Positions 1 through 64,000 of a stretch of 64,000 bases of DNA are shown piece by piece (position 1 is the first letter of the stretch; each line of letters starts with the position of its first letter). The stretch is taken from the NCBI GenBank assembly GCA_040218145.1, contig JAVJQK010000065.1:62001-126000 (forward strand). The letters are read 5' to 3'. The notes below the pieces were generated by a model. It was not told the DNA's origin and searched no databases. It worked only from the letters and a program-made list of their open reading frames with translations. The stretch comes from Sandaracinaceae bacterium. GTDB taxonomy: Bacteria; Myxococcota_A; Polyangia; Polyangiales; Sandaracinaceae. Made by a program: the position numbers and the translations under genes.

Positions 1-1160
1 TTCACAAGATCGCGACCGACAACGTCAAGGGCTCCGCGCGCACGATCTTCCACGACAACCTCCTCGGCTACAGCTGCTCGCGCGTCTGCCCGGTGGAGGT
101 GCTCTGCGCCGGGAGCTGCGTCTACAACCACTGGGGCCGGCCGCCGATCGAGATCGGTCGCCTTCAGCGCTACGCGACGGAGACGGCCCTGGCGAGAGAC
201 GCCGAGCTGCTGAAGCGCACCCGCAAGGCGCCGACGGGCAAGAAGATCGCGTGCATCGGCGGCGGCCCCGCGTCGCTCGCGGCGGCGGGTCACCTCGCGC
301 TCGACGGCCACACCGTGCACATCTACGAGAAGCGCGCCTACGCGGGCGGGCTCAACACGACCGGCGTCGCGCCCTACAAGCTCCACGCGCACGATTCGCT
401 GAAGGAGGTCCAGATGATCCTGGCCCTCGGCGACATCGAGCTGAAGACCGGCGTCGAGATCGTCGACGGAGAAGCGAGCGACGGGCAGGTCTCGGCCCAG
501 ACCCTGCTCGGCGACTACGACGCGATCTTCGTCGGCATCGGCCTCGGGCCCGACAACTTCCTCCACGTCGAGGGCGAGGACGGTCCGGGCGTGGTCGGCG
601 CCACCGAGTACATCGAGCAGCTCAAGCTCGACCCGGAGGCGAAGCTCGACGGCATCCGCACGGCTATCGTGGTCGGCGGCGGCAACACGGCGATCGACGT
701 CGCGCGCGAGCTCGCGCAGCTCGGCGTGCCGGAGGTCGCGATGGTCTATCGCAAGACCGAGGCCGCGATGAGCGGCTACGCGCACGAGATGGTCGGCGCC
801 CGCAAGGACGGCGTCCGCCTGGTCGAGAACCGGCAGCCGGCCGCGGTGGTGCGCGACGGCGACCGGGTGGTCGGCCTCAAGGTGCGGGCCACGGACGACG
901 GCGCGAGCGAGGAGACGATCCCCTGCGATCTGGTCGCGCTCGCGATCGGGCAGAGCCGGCTGACCCAGCTGGCCGCGGCGTTCGGTGAGGTCGAGCTCGA
1001 CGGCAAGGGCCGCGTGCGGGTCGACGCCGAGACGAACCGCACCGGAAACCCGAAGGTCTACGCGGGCGGCGACTGCGTCAACGGCGGCAAAGAGGTCGTC
1101 AACGCCGCCCAACACGGAAAGCTCGCCGCGCGAGCGATCACCGCCTCCCTGGGAGCCTGA
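1..1160 (+). CDS. preT: NAD-dependent dihydropyrimidine dehydrogenase subunit PreT (5' partial)
   Basis: The flavin subunit takes electrons from NAD(P)H and passes them to PreA for reduction of uracil or thymine in the cytoplasm. The frame is open from base 3, so the start lies outside the window. What remains begins just before the N-terminal Fe-S region, seen as CSRVCPVEVLC, in which the Cys spacing fits the GltD/DPD-type alpha-helical ferredoxin domain. A first dinucleotide fold follows (IGGGPASLAAAG, FAD) and then a second (VVGGGNTAIDVARE, NAD(P)H). The C-terminal part with AGGDCVNGGKEVVNAA is the second FAD-contacting segment. The stop lies 3 nt before preA, so the two are co-transcribed. 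GltD-like oxidoreductases share this fold; the preA partner decides the call. Confidence 0.9.
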   Translation, partial: HKIATDNVKGSARTIFHDNLLGYSCSRVCPVEVLCAGSCVYNHWGRPPIEIGRLQRYATETALARDAELLKRTRKAPTGKKIACIGGGPASLAAAGHLALDGHTVHIYEKRAYAGGLNTTGVAPYKLHAHDSLKEVQMILALGDIELKTGVEIVDGEASDGQVSAQTLLGDYDAIFVGIGLGPDNFLHVEGEDGPGVVGATEYIEQLKLDPEAKLDGIRTAIVVGGGNTAIDVARELAQLGVPEVAMVYRKTEAAMSGYAHEMVGARKDGVRLVENRQPAAVVRDGDRVVGLKVRATDDGASEETIPCDLVALAIGQSRLTQLAAAFGEVELDGKGRVRVDAETNRTGNPKVYAGGDCVNGGKEVVNAAQHGKLAARAITASLGA

Positions 1161-1163
1161 AGC

Positions 1164-2558
1164 ATGGCCGACCTGAGCATCGACTTCTGCGGCGTGAAGT
1201 CGCCCAACCCCTTCTGGCTGGCCAGCGCGCCGCCCACCAACACCGGCGACCAGGTCAAGCGCGCGTTCGACGCGGGCTGGGGCGGCGCGGTGTGGAAGAC
1301 CCTCGGCAACCCGATCGTGAACGTGTCGAGCCGCTTCGGCGGGGTCGACTACGGCTCCACGCGCATGATGGGGCTCAACAACATCGAGCTGATCACGGAC
1401 CGGCCTCTCGAGGTGAACCTCAAAGAGATGCTCGACGTGAAGAAGCAGTACCCGAAGAACCTGCTGATCGCGTCCTTGATGGTCGACACCCGCGAGGAGT
1501 GGCACGAGATCATCCAGAAGGTCGAGGACGTCGGCTCGGATCTGATCGAGCTCAACTTCGGTTGCCCCCACGGCATGTGCGAGCGCGGCATGGGCTCGGC
1601 CGTCGGCGCGGAGCCGGAGGTCCTCAAGGCCATCGTCGGCTGGGTGATGGAGAAGGCGAGCATCCCCGTCATCGTGAAGCTCACGCCGAACGTGGGCGAC
1701 ATCGCCGAGCCCGCCACCGCGGCCTACGAGGCGGGCGCGGACGCGGTGAGCCTGATCAACACCGTCAAGTCGATCGTCGGCGTGGACCTCGACAAGATGG
1801 TCCCGCTCCCCGTCGTGGGCAACGGCTCGAGCAACGGCGGCTACTGCGGCCCGGCCGTGAAGCCCATCGCGCTCCACCTGCTCGGCCAGACCGCGAAGGT
1901 CTTCCCGAAGCCCATCAGCGGCATCGGCGGGATCAGCAACTGGCGCGACGCGGCGGAGTTCATGGCCCTCGGCTCGACCAGCGTGCAGGTCTGCACGGCG
2001 GTCATGCACTACGGCTACCGCATCGTCGAGGACATGATCGAGGGTCTGAACGACTTCCTCGACGAGAAGGGCATGAGCTCCGCGATGGAGCTCGTCGGCA
2101 AGGCCGTCCCTCAGTACAAGGACTGGGGCGACCTCGACATGAACTATCACGTCGTCGCCGACATCGACCCCGACAAGTGCATCGGCTGCCAGCTCTGCTT
2201 CGTGGCGTGCATGGACGGGAGCCACCAGTGCATCCACCTGCCGGGCATGTCGCACGAGGAGAAGGTCGCGGCGGGGCACGTCGCGTTCCCGAGCGAGGTC
2301 CCGGACCGGCCGGTCATCGCCAAGGGCGGCACCCCCGGCGCGCGCGTCCCCTTCGTGCACGAAGAGGAGTGCGTGGGCTGCAACCTCTGCGCGCTCGTCT
2401 GCCCGGTCGAGGGCTGCATCACGATGGTGGAGAAGCGCAAGGCGCCCGAGCCCATCACCTGGAACGACCGCATCCGCGCGGGCACCGATCTCGTGCCGGG
2501 CGGGCTCGACGCGACGCAGAAGGCGCGCGGGGCCCAGGCGGACTCCGGCGCGGAATAG
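1164..2558 (+). CDS. preA: NAD-dependent dihydropyrimidine dehydrogenase subunit PreA
   Basis: This is the catalytic FMN/Fe-S subunit that reduces uracil and thymine to their 5,6-dihydro forms, 464 aa. Residues 1 to about 320 form a dihydroorotate-dehydrogenase-like TIM barrel with NFGCPHGMCERGMG as the active-site loop and the phosphate-binding glycines of GIGGISNW. Two 4Fe-4S motifs follow, CIGCQLCFVAC near residue 338 and CVGCNLCALVCP near 402. The ATG is 4 nt after the preT stop, and an NCS1 permease follows 2 nt after its own stop, giving a preT-preA-permease operon for pyrimidine use. The loop position matching the mammalian catalytic Cys (GLACG) reads GSAVG; this may be normal for bacterial PreA and is not taken as loss of function. 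Confidence 0.92.
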   Translation: MADLSIDFCGVKSPNPFWLASAPPTNTGDQVKRAFDAGWGGAVWKTLGNPIVNVSSRFGGVDYGSTRMMGLNNIELITDRPLEVNLKEMLDVKKQYPKNLLIASLMVDTREEWHEIIQKVEDVGSDLIELNFGCPHGMCERGMGSAVGAEPEVLKAIVGWVMEKASIPVIVKLTPNVGDIAEPATAAYEAGADAVSLINTVKSIVGVDLDKMVPLPVVGNGSSNGGYCGPAVKPIALHLLGQTAKVFPKPISGIGGISNWRDAAEFMALGSTSVQVCTAVMHYGYRIVEDMIEGLNDFLDEKGMSSAMELVGKAVPQYKDWGDLDMNYHVVADIDPDKCIGCQLCFVACMDGSHQCIHLPGMSHEEKVAAGHVAFPSEVPDRPVIAKGGTPGARVPFVHEEECVGCNLCALVCPVEGCITMVEKRKAPEPITWNDRIRAGTDLVPGGLDATQKARGAQADSGAE

Positions 2559-2559
2559 C

Positions 2560-4065
2560 GTGGCCGGCAGCAACGTCCCGCCGGAGCCCATCGAGGGCGC
2601 CGATCCTGGCCTCTTCAACGACGACCTCGCCCCGACCCCGGCGGCGGGCAAGACGTGGAAGTGGAACAACATCGCGGCGCTCTGGGTGGGCATGGTGGTC
2701 TGCGTGCCGACCTACATGCTCGCCGCGGGCATGGTCTCCGAGGGCATGAGCTGGTGGCAGGCGGTGCTGACCGTCCTGCTCGGGAACGTCATCGTGCTCT
2801 TGCCGATGATGCTGGTGGGCCACGCGGGCACCAAGCACGGCATCCCCTTCCCCGTCTTGCTCCGCTCGAGCTTCGGCACCCTCGGCGCGAACATCCCGGC
2901 CATCCTCCGCGGCCTCGTCGCCTGCGGCTGGTTCGGCATCCAGACGTGGGTCGGCGGCTCCGCCATCTACACGATGATCAACGCCTTGACCGAGGACGCG
3001 ATCGTCGGCGAGGCGCTCCCCGTGCTCGGCATCGACCCGGGGCAGGCGGGCTGCTTCCTCTTCTTCTGGGCGCTGCACGTCGTCTTCATCAAGTTCGGCA
3101 CCGAGTCGATCCGCTGGCTCGAGACCCTCGCCGCGCCCTTCCTCATCCTGATGGGGCTCGCGCTCCTCGCCTGGGCGTACGTGCGGGCGGGCGGATTCGG
3201 CGAGATGCTCTCCACGCCGAGCCAGTTCGACCCGGGCGGCCCCAAGGAGGGGCAGTTCTGGAGCGTGTTCCTGCCGAGCCTCACCGCGATGGTGGGCTTC
3301 TGGGCCACGCTGTCGTTGAACATCCCGGACTTCACGCGCTTCTGTAAGACCCAGAAGGACCAGGTGCTCGGCCAGGCGGTGGGCCTGCCGCCGACGATGG
3401 CGCTCTTCGCGTTCATCGGCGTGGCGGTCACGAGCGCGACGGTGGTGATCTTCGGCGAGGCGATCTGGGACCCCGTCCAGCTCCTCGGCCGCATGGGCGG
3501 CTTCGCGGTGATCGTCGCGCTCTTCGCGCTCGTCATCGCCACGCTGACCACCAACCTCGCGGCGAACGTGGTCGCGCCCGCGAACGGCTTCTCGAACATC
3601 GCGCCCGAGAAGATCAGCTTCAAGATGGGCGGCTACATCACGGCCGGCCTCGGCCTCGCGATGTTCCCGTGGAAGCTGCTCGAGAGCACCGAGGGCTACA
3701 TCTTCACCTGGCTCATCGGCTACTCCGCGCTCCTCGGCCCCATCGCCGGCATCCTCGTCAGCGACTACTTCGTGGTGCGCAAGACCGAGCTCGACGTGGA
3801 GGACCTCTTCCGCAAGCACGGCCAGTTCGCCTTCAGCGGCGGCTGGAACTGGCGCGCGCTCGTCGCGCTGGCGCTCGGTGTGTTCCCCAACGTGCCCGGC
3901 TTCCTCGCCGCGGCCGGCGCCGTCACCGACGTCGGCGACGTCTGGAAGAGCATCTACACCTACGCCTGGTTCGTCGGCTTCTTCATCAGCGGCGGCCTCT
4001 ACGCCGCGTTCATGAAGCTGGTCCCGCCCCGCCCCGTGGCCGCGCCGGCAGTCACCACCTCCTGA
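2560..4065 (+). CDS. NCS1 family nucleobase:cation symporter
   Basis: An inner-membrane permease of 501 aa with about 12 hydrophobic segments, matching the usual NCS1 length. Family signatures include the N-terminal WKWNNIAALWVGM segment, the GIPFPVLLRSSFG stretch and the conserved aromatic-rich TM region around ACGWFGIQTWVGG. NCS1 proteins import uracil, cytosine, allantoin or hydantoin with sodium or protons; the exact substrate cannot be read here. The GTG start is 2 nt past the preA stop, so uptake of a pyrimidine or hydantoin for the PreTA enzyme is the natural inference. Confidence 0.9.
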   Translation: MAGSNVPPEPIEGADPGLFNDDLAPTPAAGKTWKWNNIAALWVGMVVCVPTYMLAAGMVSEGMSWWQAVLTVLLGNVIVLLPMMLVGHAGTKHGIPFPVLLRSSFGTLGANIPAILRGLVACGWFGIQTWVGGSAIYTMINALTEDAIVGEALPVLGIDPGQAGCFLFFWALHVVFIKFGTESIRWLETLAAPFLILMGLALLAWAYVRAGGFGEMLSTPSQFDPGGPKEGQFWSVFLPSLTAMVGFWATLSLNIPDFTRFCKTQKDQVLGQAVGLPPTMALFAFIGVAVTSATVVIFGEAIWDPVQLLGRMGGFAVIVALFALVIATLTTNLAANVVAPANGFSNIAPEKISFKMGGYITAGLGLAMFPWKLLESTEGYIFTWLIGYSALLGPIAGILVSDYFVVRKTELDVEDLFRKHGQFAFSGGWNWRALVALALGVFPNVPGFLAAAGAVTDVGDVWKSIYTYAWFVGFFISGGLYAAFMKLVPPRPVAAPAVTTS

Positions 4066-4068
4066 GGC

Positions 4069-4329
4069 TCAGCCCGCGACCGTCGCCCACGCAGCGAGCG
4101 CGGGCTCGAGCTCGGCGGCGCGGCGCAGCAAGCGGCGGAGGGGCGCGGGCTCGTCGGCTTCGGCCAGGCAGCGCTGGAGGTCCGACTCGCCCAGCTCCAG
4201 GAGCTCGGCGAGTGCCTCCTCGAGGTCCGGCGTCTCCACGAGCCGCCGCAGCGCGCCGCACTCCTCGGCCAGCTCGGCCTCGAGCGCCTGCGCGAGCGCC
4301 TCGACGTCGATGGTGGGAACCAACCGCAT
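4069..4329 (-). CDS. Small helical hypothetical protein
   Basis: An 86-residue acidic, Leu/Ala/Glu-rich protein with no recognised domain, predicted almost wholly helical. Its ATG lies 11 nt beyond the stop codon of a truncated VapC-like fragment on the same strand. It ends 3 nt from the convergent NCS1 permease stop. It may have been the third gene of the old toxin-antitoxin cluster or an unrelated passenger. Codon use is like the neighbours, so it may be real, but nothing shows a function. Confidence 0.45.
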   Translation of the reverse strand: MRLVPTIDVEALAQALEAELAEECGALRRLVETPDLEEALAELLELGESDLQRCLAEADEPAPLRRLLRRAAELEPALAAWATVAG

Positions 4330-4340
4330 GCTCCGTCACT

Positions 4341-4512
4341 CTACGCGCGCCGGAGCGCCACGTCATAGCGCTCGAAGGCGGCGTCGTAGGTGAGGACCGG
4401 GATGGACTCCGCCATCGCCCGCGATCGCGACCTCCGCCCCACCCTCGACCTCCCGCAAGAGCTTGGAGAGGTTGGTCTTGGCCTCCTGGGCGTTGACGAC
4501 CCGCTTGCCCAC
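4341..4512 (-). pseudogene. Collapsed Phd antitoxin / PIN-domain toxin (vapBC-like) remnant
   Basis: Read on the minus strand from GTG at 4512, the first 30 or so codons give GKRVVNAQEAKTNLSKLLRE, typical of the N-terminal DNA-binding part of a Phd/YefM antitoxin, then VEGGAEVAIA. The frame loses sense near 4405-4422. In another frame, bases 4400-4341 encode PVLTYDAAFERYDVALRRA followed by TAG, which is the usual C-terminal end of a PIN-domain VapC toxin. The end of the antitoxin and most of the toxin, including its first catalytic acidic residues, are gone. One internal deletion joining the two genes explains this. No active toxin can be made. Confidence 0.75.
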
Positions 4513-4521
4513 ACCGTCATT

Positions 4522-4545
4522 TGGTCTGGTCAGCTGGTCTGGTCA
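4522..4545. promoter_or_regulatory. Direct-repeat operator of the lost antitoxin operon
   Basis: Two perfect 11-bp copies of TGGTCTGGTCA lie at 4522-4532 and 4535-4545, a 13-bp period, with CAGCTG at the junction. They sit 10 nt upstream of the GTG of the Phd-like remnant, where Phd/YefM-type antitoxins bind to repress their own operon. The minus strand reads TTGACC at the far edge, a possible -35. The tex start is only 30 nt away on the other side, so the repeats could now affect tex. Confidence 0.5.
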
Positions 4546-4574
4546 ACCGCGTACGGCGGTGGTAGTGCGCGGGC

Positions 4575-6707
4575 ATGTCTCAGCCGCTGACGGCCTCGGT
4601 CGCGAACGCGCTCTCGCTCCCCGACGCCGGCGTCGCAGCGGTGCTCGCGCTGCTCGACGAGGGCGCCACCGTGCCCTTCATCGCGCGCTACCGGAAGGAG
4701 CGCACGGGCGGGCTCGACGAGGTGCAGATCCGCGCCATCCAGGAGCGGCAGGGCACGCTGAAGGCGCTCGCCGACCGGAAGCAGACGGTGCTCTCGGCGA
4801 TCGAGGAGCAGGGCGCGCTCACCCCCGCGCTGCGCCGCGCCATCGAGGCCTGCGAGACGAAGACCGCGCTCGAGGACCTCTACGCGCCCTTCAAGAAGAA
4901 GCGCAAGACGCGCGGGTCGATGGCGCGCGACAAGGGCCTCGGGCCGCTCGCGGATCGCATCCTCGCCCAGCCGCGAGACGGAAGCCCGAAGCGCGACGCG
5001 CAGCCGTTCGTGAAGGGCGAGGTGAAGGACGTGGAGGACGCGCTGGCCGGGGCCCGCGACATCGTGGCCGAGACCGTCGCCGACGACCCGCGGGTGCGCG
5101 GGCTCGTGCGCGAGACCTTCCTGTCGCACGGGCGCATCCAGACCAAGGCCGCGCGCGGCAAGAAGAAGGAGCGCAGCAAGTTCGAGCAGTACTACGACTT
5201 CGCCGAGCGCATCGAGCGCATGCCGTCGCACCGCGTGCTCGCCATCCTGCGCGGCGAGTCGGAGGGCTTCCTGCGCTGGTCCGTGGACCTCGACCACGAC
5301 CGGCTCGTCGGTCAGGTCGAGCGGGTGGTCGGGGTGCAGCCCGGCTCTCCCTTCGCGGGGCAGCTGCGCGAGGCGGTGAAGGACGGCTACGCGCGCCTGC
5401 TCACGCCGAGCCTGACCAACGACGTCAAGAGCACCCTCAAGGAGAAGGCGGACGGAGAGGCCATCGAGGTCTTCGCCGACAACCTGCGCGATCTCCTGCT
5501 CGCGGCCCCGCTCGGCGAGGTGCCCGTCCTCGCCATCGACCCGGGCATCCGCACCGGCTGCAAGTGCGCCGCGCTCGACGCCACCGGCCGCTACCTCGAG
5601 GACGACGTCATCTACCCGGACCGCCGCAGGGACGACGCGGCGCGCGCCCTCGTGAAGCTCGTGAAGAAGCACGGCGCGCGCGCCGTCGCGGTGGGCAACG
5701 GCACCGCGGGGCGGGAGACCGAGGCGTTCGCGCGCGAGGCGCTGAAGGACGCGGGCATCGACGCGCTGGTCGTCTCGGTCAGCGAGTCGGGGGCGAGCAT
5801 CTACAGCGCCTCGGACGTCGCGCGCGAGGAGTTCCCCGACCTCGACCTGACGGTGCGCGGCGCGATCTCGATCGGCCGCCGCCTCCAGGACCCGCTCGCG
5901 GAGCTGGTGAAGCTCGACCCGAAGGCGATCGGCGTGGGCCAGTACCAGCACGACGTCGATCAGAAGCGCCTCGCGCAGAAGCTCGACGAGGTGGTGGAGA
6001 GCTGCGTCAACCAGGTCGGCGTGGCGCTCAACCTCGCGAGCGCGGCGCTGCTCTCGCACGTGGCCGGGCTCGGGCCCTCGCTCGCCAAGCGCGTCGTCGA
6101 GCACCGCGAGTCCGCGGGCCGCTTCACGCGTCGGAGAGAGCTCTTGAAGGTGAAGGGCCTCGGCCCCAAGGCCTTCGAGCAGTGCGCCGGCTTCCTCCGC
6201 ATCCAGGGCGGCCGCGAGCCGCTCGACGCCTCCGCCGTGCACCCGGAGCGCTACCCCCTCGTCCAGCGCATGGCCAAGGATCTCGGGGTGTCGGTCGACG
6301 CGCTCGTCGGCGACGCGGCCCGCGCCCGCTCGCTCGACCTGTCTCGCTACGTCGAGGGCGACGTGGGCCTCCCCACCCTGCGCGACATCGTCGCCGAGCT
6401 CGAGAAGCCCGGCCGCGATCCGCGCGAGGCCTTCGAGCCGCCGCGCTTCCGCGACGACGTGCGTGAGATGGGGGACCTGAAGGCCGGCATGCAGCTCGAG
6501 GGCGTGGTGACCAACGTCACCCACTTCGGCGCCTTTGTGGACGTCGGCGTGCACCAGGACGGCCTCGTGCACGTCTCCCAGCTCGCCGATCGCTATGTCT
6601 CCGACCCCCGCGAGGTCGTCAAGGTGGGTGATCGTGTGCAGGTGCGCGTGCTCGAGGTCGATCTCCAGCGCAAGCGCATCTCGCTCTCGCGCAAGCAGCT
6701 GGGCTGA
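4575..6707 (+). CDS. tex: Tex family RNA-binding transcription accessory protein
   Basis: A cytoplasmic nucleic-acid-binding protein of 710 aa, within the family range. The domain order is that of Tex: an N-terminal helical region with AVLALLDEGATVPFIARYRKE, a YqgF/RNase H-like domain near residue 320 (IDPGIRTGCKCAALD), helix-hairpin-helix repeats (VAGLGPSLAKRVVEHRE and VKGLGPKAFEQCAGF), and a C-terminal S1 domain from about residue 633 with GVVTNVTHFGAFVDVGVHQD. Tex interacts with RNA and the transcription machinery, though its exact role differs between species. It stands alone, ending with no spacer against the convergent amidohydrolase. Confidence 0.95.
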   Translation: MSQPLTASVANALSLPDAGVAAVLALLDEGATVPFIARYRKERTGGLDEVQIRAIQERQGTLKALADRKQTVLSAIEEQGALTPALRRAIEACETKTALEDLYAPFKKKRKTRGSMARDKGLGPLADRILAQPRDGSPKRDAQPFVKGEVKDVEDALAGARDIVAETVADDPRVRGLVRETFLSHGRIQTKAARGKKKERSKFEQYYDFAERIERMPSHRVLAILRGESEGFLRWSVDLDHDRLVGQVERVVGVQPGSPFAGQLREAVKDGYARLLTPSLTNDVKSTLKEKADGEAIEVFADNLRDLLLAAPLGEVPVLAIDPGIRTGCKCAALDATGRYLEDDVIYPDRRRDDAARALVKLVKKHGARAVAVGNGTAGRETEAFAREALKDAGIDALVVSVSESGASIYSASDVAREEFPDLDLTVRGAISIGRRLQDPLAELVKLDPKAIGVGQYQHDVDQKRLAQKLDEVVESCVNQVGVALNLASAALLSHVAGLGPSLAKRVVEHRESAGRFTRRRELLKVKGLGPKAFEQCAGFLRIQGGREPLDASAVHPERYPLVQRMAKDLGVSVDALVGDAARARSLDLSRYVEGDVGLPTLRDIVAELEKPGRDPREAFEPPRFRDDVREMGDLKAGMQLEGVVTNVTHFGAFVDVGVHQDGLVHVSQLADRYVSDPREVVKVGDRVQVRVLEVDLQRKRISLSRKQLG

Positions 6708-8288
6708 TCAGTCGCAGCGGACGAGCGGCTCGAGCTCGCTCGCGCGGCCGTACATGCCCATGATCGCCTCGAGCTGTCCGCGCACGTCGTCGAGGGTCTC
6801 GTCCATGCCGTTGTCGTGCCCGGGGGTCTGGGCCACGCAGAGGAACTTCATCGCGCCGCACGCGTCGAGCGCGTCGCAGGCCCCGTTGAGCGCGGCCGCG
6901 TCCTCGAGCCCGAGGTCGCCGTAGTAGGCCAGCCCGCCGATGAAGACGAGGCGCACGTCGGCGGCCTCGCTGTCGAGCACCGCGCGGTACGGGTCCGCGG
7001 CGCGACGGCCGAAGACCGTCACGTCCGCCGTCATGCCCACCTCGAGCCGACCGATGTAGGCCTCGAGCCCCACCGCGCCCGCGCTGCCCGCCGTCGCCAT
7101 CTCCCAGACCCGGGCCGGGGTGAGCGCGCCGATGCCCTCGGCCATGCCGTACGCGTGCGCGAAGCGCATCTCGGCCAGCAGGTGGTCCTCGCCCGACACC
7201 GTCCAGTCGGGGCCGAGGCCGACCTCGATGCCCATCTCGAGCATCGCCGCGATGGGCGCCGTCTCGCCGTAGAGGATCAGATTGCTCGAGGGCGACCAGA
7301 CCACGTGGGCGCGCGCCATCAGCGCCTCGGCGAGCTGCGCGTCGGTCAGCCCCATGGAGTGGATCAACAGCCCCACCCCGCTCCACGAGCCGTCGGGCGC
7401 CGCGAGCAGGCTCGTGCCCATGTGGCGGTTGCTGCGGGGGTCGCGTCCGGCGAACGAGTCGAACTCCGTGTCGATGTTGTTGCCCGTCACGCCTTCTTGC
7501 ATGTGCACGGCGTAGCGCGTGGTGGGATCGCTCGGCGCCGCGAAGTCCTCGACCAGGCCCGCGGCGTCGCTGTCGGTGATGTCGCGCGGCGAGCCGATGG
7601 CGGTCCGCATGTGGTCGTAGCCGAGCCCGTGATGGTGATCGGCGTTCCGGGCGAGGCGGTTCAGGCACGAGCGGTTCGCGGACTGGCCCATCACCGTGGT
7701 GGTGCCGTGCACGATCGAGCGCAGCTCGCCCCACTTGGCCCCCGGGCAGATGCGCGCGTTCTCGTTGCGCCCGTCGGTGAACGGGAGAATGTGCGCCTCG
7801 TACGCGGGCACGTCCGACCAGATGTATCGGTTGTCGTAGGTCTCACCCGCCACCCACTCGCCGAGGAAGTCGTAGGTGAGGTGGTTGTGCGCGTCGATGA
7901 GCCCGGGGCTGATGACGCCGAAGGTCTCGATCTCGGTCGCGGTCTCCGCCCCCGGGACCGCGCTGCAGTCGGCGGCCACGCACGCGATCGCGTCACCGAG
8001 GATCAGCACCTCGCCGTCGACGATGGGCCCGTCGGGCGCGAGCACCGTGCCGCGCAGCAGGAAGCCGCCCGACCCCGCGCGGGTCACGGACGCGGGAGGG
8101 CTCGGCTCGGAATTCGTCGGGAGCGGCCCCGCGTCGGGCGTCGGTCCGGAGTCGGGGAGCGGCCCGGCGTCGGTGGGGAGCGGCCCGGCGTCGCCCGGCC
8201 CCGCGTCGGGTTCGCCCACGCGCCGCGTGCACCCCACCGCGACGAGCGCGGCGAGGAGGACCGGGAGCATCACACTTCCATGCTTCAT
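6708..8288 (-). CDS. Amidohydrolase-family lipoprotein
   Basis: 526 aa. A signal peptide ends in a lipobox (LVAVGC) followed by an Asp-Ala-Gly-Pro-rich linker to about residue 65, so the enzyme is exported and lipid-anchored. The remainder is an amidohydrolase: an N-terminal beta-sandwich with the usual DGEVLILGDAIACV strand, then the metal-binding DAHNHL near residue 131, later conserved His and Asp positions (HMQEGV, VVWSPSSN), and a closing composite sandwich with GRLEVGMTADVTVFG. Members hydrolyse C-N bonds in cyclic or amide substrates with one or two metals. Extracellular placement is unusual for this superfamily and suggests scavenging or detoxification outside the cell. The substrate is unknown. 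Confidence 0.88.
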   Translation of the reverse strand: MKHGSVMLPVLLAALVAVGCTRRVGEPDAGPGDAGPLPTDAGPLPDSGPTPDAGPLPTNSEPSPPASVTRAGSGGFLLRGTVLAPDGPIVDGEVLILGDAIACVAADCSAVPGAETATEIETFGVISPGLIDAHNHLTYDFLGEWVAGETYDNRYIWSDVPAYEAHILPFTDGRNENARICPGAKWGELRSIVHGTTTVMGQSANRSCLNRLARNADHHHGLGYDHMRTAIGSPRDITDSDAAGLVEDFAAPSDPTTRYAVHMQEGVTGNNIDTEFDSFAGRDPRSNRHMGTSLLAAPDGSWSGVGLLIHSMGLTDAQLAEALMARAHVVWSPSSNLILYGETAPIAAMLEMGIEVGLGPDWTVSGEDHLLAEMRFAHAYGMAEGIGALTPARVWEMATAGSAGAVGLEAYIGRLEVGMTADVTVFGRRAADPYRAVLDSEAADVRLVFIGGLAYYGDLGLEDAAALNGACDALDACGAMKFLCVAQTPGHDNGMDETLDDVRGQLEAIMGMYGRASELEPLVRCD

Positions 8289-8320
8289 CGCGGCCAGCCT
8301 ACTTCAGAGCGGCCCCGACA

Positions 8321-9844
8321 TCACGAGCCCGCGTCGCGGAGCTCACCTTCGAGCTCCGCCAGCCGGCGGGCCCCCGCCTCGTCGGTCAGGCTGAACCCGA
8401 CGCCCGCGAGCATGGAGAGCAGGAACGCGGGCGGCAGCTCGCCGAGCGTCTCGAAGAAGCCCCCGACCCCGGGCAGCGCGGGCGCTCCGAACTTGAAGAG
8501 CGGCACCGCGAGGAAGCCGAACACCATGGCCGCGATCGCGCCGCGCCGCGTCATGCGCGCCCAGAAGAGCGAGAGGATCATCGTCGGGCAGAAGGTCGCG
8601 CTGATCCCGCTCCAGCCGAAGATCACGAACCAGAAGACCGTGCGGTCGGGCGTGCTGATGGCGACGCCGACCGCGATGAGGAGGGCCACCATCGCCAGCA
8701 GGAAGGTCGCCGCGCGGCTCTTCCCCACGAGCTGGTCGTCCGGCAGGTCGGGGCGCTGCACCTTCTGATGCAGATCCCGCGCGAGCGCGCTGCCCGCGAG
8801 CACGAGGAGCGAGTCCACGGTGCTCATGATCGCGCTGAGCACGATGGCCACGAAGAGCCCCACCAGGAGGAGCGGCAGGAGGTGCTCCACGGCCATCGGC
8901 AGGACGTCTTCACCGCCGGTGCCGAGGACCTCGAGCGGCTGATCCGGTCTCGTCAGGATCGCCCGACCCAGCATGCCGATGAGCACCGCGCCCGCGTCGG
9001 ACAGGACGGTGAAGACGATCGCGACCGTCGCGCCCTTGCGAATCTCGCCCTCGTCCTTCAGCGCGATGAAGCGCACGAAGATCTGCGGGGAGCCGAGGAA
9101 GCCGAGCCCGATGAGCGAGAGGCTGATGATGCTGACGACCGCCTCGACCGACCACCCGCCCGGGCCGGCGAGCGAGAGGAGCCCGGGATCGATCGCCGCG
9201 AGCGCGTCGGCCATGGGCGCGAACCCGCCGATCGAGACGAGCCCGACGAGCGGGAGGCCGACCAGCCCGAGGAACATCAGCGAGCCCTGGAAGACGTCCG
9301 ACCACGCGACGGCGAGGAAGCCGCCCGCGACGATGTAGACGAGCACGACCGCGAAGCCGACCGCGATGCCGACGTAGTAGTCCCAGCCGAGGAAGCTCTC
9401 GAACGCCTTGCCCGTCGCGTCGATCTGGGCGCTCACGTAGATCGTCACGAAGACCACGAGCGCGAGCGCGCTGATGATTCGCAGCAGATGCGAGCGGTCC
9501 CGGAAGCGATCCTCGAGGTAGTCCGGGACGGTGATGGACTCGTAGCGATCCGTCAGGCGCTTGAACGGGCGACAGAGGAGCAGCCAGGCCCCCGCGACGC
9601 CCAGCACCTCGCCGAGCACGACCCAGAACGCCTTGACGCCGACCGCGGCGCCCATGCCCGTCAGGCCGATCAGCAGCCACGCGCTCTCCCCGGTCGCGCG
9701 CGCGCTGAAGGCGACGGCCCAGAACCCGAGCCCCTTCCCCGCCGCGAAGTAGTCCTCGATGTCCTTCATGCGCCGCGAGGCGACGACACCGATCAGCAGC
9801 AGCACGAGGAGATAGGCGGCGACGGCGACGAGCTTGACCAGCAC
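8321..9844 (-). CDS. Sodium:solute symporter (SSS/PutP-like)
   Basis: A 507-residue inner-membrane protein with about 13 hydrophobic segments. The N-terminal pattern (MKDIEDYFAAGKGLGFWAVAFSARATGESAWLLIG, quoted by its start MKDIEDYFAAGKGLGFW) is typical of PutP-type sodium/proline symporters, and TM6-TM8 carry the conserved small-residue sodium-site region near SIISLSLIGLGFLGSPQIF. Proline is the best guess but other amino acids or organic acids are possible. It starts at GTG. It lies 32 nt downstream of the amidohydrolase gene's start side on the same strand, so symporter and amidohydrolase may form an operon in which a hydrolysis product is taken up. Confidence 0.88.
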   Translation of the reverse strand: MLVKLVAVAAYLLVLLLIGVVASRRMKDIEDYFAAGKGLGFWAVAFSARATGESAWLLIGLTGMGAAVGVKAFWVVLGEVLGVAGAWLLLCRPFKRLTDRYESITVPDYLEDRFRDRSHLLRIISALALVVFVTIYVSAQIDATGKAFESFLGWDYYVGIAVGFAVVLVYIVAGGFLAVAWSDVFQGSLMFLGLVGLPLVGLVSIGGFAPMADALAAIDPGLLSLAGPGGWSVEAVVSIISLSLIGLGFLGSPQIFVRFIALKDEGEIRKGATVAIVFTVLSDAGAVLIGMLGRAILTRPDQPLEVLGTGGEDVLPMAVEHLLPLLLVGLFVAIVLSAIMSTVDSLLVLAGSALARDLHQKVQRPDLPDDQLVGKSRAATFLLAMVALLIAVGVAISTPDRTVFWFVIFGWSGISATFCPTMILSLFWARMTRRGAIAAMVFGFLAVPLFKFGAPALPGVGGFFETLGELPPAFLLSMLAGVGFSLTDEAGARRLAELEGELRDAGS

Positions 9845-9871
9845 TCGCCGAGGCTACCAGGTCGGGGACGC

Positions 9872-10285
9872 TCAGCCGCGTACGCGGCCCGCGACCACGC
9901 GCACCTCGCCCGGATCCCAGCCGAGCGCGCGCACGAGCCGCGCGACGCGGAGCATCACGATCTCCACGTCCTCGGCGCCGGACGAGAGCGCGAGGTAGCG
10001 GCGGTACGCGCGCACCGCCTCGGGCGCGTGCCCCATCGCCTCGTACGCGACGGCCAGGCAGCGCCAGGCGTCCGCGTCGTCCGGCCGCGCGTGCACGACC
10101 TCTCGCAGCGCGCTCGCCGCGGCCGGGAAGCGCCCCCGAAGGAGCAGGTGGCGGGCGCCCTCGACGGTGTCCGCCCCCGCGTCATTCAGGTGCGACTCGG
10201 TCCGCGCAGGCTCGGCCGCGGCCACGCTGGGCGCGAGCGCCGCGAGCGCGAGGCAGACGCCGATCGCCCTGTCGATCCCCCCCAT
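9872..10285 (-). CDS. Secreted TPR-like small protein
   Basis: 137 aa. A short signal peptide (IGVCLALAALAPSVAAAEP) precedes about two tetratricopeptide-like helical pairs, seen in the pattern RGRFPAAASALREVV and DDADAWRCLAVAYEAMGHAPEAVR. TPR repeats usually mediate protein binding; here that would be in the periplasm. The ATG at 10285 was chosen over longer in-frame options because the signal peptide begins there and the upstream M23 gene stops at 10306. Its 20-nt spacing from that gene suggests co-transcription. The partner is unknown. Confidence 0.75.
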   Translation of the reverse strand: MGGIDRAIGVCLALAALAPSVAAAEPARTESHLNDAGADTVEGARHLLLRGRFPAAASALREVVHARPDDADAWRCLAVAYEAMGHAPEAVRAYRRYLALSSGAEDVEIVMLRVARLVRALGWDPGEVRVVAGRVRG

Positions 10286-10305
10286 GCTCAGAACATGGAT
10301 CACGC

Positions 10306-11340
10306 TCAGAACGATGTCGAGGAGAGGCGCTCGTCGCTGGACGGAACCCAGTGCGGCTCGAGACGCGCGCGCCGTCCCCCCGCGCTGACCCAGACGCCCC
10401 GCCACTCGCAGGGCACGCTCCACGTCCGGAGCGGATCGGCGTCGCGGTCGACGGCGAGCGCGGTGACGTGCAGATGCGGCTCGAGACTGACGCCGCTGTT
10501 CCCGACTCGCCCGAGCGGCGCCCCCACCTCGACCCGCGCGCCGACCTCGATCTCGGGAGGGATGGAGCCCTGCTCGAAGTGGAGCAGGTAGACGTGGTAC
10601 CCGCCGTAGACCTGAATCCCGACGAGGTTGTTGACGGCGTCCAGATCGAGCGTGCCAGGGGTCTGGTCCGGCGCGTCGCGCACCACCTCGACCACGACGC
10701 CGGCCACGGGCGCGAGGACCTGAGCGCCCCACACGAAGAAATCGTCATTGCTGGCGCCCGCACCGCGAAACCGATCGCCTCGGTCGTCGGTGCGGACGAG
10801 GTCCCACGCGAAGTCGCCGTATCCGTTCTCCTCGAGGTGGTAACGCTCGTGTCCGGTGATCACCGTGGCCACGCCATCGAGCGGCACGCGCTCCAGGACG
10901 ACCCCGCGCGACCGCATCGCGTCTCGGTACGTCTCTCCCTCGCGCGGCGCGCGCTCCTCCGCGAGCACGTCCCTCGAGCTGATGAATCGCAAGGAACGAT
11001 CCTCGGGCCACTCGGCGAGGCCGGCCGGATCGAACAGAGCGTGCGTGCGCTCGTCCGAGGGCTCCCACCACCAGATCGCGTGGTCGTAGAGGGCGATCCG
11101 CTCCCCGATCGCGAACCTTCCGTCGCGCAGCGTCAGGCGCACCCACGCGTCGGGCGGACCCGCGTCCTCGACGATGCCGGCGTCGGATCCCGCGTCTCGC
11201 CCGGCGTCCTCTCCCGCGTCGACGCCAGCGTCACCTCCGGCGTCGACCCCGGCGTCGGTGGTTTCCGGCGCGTTGCACCCTGGGCCGGCGCAGACCAGCA
11301 GCGCGATCAGCGGGAGGAACGTGTTTCGCGTCGACGCCAT
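10306..11340 (-). CDS. M23-family metallopeptidase lipoprotein
   Basis: 344 aa. A signal peptide with lipobox (CAGPGC) is followed by a DAG-repeat linker (residues about 25-65). A unique middle region follows, then an M23/LytM-type domain. The zinc-ligand signs are HLEENGYGDFAWDL in the first ligand region, a conserved LLHFEQGSI segment, VGAPLGRVGNSG, and the HxH motif PHLHVTA near residue 290. M23 enzymes cut peptide cross-links in peptidoglycan or other glycine-rich peptides. The first His/Asp spacing is longer than in classical LytM, so activity is likely but not certain. It acts outside the cytoplasmic membrane. It is followed by the TPR gene on the same strand. Confidence 0.85.
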   Translation of the reverse strand: MASTRNTFLPLIALLVCAGPGCNAPETTDAGVDAGGDAGVDAGEDAGRDAGSDAGIVEDAGPPDAWVRLTLRDGRFAIGERIALYDHAIWWWEPSDERTHALFDPAGLAEWPEDRSLRFISSRDVLAEERAPREGETYRDAMRSRGVVLERVPLDGVATVITGHERYHLEENGYGDFAWDLVRTDDRGDRFRGAGASNDDFFVWGAQVLAPVAGVVVEVVRDAPDQTPGTLDLDAVNNLVGIQVYGGYHVYLLHFEQGSIPPEIEVGARVEVGAPLGRVGNSGVSLEPHLHVTALAVDRDADPLRTWSVPCEWRGVWVSAGGRRARLEPHWVPSSDERLSSTSF

Positions 11341-11374
11341 GCCGCGGCTGAATCTCCTGGGCGGGCCGCCGCGA

Positions 11375-12016
11375 TCAGTGCAGCAGCGCGCTCGGCTGCA
11401 CGTCGTCGAGCTCGCTCAGCGCGATCACGTAACCCGCACGCGTCTCGGGCTCGCGCGTCCCCACCCAGACCCGGTAGCGGCCCGGGAGGAAGGACTGACG
11501 GATCACGGGGTGAGCGCCGTCGATGTCGTCCGCGCAGCGTGGCTCGCCGTCCGGCCCCACCACCATGAGCGTGGTGTCGGCGTGCGAGGCGACGAGGATG
11601 GCGAGCTCCGCGAAGGGCCGCGCCGCGTCGAGCACGAGATCCGGCGCCTCGGCCGCCCAGCCGTCGCAGCGCTCGTCGTATGCGTCCAGATCGACCGGCC
11701 CGCCCGCGGTCTCGCCGGTGCGTACGGTCGGATCCGGGATGAAGCCGGGGCTCACGTCGAGCTCCGCGAGGCGCGCCTCGTCCGAGAGCAGGTCGGGCTC
11801 GATCACCTCCTCGGGCGCCCCGGCCTCCTCGGGGGCCGTGGTGGTGGCGAGGCTCGGCATCTTCACGTCGTGCACGACCGGATCGTCGCAGCCCGCGAGG
11901 GCACAACCTCCGATGCCATATCCACCCAGCGCGAGCGTCGCGCCAAGGACCATCGCCTTGCCCTTGCGGGCCGCCCGGCAGCGCTCGATTCGCGTCGTCG
12001 CTTCGAGACTCGTCAC
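11375..12016 (-). CDS. Exported protein with PPC-like beta domain
   Basis: 213 aa. The N-terminus is unusually long and basic, then a hydrophobic stretch leads to GGCALAGCDD, a lipobox-like site near residue 43. The C-terminal half (about residues 110-205) has the strand pattern of a bacterial pre-peptidase C-terminal domain: ILVASHADTTLMVVGPDG, a conserved ADDIDG turn, and LPGRYRVWVGT. Such domains usually sit next to secreted enzymes; here the domain is free-standing. It lies 34 nt upstream of the M23 peptidase gene on the same strand. An internal start nearer the hydrophobic segment (GKAMVLGA) is possible. Confidence 0.65.
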   Translation of the reverse strand: MTSLEATTRIERCRAARKGKAMVLGATLALGGYGIGGCALAGCDDPVVHDVKMPSLATTTAPEEAGAPEEVIEPDLLSDEARLAELDVSPGFIPDPTVRTGETAGGPVDLDAYDERCDGWAAEAPDLVLDAARPFAELAILVASHADTTLMVVGPDGEPRCADDIDGAHPVIRQSFLPGRYRVWVGTREPETRAGYVIALSELDDVQPSALLH

Positions 12017-12040
12017 GTCATCCTCCGGCGAGTCCCCCCG

Positions 12041-12550
12041 TCACTCCACCGCGTCTGCGGCGGAGGCGTCGTCCCCCGAGTCCGCCGGCCCGAAGCCGCG
12101 GACGTGATCGACGAGCACGGCGATGCCGCGGTCGTTGATCAGCGATCCGAACGCGGGCATCAGACCTTGCCCCATCCGGATGGCCCGGGCGAGGTCCGCG
12201 TCGGCCCGGCTCGCCTGCCACTCCGCCGAGGTGAAGTCGGCGATCTGGGCGGGCGCCTGCGCTCCGTCTCCGCGGCCCTCGGCGCCGTGACAGCTCGCGC
12301 AGCGCTCGAGCCAGAGGGCGGTCACCGCGCGGCGCACCGTCTCGGGGTCGGGGGGCGCGCTCGGCTCGGCCGCGGTCCGCTCGGGATCGGGCTGAGAGGG
12401 CTGGACGTGGTCCGAGGCCTCCCACTGACGCAAATCCCGCGGCGCGTCGTCGCAGCCGGCCAGGACGGGGAGGCCGAGGGCGATCCCGAGGACGGGCAGC
12501 ACCCCGGCGACGGGGAGGATTCGGGCGAGAAGCCGCACCGGCAGAGGCAT
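12041..12550 (-). CDS. Cytochrome c lipoprotein (monohaem)
   Basis: 169 aa from the ATG at 12550; a longer frame to 12574 adds only a basic extension. A signal peptide ends at a lipobox (LPVLAGC). A c-type haem motif CASCHG follows near residue 83, with a distal Met candidate in GQGLMPAFG, giving the layout of a small class I cytochrome c (c6/cbb3-subunit-like). It would carry electrons on the outer face of the cytoplasmic membrane. The DHVRGFG end is the usual last helix. It lies 24 nt upstream of the PPC-like gene and is divergent from the RCK gene with a 52-nt gap. The redox partner is not visible. Confidence 0.88.
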   Translation of the reverse strand: MPLPVRLLARILPVAGVLPVLGIALGLPVLAGCDDAPRDLRQWEASDHVQPSQPDPERTAAEPSAPPDPETVRRAVTALWLERCASCHGAEGRGDGAQAPAQIADFTSAEWQASRADADLARAIRMGQGLMPAFGSLINDRGIAVLVDHVRGFGPADSGDDASAADAVE

Positions 12551-12602
12551 AGGCGAGCCGGCTCCGCGCCGCAAGCCGGACGAAGACTGCTAGATTCCGC
12601 CC

Positions 12603-13862
12603 GTGAGGCGCACACGGGCCGGTTGGTACCTCCGCGGCGGGCTGCTCGTCGTCACCTTCGGGATGGCGATGCTGGCCTTCGAGTCCGGGGTCGGTGTGAG
12701 CGATCGCGGGGGCGTGCCCGAGGGCGATCTCCTGACGCACATCTACTACTCCCTCGGGCTCTTCGTGCTCGGCGGCCTCGACCTCGGCATCCCGACGGGC
12801 GGGCCGACGCCCGCGCGCGCCCTCCTGTGGGTCGCCTACTTCGCCGCGCCGCTCATCACCACGAGCGCCGTGCTCGAGGGCGCGGTGCGGCTCCTCAAGC
12901 CCGAGTGGCTCGTGGCCCGGATGAGCCGCGACCACGTCGTGGTGGTCGGCGTCGGGCGGCTCGGCATGCTCTTCCTCGAGGCGCTCCGCGAGCGTCACCC
13001 CCGGATCCCCATCCTCGCGGTCGACCTCGACGCCCAGCGGGCGACGGTGCAGCTGGCCCAGGACCGCTTCGGCGCGCGCTTCCTCCCCGCCGACGTCCGC
13101 CTCTCCGCGACCCTCGACTCCCTCGCGCTCGAGGAGGCCCGCGCGGTGGTGCTCCTCACCCGCGACGATCTCGTCAACCTGGAGGTCGCCTGGCGCATCG
13201 CGGAGCGGCACCCGAGCCTCCGCGTGGTCGCGCACGTCGCGGACCTGGGAATGCGGCGCATGGTCGACCGCGTCGAGCACGGGAGTGGCGTGAGCATCTT
13301 CAACTCCCACCGCACCGCGGCGCGCAAGCTCTACCAGGACCACCTGGCGGAGCACTTCAAGCAGACCGACCCGGCGGACGTCGTCGTGCTCGCGGGCTTC
13401 GGGCGCTTCGGGCAGACCATCCTCGAGTACCTGCACGCGGCCGCGGGCTCGGAGATCGGGCACGCGGTGATCGTCGACACCGCGGGCGAGCGCCAGGCGC
13501 GCCTCTTCCGCGCGCAGGTCCCCGGGACCGAGGCCATCCCGCTGTCGGTGCTGGAGCGCAACCTCGACGATCCCCAGAGCTGGGCGGAGCTCGAGGCGGT
13601 CATCGCCGAGCACCTGGTGGACGACCCGGTCGAGCCGGTCTTCGTGATCGGGACCGACGACGATCAGCTCAACCTGCGGAGCGCGATCGCCCTGCGGGCG
13701 CTGCACCCCGAGTCGCGCATCTTCGTGCGCTGCACCTACGAGTCGGCGTTCACCACGCAGATCGCCAGCACGATGCGGCTCGAGCTCCTCGCGGTCGAGG
13801 GCATGCTGCGCCAGGCGCTCGCGGAGAGGCAGAAGGAGTGGCTGACGCCTCCCGCCGACTGA
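12603..13862 (+). CDS. Two-RCK (TrkA-N) domain membrane protein, potassium-channel-like
   Basis: 419 aa from GTG. Two hydrophobic helices bracket a short loop in residues 1-95, the layout of a two-TM pore module, but no clear TVGYG selectivity filter is present (the loop has [20 protein letters not shown]). Two TrkA-N/RCK Rossmann domains follow, with GVGRLGMLF near residue 114 and GFGRFGQTI near 265. RCK domains bind NAD, ATP or ions and gate potassium transport. The protein may be a divergent channel or a regulator that has lost conduction. Its end overlaps the start of the SGNH gene by 25 nt, indicating coupling. Confidence 0.8.
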
Positions 13863-14971
13863 CCGGTCGACTGGCGCTGGCCGCCTGTCTCGCGCTGATG
13901 GGCGGCGTCGCGACCGCGCAGCCATCGACCGAGCCACCGCCGCTCGCCGCCTTTCACGCCGCGCTGGCTCGGACCGCGCGGGGCGAGGGCGTCACCCGGG
14001 TGATGGTCTGGGGCGCGTCCCACACCGCGAGCGATCAGTTCACCGGGTTCCTGCGCGCGCGCTGGCAGCGCCGCTGGGGCGACGCGGGGCCCGGGCTGGT
14101 GCTGCCCGCCTCGCCCTTCCCGCTCTACGATCACCAAGCCGCGCGCTTCGCCCCGGCCGGGCGCTGGCGCGCCTCGAGGGTGCGCGGCCGTCAGCGCCAG
14201 GCCGACGCCTACGGGCCGATGGGCTTCGGGCTCGAGGCGCGGGTGGCCGCCATCGGGTGGGTGGAGACCGATGACGAGGTCGACCGCGCGCGCGTCTTCC
14301 GCGGGCCCACCTCGGGTCGGCTCGAGATCCAGGCGGGCGAAGCGCGACGCGTGCTCCACGGAGGCGGCACCGAGCACGTGGAGCTGAGCGGCCGCTTTCG
14401 CCGCGTGACCGTGCGGGCTCGCGGACCGGCCCGCGTGCTCGGGCTCTCTCTCGAGCGCGACCGTCCGGGGGTGATCGTCGACGCGATGGGCGTCCCGGGC
14501 GCGCGCCTCCGAGATCGGCTCCCCTGGCGCGACGACGCGCTCCGCGAGCAGCTCGAAGTCCTGTCCCCGGCGCTCGTGGTCCTGGCCTACGGCACCAACG
14601 AGGCGGGCTTCACCGGCCGGCCGATCCGCCGCTACGAGCGCGAGGTCGACGAGGCCGTGCGCCGGCTGCGCGAGGTGGCCCCGGGCGCCTCGTGTCTCCT
14701 GATCGGACCGAGCGACTGGCCGCGGCGGCGCGAGGACGGAACCTACATCGACCGCCCGAGGACGGCGGAGGTGATCGCCACCCAGCGCGCCGCGGCGCGT
14801 CGACACGGCTGCGCCTTCTTCGATCTCGTGGCGTTCCAGGGCGGCCCGCTCTCGATGCCGGGCTGGGTGGACCGAGGCCTCGCGCTCGGCGACCACGTGC
14901 ACTTCACCGACGCCGGTCACCGTCGCCTGGCGAGCGCCCTCGACCGCGCGCTCCGGCCGCGGCCCCATTGA
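13838..14971 (+). CDS. Secreted SGNH/GDSL-type hydrolase
   Basis: 377 aa from the GTG at 13838. The first 30 residues are a clear signal peptide ending GGVATA before QPS. SGNH blocks are visible: block I as VWGASHTASD (the usual Asp before Ser is Ala, the nucleophile Ser is kept), block III as YGTNEAG, and block V as GDHVHFTDAGH with the catalytic Asp-x-x-His. The family includes carbohydrate and peptidoglycan O-acetyl esterases, so removal of acyl groups from a wall or surface polysaccharide is plausible. The start is uncertain, as the Shine-Dalgarno-like AGAAGGAG abuts the GTG and no other good start codon exists before the signal peptide. The stop codon lies in a tandem repeat. Confidence 0.8.
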   Translation: MADASRRLTGRLALAACLALMGGVATAQPSTEPPPLAAFHAALARTARGEGVTRVMVWGASHTASDQFTGFLRARWQRRWGDAGPGLVLPASPFPLYDHQAARFAPAGRWRASRVRGRQRQADAYGPMGFGLEARVAAIGWVETDDEVDRARVFRGPTSGRLEIQAGEARRVLHGGGTEHVELSGRFRRVTVRARGPARVLGLSLERDRPGVIVDAMGVPGARLRDRLPWRDDALREQLEVLSPALVVLAYGTNEAGFTGRPIRRYEREVDEAVRRLREVAPGASCLLIGPSDWPRRREDGTYIDRPRTAEVIATQRAAARRHGCAFFDLVAFQGGPLSMPGWVDRGLALGDHVHFTDAGHRRLASALDRALRPRPH

Positions 14972-15020
14972 CCGGCCGCGCCATTGACCGGCCGCGCCCA
15001 TTGACCGGCCGCGCCCATTG
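14965..15020. repeat. Short tandem repeat, unit CCATTGACCGGCCGCGC
   Basis: Three 16-17 bp units and a partial fourth begin at 14965, 14981, 14998 and 15015. The first unit contains the TGA stop of the SGNH hydrolase and the last ends about 32 nt before the next ATG. Each unit carries CGGCCG and a TTGACC. It could be a slippage product, or binding sites for a regulator of the lipoprotein gene at 15053. Confidence 0.8.
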
Positions 15021-15052
15021 ACGCCGCCGCACCGAGCCGAGACGCTGGCGCC

Positions 15053-17416
15053 ATGCGCTTCGCCTCCTTCGCCTTCATCCTCTTCCTCGCCGGCTGTGAC
15101 TGCGCTGGCGAGCCCGACCCCGGCCGCTGCGAGAGCGACGACGACTGCCCCGGCGGCGCCTGCGTGGACGGGGTCTGCGTCGACGTCACGGAGATGGACG
15201 GCGGGCCGCTCGACGCGACGCCCTCCGAGGACGCGCCGCCGACCGCCTGCGACAGCGGCCTCGTCTGCGAGGGCGTGTGCTGCCCGACGAACCATCGCTG
15301 CGCCTTCGAGCGCTGCGTCATCGACCTCGGCCCCTGCGACGTGGACGACGACTGCGCGGGCGACAGCTACTGCGACGGCGAGGGCCGCTGCACGCCGTAC
15401 GGGGTCCCGGCCGACGTGGTCAACGACCCCGAGTGCGAGCGGACCATCACGGTGGGCGACTTCACCCCCGACGAGCAGTGCCGCTGGGAGAGCCCGCCCG
15501 CGGGCGACCCCTTCGAGACCTGGGGCAACGTCTACAGCGCGCCGCACGTCGCCGACTTCGACCTGGACGACGATCCCACCGTGCTCGCGCCCTCCATCGT
15601 CTTCGGCGGCTTCGACGCCTCGCGCGACGGCGCCATCCTCCGCGTGCTGGACGGGCGAACTTGCACCGAACAAGCAGCGCTGACGGACGCGGCGGACCGC
15701 CTCGTCTACGCGAGCAACTTCGCGATCGGTGATCTCGACGGCGCCGCGGACGGCCGGCCCGAGATCGTCGCCGCCTCGCTGCTGGCCCGCGAGACCCCGG
15801 GCGGCCTCGTCGCCTTCCGCTACGACGCGAGCGCGGGGCGCTTCGAGCGCATGTGGTACGGCCGCCGCTGCGACCTGCCGGGCGAGCCGCGCCACACGCC
15901 GAACGACTGGACGAACAACAACGGCCCGTCGATGCACGACCTCGACGACGACGGCACGCCGGAGATCCTCTTCGACCGCTTCGTCTACGACGCCGACGGA
16001 TGCCTGCTCAACCCGGGCGGGGTCTACACGAACTACCTCCGCCTCGGCCTCTTCGCGGTGGTCTCCGACGTCGACGGCGACGGGACCCCCGAGCTCGTGC
16101 GGCACGACGGCGTCTACGAGTGGGCGGGCGGGGACTGGACGCGCGAGGTCACCTGGGCGCCCTCCAACGCGGCCGAGGCCGAGCGGGTGGGCCACGTCGC
16201 GGTCGCGGACCTCGGTGACTTCCCCGGCGTGGCCGGCGACGCGCCAGGGAACGCGGAGATCGTTGTGGCGTCCGCGCCGAGCGAGACCTCGCCCGCCACC
16301 GCGACGGGGAGCGTGCGCGTGATGACGCTAACGGGCGAGATCGTGTTCGGGCCGTACGACCTGCCGAACGAGCCGGGGGAGGTCGCGGGACGCGGCGGCC
16401 CACCGACCATCGGCGACTTCGACGGGGACGGCCGGCGCGAGCTCGCCGTCGCGGGCGGCTCCCGCTACACGGTCTTCGATCTGGACTGCGACCTCGACGC
16501 GGGCGGCGGCCCCGGCTGCGCGCGCCCGGACGGGCTGCCGCGCGGCGTGCTCTGGAGCCGCCGCAGCCAGGACCGGAGCTCCAACGTGACCGGCTCGAGC
16601 GTCTTCGACTTCGACGCCGACGGCGTGGCCGAGGTCGTCTACGGCGACGAGTGCTTCGTGCGGATCTACCGCGGCACGGACGGCGAGGTGCTCTTCTCGA
16701 GCAGCGCCTCGAGCGGGACCGGCTACGAGATGCCGGTGATCGCGGACGTCGACGGCGACTTCAACAGCGAGATCGTCTTCGCCATGACCCGCGGCGTGAG
16801 CTGCCCGGCCGTCGACCCGATCTTCACGCGCGGCGAGTCGCGCTTCGAGAACGGCACCGGCATCCGCGTGCTCCGCGACGTGATGGATCGCTGGGCGGCC
16901 TCTCGCCCGATCTGGAATCAGCACGCCTACTCCGTCACCAACGTGAGCGACGACGGCGTGATCCCGCGGACGAGCGCGTGGAGCGCGAACCACACCGATC
17001 CGACGCTGAACAACTTCCGCATGAACGCGCAGGGCACCCTCGAGCGTCGCGGCGCGGCGGACCTCACCGTCTCGCTCGCGCGTGCGGCCGATCTCTGCGA
17101 CTCGCTCACGGGCGAGGTCACCCTCGCCGCGAACGTCTGCAACCGCGGCACGAACCCGGTCCCCGACGGGGCGCGCGTCGTCTTCTACGAGGGAGACCCC
17201 GACGGCGGCGCGGATCTGGCGTGCGAGACGACCCTCCCGCGGCTGCTCGAGCCGGGCATGTGTACGGAGGTGAGTTGCGTCTGGACCGTGCCCGACATGA
17301 GCATGGTCACCCGAAGCGTGACGGTCATCGTCGACCCCGACGGCGAGGTCTTCGAGTGCCGCGATGGCAACAATCGTGGCGTGGTGCCCGACATCTACTG
17401 CGGCGGCCCGATCTGA
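15053..17416 (+). CDS. Large VCBS/FG-GAP-repeat lipoprotein with CARDB-like tail
   Basis: 787 aa. The signal peptide has lipobox FLAGC and is followed by a Cys-rich knot-like region with CESDDDCPGGACVDGVC. From about residue 150 to 640 there are repeated DxDxDGxxE blades (DVDGDGTPELVRHDG, DFDADGVAEVVYGDE), the FG-GAP/VCBS calcium-binding propeller pattern. Residues about 669-787 resemble a CARDB-type Ig fold ending in two Cys-containing strands. Such proteins are surface-anchored and may act in adhesion. No enzymatic motif is seen. The gene stands alone with only a 42-nt gap to the next one, which has its own lipobox, so joint expression is possible. Confidence 0.82.
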   Translation: MRFASFAFILFLAGCDCAGEPDPGRCESDDDCPGGACVDGVCVDVTEMDGGPLDATPSEDAPPTACDSGLVCEGVCCPTNHRCAFERCVIDLGPCDVDDDCAGDSYCDGEGRCTPYGVPADVVNDPECERTITVGDFTPDEQCRWESPPAGDPFETWGNVYSAPHVADFDLDDDPTVLAPSIVFGGFDASRDGAILRVLDGRTCTEQAALTDAADRLVYASNFAIGDLDGAADGRPEIVAASLLARETPGGLVAFRYDASAGRFERMWYGRRCDLPGEPRHTPNDWTNNNGPSMHDLDDDGTPEILFDRFVYDADGCLLNPGGVYTNYLRLGLFAVVSDVDGDGTPELVRHDGVYEWAGGDWTREVTWAPSNAAEAERVGHVAVADLGDFPGVAGDAPGNAEIVVASAPSETSPATATGSVRVMTLTGEIVFGPYDLPNEPGEVAGRGGPPTIGDFDGDGRRELAVAGGSRYTVFDLDCDLDAGGGPGCARPDGLPRGVLWSRRSQDRSSNVTGSSVFDFDADGVAEVVYGDECFVRIYRGTDGEVLFSSSASSGTGYEMPVIADVDGDFNSEIVFAMTRGVSCPAVDPIFTRGESRFENGTGIRVLRDVMDRWAASRPIWNQHAYSVTNVSDDGVIPRTSAWSANHTDPTLNNFRMNAQGTLERRGAADLTVSLARAADLCDSLTGEVTLAANVCNRGTNPVPDGARVVFYEGDPDGGADLACETTLPRLLEPGMCTEVSCVWTVPDMSMVTRSVTVIVDPDGEVFECRDGNNRGVVPDIYCGGPI

Positions 17417-17458
17417 GGCCGTTTGCGCCACCCGGCATTTTGTCCTGTAGTGGGCGCC

Positions 17459-19972
17459 ATGACGCGCTCGATTCGCTTGCTGGGGGGCATGGCGCTCCTC
17501 TTCTCTTTCACCCTCGTCGGCTGTGATGACGGGACCATCCCACCACTCCCCGAGGACTCGGGGGTCACACCCACGCTCGACTCGGGACAGACGGACGCCG
17601 GTCCGCCCGAAGCGATGTGCGACAACAGCGTTCGCGACGGGGACGAGACCGGCATCGACTGCGGCGGCAGCTGCCCCGCGTGCGATGACGGCAGCCCCTG
17701 CATCGCGGCCGAGGACTGTCAGAGCCTGGTCTGCAGCCGCGGCCGCTGCCTCGTGCCGAGCTGCATGGACGAGGTGCGCAACGGCGACGAGACCGGCGCC
17801 GACTGCGGCGGCGACTGCCCGCTGTGCCCTGGCGGCGAGACCTGCACGTCGAACGACGAGTGCCTGAGCGGTCGCTGCCGCGGCGGCGAGTGCGCGGCGA
17901 GCACGTGCGAGGACGGGCGCCAGAACGGGGAGGAGACCGACATCGACTGCGGCGGCTCGCTCTGCCCGCCCTGCGGCGGTGGCCTCAGCTGCACGAGCCG
18001 GGAGGACTGCGTCTCGCTCATCTGCGCCGACGGCACCTGCACGATGCCCGCCTGCAACGACCGCGTGCAGAACCAGGACGAGACCAGCGTGGACTGCGGC
18101 GGATCGATCTGCCCGGGCTGCCGCGACGGCCTCGCGTGCGACATCGACGCCGACTGCGAGAACGATCGCTGCCTCGACGGCGGCTGCATCTCCTGCATGG
18201 ACCGCGTCACGAACGGCGACGAGACGGGCGTGGACTGCGGCGGCGTCGTGTGTGAGGCGTGCGCGGATGGTCAGGGCTGCCTCGTGGACGACGACTGCGA
18301 GGGCATGGCCTGCGAGTCGGGCCTCTGCGTCTCGTGCAGCGACCGCACCACGAACCAGGACGAGACCGACGTCGACTGCGGCGGGACCGTGTGCGACGCC
18401 TGCCGCAACGGCCTGGTGTGCAGCGTCGACTCCGACTGCATCTCGAACGACTGCACCGGCGGCATCTGCATCGGCCTCGCCGACACCTGCGCGGACGCCT
18501 TCGTGCTCGGCCAGGGGCGCAACGTGGTCAACTGGACCGCGTTCACCAACGACTACTTCACGATGCGGCTCCCGTCGTGCAGCTCGGGCTTCTCGGCCAT
18601 GGTCGACGGCCCGGACCTCGTGATGACCTTCGACGCGTCGGTCGACGGCGTCGTCGAGTACGACATCGAGAAGCCGGCCAGCGAGCGCATGGCCCTCGTG
18701 GTGAGCAGCGCGGCGTGCGGCATGAGCGTCTCGGAGCTGCACTGCACCGAGGAGTTCGCGGCCACCACGATCAGCGGCACCTTCCCCGTGACGATGGGGA
18801 CCACCTACACGCTCTACTTCGTCGACCTCGAGTCGGGCGCGCCGACGCTCCCCAACCCGCTGGTCGTCAACATCCGCGAGGTGGACGGCCGCTGCCGCGA
18901 CGGGGTCACGAACAACGACGAGACCGACGTCGACTGCGGCGGGACCATCTGCCCGGACTGCTTCGCCGGCCAGATGTGCGCGGTGCCCGATGACTGCGTC
19001 TCCAACATCTGCATGTCCGGCGTGTGCAACGCGCCCGGCTGCGGCGACGGAGTGCTCAACGGGCGCGAGACCGATCTCGACTGCGGCGGCGGCGCGTGCA
19101 TGGGCTGCGCGATTGGCCAGAGCTGCATGGTCGGCGGCGACTGCGACACGGGCGTGTGCGCGGGCGGCGTCTGCCAGGCGCCCACCTGCACCGACGGCGT
19201 GGCCAACGGGCTCGAGACCGACATCGACTGCGGCGGCAGCTCCGCCTGCCCGCGCTGCCCCGACGGACGGCGCTGCCCGAACGGCCCGAGCGACTGCGTC
19301 AGCCCGCTCTGCACGCTCGGCCGCTGCGGCGACGTTCGCGGTCACCTCACCTTCATCGGCCACGACTACTTCTCGAGCGACATCAACGCCAAGCGCGTGC
19401 TCGCGAACGCCGTGCTGCAGGCCCCCGAGACGGGGATCATCGACGTGCTCGTCTACGACGAGTTCGCCGACATCTCGGCCAGCGGCGAGGTCGCCAACTG
19501 CGAGTCCGCGATCCGCGCGAACATCGGCACCCGCATGGTGCGCTTCACGCGGCTGAGCGACTCCTCGATGCTGAGCACGATGTTGACGCCCGCCATCGAC
19601 GTCTTGCTCCTCCCCGAGCAGGAGCGCGGCAGCGCCACCTTCCCGACCATCGCCGCCGCCTGGGAGACCGACGTCGGCAACTTCCTCCGCGCGGGCGGGG
19701 TGGTCATCACGACGAACTTCTTCGATCGAGGATGGGAGCTCGTCAACCGTCCGACCCTCGCGACCGTGACCGGCACCAGCTCGGTGAGCGGGAACGCGAC
19801 CCTCGCCCCCGGCGCCTCCACGCACCCGATCGCGATGGGCGTCGCGGCCAGCTACCCGACCATGAGCGGGTCGACGAGCTACACCGGCCTCGCGGTCGGC
19901 GGCGGCATCATGCTCACGACGATCTACACCGGCTCGACCGGGAACCCCGTCGTGGCCGACATCCTCTTCTGA
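17459..19972 (+). CDS. Cys-rich repeat surface lipoprotein
   Basis: 837 aa from the ATG at 17459, chosen because the signal peptide and lipobox (FTLVGC) begin there. About ten repeats of roughly 40 residues follow the scheme NGDETxxDCGGxxCxxC-x-G-x-x-C-x-x-x-x-DC; disulphide-rich repeats of this kind are common in myxobacterial surface proteins. A PPC-like beta domain is inserted near residues 340-475 (ADTCADAFVLGQGRNVVNW). The last about 200 residues are a Cys-poor alpha/beta domain with IDVLLLPEQERG and AGGVVITTNFFDRG, resembling a glutamine-amidotransferase-like fold without an obvious catalytic Cys. The function is unknown. Confidence 0.8.
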   Translation: MTRSIRLLGGMALLFSFTLVGCDDGTIPPLPEDSGVTPTLDSGQTDAGPPEAMCDNSVRDGDETGIDCGGSCPACDDGSPCIAAEDCQSLVCSRGRCLVPSCMDEVRNGDETGADCGGDCPLCPGGETCTSNDECLSGRCRGGECAASTCEDGRQNGEETDIDCGGSLCPPCGGGLSCTSREDCVSLICADGTCTMPACNDRVQNQDETSVDCGGSICPGCRDGLACDIDADCENDRCLDGGCISCMDRVTNGDETGVDCGGVVCEACADGQGCLVDDDCEGMACESGLCVSCSDRTTNQDETDVDCGGTVCDACRNGLVCSVDSDCISNDCTGGICIGLADTCADAFVLGQGRNVVNWTAFTNDYFTMRLPSCSSGFSAMVDGPDLVMTFDASVDGVVEYDIEKPASERMALVVSSAACGMSVSELHCTEEFAATTISGTFPVTMGTTYTLYFVDLESGAPTLPNPLVVNIREVDGRCRDGVTNNDETDVDCGGTICPDCFAGQMCAVPDDCVSNICMSGVCNAPGCGDGVLNGRETDLDCGGGACMGCAIGQSCMVGGDCDTGVCAGGVCQAPTCTDGVANGLETDIDCGGSSACPRCPDGRRCPNGPSDCVSPLCTLGRCGDVRGHLTFIGHDYFSSDINAKRVLANAVLQAPETGIIDVLVYDEFADISASGEVANCESAIRANIGTRMVRFTRLSDSSMLSTMLTPAIDVLLLPEQERGSATFPTIAAAWETDVGNFLRAGGVVITTNFFDRGWELVNRPTLATVTGTSSVSGNATLAPGASTHPIAMGVAASYPTMSGSTSYTGLAVGGGIMLTTIYTGSTGNPVVADILF

Positions 19973-19981
19973 GGCGGCTCC

Positions 19982-21055
19982 TCAGCCGCCGATGAGGCTC
20001 ATGCCCACTTCCTCGTGCTCGGTCACCGCCGGGTCGAGGAAGTGGTGCGAGGCGTCCTTGGTGGCCAGGGCCCAGGAGATGGCCCAGCCGAGGTCGAGGT
20101 CGCTCGCGCCAGCGCGCATCTGATCGCGGAGGGACACGGCGCGGCGATCCGCGAGGCACGCCCGCACGTCGCCCTGGGCCGTCACGCGCACGCGGTTGCA
20201 AGCCGCACAGAAGGTGTCGCTGATGGCGGTGATGAAACCGACCCGGTGACGCCCGTCGCGCGAGCGCAGGTAGCGGGCGGGGCCGTGCCCCGACTCGGGG
20301 CCGACGTCGTCGGGGAGCACACGCGCGCCGAGCAGCTTGGCGATGCGCTCCGCCGAGAGGAACGCGCTCGCGGGCAGCTTCGCCGCCTCTCCGAGCGGCA
20401 TCAGCTCGATGAAGCGCGGCGTGATCCCGAGCGACCAGGCCCACTCGACCAGCTCCACCGCGTCCGACTCGGGCAGGACGTCGCCGCCGAGCCCGACCGC
20501 GTTCACCTTCACGCGCAGCCCCGCGTCGAGCGCGGCGTGCACCCCCGCGAGCACCGGGCCGAGCTCCCCGCCGCGCGTCACGGCGCGAAAACGATCCGGG
20601 TCGAGGGTGTCGATGGAGACGTTGACCCCGCTGAGCCCCGCGCGCTTCAGGGGCCGCGCCAGCTCGGCGAGGCGCACCGCGTTGGTGGTCATCTGCAGCT
20701 CGGGCACCTCGCGGCGCGCCATCTCGACGAGCCGCACGACGTCCTTACGGACCAGCGGCTCGCCCCCCGTGAAGCGCACGCGCGTGACGCCCCCGTGGGC
20801 GAAGATGCGGATGAGCCGCGAGGCCTCCTCGAACGAGAGCAGCTCGGGGCGGAGGGCGTGCTCGATCTCCCCTCCGGGCGGCATGCAGTAGACGCAGGCC
20901 AGATTACAGCGATCTGTCAACGAGAGGCGCAGGTAGGTGATCGCCCGGCCCTTCGCGTCGACCAGCTTCGGCGTCCGCGCGAAGCTCGCCGGCCGCGGCG
21001 GCAGCGGCTGCGGGCGCGCGAGGCGGGAATCGGCGATGGGGAGTGACGTCTTCAC
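19982..21055 (-). CDS. moaA: GTP 3',8-cyclase MoaA
   Basis: 357 aa. This radical SAM enzyme performs the first step of molybdenum cofactor synthesis, rearranging GTP. The SAM-cluster motif CNLACVYC is near residue 50 and the second 4Fe-4S ligands appear in FCAACNRVRV with a further Cys in RACLADRR near residue 300. The protein ends in the GG dipeptide (SLIGG) that in MoaA enters the active site. The GTG at 21055 gives a slightly long N-terminus before ITYLRLSLTDRC. It is head-to-head with the PHP lipoprotein with only 15 nt between start codons. No other moa gene is adjacent, but a MoaD-MoaE fusion lies at 34655. Confidence 0.95.
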   Translation of the reverse strand: MKTSLPIADSRLARPQPLPPRPASFARTPKLVDAKGRAITYLRLSLTDRCNLACVYCMPPGGEIEHALRPELLSFEEASRLIRIFAHGGVTRVRFTGGEPLVRKDVVRLVEMARREVPELQMTTNAVRLAELARPLKRAGLSGVNVSIDTLDPDRFRAVTRGGELGPVLAGVHAALDAGLRVKVNAVGLGGDVLPESDAVELVEWAWSLGITPRFIELMPLGEAAKLPASAFLSAERIAKLLGARVLPDDVGPESGHGPARYLRSRDGRHRVGFITAISDTFCAACNRVRVTAQGDVRACLADRRAVSLRDQMRAGASDLDLGWAISWALATKDASHHFLDPAVTEHEEVGMSLIGG

Positions 21056-21070
21056 GGCTATGCTGGGTCG

Positions 21071-22531
21071 GTGAGACCCCTCGGCCCGAAGCGTATCTCG
21101 ATCTCGGCCGTTTGCCTCGTGCTCGGCCTCTCGTGCGGGGAAAGCGCGCCCGGCGACGCCGGAGCCCCCGACGCGGGACCGGAGGACGCCGCGTTCGACG
21201 CTGGCCCGCCGCCTCCCGCGTGGCCCGGCCGGCTGCCCGGCGCCGAGAGCCTGGGCGAGCGGCGCGGCCGCTCCATCTCGCGCGCCATCGTGCACGTGCA
21301 CTCCCCGCTCAGTCACGACGCCTGCGACGGCGCGGGCTGGGTGGACGGAGCGCTCGCGGACGAGACCTGCCTGGCGAACTTCCGGGCCGCGCTGTGCGCG
21401 CTGCGGATCGACGCCGCGATGATCACCGACCACACGCCGCACCTGGACGAGGTCGGCTTCGAAGGCGCGCTCTGGATCGCGGAGGGCGACGAGCCGGTGA
21501 CGAACGCGGCCGGGGACGTGATCGCGAGCCGCATGGCCTGCCCGGACGGCCACCGCGTGCTCTTGACGGTGGGGAGCGAGAACGTGCTGATGCCGCTGGG
21601 GCTCGAGCGGCACCCGGGTGACCCGAGCGACCCCGAGGCGGTCCGCGCGATCTACGAGGGAGGGGACGCCGCCTCCATCGCCGGGCTGCGCGAGGCCGGC
21701 GCGCTCATCTGGCAGGCGCACACGGAGGAGCGCACGGTCGAGGAGCTGCGGGCGCGCGACCTCGACGGGCTCGAGCTCTACAACCTCCACGCCAACGTGG
21801 ACCCCGGGATCCGCGAGGAGCACCTGGGGCTGGATCCCGCGGGCTTCTTGCCCGCGCTCCTCGACTTCACGCGTCCCGCCCTCCGGCTGCCGCCCGATCT
21901 CGCGCTGCTCGCGTTCCTCGAGCCGAACCGCCCCGCGCTCGATCGCTGGGACACGCTGCTCGCGGACGGGCTCCGGGTGTCGGGGAGCGGCGGCTGCGAC
22001 GCGCACGAGAACGCCCTGCCCATGGAGCTCGCGGACGGGGAGCGCGCGGACAGCTACCGGCGCATGATGTACTGGATCCAGAACCACCTGCTGGTGGACG
22101 ACGACTCCCCCGAGGCGGCGAAGGCGGCGCTCGGGGCGGGGCGCTTCTACGTGACGAGCGAGATCTTCGGGCCCCCGGTCGGCTTCGACTTCGTGGCCAG
22201 GGACGCGGAGACGGGCGGCGACGCGGAGATGGGCGAGACCGCGTCGGTGGGCGACACCCTGCGCGTCGTCGCCCCCGCGCTCCCGGAGGACTGGCCGCAG
22301 GATCCGCCGCCCGTCGTGACGCTGCGCCTCTTCCGCGCGCAGGACGGCGGTGCGGTGGAGGTCGCCACGAGCGACGGCGTGACCCTCGAGCACGTGACGA
22401 CCGAGCCGGGCGCCTACCGCGTCGAGGTCTGGATGGCGCCGGAGCACGCGCGGCCCTTCCTCGGGACGCGCGCCGACCGGCTCCTGCGCGACGTCGTCTG
22501 GGTCTACTCCAACCCGATCTTCATCGAGTGA
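21071..22531 (+). CDS. PHP-type (CehA/McbA-like) metallohydrolase lipoprotein
   Basis: 486 aa from GTG. A signal peptide with a lipobox-like LGLSC is followed by a DAG-rich linker. The metal-binding pattern of PHP-family phosphoesterases is present: HVHSPLSHDAC near residue 74, ITDHTPHLDEVGF, WQAHTEE, and GGCDAHENALP towards the C-terminal third. CehA/McbA proteins hydrolyse esters or phosphoesters with a divalent metal; export and lipid anchoring suggest an extracellular scavenging role. The C-terminal part (about 370-486) looks like a beta domain. Its 3' end overlaps the convergent alpha/beta hydrolase gene by 28 nt. The substrate is unknown. Confidence 0.78.
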   Translation: MRPLGPKRISISAVCLVLGLSCGESAPGDAGAPDAGPEDAAFDAGPPPPAWPGRLPGAESLGERRGRSISRAIVHVHSPLSHDACDGAGWVDGALADETCLANFRAALCALRIDAAMITDHTPHLDEVGFEGALWIAEGDEPVTNAAGDVIASRMACPDGHRVLLTVGSENVLMPLGLERHPGDPSDPEAVRAIYEGGDAASIAGLREAGALIWQAHTEERTVEELRARDLDGLELYNLHANVDPGIREEHLGLDPAGFLPALLDFTRPALRLPPDLALLAFLEPNRPALDRWDTLLADGLRVSGSGGCDAHENALPMELADGERADSYRRMMYWIQNHLLVDDDSPEAAKAALGAGRFYVTSEIFGPPVGFDFVARDAETGGDAEMGETASVGDTLRVVAPALPEDWPQDPPPVVTLRLFRAQDGGAVEVATSDGVTLEHVTTEPGAYRVEVWMAPEHARPFLGTRADRLLRDVVWVYSNPIFIE

Positions 22532-23433
22532 GAACCGCTGTGGGTCAAGCTCAGGAAGTCACGCGTCGCCTCCCGCACGGCCACGTCCCCGAGGAGGCGG
22601 CGATGCCCGAGCCCCTCGGTGACCACGAGACGTGATCCAGTCCATGCGCCGTGCAGCGCCTCACCGCACGCCAGCGGCACCTCGCGGTCGTCTCGGTCGT
22701 GCACGATGAGGGCCGGCGCCGCGATCTCGCGCGCGAGCGTGGGGCCGTGCACCGCGTCGAGGCTTCGGCCGACCCGCGCCTCGATGTGCGCCTGCGCGCG
22801 ACCCAGCGCCTCCTGTCCGAGCCCGAGCAGCTGCCCCATCTGGGCGACCCAGGGCTTCGGCGAGATGGGCGGCGCGATGAGCACCGCGCCAAACGTGTCG
22901 AGCCCGTCCGCGAGCGCGACCGTCGCCGCGGCCGCGCCCAGCGAGTGCGCCACGAGCCCCACCGGACCGTGCTCCCCGTCGGTCATCGTGCGCAACGCCC
23001 GCACCATCTGACCCAGGTTCGTCGCGCGGCCGGTCGACTCGCCGTGCCCGACGTGATCGAAGGCGACCACCCGGAAGCCGGCCGCGACCAGCGGCCCGAT
23101 GAACGGCGCCAGCTGCGTCGCGCGCCCGTTCCACCCGTGACCGAGGATCACGGTGGGCCCGTCGCCCCAGCTCCGCGCCGCGAGGCGCTCTCCCTCGAAC
23201 GGGACGCCGAAGGCCCGCCCGCGCTCGAAGATCTCGCTCGGCTGCACCCGCATGCGCCGGGTCTGGAAGAACAGGTGCGCCGCGATGCGCCCCGCCGCCT
23301 CGGGCGAGAGCGCCTCGACCGCGCTCAGGCCGCCGCGCATCCACCCGGGCGCCTTCGGAGCGCGCCTGGGCTTCTTGAACTTCTCTGACGAAGAACGATC
23401 GATCGTGCTTTTATTGACTGCCAGCGATTCCAT
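22504..23433 (-). CDS. Alpha/beta hydrolase
   Basis: 309 aa, with ATG at 23433 supported by AGGAGGG a few bases upstream. The fold's landmarks are visible: the oxyanion-hole strand VILGHGWNGR near residue 95, AFDHVGHGEST, the nucleophile elbow AHSLGA near residue 157, the acid in VHDRDDREVP, and the catalytic His in GLGHRRLL. It is probably a cytoplasmic esterase or lipase-like enzyme; no signal peptide is seen. It sits 26 nt downstream of a TetR regulator on the same strand, so it is the likely regulated product of that operon. Confidence 0.88.
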   Translation of the reverse strand: MESLAVNKSTIDRSSSEKFKKPRRAPKAPGWMRGGLSAVEALSPEAAGRIAAHLFFQTRRMRVQPSEIFERGRAFGVPFEGERLAARSWGDGPTVILGHGWNGRATQLAPFIGPLVAAGFRVVAFDHVGHGESTGRATNLGQMVRALRTMTDGEHGPVGLVAHSLGAAAATVALADGLDTFGAVLIAPPISPKPWVAQMGQLLGLGQEALGRAQAHIEARVGRSLDAVHGPTLAREIAAPALIVHDRDDREVPLACGEALHGAWTGSRLVVTEGLGHRRLLGDVAVREATRDFLSLTHSGSHSMKIGLE

Positions 23434-23459
23434 GATGACCCTCCTGCGATGACGATCTT

Positions 23460-24050
23460 CTACGCGCGCGCGCTCTGGATCAGGCGCTCGAACCCGGTCT
23501 TCAGCCGGTCGTCCGCGTCTCCCTGACCGAGCAGGCGCGAGAACCAGTGATACGAGAGCGCGAGCCCCCAGAGCTCGAACGCCCACTGACCCGTGTCGAG
23601 GTCGGCGCGGAAGTGCCCCTCCTCGACCGCGATGCGAGCTGCGGTGCGGAGCGCGTCGGTCCAGTCCCGCTGGATCGACACGAGCCGATCCCGGACCGCC
23701 CCCGGCTGGTCGTCGAGCTCCGCCGCGGCGGCCACGAAAGGGCAGCCCCCAGGGAGATACGCCGAGCTCTCCCACTCCAGCCAGCGCTCCATGATCGCGC
23801 GGACCCGGGGCTCCCCGCGCGAGGCGCGCAGCGCGGGCGTCATGACCGCCGAGACGAAGCGCGCCCTCGCCTCCTCGAGCACCTGGATCTGGAGGTCCTC
23901 CTTGGAGCCGAAGTGCGCGTAGAGCCCGCTCTTGCTCATGCCGAGCGACGAGGCGAGGGCGCCGATGGTCAGCCCGTCGAGCCCCAGCACGCTCGCCTGG
24001 GACAGCGCGTCCGCCAGGATGGCGGCGCGGGTCTCTTCGCCCTTGCTCAT
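23460..24050 (-). CDS. TetR family transcriptional regulator
   Basis: 196 aa. The N-terminal helix-turn-helix has the TetR signature TIGALASSLGMSKSGLYAHFGSKEDL at about residues 28-53 (core GMSKSGLYAHFGSKE). The C-terminal half is a TetR_C-like ligand domain with a PGGCPFVAAAAE helix, close to the TetR_C_6/C_11 groups that sense small hydrophobic ligands. It is probably an autorepressor: a perfect AACGA-N4-TCGTT palindrome lies between its -35 and -10. The alpha/beta hydrolase gene follows and probably belongs to the regulon. Confidence 0.92.
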   Translation of the reverse strand: MSKGEETRAAILADALSQASVLGLDGLTIGALASSLGMSKSGLYAHFGSKEDLQIQVLEEARARFVSAVMTPALRASRGEPRVRAIMERWLEWESSAYLPGGCPFVAAAAELDDQPGAVRDRLVSIQRDWTDALRTAARIAVEEGHFRADLDTGQWAFELWGLALSYHWFSRLLGQGDADDRLKTGFERLIQSARA

Positions 24051-24068
24051 CTCGCTCTCCTCACGGCC

Positions 24069-24097
24069 AACAATAGAACGACCGTTCGTTTAGTCAA
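24069..24097 (-). promoter_or_regulatory. tetR promoter with embedded operator
   Basis: On the minus strand the -35 is TTGACT (24097-24092), then 17 bp, then ATTGTT as -10 (24074-24069; TATTGT with a 16-bp spacer is the alternative). The spacer holds AACGA-CCGT-TCGTT (24077-24090), a perfect inverted repeat with 5-bp arms. Placement between the promoter hexamers is classic for TetR repression by blocking RNA polymerase. The regulator's ATG is 18 nt downstream of the -10. Confidence 0.65.
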
Positions 24098-24159
24098 GTG
24101 CCCGTCTCGGCTCTTCGTCCTCTGGACGAGAGCGGGCGCACGCGACTGACGGAATCGGG

Positions 24160-24951
24160 TCAGCGCGTGGGAGGACGCTGCAGGATGGCGCGGGTGTAAG
24201 CGGTGACGAACCCGAGCCGGAGCGCGTTCCGACCGGTGACGCTCCACGGGCGCGAGCCGATGGTGACCACTTCGCAGCCGAGCCCGCGCGCCGCCTCGCA
24301 GCGGAGCGCGATCAGGGCCTGCTGCAGCCCGCGGCCGCGATGCGCCTCGAGCACGCAGCCCGCCATCGAGGTCGCCAGCCGGCGGTGATGCTCGAGGGCG
24401 GCGGCGCCCACCACTTCGCCGGCGCACCGAACCACCCACGCCTTGGTACGCGGGTGGGCCAGCATGCGACGCGCGCCGCTCGCCATGGCGTCGGCGTGCG
24501 GGCCGCCGCCGGGAGAGAACGACGCCACGTGCGTCTCGATGAACGCGTCGACCGCCGCGCCGTCGTCCGGAGCGACGGCCTCGAACGCGTATCCCTCCGG
24601 AACGGGCGCCGCGGGGATCGTCTCGAGATCGCGATAGAGCACCGTCTCGAACTTCGCGAGGTGGAAGCCTCCGGCCGCGCAGGCGGTCAGCACGCTGTCG
24701 TCCGCGAACGGACAGACCTCGATCGCCGGCTCCGTGCGCCCCGCGTAGAACGCGTCGATGCGCGCGATCGCGTCGGCCTCGAGCGGCCCTCGCATGCCGA
24801 GCCCGGTCACGAGGTTCATCCACGACTCCGCCGTCCCACCCCAGCACGCGACGCCCCCGCCGATCAGCAGTTGTTCGTCCCCCAGCTCGGAGAACGTGCG
24901 CACCATGCGCGCCTCCTCGATCGCCGCGAGCTCGTCGGGCGACATCTTCAT
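24160..24951 (-). CDS. GNAT family N-acetyltransferase
   Basis: 263 aa. The acetyl-CoA-binding motif A is seen in the C-terminal half as AGCVLEAHRGRGLQQALIALR, preceded by KAWVVRCAGEVVGAAAL, the usual beta4-beta5 strand pair. The N-terminal 110 residues hold a second, weaker GNAT-like half, suggesting an internal duplication. Its ATG overlaps the stop of the glycosyltransferase gene in an ATGA, so the two are translated together. It might acetylate a sugar nucleotide or peptide of the glycan pathway, but GNATs have very wide specificity. Confidence 0.82.
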   Translation of the reverse strand: MKMSPDELAAIEEARMVRTFSELGDEQLLIGGGVACWGGTAESWMNLVTGLGMRGPLEADAIARIDAFYAGRTEPAIEVCPFADDSVLTACAAGGFHLAKFETVLYRDLETIPAAPVPEGYAFEAVAPDDGAAVDAFIETHVASFSPGGGPHADAMASGARRMLAHPRTKAWVVRCAGEVVGAAALEHHRRLATSMAGCVLEAHRGRGLQQALIALRCEAARGLGCEVVTIGSRPWSVTGRNALRLGFVTAYTRAILQRPPTR

Positions 24952-25949
24952 TCGAGCGCCGACCGTGAGACGAGGCCCCGCGACGTGAGGCCACGGAGGG
25001 TGGCGCGCGCAGCCGCGCGCAGGACGGGGGCCCCGGACGCATAGTAGAGGCCGGCGCCGAGCGCGGTGCGGGGAGCCCACGGCCAGCGCGGCTGGGGCGC
25101 CATCGGCGCGATGGCCGGCCGCGTCCCCACGCGCGCATCGAGCGAGCGGTAGAGCTGGCGCCGACGCTCCGCGGCGTCGATCCGACCGAAGCGGGAGACG
25201 CGGGGATCGGTCTCGGTCGGGCAGTCGATCCAGGGCCCGAGGTCGTGCACCTGGGGGAGGCCGTCGCCGCTGAACGACAGGACCACGTCGTCGTCGATCG
25301 CGACGCGCGCCGCGTGGCTGTCCTCCACCGCGGCGCCGAGCAGCGCGAGATAGCGGTCGAGCTGATCCGCGCTGAACGCGTAGAGCCGATTCAGCACATG
25401 TACGGAGCCCTCGCGGCGGCAGAGGTTCTGTGTGAAGCGCCCACGCGAGGCGTCGTAACGCTGCCCGTAGAGACCGTGCGGGCACCGCGGCTCCGCCCGC
25501 GCGCGGTCGGCGAGGGCCCGCAGCTGGCGGGGGTGCAGAAAGATGTCGTCGTCGAGCGAGACGAACGCTTCGCCCCCGGACCGAGCCGCGGCGAGGTAGC
25601 GCTCCACCGGGCCTCGCCGCTCGTCGGCGCGGTCGAACACGACGCGATCGTCCAGCTCGTCCAGGAGCGATTCGGCGTCGATCGCGGGGTCGTTGACGCA
25701 GATTCGCACCTCGGTCACGCCCGGCGTGCGCAGCGCCAAGGCCACCGAGAGGCAGAGGTTCTCGGGCCGCGTGAAGACGGGCAGGATCACCACGAGCGAT
25801 GGGCCCGAGATCGTCTGCGCCGGCACGCGCAGCGCCCGCGAGAGGGCCCGGTACGCGCGGGCGTGCTCCGCCCAGCCGCTCGGGATGGCGCGAAACCAGC
25901 GGAGCTTGCGGAGGCGACGCTGCGCGCGACTGAGTTCTCGAATGGCCAT
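24948..25949 (-). CDS. GT-A fold glycosyltransferase (GT2/GT64-like)
   Basis: 333 aa, from an ATG divergent from the flippase gene. After about 45 residues a nucleotide-sugar-binding Rossmann-like domain starts with LVVILPVFTRPENLCLSV. The metal-binding DxD-type motif is SLDDDIFLHP near residue 134, and an acceptor-side acidic motif, AAVEDSHAARVAIDDDVVLS, follows. The ED pair resembles exostosin-like GT64 enzymes more than ordinary GT2. The sugar and acceptor are unknown. Being coupled to the GNAT gene and beside a flippase points to a surface polysaccharide or lipid-linked oligosaccharide. Confidence 0.78.
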   Translation of the reverse strand: MAIRELSRAQRRLRKLRWFRAIPSGWAEHARAYRALSRALRVPAQTISGPSLVVILPVFTRPENLCLSVALALRTPGVTEVRICVNDPAIDAESLLDELDDRVVFDRADERRGPVERYLAAARSGGEAFVSLDDDIFLHPRQLRALADRARAEPRCPHGLYGQRYDASRGRFTQNLCRREGSVHVLNRLYAFSADQLDRYLALLGAAVEDSHAARVAIDDDVVLSFSGDGLPQVHDLGPWIDCPTETDPRVSRFGRIDAAERRRQLYRSLDARVGTRPAIAPMAPQPRWPWAPRTALGAGLYYASGAPVLRAAARATLRGLTSRGLVSRSALE

Positions 25950-25985
25950 GGGCCCAACTGCGCTACGATACTGCGGCGAGCGAGG

Positions 25986-27461
25986 ATGTCCCAAGACGCG
26001 AGGTCGAACGCAGCCGCTGGTGGTCGGAAGCTCGCGCGCGCAGTGACGGGCTATGGCGCCGCGATGGTGGTCGCCAAGCTGACGTCGCTGGTCACCCTGC
26101 CGGTGATCTCCTGGGTCATCACGCCGTCCGAGCTGGGCACCTTCGCGGTGCTCAACAGTCTCCTGCTGCTCTCGTTCGCCACCCTGCTCGATCTCGGCCT
26201 CGACGCCGCGGCGCTCCGCCTCGCGGTGGACGAAGACGCGGCGGGGCGACGCGACACGTTCAGCTCGCTCCTCGTCGCTCGCACGCTCCTGGCGAGCGCG
26301 ATCGCGATCGTCGCGGTGGGCTGGGCCCCGGACGTGTCGCGCGTCCTGACGGGCACCGAGGCCCACGCCCCGCTGATCCCGTGGCTCGCCCTCTCGATCC
26401 TGGTCGGCACGCCGGCGCGTACGATGTCGAACTGGCTGCGCTTCCAGGGGCGTCACGGGCAGCTCGGCGGGGTGATGTCGACGATGAGCCTGATCGACGC
26501 CGCGCTCCAGATCGGCCTCGTCGTGGGCCTGGACTGGGGCCTGGCCGGGCTGGTCATCGCGCGGGTCGGCTCGCACGTCCTGACCCTCCCCGCGCTCCTC
26601 GCTCTGGGCCGCGACCTGCGCGGCGGCCGCCTGCGCCTCTCGCTCCTGCGCCCGATGCTGGCGTTCGGCCTCCCGTTCGGGCTCTTCAGCGCGCTCCACT
26701 CGCTGCGAGAGGTCGACCGGTATCTGATCGGCCACCTCGCCTCTTTCGAGCATGCCGGGGTCTACGACCTGTCCGTTCGCATCGCGGCGCCGTTGGCCGC
26801 CGTCAACCTCGCGCTCTCGCTCGCCCTCGAGCCGGAGCTCTATCGACGACACGACGCGCCGGGCACCGCGCGCCGCGTGGACGCCTTCGTGCGCGCGTAC
26901 GCCTGCCTCGGCGGCGGAGTCGCCTTCGCGGCCGCGGCGCTCTCCCCCGAGATCGTGCTCCTCGTGGACCCCGCGTTCCGGCCCGCGGTCCGCCTCATCC
27001 CCATCCTCCTGTTCCTGGAGCTGATCGAGGGCCTGCGACGCATGGCCGGGCTGGGCGGCGATCTGGCGAAGCGCACCGGTCTCTGGGCCGTGGTCGCGCT
27101 CGTGAACGTGCTGGTCGCGATCCCGGGGGCGGTGCTGCTCCTCCCCCGCTGGCCCTACCTCGCGGCGCCCGTCTCGCTGCTGGCCGGCGCGGTCCTCGCT
27201 GCGCTCACCGCCCACGCGCTCGCGCGCCGCGTCCACCCGATCGCGCTGCCGATCCCGCGGGCGCTCGCCGCCCTGCTCGTCGGCGCCGCGCTCTCCTGGG
27301 CGGCGGCCGTGGAGCTCGCCGAGGGTGCCCTCGGCCTGCTGGCTCGCGTCGCGCTGGCGGCGGCGTTCCCCATCGGCGCCGCGCTCGTCCTGAAGGTGCG
27401 CGCCGAGACCTTGCGAGAGCTGCTCGGGGCGCTGAGGCGGCGCGGAGAGCGGACCGCGTAG
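25986..27461 (+). CDS. Wzx-like polysaccharide flippase (MATE/MVF superfamily)
   Basis: 491 aa with about 12-14 hydrophobic segments. The N-terminal sequence VTGYGAAMVVAKLTSLVTLP and the following PSELGTFAVLNSLL match the polysaccharide-biosynthesis flippases that move lipid-linked sugar repeats across the inner membrane. A conserved block of charged residues (REVDRYLIGHLAS) lies in the middle, as in this group. Its stop abuts the next gene's ATG, so it is translationally linked to the first giant membrane protein. The substrate is unknown. Confidence 0.88.
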   Translation: MSQDARSNAAAGGRKLARAVTGYGAAMVVAKLTSLVTLPVISWVITPSELGTFAVLNSLLLLSFATLLDLGLDAAALRLAVDEDAAGRRDTFSSLLVARTLLASAIAIVAVGWAPDVSRVLTGTEAHAPLIPWLALSILVGTPARTMSNWLRFQGRHGQLGGVMSTMSLIDAALQIGLVVGLDWGLAGLVIARVGSHVLTLPALLALGRDLRGGRLRLSLLRPMLAFGLPFGLFSALHSLREVDRYLIGHLASFEHAGVYDLSVRIAAPLAAVNLALSLALEPELYRRHDAPGTARRVDAFVRAYACLGGGVAFAAAALSPEIVLLVDPAFRPAVRLIPILLFLELIEGLRRMAGLGGDLAKRTGLWAVVALVNVLVAIPGAVLLLPRWPYLAAPVSLLAGAVLAALTAHALARRVHPIALPIPRALAALLVGAALSWAAAVELAEGALGLLARVALAAAFPIGAALVLKVRAETLRELLGALRRRGERTA

Positions 27462-30281
27462 ATGGCGGAGGCGAACGATCCGAAGCCACGCCGCTGGCTC
27501 CCCAGCGCCTCGCACGTCTTCGTGGCGCTCTTCGCCGCGCTCGTCGTTCACGCGCTCGCGGCCACGTACGTGTTCACCTCCCTCTGGGACTTCCGGGTCT
27601 TCCAGACCGCCTGGTACGACCACGCGTGGCAGCTCGAGCTGGGCTGGCGCGCGCACCTCGGTCAGTGGAGCGGGCGCGACTTCCACTACCCGCGAGGACC
27701 GCTCTGGCAGCTCGTCGCCTACCTCTCCTGGCGCCCGTGGCGAGGAAGCGACGCGACGGCGGCGGACGCGCTAGGTGGGATCGTCGGCGCCTTTCGATTG
27801 CTCGCGCTCGCGACGGTCGCCTGGATGGCGTGGGCCCGCGTGCGGCAGGCGGCGCTGCGACCGGTCATCCTGCTCATCCTCGCGAGCCTCTCGTTCGGCG
27901 CCGGCGTCCCGACGTTTCGCGCCCTGCTCTCGCTCGTGATCGTGCTGGTGCTCCTGCCTCCGCGCGACGACGCGTCGAGGCGCTTCCCGATCCCTCGCTG
28001 GCGCAACGCCGTGCTGGCGGCGGGCCTGACGACGCTCGCGCTGCTCTCGAGCTTCGATCGTTTCGGAGTCGCGATGCTCTCGGTCGCGGCGGTGTTCGGG
28101 ATCGAGCTCGCCGTCACCCGGCGCGAGGGGGCGTCGATGCGCGCCCCTGCGCTGCGGCTCGCGCACTTCATCGCCGCGCTCGCGGCCGCGCTGCTGCTCG
28201 TCGCGGCCGTCGGGTGGATGCTCGGGGCCGACCCGCTGGCGTACGTCGCGGAGCAGCGCGCGCTCGCGGCGGGCTACGCGAGCGGCATGCGCACGCCCTG
28301 GCACGTCGGGGTCCCACCGGTGAACGTCGCGGGCCTCTTCGCCGCCGGCGTCGCCCTCGTCGCCGCGGCCTGGTGGCGGCGGGCTCCCGGCCACGTCCTC
28401 GGCTGGCTCGCAGGCGCGCTGCCGCCCGCGCTCTTCGGGCTCGTCACGTCGGACCAGGGCCACATCTACATGGCGCTGCTCCCGTTCTTGTGCGTGCTGG
28501 TGCTGGCGGCGGCGGAGCGGGGTGTGGATGGCTGGTCGCGGTTCGGCGCCGGGCTGCTCGCCGCGATCACGATCCTGGGCTGGTTCGGCACGTATCCCGC
28601 CAGCGTCTCGATCGATCCGCGCGTGTTCCGAGATGCCATCGCCGTGGCCCGGGGAGAGAAGCGACCGGATCGGGGGTTCGTCTCGGAGCACGCCCGCGCG
28701 GTCACCTGGGCGCGCGAGCGGGTGGCCGAGGAGAACCCGCGCTGCGTCGCGTTCTGGCCGAGCCTCACCGTGGCGCACGCGATGGCGCGGGTGCCGGGAC
28801 CGACGATGCTCGCGCTTCGGTGGAACGACACGCAGCAGCGCGCGCTCTCACGCGCCATCGCCGAGCACGACTGCCCACTTTACTTGCATGACATACTCAG
28901 CTTCGACGACATCGGCGGATCGTGGTTCCTCGGCCCCGACTTCCTCACGATAGTCGAGCGCTACCGGTTCGAAGAGCGCGTCGGCGTCGGACTGGCGGCC
29001 ATGCGGCGGCGCGACGAGCCGATCGAGATCGACGCGGTGCCGCTCCCGACCCCGCGACGCGCGGCCGAGCTCGCGTTGCCCGGCGAGCTCGTCGTCCCGC
29101 TCGGGCGCACGGTCGAAGGGACCAGCGTCGTACGGCTCGACTACACCCTCGAGCTCGACGGGCTGCGGGCGCAGCTCGGCGGGCTCCCGTGGGCGGAGTG
29201 GCGCTTCGAGCGCGAAGGGGCCCCTGTGGGCGACTGGCAGACGCTGCACCACCTCCGCGCGGGCGAGGGAACGGTCTACCTCTCTCCGGACCCGGAGGCC
29301 GTCGAGTGGTCCTGGATCGCCGAGGCACCCCTCGTTCGCCGCGTCCGGGCGGACGCGCTCCGCATCCGCTTCGAGCGACGCGGCGTCTTCACGCCGGACG
29401 CGCTGACGTTCGTCGTGCGAGCGATGACCGAGCACCCCTCGCCGGCGCCGGGCCCCGAGCCCGCGGTCTCCTGCCGTGCAGAGATCGACCTGCTCGAGCA
29501 GCTCCGCGCCGGGCAGGCGTTCACGCGCATGGTGTCGCCGCGTCCCGCGCTCGTGCACTTCCACCTGGATCCCAACGTCTATCCTTTCCCCGACGCGGAG
29601 ATCTTCTTTCGCGCGCGGCCGTGCGCGGACGCCTGCCTGCACATGCGAGCCGGCGTCGTCTCCGACGTCGGCGACGGTGTGGACCTCGAGCTCCACGTGC
29701 TGTGGCGTGAGGAGCGACTGCGCGTGCTCTCCCACCGCGTCTCGCCGGGGACCGAGATCCCGTTCGAGATCCCGCTGGATCGCTGGACCGGCCGGTCGAT
29801 CCTGCTGCGGCTCGGCACCCGAAACGGTCGCAACGTCGATGGCGATCACGCGGTGATCGTGGAGCCCCGGATCGGGCCCTGTAGCGCGCGACGCTGGGTG
29901 GCCGAGGCGGTCGAGTCCGGGGACGCGCGGGTCGCGCGCGGGACGACCCAGGTGCGCGGCCGGGACGTGTACCTGGGCGCCAGCGGAGCGGAGCTGCGCT
30001 ACCCCCTGCACGTGCTCGATCACACCTGCTTCGGCGTCGGCTACGCGTCCGAGGGAGTTCCGTTCAGGGCGCGGGTGCGCGTCGGCCTCATGGTAGATGG
30101 GCTCGAGCACGTCCTCTTCGAGCGCGACCGAGAGCTGAGTCAGACCCCGGTGGGCGAGAGTCACTCGCTCGGCGAGTACGCGGGCCGCGACGCGGAGCTC
30201 GTCGTGGCGACCGAGCCGCTCGAGGGCGACGGCGAGCCTTCCCGCTGGACGGGCCCGCACGTCTACGAGTGCGCGCCATGA
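27462..30281 (+). CDS. Large membrane protein with soluble C-terminal repeats, unknown
   Basis: 939 aa. About eight to ten hydrophobic segments fill residues 1-390, with HYPRGPLWQLVAYL after the first ones, a layout like membrane glycosyltransferases of the GT39/GT83 class, but without a confident catalytic Asp pattern. The remaining 540 or so residues are beta-rich and soluble. Near the C-terminus there are two copies of a module ending in the pattern WTGR-x-IL-x-LRLG ... VEPRIGPCS and YAGRDAELV ... WTGPHVYEC. The stop overlaps the next ATG (ATGA). That neighbour is a diverged paralogue. I infer a pair of enzymes or carriers acting on a flipped glycan; no function is known to me. Confidence 0.7.
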   Translation: MAEANDPKPRRWLPSASHVFVALFAALVVHALAATYVFTSLWDFRVFQTAWYDHAWQLELGWRAHLGQWSGRDFHYPRGPLWQLVAYLSWRPWRGSDATAADALGGIVGAFRLLALATVAWMAWARVRQAALRPVILLILASLSFGAGVPTFRALLSLVIVLVLLPPRDDASRRFPIPRWRNAVLAAGLTTLALLSSFDRFGVAMLSVAAVFGIELAVTRREGASMRAPALRLAHFIAALAAALLLVAAVGWMLGADPLAYVAEQRALAAGYASGMRTPWHVGVPPVNVAGLFAAGVALVAAAWWRRAPGHVLGWLAGALPPALFGLVTSDQGHIYMALLPFLCVLVLAAAERGVDGWSRFGAGLLAAITILGWFGTYPASVSIDPRVFRDAIAVARGEKRPDRGFVSEHARAVTWARERVAEENPRCVAFWPSLTVAHAMARVPGPTMLALRWNDTQQRALSRAIAEHDCPLYLHDILSFDDIGGSWFLGPDFLTIVERYRFEERVGVGLAAMRRRDEPIEIDAVPLPTPRRAAELALPGELVVPLGRTVEGTSVVRLDYTLELDGLRAQLGGLPWAEWRFEREGAPVGDWQTLHHLRAGEGTVYLSPDPEAVEWSWIAEAPLVRRVRADALRIRFERRGVFTPDALTFVVRAMTEHPSPAPGPEPAVSCRAEIDLLEQLRAGQAFTRMVSPRPALVHFHLDPNVYPFPDAEIFFRARPCADACLHMRAGVVSDVGDGVDLELHVLWREERLRVLSHRVSPGTEIPFEIPLDRWTGRSILLRLGTRNGRNVDGDHAVIVEPRIGPCSARRWVAEAVESGDARVARGTTQVRGRDVYLGASGAELRYPLHVLDHTCFGVGYASEGVPFRARVRVGLMVDGLEHVLFERDRELSQTPVGESHSLGEYAGRDAELVVATEPLEGDGEPSRWTGPHVYECAP

Positions 30282-33073
30282 AGCGAAAGCTCACCGTCAT
30301 CGGGCTCTTCGCAGGGACGCTCATCGTGGCCGCGATCAGCCGCGCCGCCGTGACCGACTTCGCGAGCCTCGACGGCGCCGCGGCCGAGGGCGTGGACATC
30401 GCCACCGCGTGGCGCCTCGGGTTCGGGGAAGTGGCGGGCGTGAGCTTCGTGAGTCCGCGAGGCCCCCTCTGGCAACTCCTGGCGTGGGTCGGGGCGCTGG
30501 GCGCAACCGATGACCCCGCGCGCTTCGTGGGAGCACGATGCGCGATCCTCTCGCTCGCGAGCCTCGCCGTCGCGTCCTGGTCTGGCTGGCGCGCAGGCGC
30601 AGACGATCGCGGGAGCCTGTTCGCGCTCGTCGGGCTCGGCTGGCTGGCCCTGCAGCACCCGGAAGAGACGTTGCCGAGCATGCTCGCGCTCGCCGCGATC
30701 CTCGGGGCGCTGCGACCGCCGGAGGGAGACGCGGCCGAGGAGGCCTCCGCGGGAGCGCTCGCGGGGCTGCTGGCCGGGTTGGGCGCCTGGATCGATCCCG
30801 GGATCACCTTCGGGCTCGGCGCGAGCCTCACCGTCGCGCTCGGGCTGACGGAGCGCGGCGGTCGTGCGCGCGGCGCCGTGGCGCTGGCGACGTACGCACT
30901 CTTCGCGCTCGCCCTCGGCGCCGTCGTGGGCTTCGCGCCGCTGCGCGTCGACTGGGCCGCGGACGGGGACGGTCGCCCGGCCGCGCTCCCCCTCGCCGTC
31001 GTGTCGGGCCTCCTGGCCGCCGGTCTCCACCGGGCCGATCGCGTGGCCGCGGGATGGATCTTCGCCGCGCTGCCGCTGACCATCCTCGGCGCCGCGCGCG
31101 GTGACACGCCCGCCGCCTACGTCGGATCGTTGCCGGTCACGGGGGCGCTCCTGCTTGCCGGCGTCCGGCTCTGGCCACGCTCGGTGCTGGCGGGCTCGCT
31201 CGCGACGCTGCTGTTCCTGGTGGTCACCGTCGGCTGGGTCGGTCACGTCGGGATGAGCTCCGCGCCGGAGATCCACGCGGTCACGCAAGCCGCCACCCTC
31301 TTGGAAGCGCCTGGCGAGACTCCCGCCCGCGGTGACCTCCCCCGCGTAGCGCGACGTATCTCGCGTCTCTCGGGCTGCGTCGTGCTCCCGCGCCGCCTGG
31401 CGGCGGCGGCGCTGGTCACCGAGCGCCCCGGCCCGTGGTGGCCGAGCGACCGCGGCAGCGGCGCGCGCCTCGCCGAGGAGATTCGCCGCGCGCGGTGCCC
31501 CTGGGCCGTCGTCACGGGGCCCCTCCCGGGCCCCCGGACCGAGGGAGCGGACGAGGTCTTCGACCGAGCCGACCTCGCGCTGGCGGAGCGCTACGCCGTG
31601 CACGAGCGGCTGGGGCCGGCGACCCATCTCCTCTCGCTGGCGAGCGCCACGGTCCCCGCGAGCCGGTCTCCCCTGCCCCTGCGCACCGACGGTGCTCTAG
31701 CCCCGAATCAAGCGCTTCGCGCTTGCTCCGGGTCTAGCAATTCTAGTCAGGGGCTTTTCGCAAAAGCCCCTCGCTGCGGCGGCAAAGCCGCCTTCGCTTC
31801 ACCCGAAAACGACGCGCCTGCGGCGCTTCTAGCCCCAAATACAGGCGCACCGTGGAACGAGGCGCTGGATTTGGGTCTAGCAGTCCGGCCGACTCGCTTC
31901 GAGCTCGACCGGAGCGTCCCCCTCGATCGCGTGCTCTCGATCGAGCTCGAAGACCTCGTAGGCGAGCCGACGGCGCTGATCGTGACGGTGAGAGACGACG
32001 GCCGCGACGTCGGCGTCGCGCGACGCTTCCCGCTCGACCATGGCCAGGCGCTCGTGACGCCAGAGCCGAGGCTCGCGTGGTGGCGATGGCTGACCGGGTG
32101 GAGCTCGGCCGAGCCCCGCACGTGGGACAGCGTGGACCTCTCGCTGGATCGAGGCACCGCCACCGTGGCGCGTGTCACCGTGCTCGAGCCCACCGACGCG
32201 ACGCGAGGTGACGCCCCGACCCGGTGCACGACGGACCGCGCGCTGCAGGCGCCCCCCTTCGCGCGGAACGCCGCCGCGCGACGAGAGGGAGATCTGATCG
32301 CGCTCGATCCATCACCGCCCGGAGCCGTCGCGGAGCTCGGCTACCTGGCGATCCCCTGCGATGACACCTGCCTCGTCGGCGAGGTGGGGCTGCTCGACGG
32401 CGCGGGGCCCTCTCACACCCTCCAGTTCGAGGCCAGCGTGTTCGACGGAGGCGAGGAGCTTCACTCGGTGCGCTACGAGATCGGCCGCGGGTGGCGCAAG
32501 CCGTTCGAGCTGCCCCTGCATCCCTGGTCGGGGCGCGAGCTGCTCCTGCGTTTCACCGCGCGCGCGCCGGGCGCCGACCTCCGCGGGCTCGCGCGACTCT
32601 TCTCTCCGCGCCTCGCGCGGTGCTCCGGACACCCCAGCCTCGTGACCCGGTTGCACGACGAGGCGCGGCACGAGGTGGAGCACGGAGCCCCTCGCATGAT
32701 CGGCGACACGCTGGAGCTCCCGGTGCGTGAGCGGGGCGCGCCGCCGACGGAGGTCCGCGTTCCTCTGCAGCTCGAGCGGCCGTCATGTCTCGCGGTCGAG
32801 GTCGCGGCGGCGCAGCACGACAGCTGGGTGACCGTGCTGGTCGGCGTCGTCGAAGGCGGTCGACTGCGGCGACTCGTCCGCGAGACGTTCGGTCCGGGAG
32901 ACGTCGAGGTCCGACCGCTCACCGATCGCGACCTCCGCGGTTGGACGGGCCGGAAGATCGAGCTGTACCTGGCCGCTTGGTCCACCACTCCCCACGAGGC
33001 CAGCGGAGTCGCGCGCCTGATCCGGCCTCAGCTTCACACCTGCGGTGAAGAGCCGCGGTGGCTCTTCCACTGA
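30278..33073 (+). CDS. Large membrane protein, paralogue of the preceding gene
   Basis: 931 aa from the ATG in the ATGA overlap with its paralogue. The N-terminal region carries several hydrophobic helices and the shared SPRGPLWQLLAWV motif. The C-terminal part repeats the same module pattern twice: HPWSGRELLLRF ... FSPRLARCS and RGWTGRKIELYL ... IRPQLHTC. Between the membrane part and these modules, about residues 474-535 are encoded by a CTAG-bounded palindromic element and have no counterpart in the paralogue; the flanks (PLPLRTDG and RSVPLDRVL) read smoothly. The insert keeps the frame open although it contains five TAG triplets out of frame. Function unknown. Confidence 0.7.
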   Translation: MKRKLTVIGLFAGTLIVAAISRAAVTDFASLDGAAAEGVDIATAWRLGFGEVAGVSFVSPRGPLWQLLAWVGALGATDDPARFVGARCAILSLASLAVASWSGWRAGADDRGSLFALVGLGWLALQHPEETLPSMLALAAILGALRPPEGDAAEEASAGALAGLLAGLGAWIDPGITFGLGASLTVALGLTERGGRARGAVALATYALFALALGAVVGFAPLRVDWAADGDGRPAALPLAVVSGLLAAGLHRADRVAAGWIFAALPLTILGAARGDTPAAYVGSLPVTGALLLAGVRLWPRSVLAGSLATLLFLVVTVGWVGHVGMSSAPEIHAVTQAATLLEAPGETPARGDLPRVARRISRLSGCVVLPRRLAAAALVTERPGPWWPSDRGSGARLAEEIRRARCPWAVVTGPLPGPRTEGADEVFDRADLALAERYAVHERLGPATHLLSLASATVPASRSPLPLRTDGALAPNQALRACSGSSNSSQGLFAKAPRCGGKAAFASPENDAPAALLAPNTGAPWNEALDLGLAVRPTRFELDRSVPLDRVLSIELEDLVGEPTALIVTVRDDGRDVGVARRFPLDHGQALVTPEPRLAWWRWLTGWSSAEPRTWDSVDLSLDRGTATVARVTVLEPTDATRGDAPTRCTTDRALQAPPFARNAAARREGDLIALDPSPPGAVAELGYLAIPCDDTCLVGEVGLLDGAGPSHTLQFEASVFDGGEELHSVRYEIGRGWRKPFELPLHPWSGRELLLRFTARAPGADLRGLARLFSPRLARCSGHPSLVTRLHDEARHEVEHGAPRMIGDTLELPVRERGAPPTEVRVPLQLERPSCLAVEVAAAQHDSWVTVLVGVVEGGRLRRLVRETFGPGDVEVRPLTDRDLRGWTGRKIELYLAAWSTTPHEASGVARLIRPQLHTCGEEPRWLFH
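31697..31880. repeat. CTAG-bounded palindromic element inserted in frame
   Basis: Five CTAG tetramers (31697, 31734, 31743, 31829, 31877) mark three units. Unit A (31697-31737, 41 nt) has 19-nt arms matching at 16 positions around a TTC loop; its core CAAGCGC-TTC-GCGCTTG is perfect. Unit C (31829-31880) has the same ends, CTAGCCCC...GGGTCTAG, but different inner arms that still pair (CCCAAAT with ATTTGGG). The middle (31743-31832) has three perfect hairpins: GGGGCTTTT/AAAAGCCCC (31750-31770), GGCGGC/GCCGCC (31778-31792) and GCGCC/GGCGC (31814-31826). CTAG is scarce elsewhere in the window. No transposase or second copy was seen. Confidence 0.85.
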
Positions 33074-33080
33074 GCCCGTA

Positions 33081-34607
33081 TCAGGGCTGCGCGCGCAGGC
33101 TCTCGGTCGGGACCCAGTTCGTCGTGCGCGGGCTCGGGCGCGAGGGGACGCCGCGCTCGATGCGCGCGCGCGCGGCCGCGTCCAGCCTCCGGAAAGGCTC
33201 GTTGAAGATGTGCTTCATCGGGTTGATGGCGGCGCCAACGAGCCACGGGAGGACGCGAGGGAGCTTGTCGGGCCGGTGGTAGAGGACCCGCGCGAGGATC
33301 CGCAGCGCCACCATGGGCTTGCTGCGGTTCACCTCTCCGCCGAGCGGGAGGAAGTTGTTCGAGCTCGCGTTGCAATAGTAGAACGCGTGAAGGCGCTGTG
33401 CCTTCTTGAAGTCCTCGGTCTCGAACAGCACCGGGGGATTGCTCGACCAGGTCCCCGTCCCGTACTCCTCCTCGGGGAGCATCCGCGCGTTCGCCTCCAC
33501 CCAGCGGTAGAGGTCGGTGTTGGTGTACGGGACCGCGATGTACCAGCGCGCGAGATCGATCCCGGCGTGCTCGAGGTTCGCCAGCGAGCGCAGCGTCGAC
33601 TCGGGCGTGGCGCCGGGGAGGCCGACGATCATGAACGCCTCGGTCTTGTAGTCGTAGCGGTGGAGCAGCTCGCAAGCCTCCTTGAGCGTCGAGAGCTTCA
33701 AGTTCTTGCCGATGCCCTTGGCGATGTCCGGGTCGAGGTCCTCGACGCCGAAGGGGATTCGCACCACGCCAGCTCGCCGCATGAGCGACACGAGCTCGTC
33801 GTCGAGGCAGTTGGCGCGCACGCCGTTCGGAAACGAGTACTGGAGATCGAGGCCCTCCTCGAGGATGAGCCGGAAGATCGCCTTGGCCCGCTTGACGTCG
33901 GTGTTGAACGCGTCGTCCCAGATCCCCACACGAGTGAAGCCGCGGTCGCGAATGTCGAACAGCTCGGCGACCACGTTCTCGGGAGAGCGCGCGCGCCATC
34001 GGCGAGACGAGTACAGCTTCTTCGTGCAGCAGAACACGCAGTCCCACGGGCAACCGCGCGATGTGATGATCGGGTGGATGTGCCCGTTGAAGGGGATGTT
34101 CGCGTAGTTGGGGAACGCGAGTGAGTCGAGGTCCTGGATCAGCGGCCGCTCGCCGTTGCTCCGGATCATGCCCTTGGAGGCCACCACGAGGCCCTGGAGC
34201 GAGTCGATCTTCTCACCCCGCTCGAGGGTTTGGACGATGTCGAGCATCGTCTCTTCGCCCTCTCCGATCACGAGCGCGTCGTAGTGCGGATAGTCGACGA
34301 GGAACTGCTTCTTCTCGAGGGTGACGTGCGGGCCGCCCGCGATGACCAAGGCGTCGCAGCGCTCGCGCACGAACTTCGCGCAGCGCGCCGACTGGTCGAC
34401 GTTCGAGATGTCGACCGAGAAGCCCACGATGGCGGGGCGGCGCGCGAGGATGGCCTCGAGCGCTTCCTCCTCGCGATCCTCGTGCACGGGGACGACCTCG
34501 GACGCGTAGCCGGCCGCCGCGAGGCTGGCCTGCAGATAATACGGGCCGAGTGAGATGATCCTGCGGCTGTTGACGCAGTCGATGAAAACGATATCGCCCA
34601 CGCTCAT
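33081..34607 (-). CDS. B12-binding-domain radical SAM protein
   Basis: 508 aa. Residues 1-150 form a cobalamin-binding-type Rossmann domain (YYLQASLAAAGYASEVVPV, AGGPHVTLE, VIGEGEETM) though the DxHxxG cobalamin ligand motif is not evident. The radical SAM core starts near residue 180 with the cluster motif RGCPWDCVFC, followed by the usual GIWDDAFNTD, GVRANCLDDE and FMIVGLPGATPEST. Members methylate or rearrange unactivated carbons in lipids, antibiotics and cofactors. It ends 7 nt from the convergent giant membrane gene. A link to the glycan locus is only positional. The substrate is unknown. Confidence 0.85.
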   Translation of the reverse strand: MSVGDIVFIDCVNSRRIISLGPYYLQASLAAAGYASEVVPVHEDREEEALEAILARRPAIVGFSVDISNVDQSARCAKFVRERCDALVIAGGPHVTLEKKQFLVDYPHYDALVIGEGEETMLDIVQTLERGEKIDSLQGLVVASKGMIRSNGERPLIQDLDSLAFPNYANIPFNGHIHPIITSRGCPWDCVFCCTKKLYSSRRWRARSPENVVAELFDIRDRGFTRVGIWDDAFNTDVKRAKAIFRLILEEGLDLQYSFPNGVRANCLDDELVSLMRRAGVVRIPFGVEDLDPDIAKGIGKNLKLSTLKEACELLHRYDYKTEAFMIVGLPGATPESTLRSLANLEHAGIDLARWYIAVPYTNTDLYRWVEANARMLPEEEYGTGTWSSNPPVLFETEDFKKAQRLHAFYYCNASSNNFLPLGGEVNRSKPMVALRILARVLYHRPDKLPRVLPWLVGAAINPMKHIFNEPFRRLDAAARARIERGVPSRPSPRTTNWVPTESLRAQP

Positions 34608-34654
34608 ACCGCGAGAGTATCCCAATCCACTCTTCCCGGCTCGCGCCGACGTTC

Positions 34655-35374
34655 TCAATCGTGGTCGTCGTGGTGGTGATGATGGCCGGGGGTGCAGCGC
34701 GCGTCCTCCCAGCCGACCCACCACTCGCCGTCGGGTCCGCGCTCGCGCTTCCACACCGGGACCCGCTCCTTGATGCGATCGATGAGCAGGCGGCCTGCCT
34801 CGAAGGCCTCGCCGCGGTGCGGGGCGCTCGCGGCGCAGATGATCGCCTCCTCGCCCACCTTCAGCTCCCCGACGCGGTGATGCGCCGCGAGCCGGACGAC
34901 GGGGATCTCGGACTCGATCTCGGCCACGATGCGCGCCATCTCCTTGAGCGCCATCGACGCGTAGGCGGAGTACTCGAGCGCCGTGACCGTGCGGCCCTCG
35001 TGGTGGTCTCGCACGACGCCCACGAAGGTCGCGAGCGCGCCCGCCGACGGGTGGCGCACGAGGTCGAGCACGTCGTCGTAGCGGAGCGGCGTGTCCCTGA
35101 TGGCCACGCGCGCCTCCGCCGGCGCGCGATCCGAGCCGCCCGCGACGGGCGGGATCAGGGCCACGGCGTCGCCGTCGCTCAGGGCGGTCGAGTCTTCGGC
35201 GAAGGCCTCGTTCACCGCGAAGCGCACCTGCGCGAGCCGACCGCGCAGCGCGGGGTGTGCCTCCTCGAGCTCCGCGGCGAGGGCCGCCACCGTCGATGCC
35301 GCAGTCTCGCGCGCCTCGCGGTCGGTCCCGACCAGCTCGCGCACGGCGGCGAAATAGAGGATCTCCAGTCTCAC
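34655..35374 (-). CDS. Molybdopterin synthase MoaD-MoaE fusion
   Basis: 239 aa from GTG. Residues 1-85 are a MoaD ubiquitin-like fold (LEILYFAAVRELVG ... DGDAVALIPPVAGG), and about 95-225 are MoaE, with the catalytic-region signature HRVGELKVGEEA and RIKERVPVWKRE. Together they put two sulfurs into precursor Z to make molybdopterin. In separate MoaD the GG is C-terminal and becomes a thiocarboxylate; here it is internal, so cleavage after GG or another mechanism is needed, as known for mycobacterial MoaX. The C-terminus is His/Asp-rich (HHHHHDDHD). It is far from moaA. Confidence 0.9.
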   Translation of the reverse strand: MRLEILYFAAVRELVGTDREARETAASTVAALAAELEEAHPALRGRLAQVRFAVNEAFAEDSTALSDGDAVALIPPVAGGSDRAPAEARVAIRDTPLRYDDVLDLVRHPSAGALATFVGVVRDHHEGRTVTALEYSAYASMALKEMARIVAEIESEIPVVRLAAHHRVGELKVGEEAIICAASAPHRGEAFEAGRLLIDRIKERVPVWKRERGPDGEWWVGWEDARCTPGHHHHHDDHD

Positions 35375-35405
35375 GCGGTGGGTGTCGCGCTCGGCGCCCC
35401 GGCGG

Positions 35406-35906
35406 TCAAGCGGTCTTCGGCCGGTCGCTCGCGCGCGAGACGCGCCCGTGGAAGCCGCTCTCCGGGCGGCTCGCGCGCCCCGTCGCGAGGCCGTGCGCCT
35501 CCTCGGGGTCCCGGGTGACGTGATAGACGAAGTGGCCCTCCCGATGCAGCCGCGTGACCTGCATCTCTCCACTCGCCGTGGCCACGAGCACCACCACCCG
35601 CTCGAAGGCGCGACCCACCGCGAAGCGCAGCTGCCGCATCGCGGCCTCGAAGCCCGGGTCGTTTCGCGGCGGCGCGTCGCGCATGTCCACGACGATCCCG
35701 TAGGCGCGGTGACGCGGCTTGAAGCACCGCACCAGGGCGTCGACCTCCGCGCGGACCTCGCTCGCCCCGTCGTAGGGTCGCGGGCTCCGGACCAGCCAGA
35801 CCAAGGGCTCGTGCTCGTCTTCCACGAGCTCGTAGAAATGAGATCGATACACCGCTCGGTTCCCCCAGAGGCAAACGGTCCACGCATGTTCCGCCCACGC
35901 CGGCAT
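35406..35906 (-). CDS. Hypothetical protein, STAS/SpoIIAA-like pattern
   Basis: 166 aa, cytoplasmic, no signal peptide. Short alternating strands and helices (FYELVEDEHEPLVWLVRS, AYGIVVDMRDAPPRNDP, RVVVLVATASGEMQVTRL) suggest a compact alpha/beta fold reminiscent of SpoIIAA/STAS-like proteins, but no family is recognised with confidence. It lies 31 nt upstream of the MoaD-MoaE gene on the same strand, so co-transcription is possible. The ATG is the first in the frame; no strong ribosome-binding site was seen. Confidence 0.6.
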   Translation of the reverse strand: MPAWAEHAWTVCLWGNRAVYRSHFYELVEDEHEPLVWLVRSPRPYDGASEVRAEVDALVRCFKPRHRAYGIVVDMRDAPPRNDPGFEAAMRQLRFAVGRAFERVVVLVATASGEMQVTRLHREGHFVYHVTRDPEEAHGLATGRASRPESGFHGRVSRASDRPKTA

Positions 35907-35960
35907 CCTGCAAGTCCTAGCCTGGGAGCATCGTCGAGGAGTGCTGCGGCAGAGGTCGTC

Positions 35961-35989
35961 TTGACACGGTGCGTCACGCGTCCTAGGTC
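35961..35989 (+). promoter_or_regulatory. Candidate housekeeping promoter of fadIJ
   Basis: A consensus -35 TTGACA (35961-35966) is followed by a 17-bp spacer and TAGGTC (35984-35989), a fair -10 for a GC-rich genome. The start of fadI is 72 nt downstream and its ribosome-binding site AGGAGG is at 36052-36057. This is the only perfect TTGACA with a well-spaced -10 that I noticed in the window. Confidence 0.5.
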
Positions 35990-36061
35990 GAACGCTGAAT
36001 CGTCGTTCAGACGAGGGCCGCCACGCGCACCCGGGCGGACCCCTACAGCGCAGGAGGAGCC

Positions 36062-37360
36062 ATGGCCAAGGGCAAAGGGAAGAGCCGCGTCGCCATCGTC
36101 GCGGGATTGCGGACGCCGTTCGCGAAGCAGGGCACGGCCTACCGCGACGTGTCGGCGCTCGAGCTGGGGACCATGGTCGTCTCGGAGCTGCTGCAGCGGA
36201 GCGGCGTCGACCCGAGCGAGATCCAGCAGTGCGTCTACGGACAGGTCGTGCCCTCGCTCAAGGCGCCGAACATCGCGCGCGAGATCGTGCTGCTGACCGA
36301 CATGCCCCGCGACATCGAGGCGTTCAGCGTCTCGCGCGCGTGCGCGACGAGCTACCAGTCCGCCGTCAGCGTGGCCCAGGCGATCGAGACCGGCGCCATC
36401 GACTGCGGCGTCGCGGGCGGCGCGGACAGCGCGTCGGACGTGCCGATCTCCGTGAGCAAGCGGCTCGCGTCGGCGCTCATCGACGCGAACCGCGCCAAGA
36501 GCCTCAAGGACCGGCTCGCGGCGTTCAGCGGCCTCAAGCCGAAGGACTTCCTCCCCGTCCCGCCCGCGCTCAAGGAGTACACGACGGGCCTGACGATGGG
36601 CGAGAGCGCCGAGAAGATGGCGAAGGAGAACCACATCGCGCGCGAGGCGCAGGACGAGCTGGCGCACCGCAGCCATCAGCGCGCGGCCGACGCGTGGGAG
36701 AAGGGCTGGATGCAGGACGAGGTCATGGAGGCCTACCTGCCGCCCCGCTACGAGGCGCTCACGGAGGACAACCTCGTGCGCCACGACGGCAAGCTCGAGA
36801 GCTACTCCAAGCTCCGCCCCGTCTTCGACCGCAAGCACGGCACGATCACGGCCGGCAACTCCTCGCCGCTCACCGACGGCGCGAGCGCGCTCCTCATGAT
36901 GCGCGAGGACAAGGCGAAGGCGCTGGGGCTCGAGCCCCTCGGCTACCTCAAGAGCTACGCGTTCGCGGCCATCGATCCGGCGGGGCAGATGCTCATGGGC
37001 CCGAGCTACGCGACGCCCAAGGCGCTCGACCGCGCGGGCGTGAAGCTCTCGGACCTGGACCTGATCGACATGCACGAGGCCTTCGCGGCCCAGGTGCTGA
37101 GCAACACGCAGGCCTTCGAGAGCAAGCGCTTCGCGGAGAAGGAGCTCGGGCGCAGCGAGGCGATCGGACAGATCGACTGGGACGAGTTCAACGTCACCGG
37201 CGGCTCCATCGCGATCGGTCACCCCTTCGCGGCGACCGGCGCGCGGCAGATCACCCAGACGCTGAACAACCTGAAGCGGCGGGGCGGCGAGCTGGCCCTC
37301 TGCACCGCGTGCGCGGCCGGCGGCCTCGGCGCGGCCATGGTCCTCGAGGCGGCGAGCTGA
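36062..37360 (+). CDS. fadI: 3-ketoacyl-CoA thiolase FadI
   Basis: 432 aa. It cleaves 3-ketoacyl-CoA to acetyl-CoA and a shortened acyl-CoA, the last step of fatty-acid beta-oxidation, in the cytoplasm. The nucleophilic Cys is in [10 protein letters not shown] near residue 94; the second catalytic region is [11 protein letters not shown], and the Cys base is in [10 protein letters not shown]. The FadI-type insertion (residues about 130-180, [21 protein letters not shown]) separates it from FadA-type thiolases. A strong AGGAGG ribosome-binding site precedes the ATG. The fadJ gene follows after 13 nt, giving the two-gene trifunctional operon. Confidence 0.93.
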
Positions 37361-37373
37361 GGGAGGGACGACG

Positions 37374-39573
<2,200 letters not shown>

Positions 39574-39590
<17 letters not shown>

Positions 39591-40155
39591 GCACGTCGTC
39601 GACGTCGATCGACGCGTCGGCGAAGCGCTCGAGGGTGATCGTCTCCCCGCGTCCGTGTGACGTGACGCGGGCGTAGCGGTCGCCCTCGGGCTGCCGATGC
39701 ACCTCGATGGCCGCCTCGCGCACGTTGACGATCCAGTACTCGGGCACGCCCATCGCCGCGTAGAGCGGCGCCTTGGTCAGACGATCGTAGGAGAGCGATG
39801 ACTCCGCGACCTCGATGACCAGCCACGCCACGGACGGGTGGGCGTCGTCGTAGTCGCCGGGCGGGATCACCGCGAGATCCGGTTCCGGCTCGGAGTCGTC
39901 CGGCGCGATGAGGGGCCCCTGGACGCGTACCCGGGCGCGCCCGGACAGCTTCAGGACGAGGAGCTCCGTGAGCCGGTCGATCGGGCTCGTGTGCGTGGGT
40001 CCCTGCGGCGGCCTTCGAATGATCACCCCTCGGATCAGCTCGACCCGCTCGTCGGCGAAGGCGCCCTCCTCCACGAGCCGGTCGTACTCCGCCCTCCGCA
40101 GTCGCCTGACCTGCTGCGCTTCGATGCCGGGGAACTCTGCGTGGAGGGGCTGCAT
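39574..40155 (-). CDS. Uma2 family (DUF820) putative endonuclease
   Basis: 193 aa. The fold is that of PD-(D/E)XK-like Uma2 proteins: an early Glu in ERVELIRGVII, EPDLAVIPPGDY, the core LVIEVAESSLSYDR, and GVPEYWIVNV. They are common in multicopy sets in cyanobacteria and myxobacteria; biochemical roles are unproven. The gene is convergent with fadJ and its 3' end overlaps it by 17 nt. No partner gene for a defence system is beside it. Confidence 0.88.
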
Positions 40156-40188
40156 GCGCTCTCAGGATAGACAGCCCCGCCCGGGGCG

Positions 40189-41289
40189 TCATCCCACCTC
40201 GCCGGGCTCCGAGCGCTCGCTCGTCGACGGCTCGGGGATTGGCTCCTGCACCTCCTCCACCGGCCCGCTCATCAGGTCGGCGATCCAGGCCCACTCCGTC
40301 GTGTTGGAGAGCGCGATCTTCAGGATCATCGTCAGCGGCACGCTCAACAGCGCGCCGACCGGGCCGAGCACCCAGCCCCAGAGCACGATGGAGAGCAGCA
40401 CGACGACGGGCGAGATGCCGAGCGCGCGCCCCATCAGGCGCGGCTCGATCACGTTGCCGATCGAGACGTTCACGGCCACGTAGCCGCCCGCCACCGCGAG
40501 CGCCGTGCCGGGGCCGTGCACCACGAGCGCGACGAGCACCGGTGGGATGGCGGCGAGCAGCGAGCCGACGGTGGGGATGTAGTTGAGCAAGAACGCCAGC
40601 AACCCCCAGAGGACGGCGAAGTCCACGCCCATCACCGCGCACCAGACGCCGAGCAGCACGCCGGTGGTGATGCTCGTGGCGCTCTTGACGCTGAGGTAGC
40701 GGTTGATCTCGGCCGAGATGGCCGTCAGCACATGGTCGCCCGCCGCGCTCCCGGCGAAGTGCGCCTCGACCTTGCGCCAGAGCCGAGACGCGTCGAAGAG
40801 CGTGAACGCGAGCACGAGCACGACGAGGAGCAGGTTGCCCAGGATCGCGCCGAGGCCGGTCAGCGTCGTGCCGATCATCTCCATGATCGCGCCCGGGTCG
40901 AGCGCCGTCGAGAGGCCTTCGGGCGCGAGCCGCACCCCGTGCGAGCTCATGAAGTCCGCCAGCTCTCGGTAGATCTCGCCCAGTCGATCGCGATAGACGG
41001 GCACGCGCTGCTCGAAGCGCCCGACCGAGCTGCCGATCAGGACGCCGAGCGTGCCCAGCACCGCCAGCTCCAGCAGCAGCACCAAGCTCACCGCGAGCGG
41101 ATACGGCATGCGCGTCTTGCTCAACCGAAAGACGAGCGGGCTCGACACGAAGGCGAGGAAGAGCGCGAGCAGGATCGGCACGACGATGGACGCCGCCGCG
41201 CGCATGCCGGCGATCAGCACGACGATGGCGGCGATGGTGACGAGGCCGCGACGTACCTTCTCGCGAGACACTGGCCACAGAGTAGTCAC
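40189..41289 (-). CDS. AI-2E family transporter
   Basis: 366 aa with about eight hydrophobic segments: three at the N-terminus, a long central amphipathic region with [20 protein letters not shown], and the conserved C-terminal cluster with [21 protein letters not shown] and [22 protein letters not shown]. This is the AI-2E/PerM layout. Family members export AI-2 or work as sodium/proton antiporters; the actual cargo is not readable. Divergent from ureD with an 84-nt gap that would hold both promoters. The C-terminal tail is acidic. Confidence 0.9.
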
Positions 41290-41373
41290 GAAGCGGGGGA
41301 CGGCACGCCAGGTCGCGCGACGATTTCTTCATCCTGAAACCTGTAGGAAATCCGGCGCGATTAGAGCAGGTGG

Positions 41374-42203
41374 GTGCAGCCGACCTCCTCAGCCCCGACG
41401 CAACCTGCGTGGAGCGCGTCGCTGGGCCTCACGCTCGGAGATCGCGCGGGTCGGACCCGGATCCGCAGCCTGCGACACCATGGCCCGCTGCGGATCCAGC
41501 GCGCGTTCCACCCAGAGGGCGACGGGACGGCCCACGTCGTGGTCCTGCATCCGCCGGCCGGTTTGGTGGGCGGCGATCGGCTGGACGTGGAGATCGACGT
41601 CGAGGAGGGCGCGCGGGCGCTCGTGACGACGACGGGCGCGGGCAAGACCTACCGCTCGGACGGCCGGCAGGCGGAGACCCTCACGTCGGCCCGCGTCTCG
41701 GACGGCGCCTACCTCGAGCTGGTGCCGCAGGAGACCGTGGTCTTCGACGGCGCCCACGCGGGGCTCTGCACCTCGGTGTCGCTCGCGGCCACGGCGGAGC
41801 TGCTGGCCTGGGAGGTGATCTGCCTCGGACGCCCTGCATGCGGGGAGCGCTTCGACCGCGGCCGGCTGCGCTGCGCGCTCGAGGTCTCTCGCGAAGGCCA
41901 CCTGCTCTTCTCGGAGCGAGGGACCGTGGCCGGGGGAGACCCGGCGCTCGACGCGCCCTGGGGGTTCGGCGGTCTCCCCGCCTTCGGCACCCTGGTGGCC
42001 ACGGCCGGGGCGGTCGACGCGCTCCGGGTCGCGGTCGCAGACCACGCGGGGCCGGCCGCGGTGACCCGGCTCGACGATCTCCGCGTCGTGCGCGTCGCCG
42101 GCCGCGACGGCGTCCACGTCCGCGCCGCCCTCGAGCGCGCCCGACACGCCGTCCGAGACGCGTGGCGCCGGCCCCGACTCGACCCCGCCATCTGGAGGAG
42201 CTG

Positions 42204-42204
<1 letters not shown>
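41374..42204 (+). CDS. ureD: Urease accessory protein UreD
   Basis: 276 aa from GTG. UreD (UreH in some species) is the scaffold that binds apo-urease and with UreF and UreG delivers nickel. Family signs are [43 protein letters not shown] and [13 protein letters not shown]. It is the first gene of the operon, 84 nt from the divergent AI-2E gene, so the promoter should lie in 41290-41373, where I see no clear consensus. Its TGA shares a base with the ATG of ureA (TGATG). Confidence 0.92.
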
Positions 42205-42502
<298 letters not shown>

Positions 42503-42506
<4 letters not shown>

Positions 42507-42813
42507 CGCCGGGGGAGATCCGGGTCGCCGACGGCGAGATCACGCTCAACGAGGGCCGCGCGCGGGCGACGCTTTCGGTGGCCAACACGGGGGACCGGCC
42601 GATCCAGGTCGGCTCGCACTACCACTTCGCGGAGACGAACCCGGCCCTCGACTTCGACCGGGCCGCGGCGCGCGGCATGCGCCTCGACATCCCCGCAGGC
42701 ACCGCGGTCCGCTTCGAGCCGGGCCAGACCCGGGAGGTCCGCCTCGTCGCGTACGCGGGTGATCGCCGCGTCTTCGGCTTCCGGGGCGAGGTCATGGGAC
42801 CGCTGGAGGACGC

Positions 42814-42817
<4 letters not shown>
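42503..42817 (+). CDS. ureB: Urease beta subunit UreB
   Basis: 104 aa. The beta-rich structural subunit that packs against UreC. Diagnostic stretches are [36 protein letters not shown] and [20 protein letters not shown]. Coupled by ATGA to ureA and by GTGA to ureC, so the three structural subunits are made from one message in fixed ratio. Confidence 0.96.
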
Positions 42818-44526
<1,709 letters not shown>

Positions 44527-44555
44527 CCTCGTCCCTTCCGACCCGGCGGTTCTCG

Positions 44556-45002
44556 ATGCTCGAAATCCACGATGTCCTCCATGAAGATGTCCTCGATCCC
44601 GACGGCGCCCCGAGCGTCGAGCTCACCCTCCCCTTCGGCGACCGCCAGCGGAGCCGGCTCAGAGCGCGCCTGGCAGATGGGCGCGACGTGGGGCTCTTCC
44701 TTCCTCGCGGCACCATCCTTCGCGGCGGCGACCGCCTGCGCGCGCGTGACGGCACCGTGGTCCGGGTCGTCGCCGCGCTCGAGCCGCTGTCGACGGCCCG
44801 GAGCACGGACGTGACCCGGCTGCTCCGCGCCGCCTACCACCTCGGCAACCGCCATGTCCCGATCCAGGTGAGCGAGGGTTGGCTCCGCTACGCGAGCGAC
44901 CACGTCCTCGACGAGATGGTCCGCGGGCTCGGTCTGGAGCTGACCCTGGAGGAGGCCGGCTTCGAGCCCGAGCCCGGGGCGTACGGACATCACCACGGAT
45001 GA
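44556..45002 (+). CDS. ureE: Urease accessory protein UreE
   Basis: 148 aa. UreE is the nickel metallochaperone that donates nickel to the UreD-UreF-UreG complex. The two-domain layout is visible: an N-terminal peptide-binding-like domain with [13 protein letters not shown] and a C-terminal metal-binding domain with [13 protein letters not shown], which holds the conserved interface His, and [23 protein letters not shown]. The tail is short with only HHHG, so extra nickel storage is minor. Coupled to ureF by ATGA. Confidence 0.92.
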
Positions 45003-45661
45003 GCGCGGTCTTCCGACTGCTCCAGCTCGCGAGTCCCACCCTCCCGGTGGGCGGCTTCAGCTACTCGCGCGGCCTGGAGACCGCGGTGGAGCGCGGCTGG
45101 GTCGTCGACGAGGCGGGGGCCCAGAGCTGGATCGCGGGGCTGCTCGCGTCGAACACCGCGCGCCTCGACGCCCCGCTCGCGCTCCGCGTCCACCGGGCCA
45201 TCGCGCGCGGCGACGGGGACGAGGTCCGGCGCTGGGTCGAGCTCACGCAGGCCACCCGCGAGACGGCTGAGCTGGCCGCGGAGTCCGAGGCGATGGGCGG
45301 CGCCCTCGCGCGCTGGATGCTCGGCCTCGCGCTGGCCACGCGCGAGGAGGTGGCGCCGGTCCGACGCTGCCACCTGGCCGCCTTCGCGCTCGCCGCGCTC
45401 CGCCTCGGGCTGGATGAGGCCTCCACCCTGCGCGCCTTCGTGTGGACCCAGCTCGAGGCGGCGACCGCGGCCGCCGTCAAGCTCGTCCCGCTGGGGCAGA
45501 CGGCCGGACAGCGTATATTGCTTCAAACGGGGAACGATCTCGAGGCGCTGTGTCGAACGGCGGCCCAGATCCAAGACGACGACATCGGCGCGCTCACCCT
45601 CGGGCTCTCCCTCGCCAGCGCCTGGCACGAGACGCAGTACTCCCGACTCTTTCGATCATGA
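44999..45661 (+). CDS. ureF: Urease accessory protein UreF
   Basis: 220 aa, all-helical. UreF bridges UreD and UreG in the activation complex and controls GTP-dependent nickel delivery. The N-terminal [21 protein letters not shown] is diagnostic (key residues LPVGGFSYS), and the C-terminal [13 protein letters not shown] is the conserved UreG-contact helix. Overlaps ureE at ATGA and ureG at ATGA. Confidence 0.93.
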
Positions 45662-45669
45662 GGAACGAG

Positions 45670-46284
45670 ATGACACACCGCCCTCCCCTTCGCGTCGGCA
45701 TCGGCGGCCCGGTCGGCTCCGGCAAGACCGCGCTCGTCGATCGCCTCTGCAAGCGCATGCGCGACGAGCGCCAGCTCGCCGTGGTCACCAACGACATCTA
45801 CACGCGGGAGGACGCCGAGTTCCTCACCCGCAGCGAGGCGCTCTCCCCCGATCGCATCGTGGGGGTCGAGACCGGCGGCTGCCCGCACACGGCGATCCGC
45901 GAGGACGCCTCGATGAACCTCGCGGCGGTGGAGGAGCTGTCGGCGCGGCTCTCGCCGCTCGACGTCGTGTTCATCGAGAGCGGCGGCGACAACCTCGCGG
46001 CCACGTTCAGCCCCGAGCTGAGCGACCTGACCCTCTACGTGATCGACGTCTGCGCGGGCGACAAGATCCCGCGCAAGGGCGGCCCCGGGATCACCAAGAG
46101 CGATCTGTTGATCATCAACAAGATCGACCTCGCAGAGCACGTCGGCGCCTCGCTAGAGGTCATGGATCGCGACGCGAAGCGCATGCGCGGAGAGCGCCCC
46201 TTCGTGTTCACGGATCTCAAGCGCGGCGACGGGCTCGAGCGGGTGGTCTCGTTCATCGAGACCCAGGGCATGCTCGCCCCGTGA
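45670..46284 (+). CDS. ureG: Urease accessory GTPase UreG
   Basis: 204 aa. This SIMIBI GTPase powers nickel insertion into urease. Motifs are the P-loop [14 protein letters not shown], the metal-binding CPH in [27 protein letters not shown] and the base-specificity [10 protein letters not shown]. The ATG at 45670 is chosen because AGGA lies about six bases upstream; an in-frame ATG at 45658 that overlaps the ureF stop in ATGA is the alternative and adds four residues. Coupled at its end to the nickel permease by GTGA. Confidence 0.94.
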
Positions 46285-46853
46285 GCGCGGTGCTCGCCGG
46301 CCTCGCCGCGGGCGCCGTCCATGTGGTGAGCGGCCCCGATCACCTGGCGGCGCTGGGCCCCGACGTCAGCCGCGCCCCCTCCCGCGCGCTCGCGCTCGGC
46401 GCGCTCTGGGGCCTGGGCCACGGCGCCGGGGTCCTCCTCGCGGCGGGGTTCGGGCGGTGGCTCGGCGCGGCGATCGCGCTGGAGCGCGCGAGCGCGTGGG
46501 CGGAGCTCTCCGTCGGCTTCGTGCTCGTAGCGCTGGGCGTGCGCGCGCTGACGCGTCGCCCGGCATCTACGCCACCCCGAGGCCACGGCGCCTTCGGGGT
46601 CGGGCTGCTGCACGGCGCCGCGGGCGCGCACCACCTGGTCATGGCGCTCCCCGCGCTGCTCCTCGACGAGACGGGCGCCGCGCTCTACCTCGCGGCCTAT
46701 CTCGTGGCGGCGGTCCTGGCGATGACCGGGCTCGGCGGCGCCGTCGCCTGGGGTCTGCGCGAGCGTGGAGAGCGCGCCCGGCGGCTCACGCACTCGGTCG
46801 CCGGCTTCGCCGCGGTCGGGGTCGGGCTCTTCTGGGTGGCCGCGTCCCTCTGA
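46281..46853 (+). CDS. Nickel permease-like protein (UreH/HupE-like)
   Basis: 190 aa with about six hydrophobic segments. The first carries [12 protein letters not shown], an H-x6-DH arrangement like the metal signature of NiCoT/UreH transporters, and [13 protein letters not shown] and [16 protein letters not shown] add further His pairs. It starts at GTG overlapping the ureG stop, so it is the last gene of the urease operon and probably brings nickel into the cell for the enzyme. Direction of transport is inferred from context. Confidence 0.82.
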
Positions 46854-46859
46854 GCGCGC

Positions 46860-48713
46860 TCACTCCTTCTTGCTGCCCGGCTTGGCGTTCCAGATGCGGA
46901 GGCAGAGCAGGAAGCCGATCACGGCGAACGGGAGGAGGAACCAGGGCCAGTACGACCAGTCGAGGGTGGTCAGGTAGCCCAGGCTGATCGACTGGATGGC
47001 GGTGCCCAGATAGACGAAGCCGTCGATCACGCCGACCGCGGTGGCCGCGCCGCGCCGGCCGCCGAAGTCCATCGTCGCCGTGCCCGACAGGAGGCCATGC
47101 GTCCCGATGACGCAGAGGCTCATCAGGAAGACGAGCACGCCGAGGACCCAAGGGCTGATCGGGAGCACGGGCCGCGCGTCGAGCAGGCGGAGATCGCCCG
47201 CGCGCTGAGTCCCGGCCGGATCGGGCAGCTCGAGCTCGAGCCGCTCCCCGCCTCGCTCGATCACGGCGGGGATGGGGCGCGGCGCGCTCAGCGGCGCAGC
47301 CGCCTCGAAGCGCTGGCCGGTCGAGCAGATGCACGTCTCGGGGTTCCAGCGGCTGCCGTCGCAGACCGGCTGCCAGCAGCCCACGGCGTAGCGGACCTCG
47401 GTCCACCCCTCGATGTCGTCGCCCGCGATGGAGAGGATCCGGTCGCCCACCTCGAGCCCGCTCTCCTCGCCCGCCTCGAGCACCTCGTTGGTGGGGCGCG
47501 CGAGGGCGAAGGCCATGCCGAGGGTGCAGATGGCGAGGAAGAAGTAGAGCCCCGCCGCCGCCGGCCCGCGCCGGCTCTGGAAGAAGAGGTCCGAGACCCA
47601 GCCCGCGACGTTGCCGCCCATCACGCCGGCGACGAAGAGCAGACCGCCCCAGCCGCCCTGGAAGAAGGGCGCGAGGAAGGCGAGGGCGCCGAAGACGATC
47701 AGGTAGCCGCGGCGCGGCCCCCGCCCGATGCGCGACGCGATCACCCAGCTGACGGCGCCCGTCCCGACGCCCGCGACCCACACCCACGGGTGCTCGAGGA
47801 GCGAGCCGTAGCGGAGCAGGTGCCCGCCCGGCAGGACCCAGATCTCCTTCGCGTAGATCGGGAACCAGTGCATCACGCCGTTGCGGAGGATGCCCGTGCA
47901 GAACTCGATCGCCGCGACGGTGAGGATGATCGGGTTGGTCAGGATGCGCTTGAAGAGCGCGAAGACCGGGACGGGCCCGTCGCCCTCGCCGCTCGACGCG
48001 TCGCCGGTGTCGAAGTCCTCGTGCCCGGCGAGCCCGGGGGAGTCGCGGAGCAGCGACAGCTCCACGAACCACAGCACCGTGAGCAGGATCGCGGGGACCG
48101 CGAAGACCACCCACGCGCGCTCGGGGCCGCTCGTCTCCGGCCAGAGCGCCTGCGCGCCGTCGAGCAGCCAGCCGTTCACCGTGAAGGCGAGGAAGATGCC
48201 GCTCGAGATCATCGTGCCGAAGATCCCGCTGAAGCCGCCGCGCTCGGTCACGTGGAACCAGTGCGCGTTGACCTTCACGATCGAGACCGCGCCGTAGCTC
48301 TGGAAGTACATGTTCACGGCGTAGAGGCCGGAGAACACGAGCCTGAGCGGGGCGCTCGCGGCCTGCCCGGTGGAGGTGATCCACCAGAGGTACGCGCCCA
48401 TCGCGGCGTTCATGAGCAGCGAGCCGCCGGCGCCGATCAGGATGCCCTTGCGGCCTCCGATGCGGTCCACGAGGGGGCCGTTGACGAGGAACGCGAACGC
48501 GTAGGTGACGGTGCCCGCCGCGAAGATGATGCCGAAGTCCTCCTTCGTCATCAGCTCGCCGAGCGAGGTCTTGGCGACCGTCAGGTTGTAGCGCCCCATG
48601 TAGAGGAGCGCGTAGGTCAACCCGAGCGGGAACCAGTTCAAGAAGCGGCGCGTGCGAAACGCGGGCGAGTGCGCGATCGTCGGCGCGCTCGTCTCTACGG
48701 ATGTGGTCCCCAT
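46860..48713 (-). CDS. MFS (OPA/GlpT-like) transporter with inserted PDZ-like domain
   Basis: 617 aa. The first 200 residues are a typical MFS half: YALLYMGRYNLTVAK as in organophosphate/phosphate antiporters and the loop DRIGGRKGILIG. About 110 residues (roughly 405-515) interrupt the second half: a PDZ-like stretch, LEVGDRILSIAGDDIEGW, then a Cys-containing loop (CWQPVCDGS, CICSTGQ) and beta strands. MFS helices then resume (GVLVFLMSLCVIGTHGLLSG, GVIDGFVYLGTAIQSISLG). The insert lies between helices, probably on the periplasmic side if its Cys form disulphides. The substrate is unknown. Convergent with the urease operon, 7 nt apart. The ATG at 48713 is preferred over an upstream in-frame one. 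Confidence 0.85.
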   Translation of the reverse strand: MGTTSVETSAPTIAHSPAFRTRRFLNWFPLGLTYALLYMGRYNLTVAKTSLGELMTKEDFGIIFAAGTVTYAFAFLVNGPLVDRIGGRKGILIGAGGSLLMNAAMGAYLWWITSTGQAASAPLRLVFSGLYAVNMYFQSYGAVSIVKVNAHWFHVTERGGFSGIFGTMISSGIFLAFTVNGWLLDGAQALWPETSGPERAWVVFAVPAILLTVLWFVELSLLRDSPGLAGHEDFDTGDASSGEGDGPVPVFALFKRILTNPIILTVAAIEFCTGILRNGVMHWFPIYAKEIWVLPGGHLLRYGSLLEHPWVWVAGVGTGAVSWVIASRIGRGPRRGYLIVFGALAFLAPFFQGGWGGLLFVAGVMGGNVAGWVSDLFFQSRRGPAAAGLYFFLAICTLGMAFALARPTNEVLEAGEESGLEVGDRILSIAGDDIEGWTEVRYAVGCWQPVCDGSRWNPETCICSTGQRFEAAAPLSAPRPIPAVIERGGERLELELPDPAGTQRAGDLRLLDARPVLPISPWVLGVLVFLMSLCVIGTHGLLSGTATMDFGGRRGAATAVGVIDGFVYLGTAIQSISLGYLTTLDWSYWPWFLLPFAVIGFLLCLRIWNAKPGSKKE

Positions 48714-48764
48714 GATCGGCGCGGAGGATACACGCGGGCCCCCTCTGCGCACAGGGACGCCGCG

Positions 48765-49556
48765 TCAGGCGTGGAACGCGCGGCCCGCGACCAGGGCGAC
48801 GACCATGAGCCCGAGGCTGGCGCGGCCGAGGCGCGCGAGCAGGGGAGACGGGTCGGCGGCGCCGGGGGACGCGATGCGCCGCGCGAGGGGCAGGCCGACG
48901 AGGAGCTGCAGCACCGCGGTGGTGGTCAGCCCGAGCGCGAGCTGCCAGGGCATGTCGTCGAGGGCCCACGACACCACCGCCACCCCGACGTTGGTCACGA
49001 GGTTGAGCGCGAAGCCCCACGCGCGCATGCGGAGCAGGCCGAAGACGGCGGCGCCCATCGCGACGGTCCCGGCCCCGAAGAAGCCGAGCGCGGCGGGGTC
49101 TCGCACCCACCGATCCTCGACGTGCACGAGCAGGTTGGTGCCGAGGACCAGCGTGTCCGTCATCGCGAGGATGAGGATGAGCACGATGACGGAGCGGAAC
49201 GCGACGGGCACGAAGCGCTCGGAGACGGCCTTCTGCTCGAGGCCGTCCTTCGGGACCAACAGGAGCGCGCCCGCGCTGCCGAGCCCGAGCGAGAGGAGCA
49301 CGCGCGCCGGGTCGCCGCCGCCCTCGTCGATGACCCACGAGCCGAACGTGGCCCAGAAGAGGTAGGCCCAGAGGATCGCGCGGGAGAGGAGCTGCGCCTC
49401 GAGGCGCGGCACCCAGATCAGCGCCGCCGCGAGGAAGGGGGCGCCCACGAGCAGCCAGCCCACCGCGGCGTCGGGCGTGTCGACGATGCCCGTGCAGAGG
49501 ATCGCGCCCATGGAGAGCAGGCTGGCGCCGGCGAGGCGGAGGGTCCGGAGGTTCAT
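48765..49556 (-). CDS. Multi-pass membrane protein, unknown
   Basis: 263 aa with about seven hydrophobic segments and very little extramembrane sequence. No transporter or enzyme motif is recognised; SVIVLILILAMTDTLVLGTN and GLTTTAVLQLLVGLPLARR are typical helices. It lies 51 nt upstream of the MFS-PDZ gene on the same strand, so the two may be co-transcribed. It is divergent from the DUF4261-like gene, with 117 nt between the starts. Confidence 0.7.
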   Translation of the reverse strand: MNLRTLRLAGASLLSMGAILCTGIVDTPDAAVGWLLVGAPFLAAALIWVPRLEAQLLSRAILWAYLFWATFGSWVIDEGGGDPARVLLSLGLGSAGALLLVPKDGLEQKAVSERFVPVAFRSVIVLILILAMTDTLVLGTNLLVHVEDRWVRDPAALGFFGAGTVAMGAAVFGLLRMRAWGFALNLVTNVGVAVVSWALDDMPWQLALGLTTTAVLQLLVGLPLARRIASPGAADPSPLLARLGRASLGLMVVALVAGRAFHA

Positions 49557-49673
49557 GAGCGGTGCGACTCCCGAGATGGGCTGGATGTTCCCGAGCTCGC
49601 CTTTCGACCCGCCTCGTCGCGACATCTTGGGGAGCGGGGTTGCGCTCGTCCGGCGCAGCGCGTACCCGGACGC

Positions 49674-50588
49674 ATGCCCCGCGGCTTCTTCACGCAGAGC
49701 ACCACCGTGCTCTTCTCCCAGGCCCCCTCCATCGACGCCATCGAGGAGGCGCTCGCGCCGCTCGGCGCCTCGATCACCCGCCGAGAGACGGAGCCGGGCT
49801 GGCTCTCCGGCGGCACGGAGCTGCTGGTGCCGTTCGGGGAATCTCCCGCGGGTACCCTGCACGTCGACGTGGTCGATCAGGCGTGGCCCGACGGGATGGG
49901 GCACCCCGAGGAGGCCGCCGATCTCTTCGGCGCGTGGACCATGGGCGCCTTCGGGCCGCTCGCCTTCCCCAACAACCTCGCCCGCGCCGCCCAGCAAGCG
50001 GTGGCCTTCCCCGGGGCGAAGGAGGCCGTGGCCGGACACGGCGCGTTCGTCCGCCTGCGCACGAGCTACCTCGTCGGCGCGGGCCCGGACGCGCCGATCA
50101 TGCCCGAGGGCTGGAGCCCGCTCGCCGAGATCGACGCGATGCTCCAGATCGTCCGCCCCGTGCTCGGCCTCGAGGGCGCGCTCGCCTACTTCGACCCCAA
50201 CGCGGAGGTGCTCCTCCCGGTGCCGCTGGTGCGCGAGGTGACCGCGGAGGGCGAGGCGCCGCCCCTGGAGCTGTTCACCCACGTGCGCCTCTTCAACATC
50301 GATCCGCGCTGGGCGCTGATGGACACCGTGGGGCTCGAGCGCTGCTTCCTGCCCGACGTGGAGGTGCTGGTGCCGGCGGGCGTCGACCCGAACCAGGTCG
50401 CGGACTTCCTGCGGAGCATCACCGCCTATCTCCTGGAGAACGGCCCGGTGATCGAGGAGGGCCACAGCACCGAGGGCCCCTTCGGCGTGCTGCACGTGCA
50501 CGCCCGCGAGGAGCCGCTCACCGAGCCGCCGCGGCAGGTGCTGCGGCTCGTGCTCGAGGGCGCGGAGCTGCCCGACGGCGTCCTCTGA
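49674..50588 (+). CDS. DUF4261-like protein
   Basis: 304 aa, no signal peptide. The layout fits the DUF4261 family: an N-terminal strand-helix unit (STTVLFSQAPSIDAIEEALA), a Trp/Gly region, PGAKEAVAGHGAFVRL, ALAYFDPNAEVLLP and a C-terminal MDTVGLERCFLPDVEV ahead of a helix. DUF4261 proteins have been linked by neighbourhood to secretion and immunity loci, but no such genes are here. The assignment is from pattern memory only. Confidence 0.65.
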   Translation: MPRGFFTQSTTVLFSQAPSIDAIEEALAPLGASITRRETEPGWLSGGTELLVPFGESPAGTLHVDVVDQAWPDGMGHPEEAADLFGAWTMGAFGPLAFPNNLARAAQQAVAFPGAKEAVAGHGAFVRLRTSYLVGAGPDAPIMPEGWSPLAEIDAMLQIVRPVLGLEGALAYFDPNAEVLLPVPLVREVTAEGEAPPLELFTHVRLFNIDPRWALMDTVGLERCFLPDVEVLVPAGVDPNQVADFLRSITAYLLENGPVIEEGHSTEGPFGVLHVHAREEPLTEPPRQVLRLVLEGAELPDGVL

Positions 50589-50622
50589 GCGCGCGCTGCT
50601 TCGACCGCGGCCGCTGCGTCGT

Positions 50623-51489
50623 TCAGCGCTGCGCGTCGCGCCACGCGCTCGGCGTCTGCCCGGTGGCCTGACGGAAGATCGCGCTGAGGTGCTGCGGCGT
50701 CGCGCAGCCGACCTCGTAGGCGATGCGCGAGATGCTCAGCGACGACCCCGCGAGCCGCCGCTGCGCCTCGACCACCTGCACGTGCGCGTGCTCGGTCTGG
50801 AACGTGGTCCCCAGCGCCTTGAGCTTCCGCTGCAGCGTCCGCACCGAGACGCCGACGTCCCGCGCGATCGTCTCCACCTCGGCCTCCGGGAGGCGCGCAG
50901 TGATCGCGCCCCGCACGGATCGGACGAGCTCCGGCACGTCGCTGATCCGCGCCGCGAGCGCCGACAGCGCCGACAGCTCGCCCTCCGGCGCGTCGATCCA
51001 GGCGGCGGCCGCGTCCGGGTCGTCGAAGGTGGAGACGGGATAGGGGGACTCGAGCGCCTCGTAGAAGCCGGCCGCCAGCGCGCCGACGAAGCCGCCCGGC
51101 CGCACGATCGCCAGGCGGGTCACGTAGCGCGTCATCGGCTCCCGGTGCGCGCGCACGTAGTGACTCAAGACCTCGAACGCCCGGGCGTCGACCCGCTCCA
51201 CGCGCCGCGCGTCGATGAGCGAGGCGTGCGGCGTGGCCGGCGGCCGCAGCTCGATCTCGAAGAGCCGGGTCAGCGCCTCGAAGTCCTCCACCGTCGGCTC
51301 ACCCCAGAGCACGGTCAGGCAGCGCTCGGGCGCGGGCCACGCGTAGACCCAGCTGCCGCCTCCGAGCCAGCGGCCGACCGGGCGGGCCGCGAAGTCGGCG
51401 TGGCTGGCGGCGGGGTCGAGCCCGGCCGTGGCGCCCGCACGCACGCGTTCGGCGCCTGGCTGACCGTCCGTCTTCGCCCCTTCCGACAT
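50623..51489 (-). CDS. AraC family transcriptional regulator
   Basis: 288 aa. The DNA-binding pair of helix-turn-helix motifs is at the C-terminus: VETIARDVGVSVRTLQRKLK and, after a linker helix, ISRIAYEVGCATPQHLSAIF, then RQATGQTPSAWR. The N-terminal 180 residues are an alpha/beta ligand domain with DARRVERVDARAF, resembling the GyrI-like/ArgR-inhibitor or STAS-like sensors, without a clear match. It is head-to-head with the E2-domain gene, the typical position of a local regulator, so control of that operon is likely. Confidence 0.9.
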   Translation of the reverse strand: MSEGAKTDGQPGAERVRAGATAGLDPAASHADFAARPVGRWLGGGSWVYAWPAPERCLTVLWGEPTVEDFEALTRLFEIELRPPATPHASLIDARRVERVDARAFEVLSHYVRAHREPMTRYVTRLAIVRPGGFVGALAAGFYEALESPYPVSTFDDPDAAAAWIDAPEGELSALSALAARISDVPELVRSVRGAITARLPEAEVETIARDVGVSVRTLQRKLKALGTTFQTEHAHVQVVEAQRRLAGSSLSISRIAYEVGCATPQHLSAIFRQATGQTPSAWRDAQR

Positions 51490-51541
51490 GCTCGTGCTCA
51501 GCCTGCCCCAGCCGGGCCGGGCAGATCCAGAGGAGGACGAG

Positions 51542-52414
51542 GTGTGGGAGTCGAACGCCGAGCTGAAGCCGATGGAGCGGGTCTCGAGCTTCCGGAAGAT
51601 CGCGCTCGGGACCTGGAGCGCGCCGCGGGACCCGCAGATCTACGGGACACTGTCGGTGCGCATGGAGGCCGCGCTGGACTACCTCGAGGCCTACCGCGCC
51701 GCGACGGGCCGGCGGCTGACGATCACGCACCTCGTGGGCAAGGCCGCGGCGCGGGCGCTCGCCGCGCTCCCCGAGGCCAACGCGGTGCTCCGCTTCGGTC
51801 GGCCCTATCTCCGCGAGCGGGTCAGCGTCTTCTTCTCGGTGGCCACCGAGGACCCCGAGACGGGCGCCATCGATCTGAGCGGCGCCAAGCTGGACGACGT
51901 CGACCGCGCCAGCCTCGACGCGATCGTCGACGGCCTCGAGCGAGAGGTCTCCCGCGTACGCAGCGGCACGGACGAAGATCTGAAGGCCTCGCGGGACACG
52001 TTCCGACGCCTACCCGCCCTCGCCTCGCGCGCGCTGCTCGACACGATCGCCTTCGGGCTGTTCGATCTGAACCTCGACCTGCGTCGCCTCGGGCTCCCCA
52101 AAGATCCCTTCGGCTCCGTCATCGTCACGAACATCGGCTCGCTCGGGCTGACCGAGGCCTACGCGCCGCTCATGGCCTACAGCCGCACCCCGCTCCTGCT
52201 CGCGGTCGGCGCCGCGGTCGACGCCCCGGTGGTCGAAGACGGCGCCCTGAAGGTGGGCAAGGTCATGCGCGTCCACGCGACCCTCGATCACCGGCTGCTC
52301 GACGGGAAGCACGCCGCGATCCTCGCCCGGGTGATCCGGGAGACGCTCGAGGATCCGTTCACGCACCTCGGCGCGATCCCCGGCCGCGAGGCCGCGGCGG
52401 AGGCGGCCCAGTGA
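51542..52414 (+). CDS. Free-standing 2-oxoacid dehydrogenase acyltransferase (E2) catalytic domain
   Basis: 290 aa. The fold is the trimer-forming E2 catalytic domain: RVSSFRKIALGTWSAPR at the N-terminal edge, LTITHLVGKAAARAL, FGSVIVTNIGSLGL, and the active-site DHRLLDGKHA near residue 250. No lipoyl or peripheral-subunit-binding domain precedes it, so it is not an ordinary E2 subunit. GTG at 51542 is preferred: AGGAGG at 51531-51536 is perfectly spaced, and the next start upstream (ATG 51488) would overlap the divergent araC start codon and leave no promoter. It is coupled to the next gene by GTGA. It may transfer acyl groups from free CoA; the substrate is unknown. Confidence 0.82.
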   Translation: MWESNAELKPMERVSSFRKIALGTWSAPRDPQIYGTLSVRMEAALDYLEAYRAATGRRLTITHLVGKAAARALAALPEANAVLRFGRPYLRERVSVFFSVATEDPETGAIDLSGAKLDDVDRASLDAIVDGLEREVSRVRSGTDEDLKASRDTFRRLPALASRALLDTIAFGLFDLNLDLRRLGLPKDPFGSVIVTNIGSLGLTEAYAPLMAYSRTPLLLAVGAAVDAPVVEDGALKVGKVMRVHATLDHRLLDGKHAAILARVIRETLEDPFTHLGAIPGREAAAEAAQ

Positions 52415-53619
52415 GCGCGCCCTTCGACTACTTCATCGCGCTCGACGGCCACGGCCTGAACGGCTTCGAGGGCTACGCGGGCGTCGCGCGCATGCGGCAC
52501 GAAGCCGGTCGCTTCGATGTCCGCGTGAAGTTCTTCGACGGCCTCGCCGGCGGGCACGCCACCCAGATCAATCCGTCCGGCACGCTCGGCTTCCTCGGCA
52601 ACCTCTCGCAGACCCTCTGCTTCTATGACCCGGAGACGCTCGAGGAGGTCACGCGCGCGAGCACCCTCCGCTTCGCCGCGCCCGACACCTTCTACAGCAG
52701 CCAGACCCACGTGGTGTGGCTCGACGACCGCCACTTCATGACCGCCATCGGCGACGACTTCGTGCGCTTCGACGTGCACGCGCTCGATCGCCCCGAGGTG
52801 CTCGGCCCGCACCGGGTCACGCTCCCGCACGCCATGAAGAAGAGCGCGTCCGGTCGCTACGTCTTCTACGGCGCGATGGACCACGACGCGCGCGGGCACG
52901 CGAACGAGGTCGGCGTGTTCGATCTCGAGCGCGGCGAGGCGCGCGTGGTGAAGCTCCCCGCCACCGCGTGGCACCTCGGCGTGCACCCCAGCCGCGACGT
53001 GTTCTATGCCCCGACCCAGCGCTGCGTCGCGCAGGACGGCGGCTTCGCCGAGTACCTGCCCGCGCATTACAAGGACTACCTCTTCGAGATCGACGGCGAG
53101 CGCGCCGAGGTCACGCGCCACCTCACCATCCCGAAGGACGCGCCGGGCGGCGGGCTCACCTCCGACGTCGTGGTGACCGAAGACCGCGTGCTCTACAACA
53201 GCCCCTTCGGCGGCGTGGTGACCATGGTCGACCTCGAGACCTTTCGACGCGTCGAGACGCTCGACGAGCGCCCCGGGCTCTTCGACACCCTCACGCACCT
53301 CCCGGCCGGCCTCGGCAACCTGGTCGAGAGCCTCGCGCGCACGAACCTCCCGGACCACACGCACTCCTTCGTCAAGGCGTTTCGCATGAGCCGGGGGAGC
53401 CTCCTCGACGGCAGCTACGGCCTGACGCTCAGCCCCGACCGGACGATGCTCCTGAGCGCCCATCGCGGGCTCAACGAGGTGCGGGTCTACGACTACCCCT
53501 CGCTCCGCCTGACGAAGCGCGTCCCGTTCCCGAGCATCCGCGAGTCCTTCCCCGCGCACATCGGCCGCCTCGACGATCCGCGCCTCGGCTTCCACCACAG
53601 CACGCTCGTGTCGCGCTGA
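52411..53619 (+). CDS. Propeller-like hypothetical protein
   Basis: 402 aa, no signal peptide. Repeated short strand blocks with aromatic turns (QTHVVWLDDRHFMTAIGDD, GRYVFYGAMDHDARG, TAWHLGVHPSRDVFYAPTQ, GSYGLTLSPDRTMLLSAHR) suggest a beta propeller of six or seven blades. Conserved His residues recur (GVHPSRD, NLPDHTHSF), which could bind metal, but no family is recognised. Its GTG start overlaps the stop of the E2-domain gene, so the two proteins are likely to act together. Confidence 0.72.
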   Translation: MSAPFDYFIALDGHGLNGFEGYAGVARMRHEAGRFDVRVKFFDGLAGGHATQINPSGTLGFLGNLSQTLCFYDPETLEEVTRASTLRFAAPDTFYSSQTHVVWLDDRHFMTAIGDDFVRFDVHALDRPEVLGPHRVTLPHAMKKSASGRYVFYGAMDHDARGHANEVGVFDLERGEARVVKLPATAWHLGVHPSRDVFYAPTQRCVAQDGGFAEYLPAHYKDYLFEIDGERAEVTRHLTIPKDAPGGGLTSDVVVTEDRVLYNSPFGGVVTMVDLETFRRVETLDERPGLFDTLTHLPAGLGNLVESLARTNLPDHTHSFVKAFRMSRGSLLDGSYGLTLSPDRTMLLSAHRGLNEVRVYDYPSLRLTKRVPFPSIRESFPAHIGRLDDPRLGFHHSTLVSR

Positions 53620-53675
53620 GTCGGCGTATCCCTCCAGGCGTCTGCCTCGTAGGACCGATGAGCTTGGAGGTAGAC

Positions 53676-55958
53676 ATGGGGAAGCGATGGCTCGGCGCGC
53701 TCGCGCTGGTGTTCGGGATGGTGGCCTGCGACGGCGGCGAGGCGGTCGACGCGGGCCCGCCCGATGGCGCCGCAGAGATGGACGCGGCGACGGCGGACGC
53801 GGGGCGCGACGGCGGCAGCGAGTGCGCGCCAGCCGAGCTCGCGTGCGGAGGCGCGTGCGTGGATCCCGACACGGATCCGGCGCACTGCGGCGGCTGCGAC
53901 GCCGCGTGCGGAGACGGGGCCACCTGCGAGGGCGGGAGCTGCGCGTGCCCCGCCGGGACGCGCGACTGCGACGGAGCCTGCGTGGAGCTCGTCAGCGACC
54001 CGGCCCACTGCGGCGCGTGCGGCAACGCCTGCGCCGCGGGCGAGGTCTGCTCGAGCGGCGCGTGCGCCGCGGAGTGCGACCCCGGCTTGATCGACTGCGG
54101 CGGCGCGTGCGTGGACACCGGCTCGAGCGAGCGACACTGCGGCGCCTGCGACGCCGCCTGCGTGTCGAGCCAGACCTGCGCGGCCGGGAGCTGTGAATGC
54201 CCGGTCGGGGCGCTCTGCGACGGCGCCTGCACCGACACCCGGAGCGATCCGGCCCACTGCGGCGGCTGCGGCGACACCTGCGCCGCGGGTGAGGTCTGCG
54301 CGGACGGCGTGTGCGGCGCGACCTGCCCGGCGGGCTCGACGGACTGCGCCGGAGCCTGCGTCGACACGGCCACGGACGAGGCGCACTGCGGAGGCTGTGA
54401 CGCCGCCTGCCGCGCGGGGCGGCTCTGCACCGCGGGCAGCTGCGGCTGCCCGGCCGGGCGGACGGACTGCGCGGGCGCCTGCGTCGACGTGCAGAACGAC
54501 CCCGCCCACTGCGGCGGCTGCGGCGTCGCGTGCGCGGCCGGGGAGACCTGCGCGCGCGGAGCCTGCACCGCGGCTTGCCCCATGGGCGAGCGGAGCTGCG
54601 CTGGGACCTGCGTCGATCCCTTGACCGACCCCGCGAACTGCGGCGCGTGCGGTGTCTCGTGTGCAGCCGGGCAACGCTGCGACGCCGGGAGCTGTGAGTG
54701 CGTGCCGGGGCAACGCCTCTGTGGCGGGCGCTGCGTCGACCCGCTCAGCGATCCCGCCCACTGCGGCGCGTGCGGCGCGGCCTGCGCCGCGGGCGAGGTC
54801 TGCACCCGCGGGAGCTGCACCGTCGCCTGCGCGCCAGGCACGACCGCGTGCGGCGGCGCGTGCGTCGACTTGACCCGGGACGACGCGAACTGCGGCGCCT
54901 GCGGCAACGCGTGCATGGGCGGCAGCAGCTGCGCGGCCGGAGCATGCGCGTGCCCGGCGGGGCTCACCGACTGCGGCGGCGTCTGCGTGGACCTCACGAG
55001 CGATCCCGCCCACTGCGGCGCCTGCGCCACCGCCTGCCCCTCGACAGAGTCCTGCAGCTTCGGGCGGTGCGTGGGGAGCTGCCCGCTCGGCCAGACGGAC
55101 TGCGCGGGCGCCTGCGCCGACCTCCAGTTCGACCCGGCCAACTGTGGCGCGTGCGGCGACGCGTGCGGCCCCACCCAGGCGTGTCGGAGCGGCAGCTGCG
55201 GGTGCGGCCGCGGTCAGGTCGACTGCGGCGGGGTCTGCGCGGCCACGCGGAGCGACCCCGCCAACTGTGGAGCCTGCGGCACGGTGTGCGCAGCTGGCGA
55301 GGTCTGCGATGCGGGCGCCTGCGTCGGCATGTGCGCCATGGACGCCACGCTCTGCGCGGGCTCGTGCGTGAACCCGAACAACGACGTGTTCCACTGCGGC
55401 GCCTGCGGCAACGCCTGCAGCCCGGGCCAGAACTGCGTCTCCGGCTCGTGCGGCTGCGCGGGGGGCCTCACCCAGTGCGGGCGCGCCTGTCACAACACCG
55501 ACAGCAACCGCAATCACTGCGGCGCCTGCTTCAACCAGTGCGCAGACGGCGAGACCTGCGCGGCCGGGACCTGCGGCGGCGGGAGCTGCCCCGGCGGCCG
55601 GACCGACTGCGGCGGCAGCTGCGTGCGCACCGACCGCGATCCGCTGAACTGCGGCGCCTGCGGCAACGCGTGCGCCGCGGGCGAGAGCTGCGTGGACGCG
55701 ACGTGCGCGCCGTGCCCGCGGGGGGAGACGGACTGCGCGGGCACGTGCGCGGACCTCGCCGTCGACGACGCGAACTGCGGCGCGTGCGGCGCCGCCTGCG
55801 CGACGGGTCAGAGCTGCAGCGACGGGCTCTGTTGTCCCACGGGGCAGACCGCCTGCGGGGGCGCCTGCGTCGACACGTCGAGCGACGACATGCACTGCGG
55901 CGCGTGCGACAACGCGTGCCCTGCGCTCACCGCCTGCACCGCGGGAGCCTGCGGCTGA
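53676..55958 (+). CDS. Stig1-like Cys-rich repeat lipoprotein
   Basis: 760 aa. A signal peptide ending at a lipobox (FGMVAC) is followed by a short DAG-rich linker and then about 17 repeats of roughly 40 residues: a Cys-Gly-Gly-x-Cys-Val segment, DPAHCGxCGxxC, and AxGxxCxxGxC. Each has six or more Cys, probably in disulphides; they resemble plant-type Stig1 repeats common in myxobacteria. No catalytic part is seen. The ATG at 53676 has TTGGAGG five bases upstream. The number of repeats may vary between strains. Surface adhesion is a guess. Confidence 0.85.
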   Translation: MGKRWLGALALVFGMVACDGGEAVDAGPPDGAAEMDAATADAGRDGGSECAPAELACGGACVDPDTDPAHCGGCDAACGDGATCEGGSCACPAGTRDCDGACVELVSDPAHCGACGNACAAGEVCSSGACAAECDPGLIDCGGACVDTGSSERHCGACDAACVSSQTCAAGSCECPVGALCDGACTDTRSDPAHCGGCGDTCAAGEVCADGVCGATCPAGSTDCAGACVDTATDEAHCGGCDAACRAGRLCTAGSCGCPAGRTDCAGACVDVQNDPAHCGGCGVACAAGETCARGACTAACPMGERSCAGTCVDPLTDPANCGACGVSCAAGQRCDAGSCECVPGQRLCGGRCVDPLSDPAHCGACGAACAAGEVCTRGSCTVACAPGTTACGGACVDLTRDDANCGACGNACMGGSSCAAGACACPAGLTDCGGVCVDLTSDPAHCGACATACPSTESCSFGRCVGSCPLGQTDCAGACADLQFDPANCGACGDACGPTQACRSGSCGCGRGQVDCGGVCAATRSDPANCGACGTVCAAGEVCDAGACVGMCAMDATLCAGSCVNPNNDVFHCGACGNACSPGQNCVSGSCGCAGGLTQCGRACHNTDSNRNHCGACFNQCADGETCAAGTCGGGSCPGGRTDCGGSCVRTDRDPLNCGACGNACAAGESCVDATCAPCPRGETDCAGTCADLAVDDANCGACGAACATGQSCSDGLCCPTGQTACGGACVDTSSDDMHCGACDNACPALTACTAGACG

Positions 55959-55972
55959 GGTACGGTCGGGGC

Positions 55973-56497
55973 GTGTCGGCCGACCTCGCAGTCCGGACCG
56001 CGTGCCCCGACGAGCTGCCTCGGCTCCTCGAGATCGATGGCGCGGCGTCCGTGCTGTTCGAGCAGGCGGGTGTGGTGGTCGCGCTCGAGCCCGAGCACCC
56101 CTTCGTGCTCGACGAGCTGGCGCGCTGGACGGCCGCGCTCGAGCGGAGCGAGGCGTGGGTGGTCGACGACACGTCGGGCCTCCCGCAGGCGTTCGCGGTC
56201 GCGGGCACGGTGGACGGCCTGCCCTACCTCGACCAGGTGTCCGTGCACCCGGCCTTCATGCGGCGCGGACTCGGGGCCCGCCTGATCGCGACGGTGCGCG
56301 CGTGGGCCGCGGCGCGCGCCGACGCGCTCTGGCTCACGACGTACGACCACCTGCCGTTCAACCGGCCCTACTACGAGCGCCTGGGCTTCGAGCGCGCGGG
56401 GCCGGAGGGCGCGGAGCTGCGCGCCATCCTCGACGCGCAGCGCGACGCGCTCCCCTTCCCCGAGCGGCGGGTCGCGATGCGCCTTCGGCTGCGCTGA
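55973..56497 (+). CDS. GNAT family N-acetyltransferase
   Basis: 174 aa from GTG, 14 nt past the Cys-rich gene. Acetyl-CoA-binding motif A is clear: LDQVSVHPAFMRRGLGARLIATVRAW (core HPAFMRRGLGARLI), then the usual LWLTTYDHLPFNRPYYERLGF. Small GNATs like this often acetylate amines, amino acids or antibiotics. The substrate is unknown. It is convergent with the aldo/keto reductase gene, 3 nt apart. Confidence 0.88.
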   Translation: MSADLAVRTACPDELPRLLEIDGAASVLFEQAGVVVALEPEHPFVLDELARWTAALERSEAWVVDDTSGLPQAFAVAGTVDGLPYLDQVSVHPAFMRRGLGARLIATVRAWAAARADALWLTTYDHLPFNRPYYERLGFERAGPEGAELRAILDAQRDALPFPERRVAMRLRLR

Positions 56498-56500
56498 GCT

Positions 56501-57547
56501 TCAGCGGCTGGAGGGGCGGCCGTCGATGCGGGTGCGGATCTCGCCGCGGACGAGGTCGAGGACGGGGCCCGCCTTCAGGAAGCTCTGCGGGAAGCCGAGG
56601 CTCGGCCGGCTGACCTCGTCGAGCTTCGCGAGGTGCTCCGCGCTCAGCGTCACGTCGACCGCGCCGAGGGTGTCCTGGATCTGCGAGACCTTGCGCGCGC
56701 CGACGATGGGCACGTACCGGTAGCCCTGCGCGAGCACCCACGCGGTGGCCGCCTGCGCGCTCGAGGCGCCGACCGCGTCGGCGACCTCGTCGACCGCGCG
56801 CGCGATCTTCAGCTGCGCCTCGCCCGTCCGCCCGCGCTGCTCGTTGCCTTGCTTGCGGAGCGAGTCCGCGTCTCCGCCGCGCGTGTACTTGCCGGTGAGC
56901 ACGCCCGCGCCGAGCGGCGCCCAGCCGACCACGCTCAGGCCGAAGTGCTCGGCCATCGGCAGCAGGTCCCGCTCCGGGGTGCGCTCGAGCAAGCTGTACT
57001 CGATCTGCAAGCCGACGTACTGCGTCCAGCCGCGGAGCTCCGCGAGCACGTTCGACGCCGAGACCACCCACGCCGGCGTGTCGCTCACGCCGAGGTAGAG
57101 GACCTTGCCCGCCCGCACGAGGTCGTCGAGCGCGCGCATCGTCTCCTCGAACGGCGTGTAGTCGTCCCAGGCGTGGACCCACATCAGGTCGATGTAATCG
57201 GTGCCCAGGCGCTTCAGGCTCGCCTCGACCGCGCGCGTGAGGTTCTTGCGCTGGTTGCCGCTCGCGTTCGGATCCGCGTGGTCCATCGAGAGCGTGTACT
57301 TGGTGGCGAGCACGTTGCGGTCGCGCTTGCCCGCGAGCCACTTGCCGACGATCTCCTCGGTCTGACCGCCGTGGTACTTGTTCGCCGTGTCGAGGAAGTT
57401 GCCGCCCGCCTCCGCGTACGCGTCGAGCACTTGATGGCTCGTCTTCTCGTCGGCGCCGAAGCCCCACTCGTCGCCGAAGCTCATGGTGCCGAGGCAGATC
57501 TCCGAGACCCGCAGGCCGGACTTCCCGAGCAGTCGATATTTCAGCAT
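56501..57547 (-). CDS. Aldo/keto reductase
   Basis: 348 aa. The (beta/alpha)8 reductase signature is present: DTANKYHGGQTEE with the catalytic Tyr near residue 58, LATKYTLSM with the Lys, WVHAWDDYTP with the His, and the NADPH-binding VPIVGARKVSQI near the C-terminus. It resembles the YajO/Tas-like subgroup (AKR11/12). It reduces aldehydes or ketones with NADPH in the cytoplasm. A good GGAGGAGAAG ribosome-binding site precedes the ATG. The DMT transporter gene upstream on the same strand ends 65 nt before it. Confidence 0.92.
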   Translation of the reverse strand: MLKYRLLGKSGLRVSEICLGTMSFGDEWGFGADEKTSHQVLDAYAEAGGNFLDTANKYHGGQTEEIVGKWLAGKRDRNVLATKYTLSMDHADPNASGNQRKNLTRAVEASLKRLGTDYIDLMWVHAWDDYTPFEETMRALDDLVRAGKVLYLGVSDTPAWVVSASNVLAELRGWTQYVGLQIEYSLLERTPERDLLPMAEHFGLSVVGWAPLGAGVLTGKYTRGGDADSLRKQGNEQRGRTGEAQLKIARAVDEVADAVGASSAQAATAWVLAQGYRYVPIVGARKVSQIQDTLGAVDVTLSAEHLAKLDEVSRPSLGFPQSFLKAGPVLDLVRGEIRTRIDGRPSSR

Positions 57548-57612
57548 CGCGTCTTCTCCTCCGGCCTGCGTCTTCGGTCCGATGCGGCCGCGACGCAACC
57601 CCTGGCCCCGTC

Positions 57613-58446
57613 TCAGCCGAGACGGACGCAGACCACGCCGGCCGCGACGAGCGCCGCCGCGAGCAACCGCCGACGCCCGAACGGCTCCCGCAGCACGACC
57701 GCGCCCAGGATGGCGGCGAAGATCACCGCCGTCTCTCTGAGCGCGGCGACGAGCGCGATCGGGGCGCGGGCCATCGCCCAGACCGCCACCGCGTAGCCCC
57801 CCGCCGAGAGCACCCCCGTCAGCAGGCCCACGCCGCGACGCCGCCACACCTCCTTCGCGAGCGGCGCCCCCTTCCACGCCAGGGCGCCCACGGCGAAGAG
57901 CGTGCCCTGCAGCGCGACGAGCCAGACGAGGTAGCCGATGGGGGCGTCGCTGCGCCGCGCGCCGAGCCCGTCGAGGACGGTGTAGCTCGCGATGAACACC
58001 GCGGTCAGGAGCGCGAGCGCCAGCGGCCGCTCTCCGGTGCGCGGTCCGAGGCCGAGCCACAGGACGCCCATCGCGATGAGCCCCACCCCGGCGAGGCCGA
58101 GCCAGCCCGGGTCCTCGCCCACCACCACCCACGCCGCGAGCGCGACGAGGAGCGGCGGGACCCCTCGCGCGATCGTGTAGACGAAGGACAGGTCGCCCCG
58201 ACGATAGGCCGCGACGAGGAGCGCGAAGTAGACGAGGTGCACCCCCACCGACGCAGCGAGGAGGGCCCAGCTCGCCGGATCCGGCGCGGGCACGACGAGG
58301 GTGAGCGGCCAGCCGACGACGGCCCACACCACGCACAGGCCCGTGGAGGCCGCGAGCGGCTCGCCCTTCTTGCCCTTGAGCATCGCGTTCCAGGACGCGT
58401 GGGCCACCGCGCCCAGCAGGACGAGGCCGAGGACGAGCGTGCTCAC
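57613..58446 (-). CDS. DMT superfamily (EamA) transporter
   Basis: 277 aa from GTG with ten hydrophobic segments in two homologous halves, the drug/metabolite transporter layout. Half one has NAMLKGKKGEPLAASTG, and half two has the conserved AAILGAVVLREPFGRRRLLAA. Members export amino acids, nucleosides or drugs; no clue to the substrate here. It may be co-transcribed with the aldo/keto reductase. Confidence 0.9.
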   Translation of the reverse strand: MSTLVLGLVLLGAVAHASWNAMLKGKKGEPLAASTGLCVVWAVVGWPLTLVVPAPDPASWALLAASVGVHLVYFALLVAAYRRGDLSFVYTIARGVPPLLVALAAWVVVGEDPGWLGLAGVGLIAMGVLWLGLGPRTGERPLALALLTAVFIASYTVLDGLGARRSDAPIGYLVWLVALQGTLFAVGALAWKGAPLAKEVWRRRGVGLLTGVLSAGGYAVAVWAMARAPIALVAALRETAVIFAAILGAVVLREPFGRRRLLAAALVAAGVVCVRLG

Positions 58447-58519
58447 CGCTCCAGCCTGGCAGGTTCCGGAGGCGCGCGCTGCCGGCTGCGGCCGTCACGC
58501 TGGGAGATTCGCCCGACGA

Positions 58520-61308
58520 TCAGTACATGCAGCACCGGAAGCCGGTGTTCGGGCCGGCGAAGGTGCGGTCACTGACCGTGAAGTCCCAGCGACACGTCCG
58601 GCCGGCCTCCACGTGATTGTAAGAGCCGCCGCGGACCTCGAAGAGGTCCGTGCCGCGGCTCGTCGCCGTCCACTCCCGCACGTTCCCGCTGAGGTCGTAG
58701 ACCCGGCCGTCCGGGCCCCAGTCCGCGTAACACATCGGGAAGGTGGGCGAGCCGGTGCTGTAGAGGCAGTCCTGATCCCCCGGGGTCGAGGAGTCGCAGT
58801 CGAACTCCGCCCCGTTGCAGGTCGACGGCTGACTCATCGCGCAGCCGCTCCCGTACCCCCAGGCGCACGAGCCGCCCGGGCCTTCACAGCTCGCCTCCCA
58901 GTCGGGCGCCTCACACAGCCGCCAGCCGCTGCCCCCCGCTCCCGGGCACGTGCCCGATGGGTTGAGCGCGCAGCACGCGGCCTGCGCCTGATCCCAGGTC
59001 AGGTTCGTCCATGGCCGCACGTTCGGGCGCGAGCAGGCGATCTCGGACAGCGACCCGGAGGAGCCGCTGGTCGCGTCCGCGCGCGACGCCTCGTAGGCCA
59101 TCACCTGCACGATGACGCCGCCCCCGACGTCGACCGGCACGGTGTCGATGGCGTTCACGTCGACCCCGTCACGCCACGGCGTCCCGACGTCGTCCGGCAC
59201 GCGCTCGTCCACCGATCCGTCGCAGTCGTCGTCGAGCCCGTTGCAGGCCTCGTCGGCGGGCGCCCCCGCGGGCGGCGCGCTGCACTCCACGGCGTCCCCC
59301 ATCGCGTTGCAGCGGTACGCGCCGGTGGTCCGGCACGCGCCCGCGCCGTTGCTGCAGGAGGTGCCCACGAGCGGGAAGGCCTCGTCCACGAACCCGTCAC
59401 AGTCGTTGTCGAGCGTGTCGCAGCTCGACTCCGGCGTCTGGAACGCGGGGCCGTACATGCACTGCCACCCGGACGCCCCCGCGCAGGTCGGCGTCGTGCC
59501 GGCGCACACCCCGTTGGGGTTGCAGAACCCGCTCGGCGCGGCGAGCGTCTCGTCGGTGCTTCCGTCGCAGTCGTCGTCGCGACCGTTGCAGACCTCGGAG
59601 CCCGCGAAACTGCAGCTGTACTCGCAGCCGTTGCTCGCCACCCCGTCGAGGTCGTGGGTGTTGGCAGCGCAGCTCGCGATCTCGCAGCTCCCGCTCGCGC
59701 ACCGCGCGGTCGCGCTCGGGAAGCTGCAGACGTTGCCGCAGCTCCCGCAGTTGTTGACGTCGGTGGCCAGGGCGAACCCCTCGTCGGTCATGCCGTCGCA
59801 GTCGTCGTCCAGCGTATTGCACGCCTCGGCGGACGGCCCGGTCCCGCCCTCGCAGACGAGCGTGCCGCCGCGACAGGTCCGCGCGCCCGCCGTGCAAGCG
59901 CCGGTCGTGGGGCCGCAGGCCGCGCCGCCGTCGGGGTTGCCCTCGTCGACGCTTCCGTCGCAGTCGTCGTCCTGCCCGTTGCACGACTCCGGGCCGCCCG
60001 TCACCTCGCCCACGCACACGAGCGCGCCGCCGCTGCACTGGAAGCTGCCGGGCGAGCAGACGCCGAGGTCCGTCCCGCAGAGCGCGCCGCCGCCCGGGTT
60101 GCCCTCGTCGGTCGCGCCGTCGCAGTCGTCGTCGGCGCCGTTGCACGCCTCGCTGGAGGGGCCGACGCCGCCCATGCAGACCAGGGCGCCCGCGTTGCAG
60201 GTGAGCGCCCCCTGGGTGCAGGCCCCGGTGGACGAGCCGCACGCGGCGCCGCCCTCCGGGTTCATCTCGTCGATGCTGCCGTCGCAGTCGTCGTCGAGGT
60301 TGTTGCAGAGCTCCGGGCCGCCCGTGACCTCGCCCATGCAGACGAGGGCGCCGCCCGTGCAGGTCTGCATGCCGACCTCGCAGACGCCCGCGCTCGTGCC
60401 ACAGACGCGCCCCCCCTCCGGGTTGCCCTCGTCGGTGGTGCCATCGCAGTCGTCGTCCACGCCGTTGCAGAGCTCGGCCGTCGGGGTGACCTCGCCGTCG
60501 CAGCGGAGGCGCCCCGCGTCGCACCGGGTCGTGCCCATCATGCAGGCGCCGTCGCTGCTCCCGCACGCGACGCCGCCGCCCGGGTCCCCCTCGTCGACCA
60601 CGCCGTCGCAGTCGTCGTCGCGGGCGTTGCAGACCTCGTCCGCGGGGGACGCCTGGGTGCAGGCGTACTCACAGCCGTTGGCCGCGTCGCCGTCCAGATC
60701 CCAGAAGTCGGCCTCGCAGGCGTCGAGCGCGCAGACGCCCATGTCGCAGGCCGCCGTCGAGTGCGGCGCGTTGCAGACCCTGCCGCAGCGCCCGCAGTTC
60801 ACGGGGTCGCCGTTCACGTCCACGTCTTCGTCCACGACTCCGTCGCAGTCGTCGTCGCGCAGGTCGCAGACGTCGTCATCCGGCTCGGTGCCCGCGCAGC
60901 GGTACTCGCAGCCGTTGCTCGGATCTTCGTCCAGGTCGTAGAACCCGACGTCGCACGCGCCGAGCCCACACACCCCCGCCTCACACATCCCGAAGGCGTG
61001 CGGCGGGAGGCACACGTTGCCGCACTCGCCGCAGTGGTCCGGGTTGCGGTCGAGGTCGAACCCCTCGTCCGTGAAGCCGTCGCAGTCGTCGTCGAGGTCG
61101 TTGCAGAGCTCCACCTCGAGGCAGCCGTCCGGCCCCGCGTCGGCGACCCCGGTGTCCCCGGGCGGCAGCTCGCCGTCCATGCGCCCGCCGTCCAGGTCTC
61201 CCCCGGAGTCCATGCCGACGCCGCCCTCGCCCGCGTCGAAACAGTTGGTGCAGAAGGGATCCACCTCGCAGCCCGCGAGGAGGAGCGCGATGAGCAGGAA
61301 CCGACGCA

Positions 61309-61309
<1 letters not shown>
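58520..61309 (-). CDS. MopE-repeat lipoprotein with SUMF1/FGE-like C-terminal domain
   Basis: 929 aa. The signal peptide has lipobox LLLAGC, then about 15 repeats of CNGxDDDCDGxxDEGxP type, the MopE-like (PF11617) acidic Cys/Asp repeats that bind copper or calcium. The last about 190 residues are a formylglycine-generating-enzyme/SUMF1-like domain (GWRLCEAPDWEASCEG, VYDLSGNVREW, EVRGGSYNHVEAG, FRCCMY). The active-site Cys pair of true FGE is not evident, so it is probably a binding domain. The TGATG overlap with the upstream MopE gene shows they are one operon. ATG at 61309 has a GGAGGAGCTG ribosome-binding site. Confidence 0.85.

Positions 61310-64000
<2,691 letters not shown>

Follow-up and report, generated by a model that had tools for sequence, protein, structure and literature searches.

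Bacterial MITEs are short and multi-copy, have TIRs, duplicate their target and lack a transposase gene, a related autonomous IS being found in the same genome; occasionally they form in-frame fusions (PMC10969869). Rickettsia palindromic elements, 100-200 bp long, are read in frame inside unrelated proteins, and nearly half of their copies lie inside genes (PMC10969869). In Coxiella, QMITE1 and QMITE2 have about 50 copies, which often lie shortly downstream of a gene's 3′-end, with some insertions in frame (PMC5896051). Among autonomous elements, the IS1380 insertion sequences encode a transposase of the NF033539/PF13701 type, have ends starting with CC and are about 1.7-1.9 kb long. The family is usually listed with a target duplication of 4-5 bp. 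One of its members, IS1247, is listed at 5 bp (PMC3281130). The eukaryotic piggyBac elements, in a study of which IS1380 was taken as the outgroup (PMC10813416), have a palindromic 4-base target core and ends that often begin with CCC.

Here we describe an interrupted gene of a Sandaracinaceae bacterium, found in a window of 64,000 nucleotides (the whole stretch of DNA that was analyzed; all positions below refer to it). The palindromic stretch within this gene is a MITE copy, a member of a MITE family new to science. It is, with high probability, a non-autonomous MITE of an IS1380-family insertion sequence, targeted to CTAG and probably moved by a transposase of that family whose gene lies elsewhere in the genome. 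The features of the locus are as follows:

30269-33073, + strand: host gene, interrupted in frame; orthologue in a same-species genome (G001, contig C683) without the insert; no Pfam match
31696-31701, + strand: left target-site duplication TCTAGC, from flank comparison
31702-31875, + strand: MITE proper, 174 bp, ends CCCGAATC...GATTTGGG, from comparison of copies and target-site duplications and from empty sites of other copies
31876-31881, + strand: right target-site duplication TCTAGC, from flank comparison
31702-31732, + strand: unit A, an inverted pair of IS-like terminal repeats, from end alignment and a near-solo copy (L040/L235)
31743-31832, + strand: unit B, the middle module between CTAG sites, from its hairpins and its relatives in another family
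31834-31875, + strand: unit C, a second inverted pair of IS-like ends, from end alignment and a solo copy (L236)
31829-31832, + strand: internal CTAG, whose equivalent in other copies (L035, L036, L061, L038, L039) is joined or nested with MITE family D
31697-31879, + strand: translated insert frame LAPNQALRACSGSSNSSQGLFAKAPRCGGKAAFASPENDAPAALLAPNTGAPWNEALDLGL, the sole stop-free frame of the element's six

A sequence scan placed CTAG at 31697, 31734, 31743, 31829 and 31877, precisely where the initial annotation had seen five sites framing palindromic units, and the arms of A, the middle hairpins and C were likewise found as it described them. The whole window has 10 CTAG, against 59 in shuffles, and half of them fall within one 184-bp stretch; five in so short a distance are thus far beyond chance. 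The stretch also folds much more strongly than its shuffles (z -5.5 as RNA, -4.6 as DNA). The boundaries of the element lie one base inside each outer CTAG. Unit A has 14-nt arms (31702-31715 and 31719-31732) around a 3-nt loop, and unit B has three hairpins (31749-31771, 31778-31792 and 31814-31826) and a linker, TTCACCCGAAAACG, at 31798-31811.

With the palindromic stretch as query, the bacterium's own genome (G000; 11.06 Mb in 148 contigs) gave about 40 matches at 90-100% identity. The initial annotation had proposed such a search, and many copies indeed lie outside the window gene. Since many contigs stop within a copy, so that apparent partial copies are mostly contig ends and not real truncations, the halves must be paired for counting. 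By our own count after such pairing, there are at least ~26 distinct insertions; 14 of them have both flanks, and about 12 others are represented by a left or a right half. Fifteen full copies have a mean identity of 95.5% and a lowest of 91.8% (the insertions are 92-99% alike). The same-species genome G001 has ~20-27 matches (about 20 insertions), partly at shared sites; eight other genomes of the family Sandaracinaceae had no copies, and a plasmid collection searched with the element gave no match.

When the flanks are aligned, the layout of a copy is x CTAG y, element, x′ CTAG y′. Of 16 copies, 15 have an undamaged CTAG core on each side and 10 have all six bases identical; the outer bases match in 27 of 32 comparisons (P 3e-12 against 1/4). 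From this agreement the element is 174 bp long with a 6-bp duplication, NCTAGN, making a net addition of 180 bp. Mismatches occur in 6 of 16 MITE copies, among them L004, L011, L013 and L016, and in 9 of 19 of the IS relatives considered below, mostly at the outer bases; the exact cut is therefore uncertain, and the duplication may instead be 4 bp plus variable bases. In G001, the sites of two other insertions proved to be empty, with a single GCTAGA or CCTAGA. The family thus has the marks of a MITE: dispersed, near-identical copies of <400 bp, TIRs in common with an autonomous IS, target duplication and empty sites. An IS630/Tc1 MITE at CTAG, duplicating TA only, was also considered; it was discarded since bases beyond TA and beyond CTAG are duplicated far above chance and the partner transposase belongs to IS1380.

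The partner was found by a pattern search of G000 for the end CTAGNCCCNAAT, which beyond the MITE copies occurs as a pair 1.85 kb apart on contig C119 and as single ends on C9 and C122. The C119 element (~1.85 kb; ends CTAGGCCCCAATCAAGCGCC...GCCGCTTGATTGGGGGCTAG) has between its ends a single ORF of 537 aa, an IS1380-family transposase (NF033539, E 1.7e-82, 277 bits against a cut-off of 180; PF13701, E 2e-27). Its end, CCCCAATCAAGCGC, agrees with the outer MITE ends at 13 of 14 positions (left arm, unit A) and 12 of 14 (right end, unit C). That no transposase is seen, as initially remarked, is correct for the window but not for the genome, which has this one on C119, with matching ends and a CTAG target. 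Judged from these sequence matches, the C119 IS would mobilize the MITE in trans.

Relatives of the transposase, 64 in number, are spread over many phyla among GTDB genomes, the nearest (80% identical) being in Myxococcales bacterium UBA1660 (L113). In most of those with locatable ends, similar inverted repeats containing CAAGCG adjoin CTAG, and the preference for CTAG is hence a property of this IS1380 lineage. In the 19 relatives scored by hand, 26 of 38 outer bases match (P 2e-8) and the mismatches are concentrated there. For the relatives as for the MITE, the best fit is a 6-bp duplication with a CTAG core and non-uniform outer bases, which fits 4 bp plus variable bases too; membership of the partner in IS1380 rests on the transposase. 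In the library of papers searched, no relevant work was found on a CTAG target of IS1380 elements or on MITEs of myxobacteria.

Knowledge of the IS end also clarifies the anatomy of the MITE. Unit A is made of two IS-like ends back to back, and unit C of two such ends with a short spacer; the inner ends match the IS end less well (11/14 and 8/14). As the units also occur singly (A followed by CAATTCTAG in L040/L235, C alone in L236), the 174-bp element is best seen as a composite, two minimal end-pairs around module B. The outer units have common ends and different inner arms that still pair, which the initial annotation had attributed to selection on the hairpin. The pattern is real, but hairpin selection is not needed, because A as well as C is built from two IS terminal repeats in inverted orientation. 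Within the family, a covariation test of the hairpins found no base pair changed on both sides.

In the five loci where family D is joined to the element, it sits at the CTAG between B and C, which indicates that the internal CTAG sites are themselves used. One further locus, L037 (G000:C77:27669-27926), is an A-B-C-B tandem and suggests recombination or insertion at internal CTAG sites. Family D itself is about 164 bp long (L012, G000:C134:14109-14272), has ends GCAGNGTCCGGCRAAGATG, also lies at CTAG and gives 28 end-pattern matches in G000. It is nested in or adjoins several copies of the 174-bp element, and is possibly IS630-like with a TA duplication. A short palindrome, AAATGCTGAAGCATTT, is present in the left flank of L004, and a similar form is found inside D (L003, L012).

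The host gene, starting with GTG at 30269 or ATG at 30278 and ending at 33073, reads on through the element without a stop, all five TAG triplets being out of the coding frame, as had been claimed. About 61 added residues had also been claimed, by comparison with a paralogue at 27462. The in-frame addition is real, but its net size is 60 residues (180 bp), and the paralogue (29% identity, in the C-terminal part only) is too distant to prove it. The proof comes from an insert-free orthologue, a comparison that had been recommended: on contig C683 of G001 the gene is 97-99% identical at the protein level, with a gap of exactly 180 bp, or 60 in-frame codons. At the junction, the G001 allele GCTCTACGTGTCC and the joined G000 flanks GCTCTAGCAGTCC have three adjacent differences. 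The region 27462-33073 encodes two large membrane proteins in tandem (939 and 934 aa), the paralogue and the host protein, with distant paralogues on G000 contigs C11 and C115; a Pfam search of both gave no match.

Only one of the six frames of the element is open, and both coding insertions read that frame. In the window gene the insert peptide LAPNQALRACSGSSNSSQGLFAKAPRCGGKAAFASPENDAPAALLAPNTGAPWNEALDLGL is presumably translated as part of the host protein. The second insertion lengthens a gene of 309 aa, which we take to encode an N-formylglutamate amidohydrolase-like protein, to 369 aa in G000, exactly +60 and in the same element frame. This case was assembled from the contig ends C111 (L024) and C8 (L017), which have a 141-bp identical overlap (other left halves differ by 2-3) and whose flanks are adjacent in G001. 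At both coding sites the G001 allele has no CTAG (TCTACG in the window gene, CCTCGA in the second case), yet the two intergenic empty sites in that genome do. Since G001 and G007 both have CTCGAC at the second coding site, CTAG there is derived in G000. Either CTAG arose at the coding sites by mutation before insertion, or insertion converted the site.

Nearly all insertion sites are intergenic, frequently close to where a gene ends, or coincide with a TAG stop codon; the window gene and the 309-aa gene are the only intragenic cases among at least 26. In 864 kb of G000, with genes called by our own codon-usage gene caller, the background of CTAG (n = 82) was 44 intergenic, 24 in CDS, 13 within a TAG stop codon and one at an edge. 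CTAG occurs 3 times per 100 kb of CDS and 61 times per 100 kb elsewhere, making it ~20-fold rarer in coding DNA. Against this background, insertions are depleted from CDS at only modest significance (Fisher P 0.03). The proportion at stop codons does not clearly exceed the background, so that target availability suffices to explain it. In L011 and L111, one CTAG serves as the stop of two convergent genes, and both genes keep their stop because the duplication regenerates CTAG. Locus L105 was dropped as a coding insertion; it lies directly before the likely GTG start of a lipoprotein gene.

These features can be put together in a simple scheme. The IS1380 transposase would recognize, at either end of the element, the terminal repeat CCC(G/A/C)AATCAAGCGC, cut NCTAGN with a 6-bp stagger and paste in the 174 bp, thereby duplicating NCTAGN. 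Most insertions would be harmless, CTAG being rare in coding DNA, sometimes overlapping a TAG stop and regenerated on both sides. If CTAG lay inside a gene so that its CTA was read as a Leu codon, and if the element entered forward, the net 180 bp and the open frame would yield a 60-residue insertion. In other phases or in the reverse orientation the gene would be truncated and the insertion lost. Insertions in other phases have probably been purged in this way, and the in-frame cases are best understood as those that passed selection on the host gene.

The likeness to the in-frame elements of Rickettsia, drawn in the initial annotation, holds to the extent that the same working is seen at two loci. 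A selfish palindrome, selected in length and reading frame for life inside proteins, could explain the net 180 bp, the one open frame and the same peptide in two unrelated proteins. The element is nevertheless probably not a Rickettsia palindromic element, all but two insertions being intergenic or at stop codons, and both coding cases fit selection after insertion. Moreover, 50 distinct family variants in the open frame comprise 11 synonymous and 39 non-synonymous changes, where 26% synonymous are expected; the peptide is thus without sign of protein-level constraint, and the conservation of the residues as a domain with synonymous substitution, which the initial annotation had named as a result that would speak against its reading, is not found in the 60 codons. 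We consider such a palindrome quite improbable. That the residues are a genuine domain or linker of the membrane protein, as a frame open and continuous with the gene might suggest, is refuted by the nearly identical insert-free orthologue and by the presence of the same DNA outside genes dozens of times; it has next to no chance of being right. Short palindromes, paired units and a tetranucleotide flank would also be expected of a REP/BIME family mobilized by a RAYT (Y1) transposase. However, RAYT/IS200 elements are not known to make a target duplication, and the two-ended inverted repeats, the duplication, the precise empty sites and the matching IS1380 DDE transposase make this explanation very remote.

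Unit B deserves separate thought. Within the order, a different family has diverged homologues of A+B or B (G043, with three copies, L244, L247 and L252; G058, L245; G086, L246), at 72-76% identity and with the linker TTCACCC invariant. In these relatives hairpin 1 has two-sided changes at three pairs, with a covariation score above all shuffles and slid controls (six sequences); the MAFFT alignment does not keep hairpins 2 and 3 in register, and only hairpin 1 is counted meaningfully. Compensatory change in hairpin 1 across families is suggestive only. Unit B might then be a functional structured regulatory RNA or terminator, retained across the order, to which the transposon ends are secondary. 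But the distant copies number only five, pairing in the hairpins of mobile elements can persist for reasons of DNA, and an Rfam search gave only a sub-threshold match to tfoR (14.8 bits vs. 70); we think a role of this kind unlikely. A wider view is that a prokaryotic lineage related to piggyBac and specific for CTAG exploits the overlap with TAG stops and the depletion of coding CTAG to spare host genes, its MITE carrying an old hairpin module that has its own function and has persisted in more than one family of the order. This view we hold to be speculative and rather doubtful.

On the preferred reading, that of an IS1380-type MITE, the palindromic insert is accounted for by a mobile element whose likely source has been identified. 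The work also documents an IS1380 lineage preferring CTAG across many phyla, illustrates how two convergent genes can survive an insertion intact when the palindromic target contains a stop, and provides two cases, each within the species, in which a MITE has lengthened a protein by 60 residues. The noteworthy parts are the IS1380-type CTAG specificity and the stop-codon-sparing target; otherwise this is an ordinary mode of mobile DNA.

In sum, the element shares with bacterial MITEs the properties listed at the outset, but it is composite, with two inverted-end pairs around a hairpin module, and its parent is an IS1380 element with a CTAG target. The partner agrees with the IS1380 family in transposase, ends and length, except that its lineage appears to duplicate NCTAGN where IS1247 is listed at 5 bp. 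Rickettsia palindromic elements, compared here by description, resemble it in size, in palindromic form and in being read in frame inside unrelated proteins; in our case only two insertions are intragenic and an IS parent is identified. The Coxiella QMITEs are similar in placement and in their occasional in-frame insertions, but by description have variable duplications of 2-11 nt and, in QMITE2, a GTAG REP. With piggyBac it has in common a palindromic 4-base core and ends of the CCC type, although the core is TTAA there and CTAG in this prokaryotic lineage.
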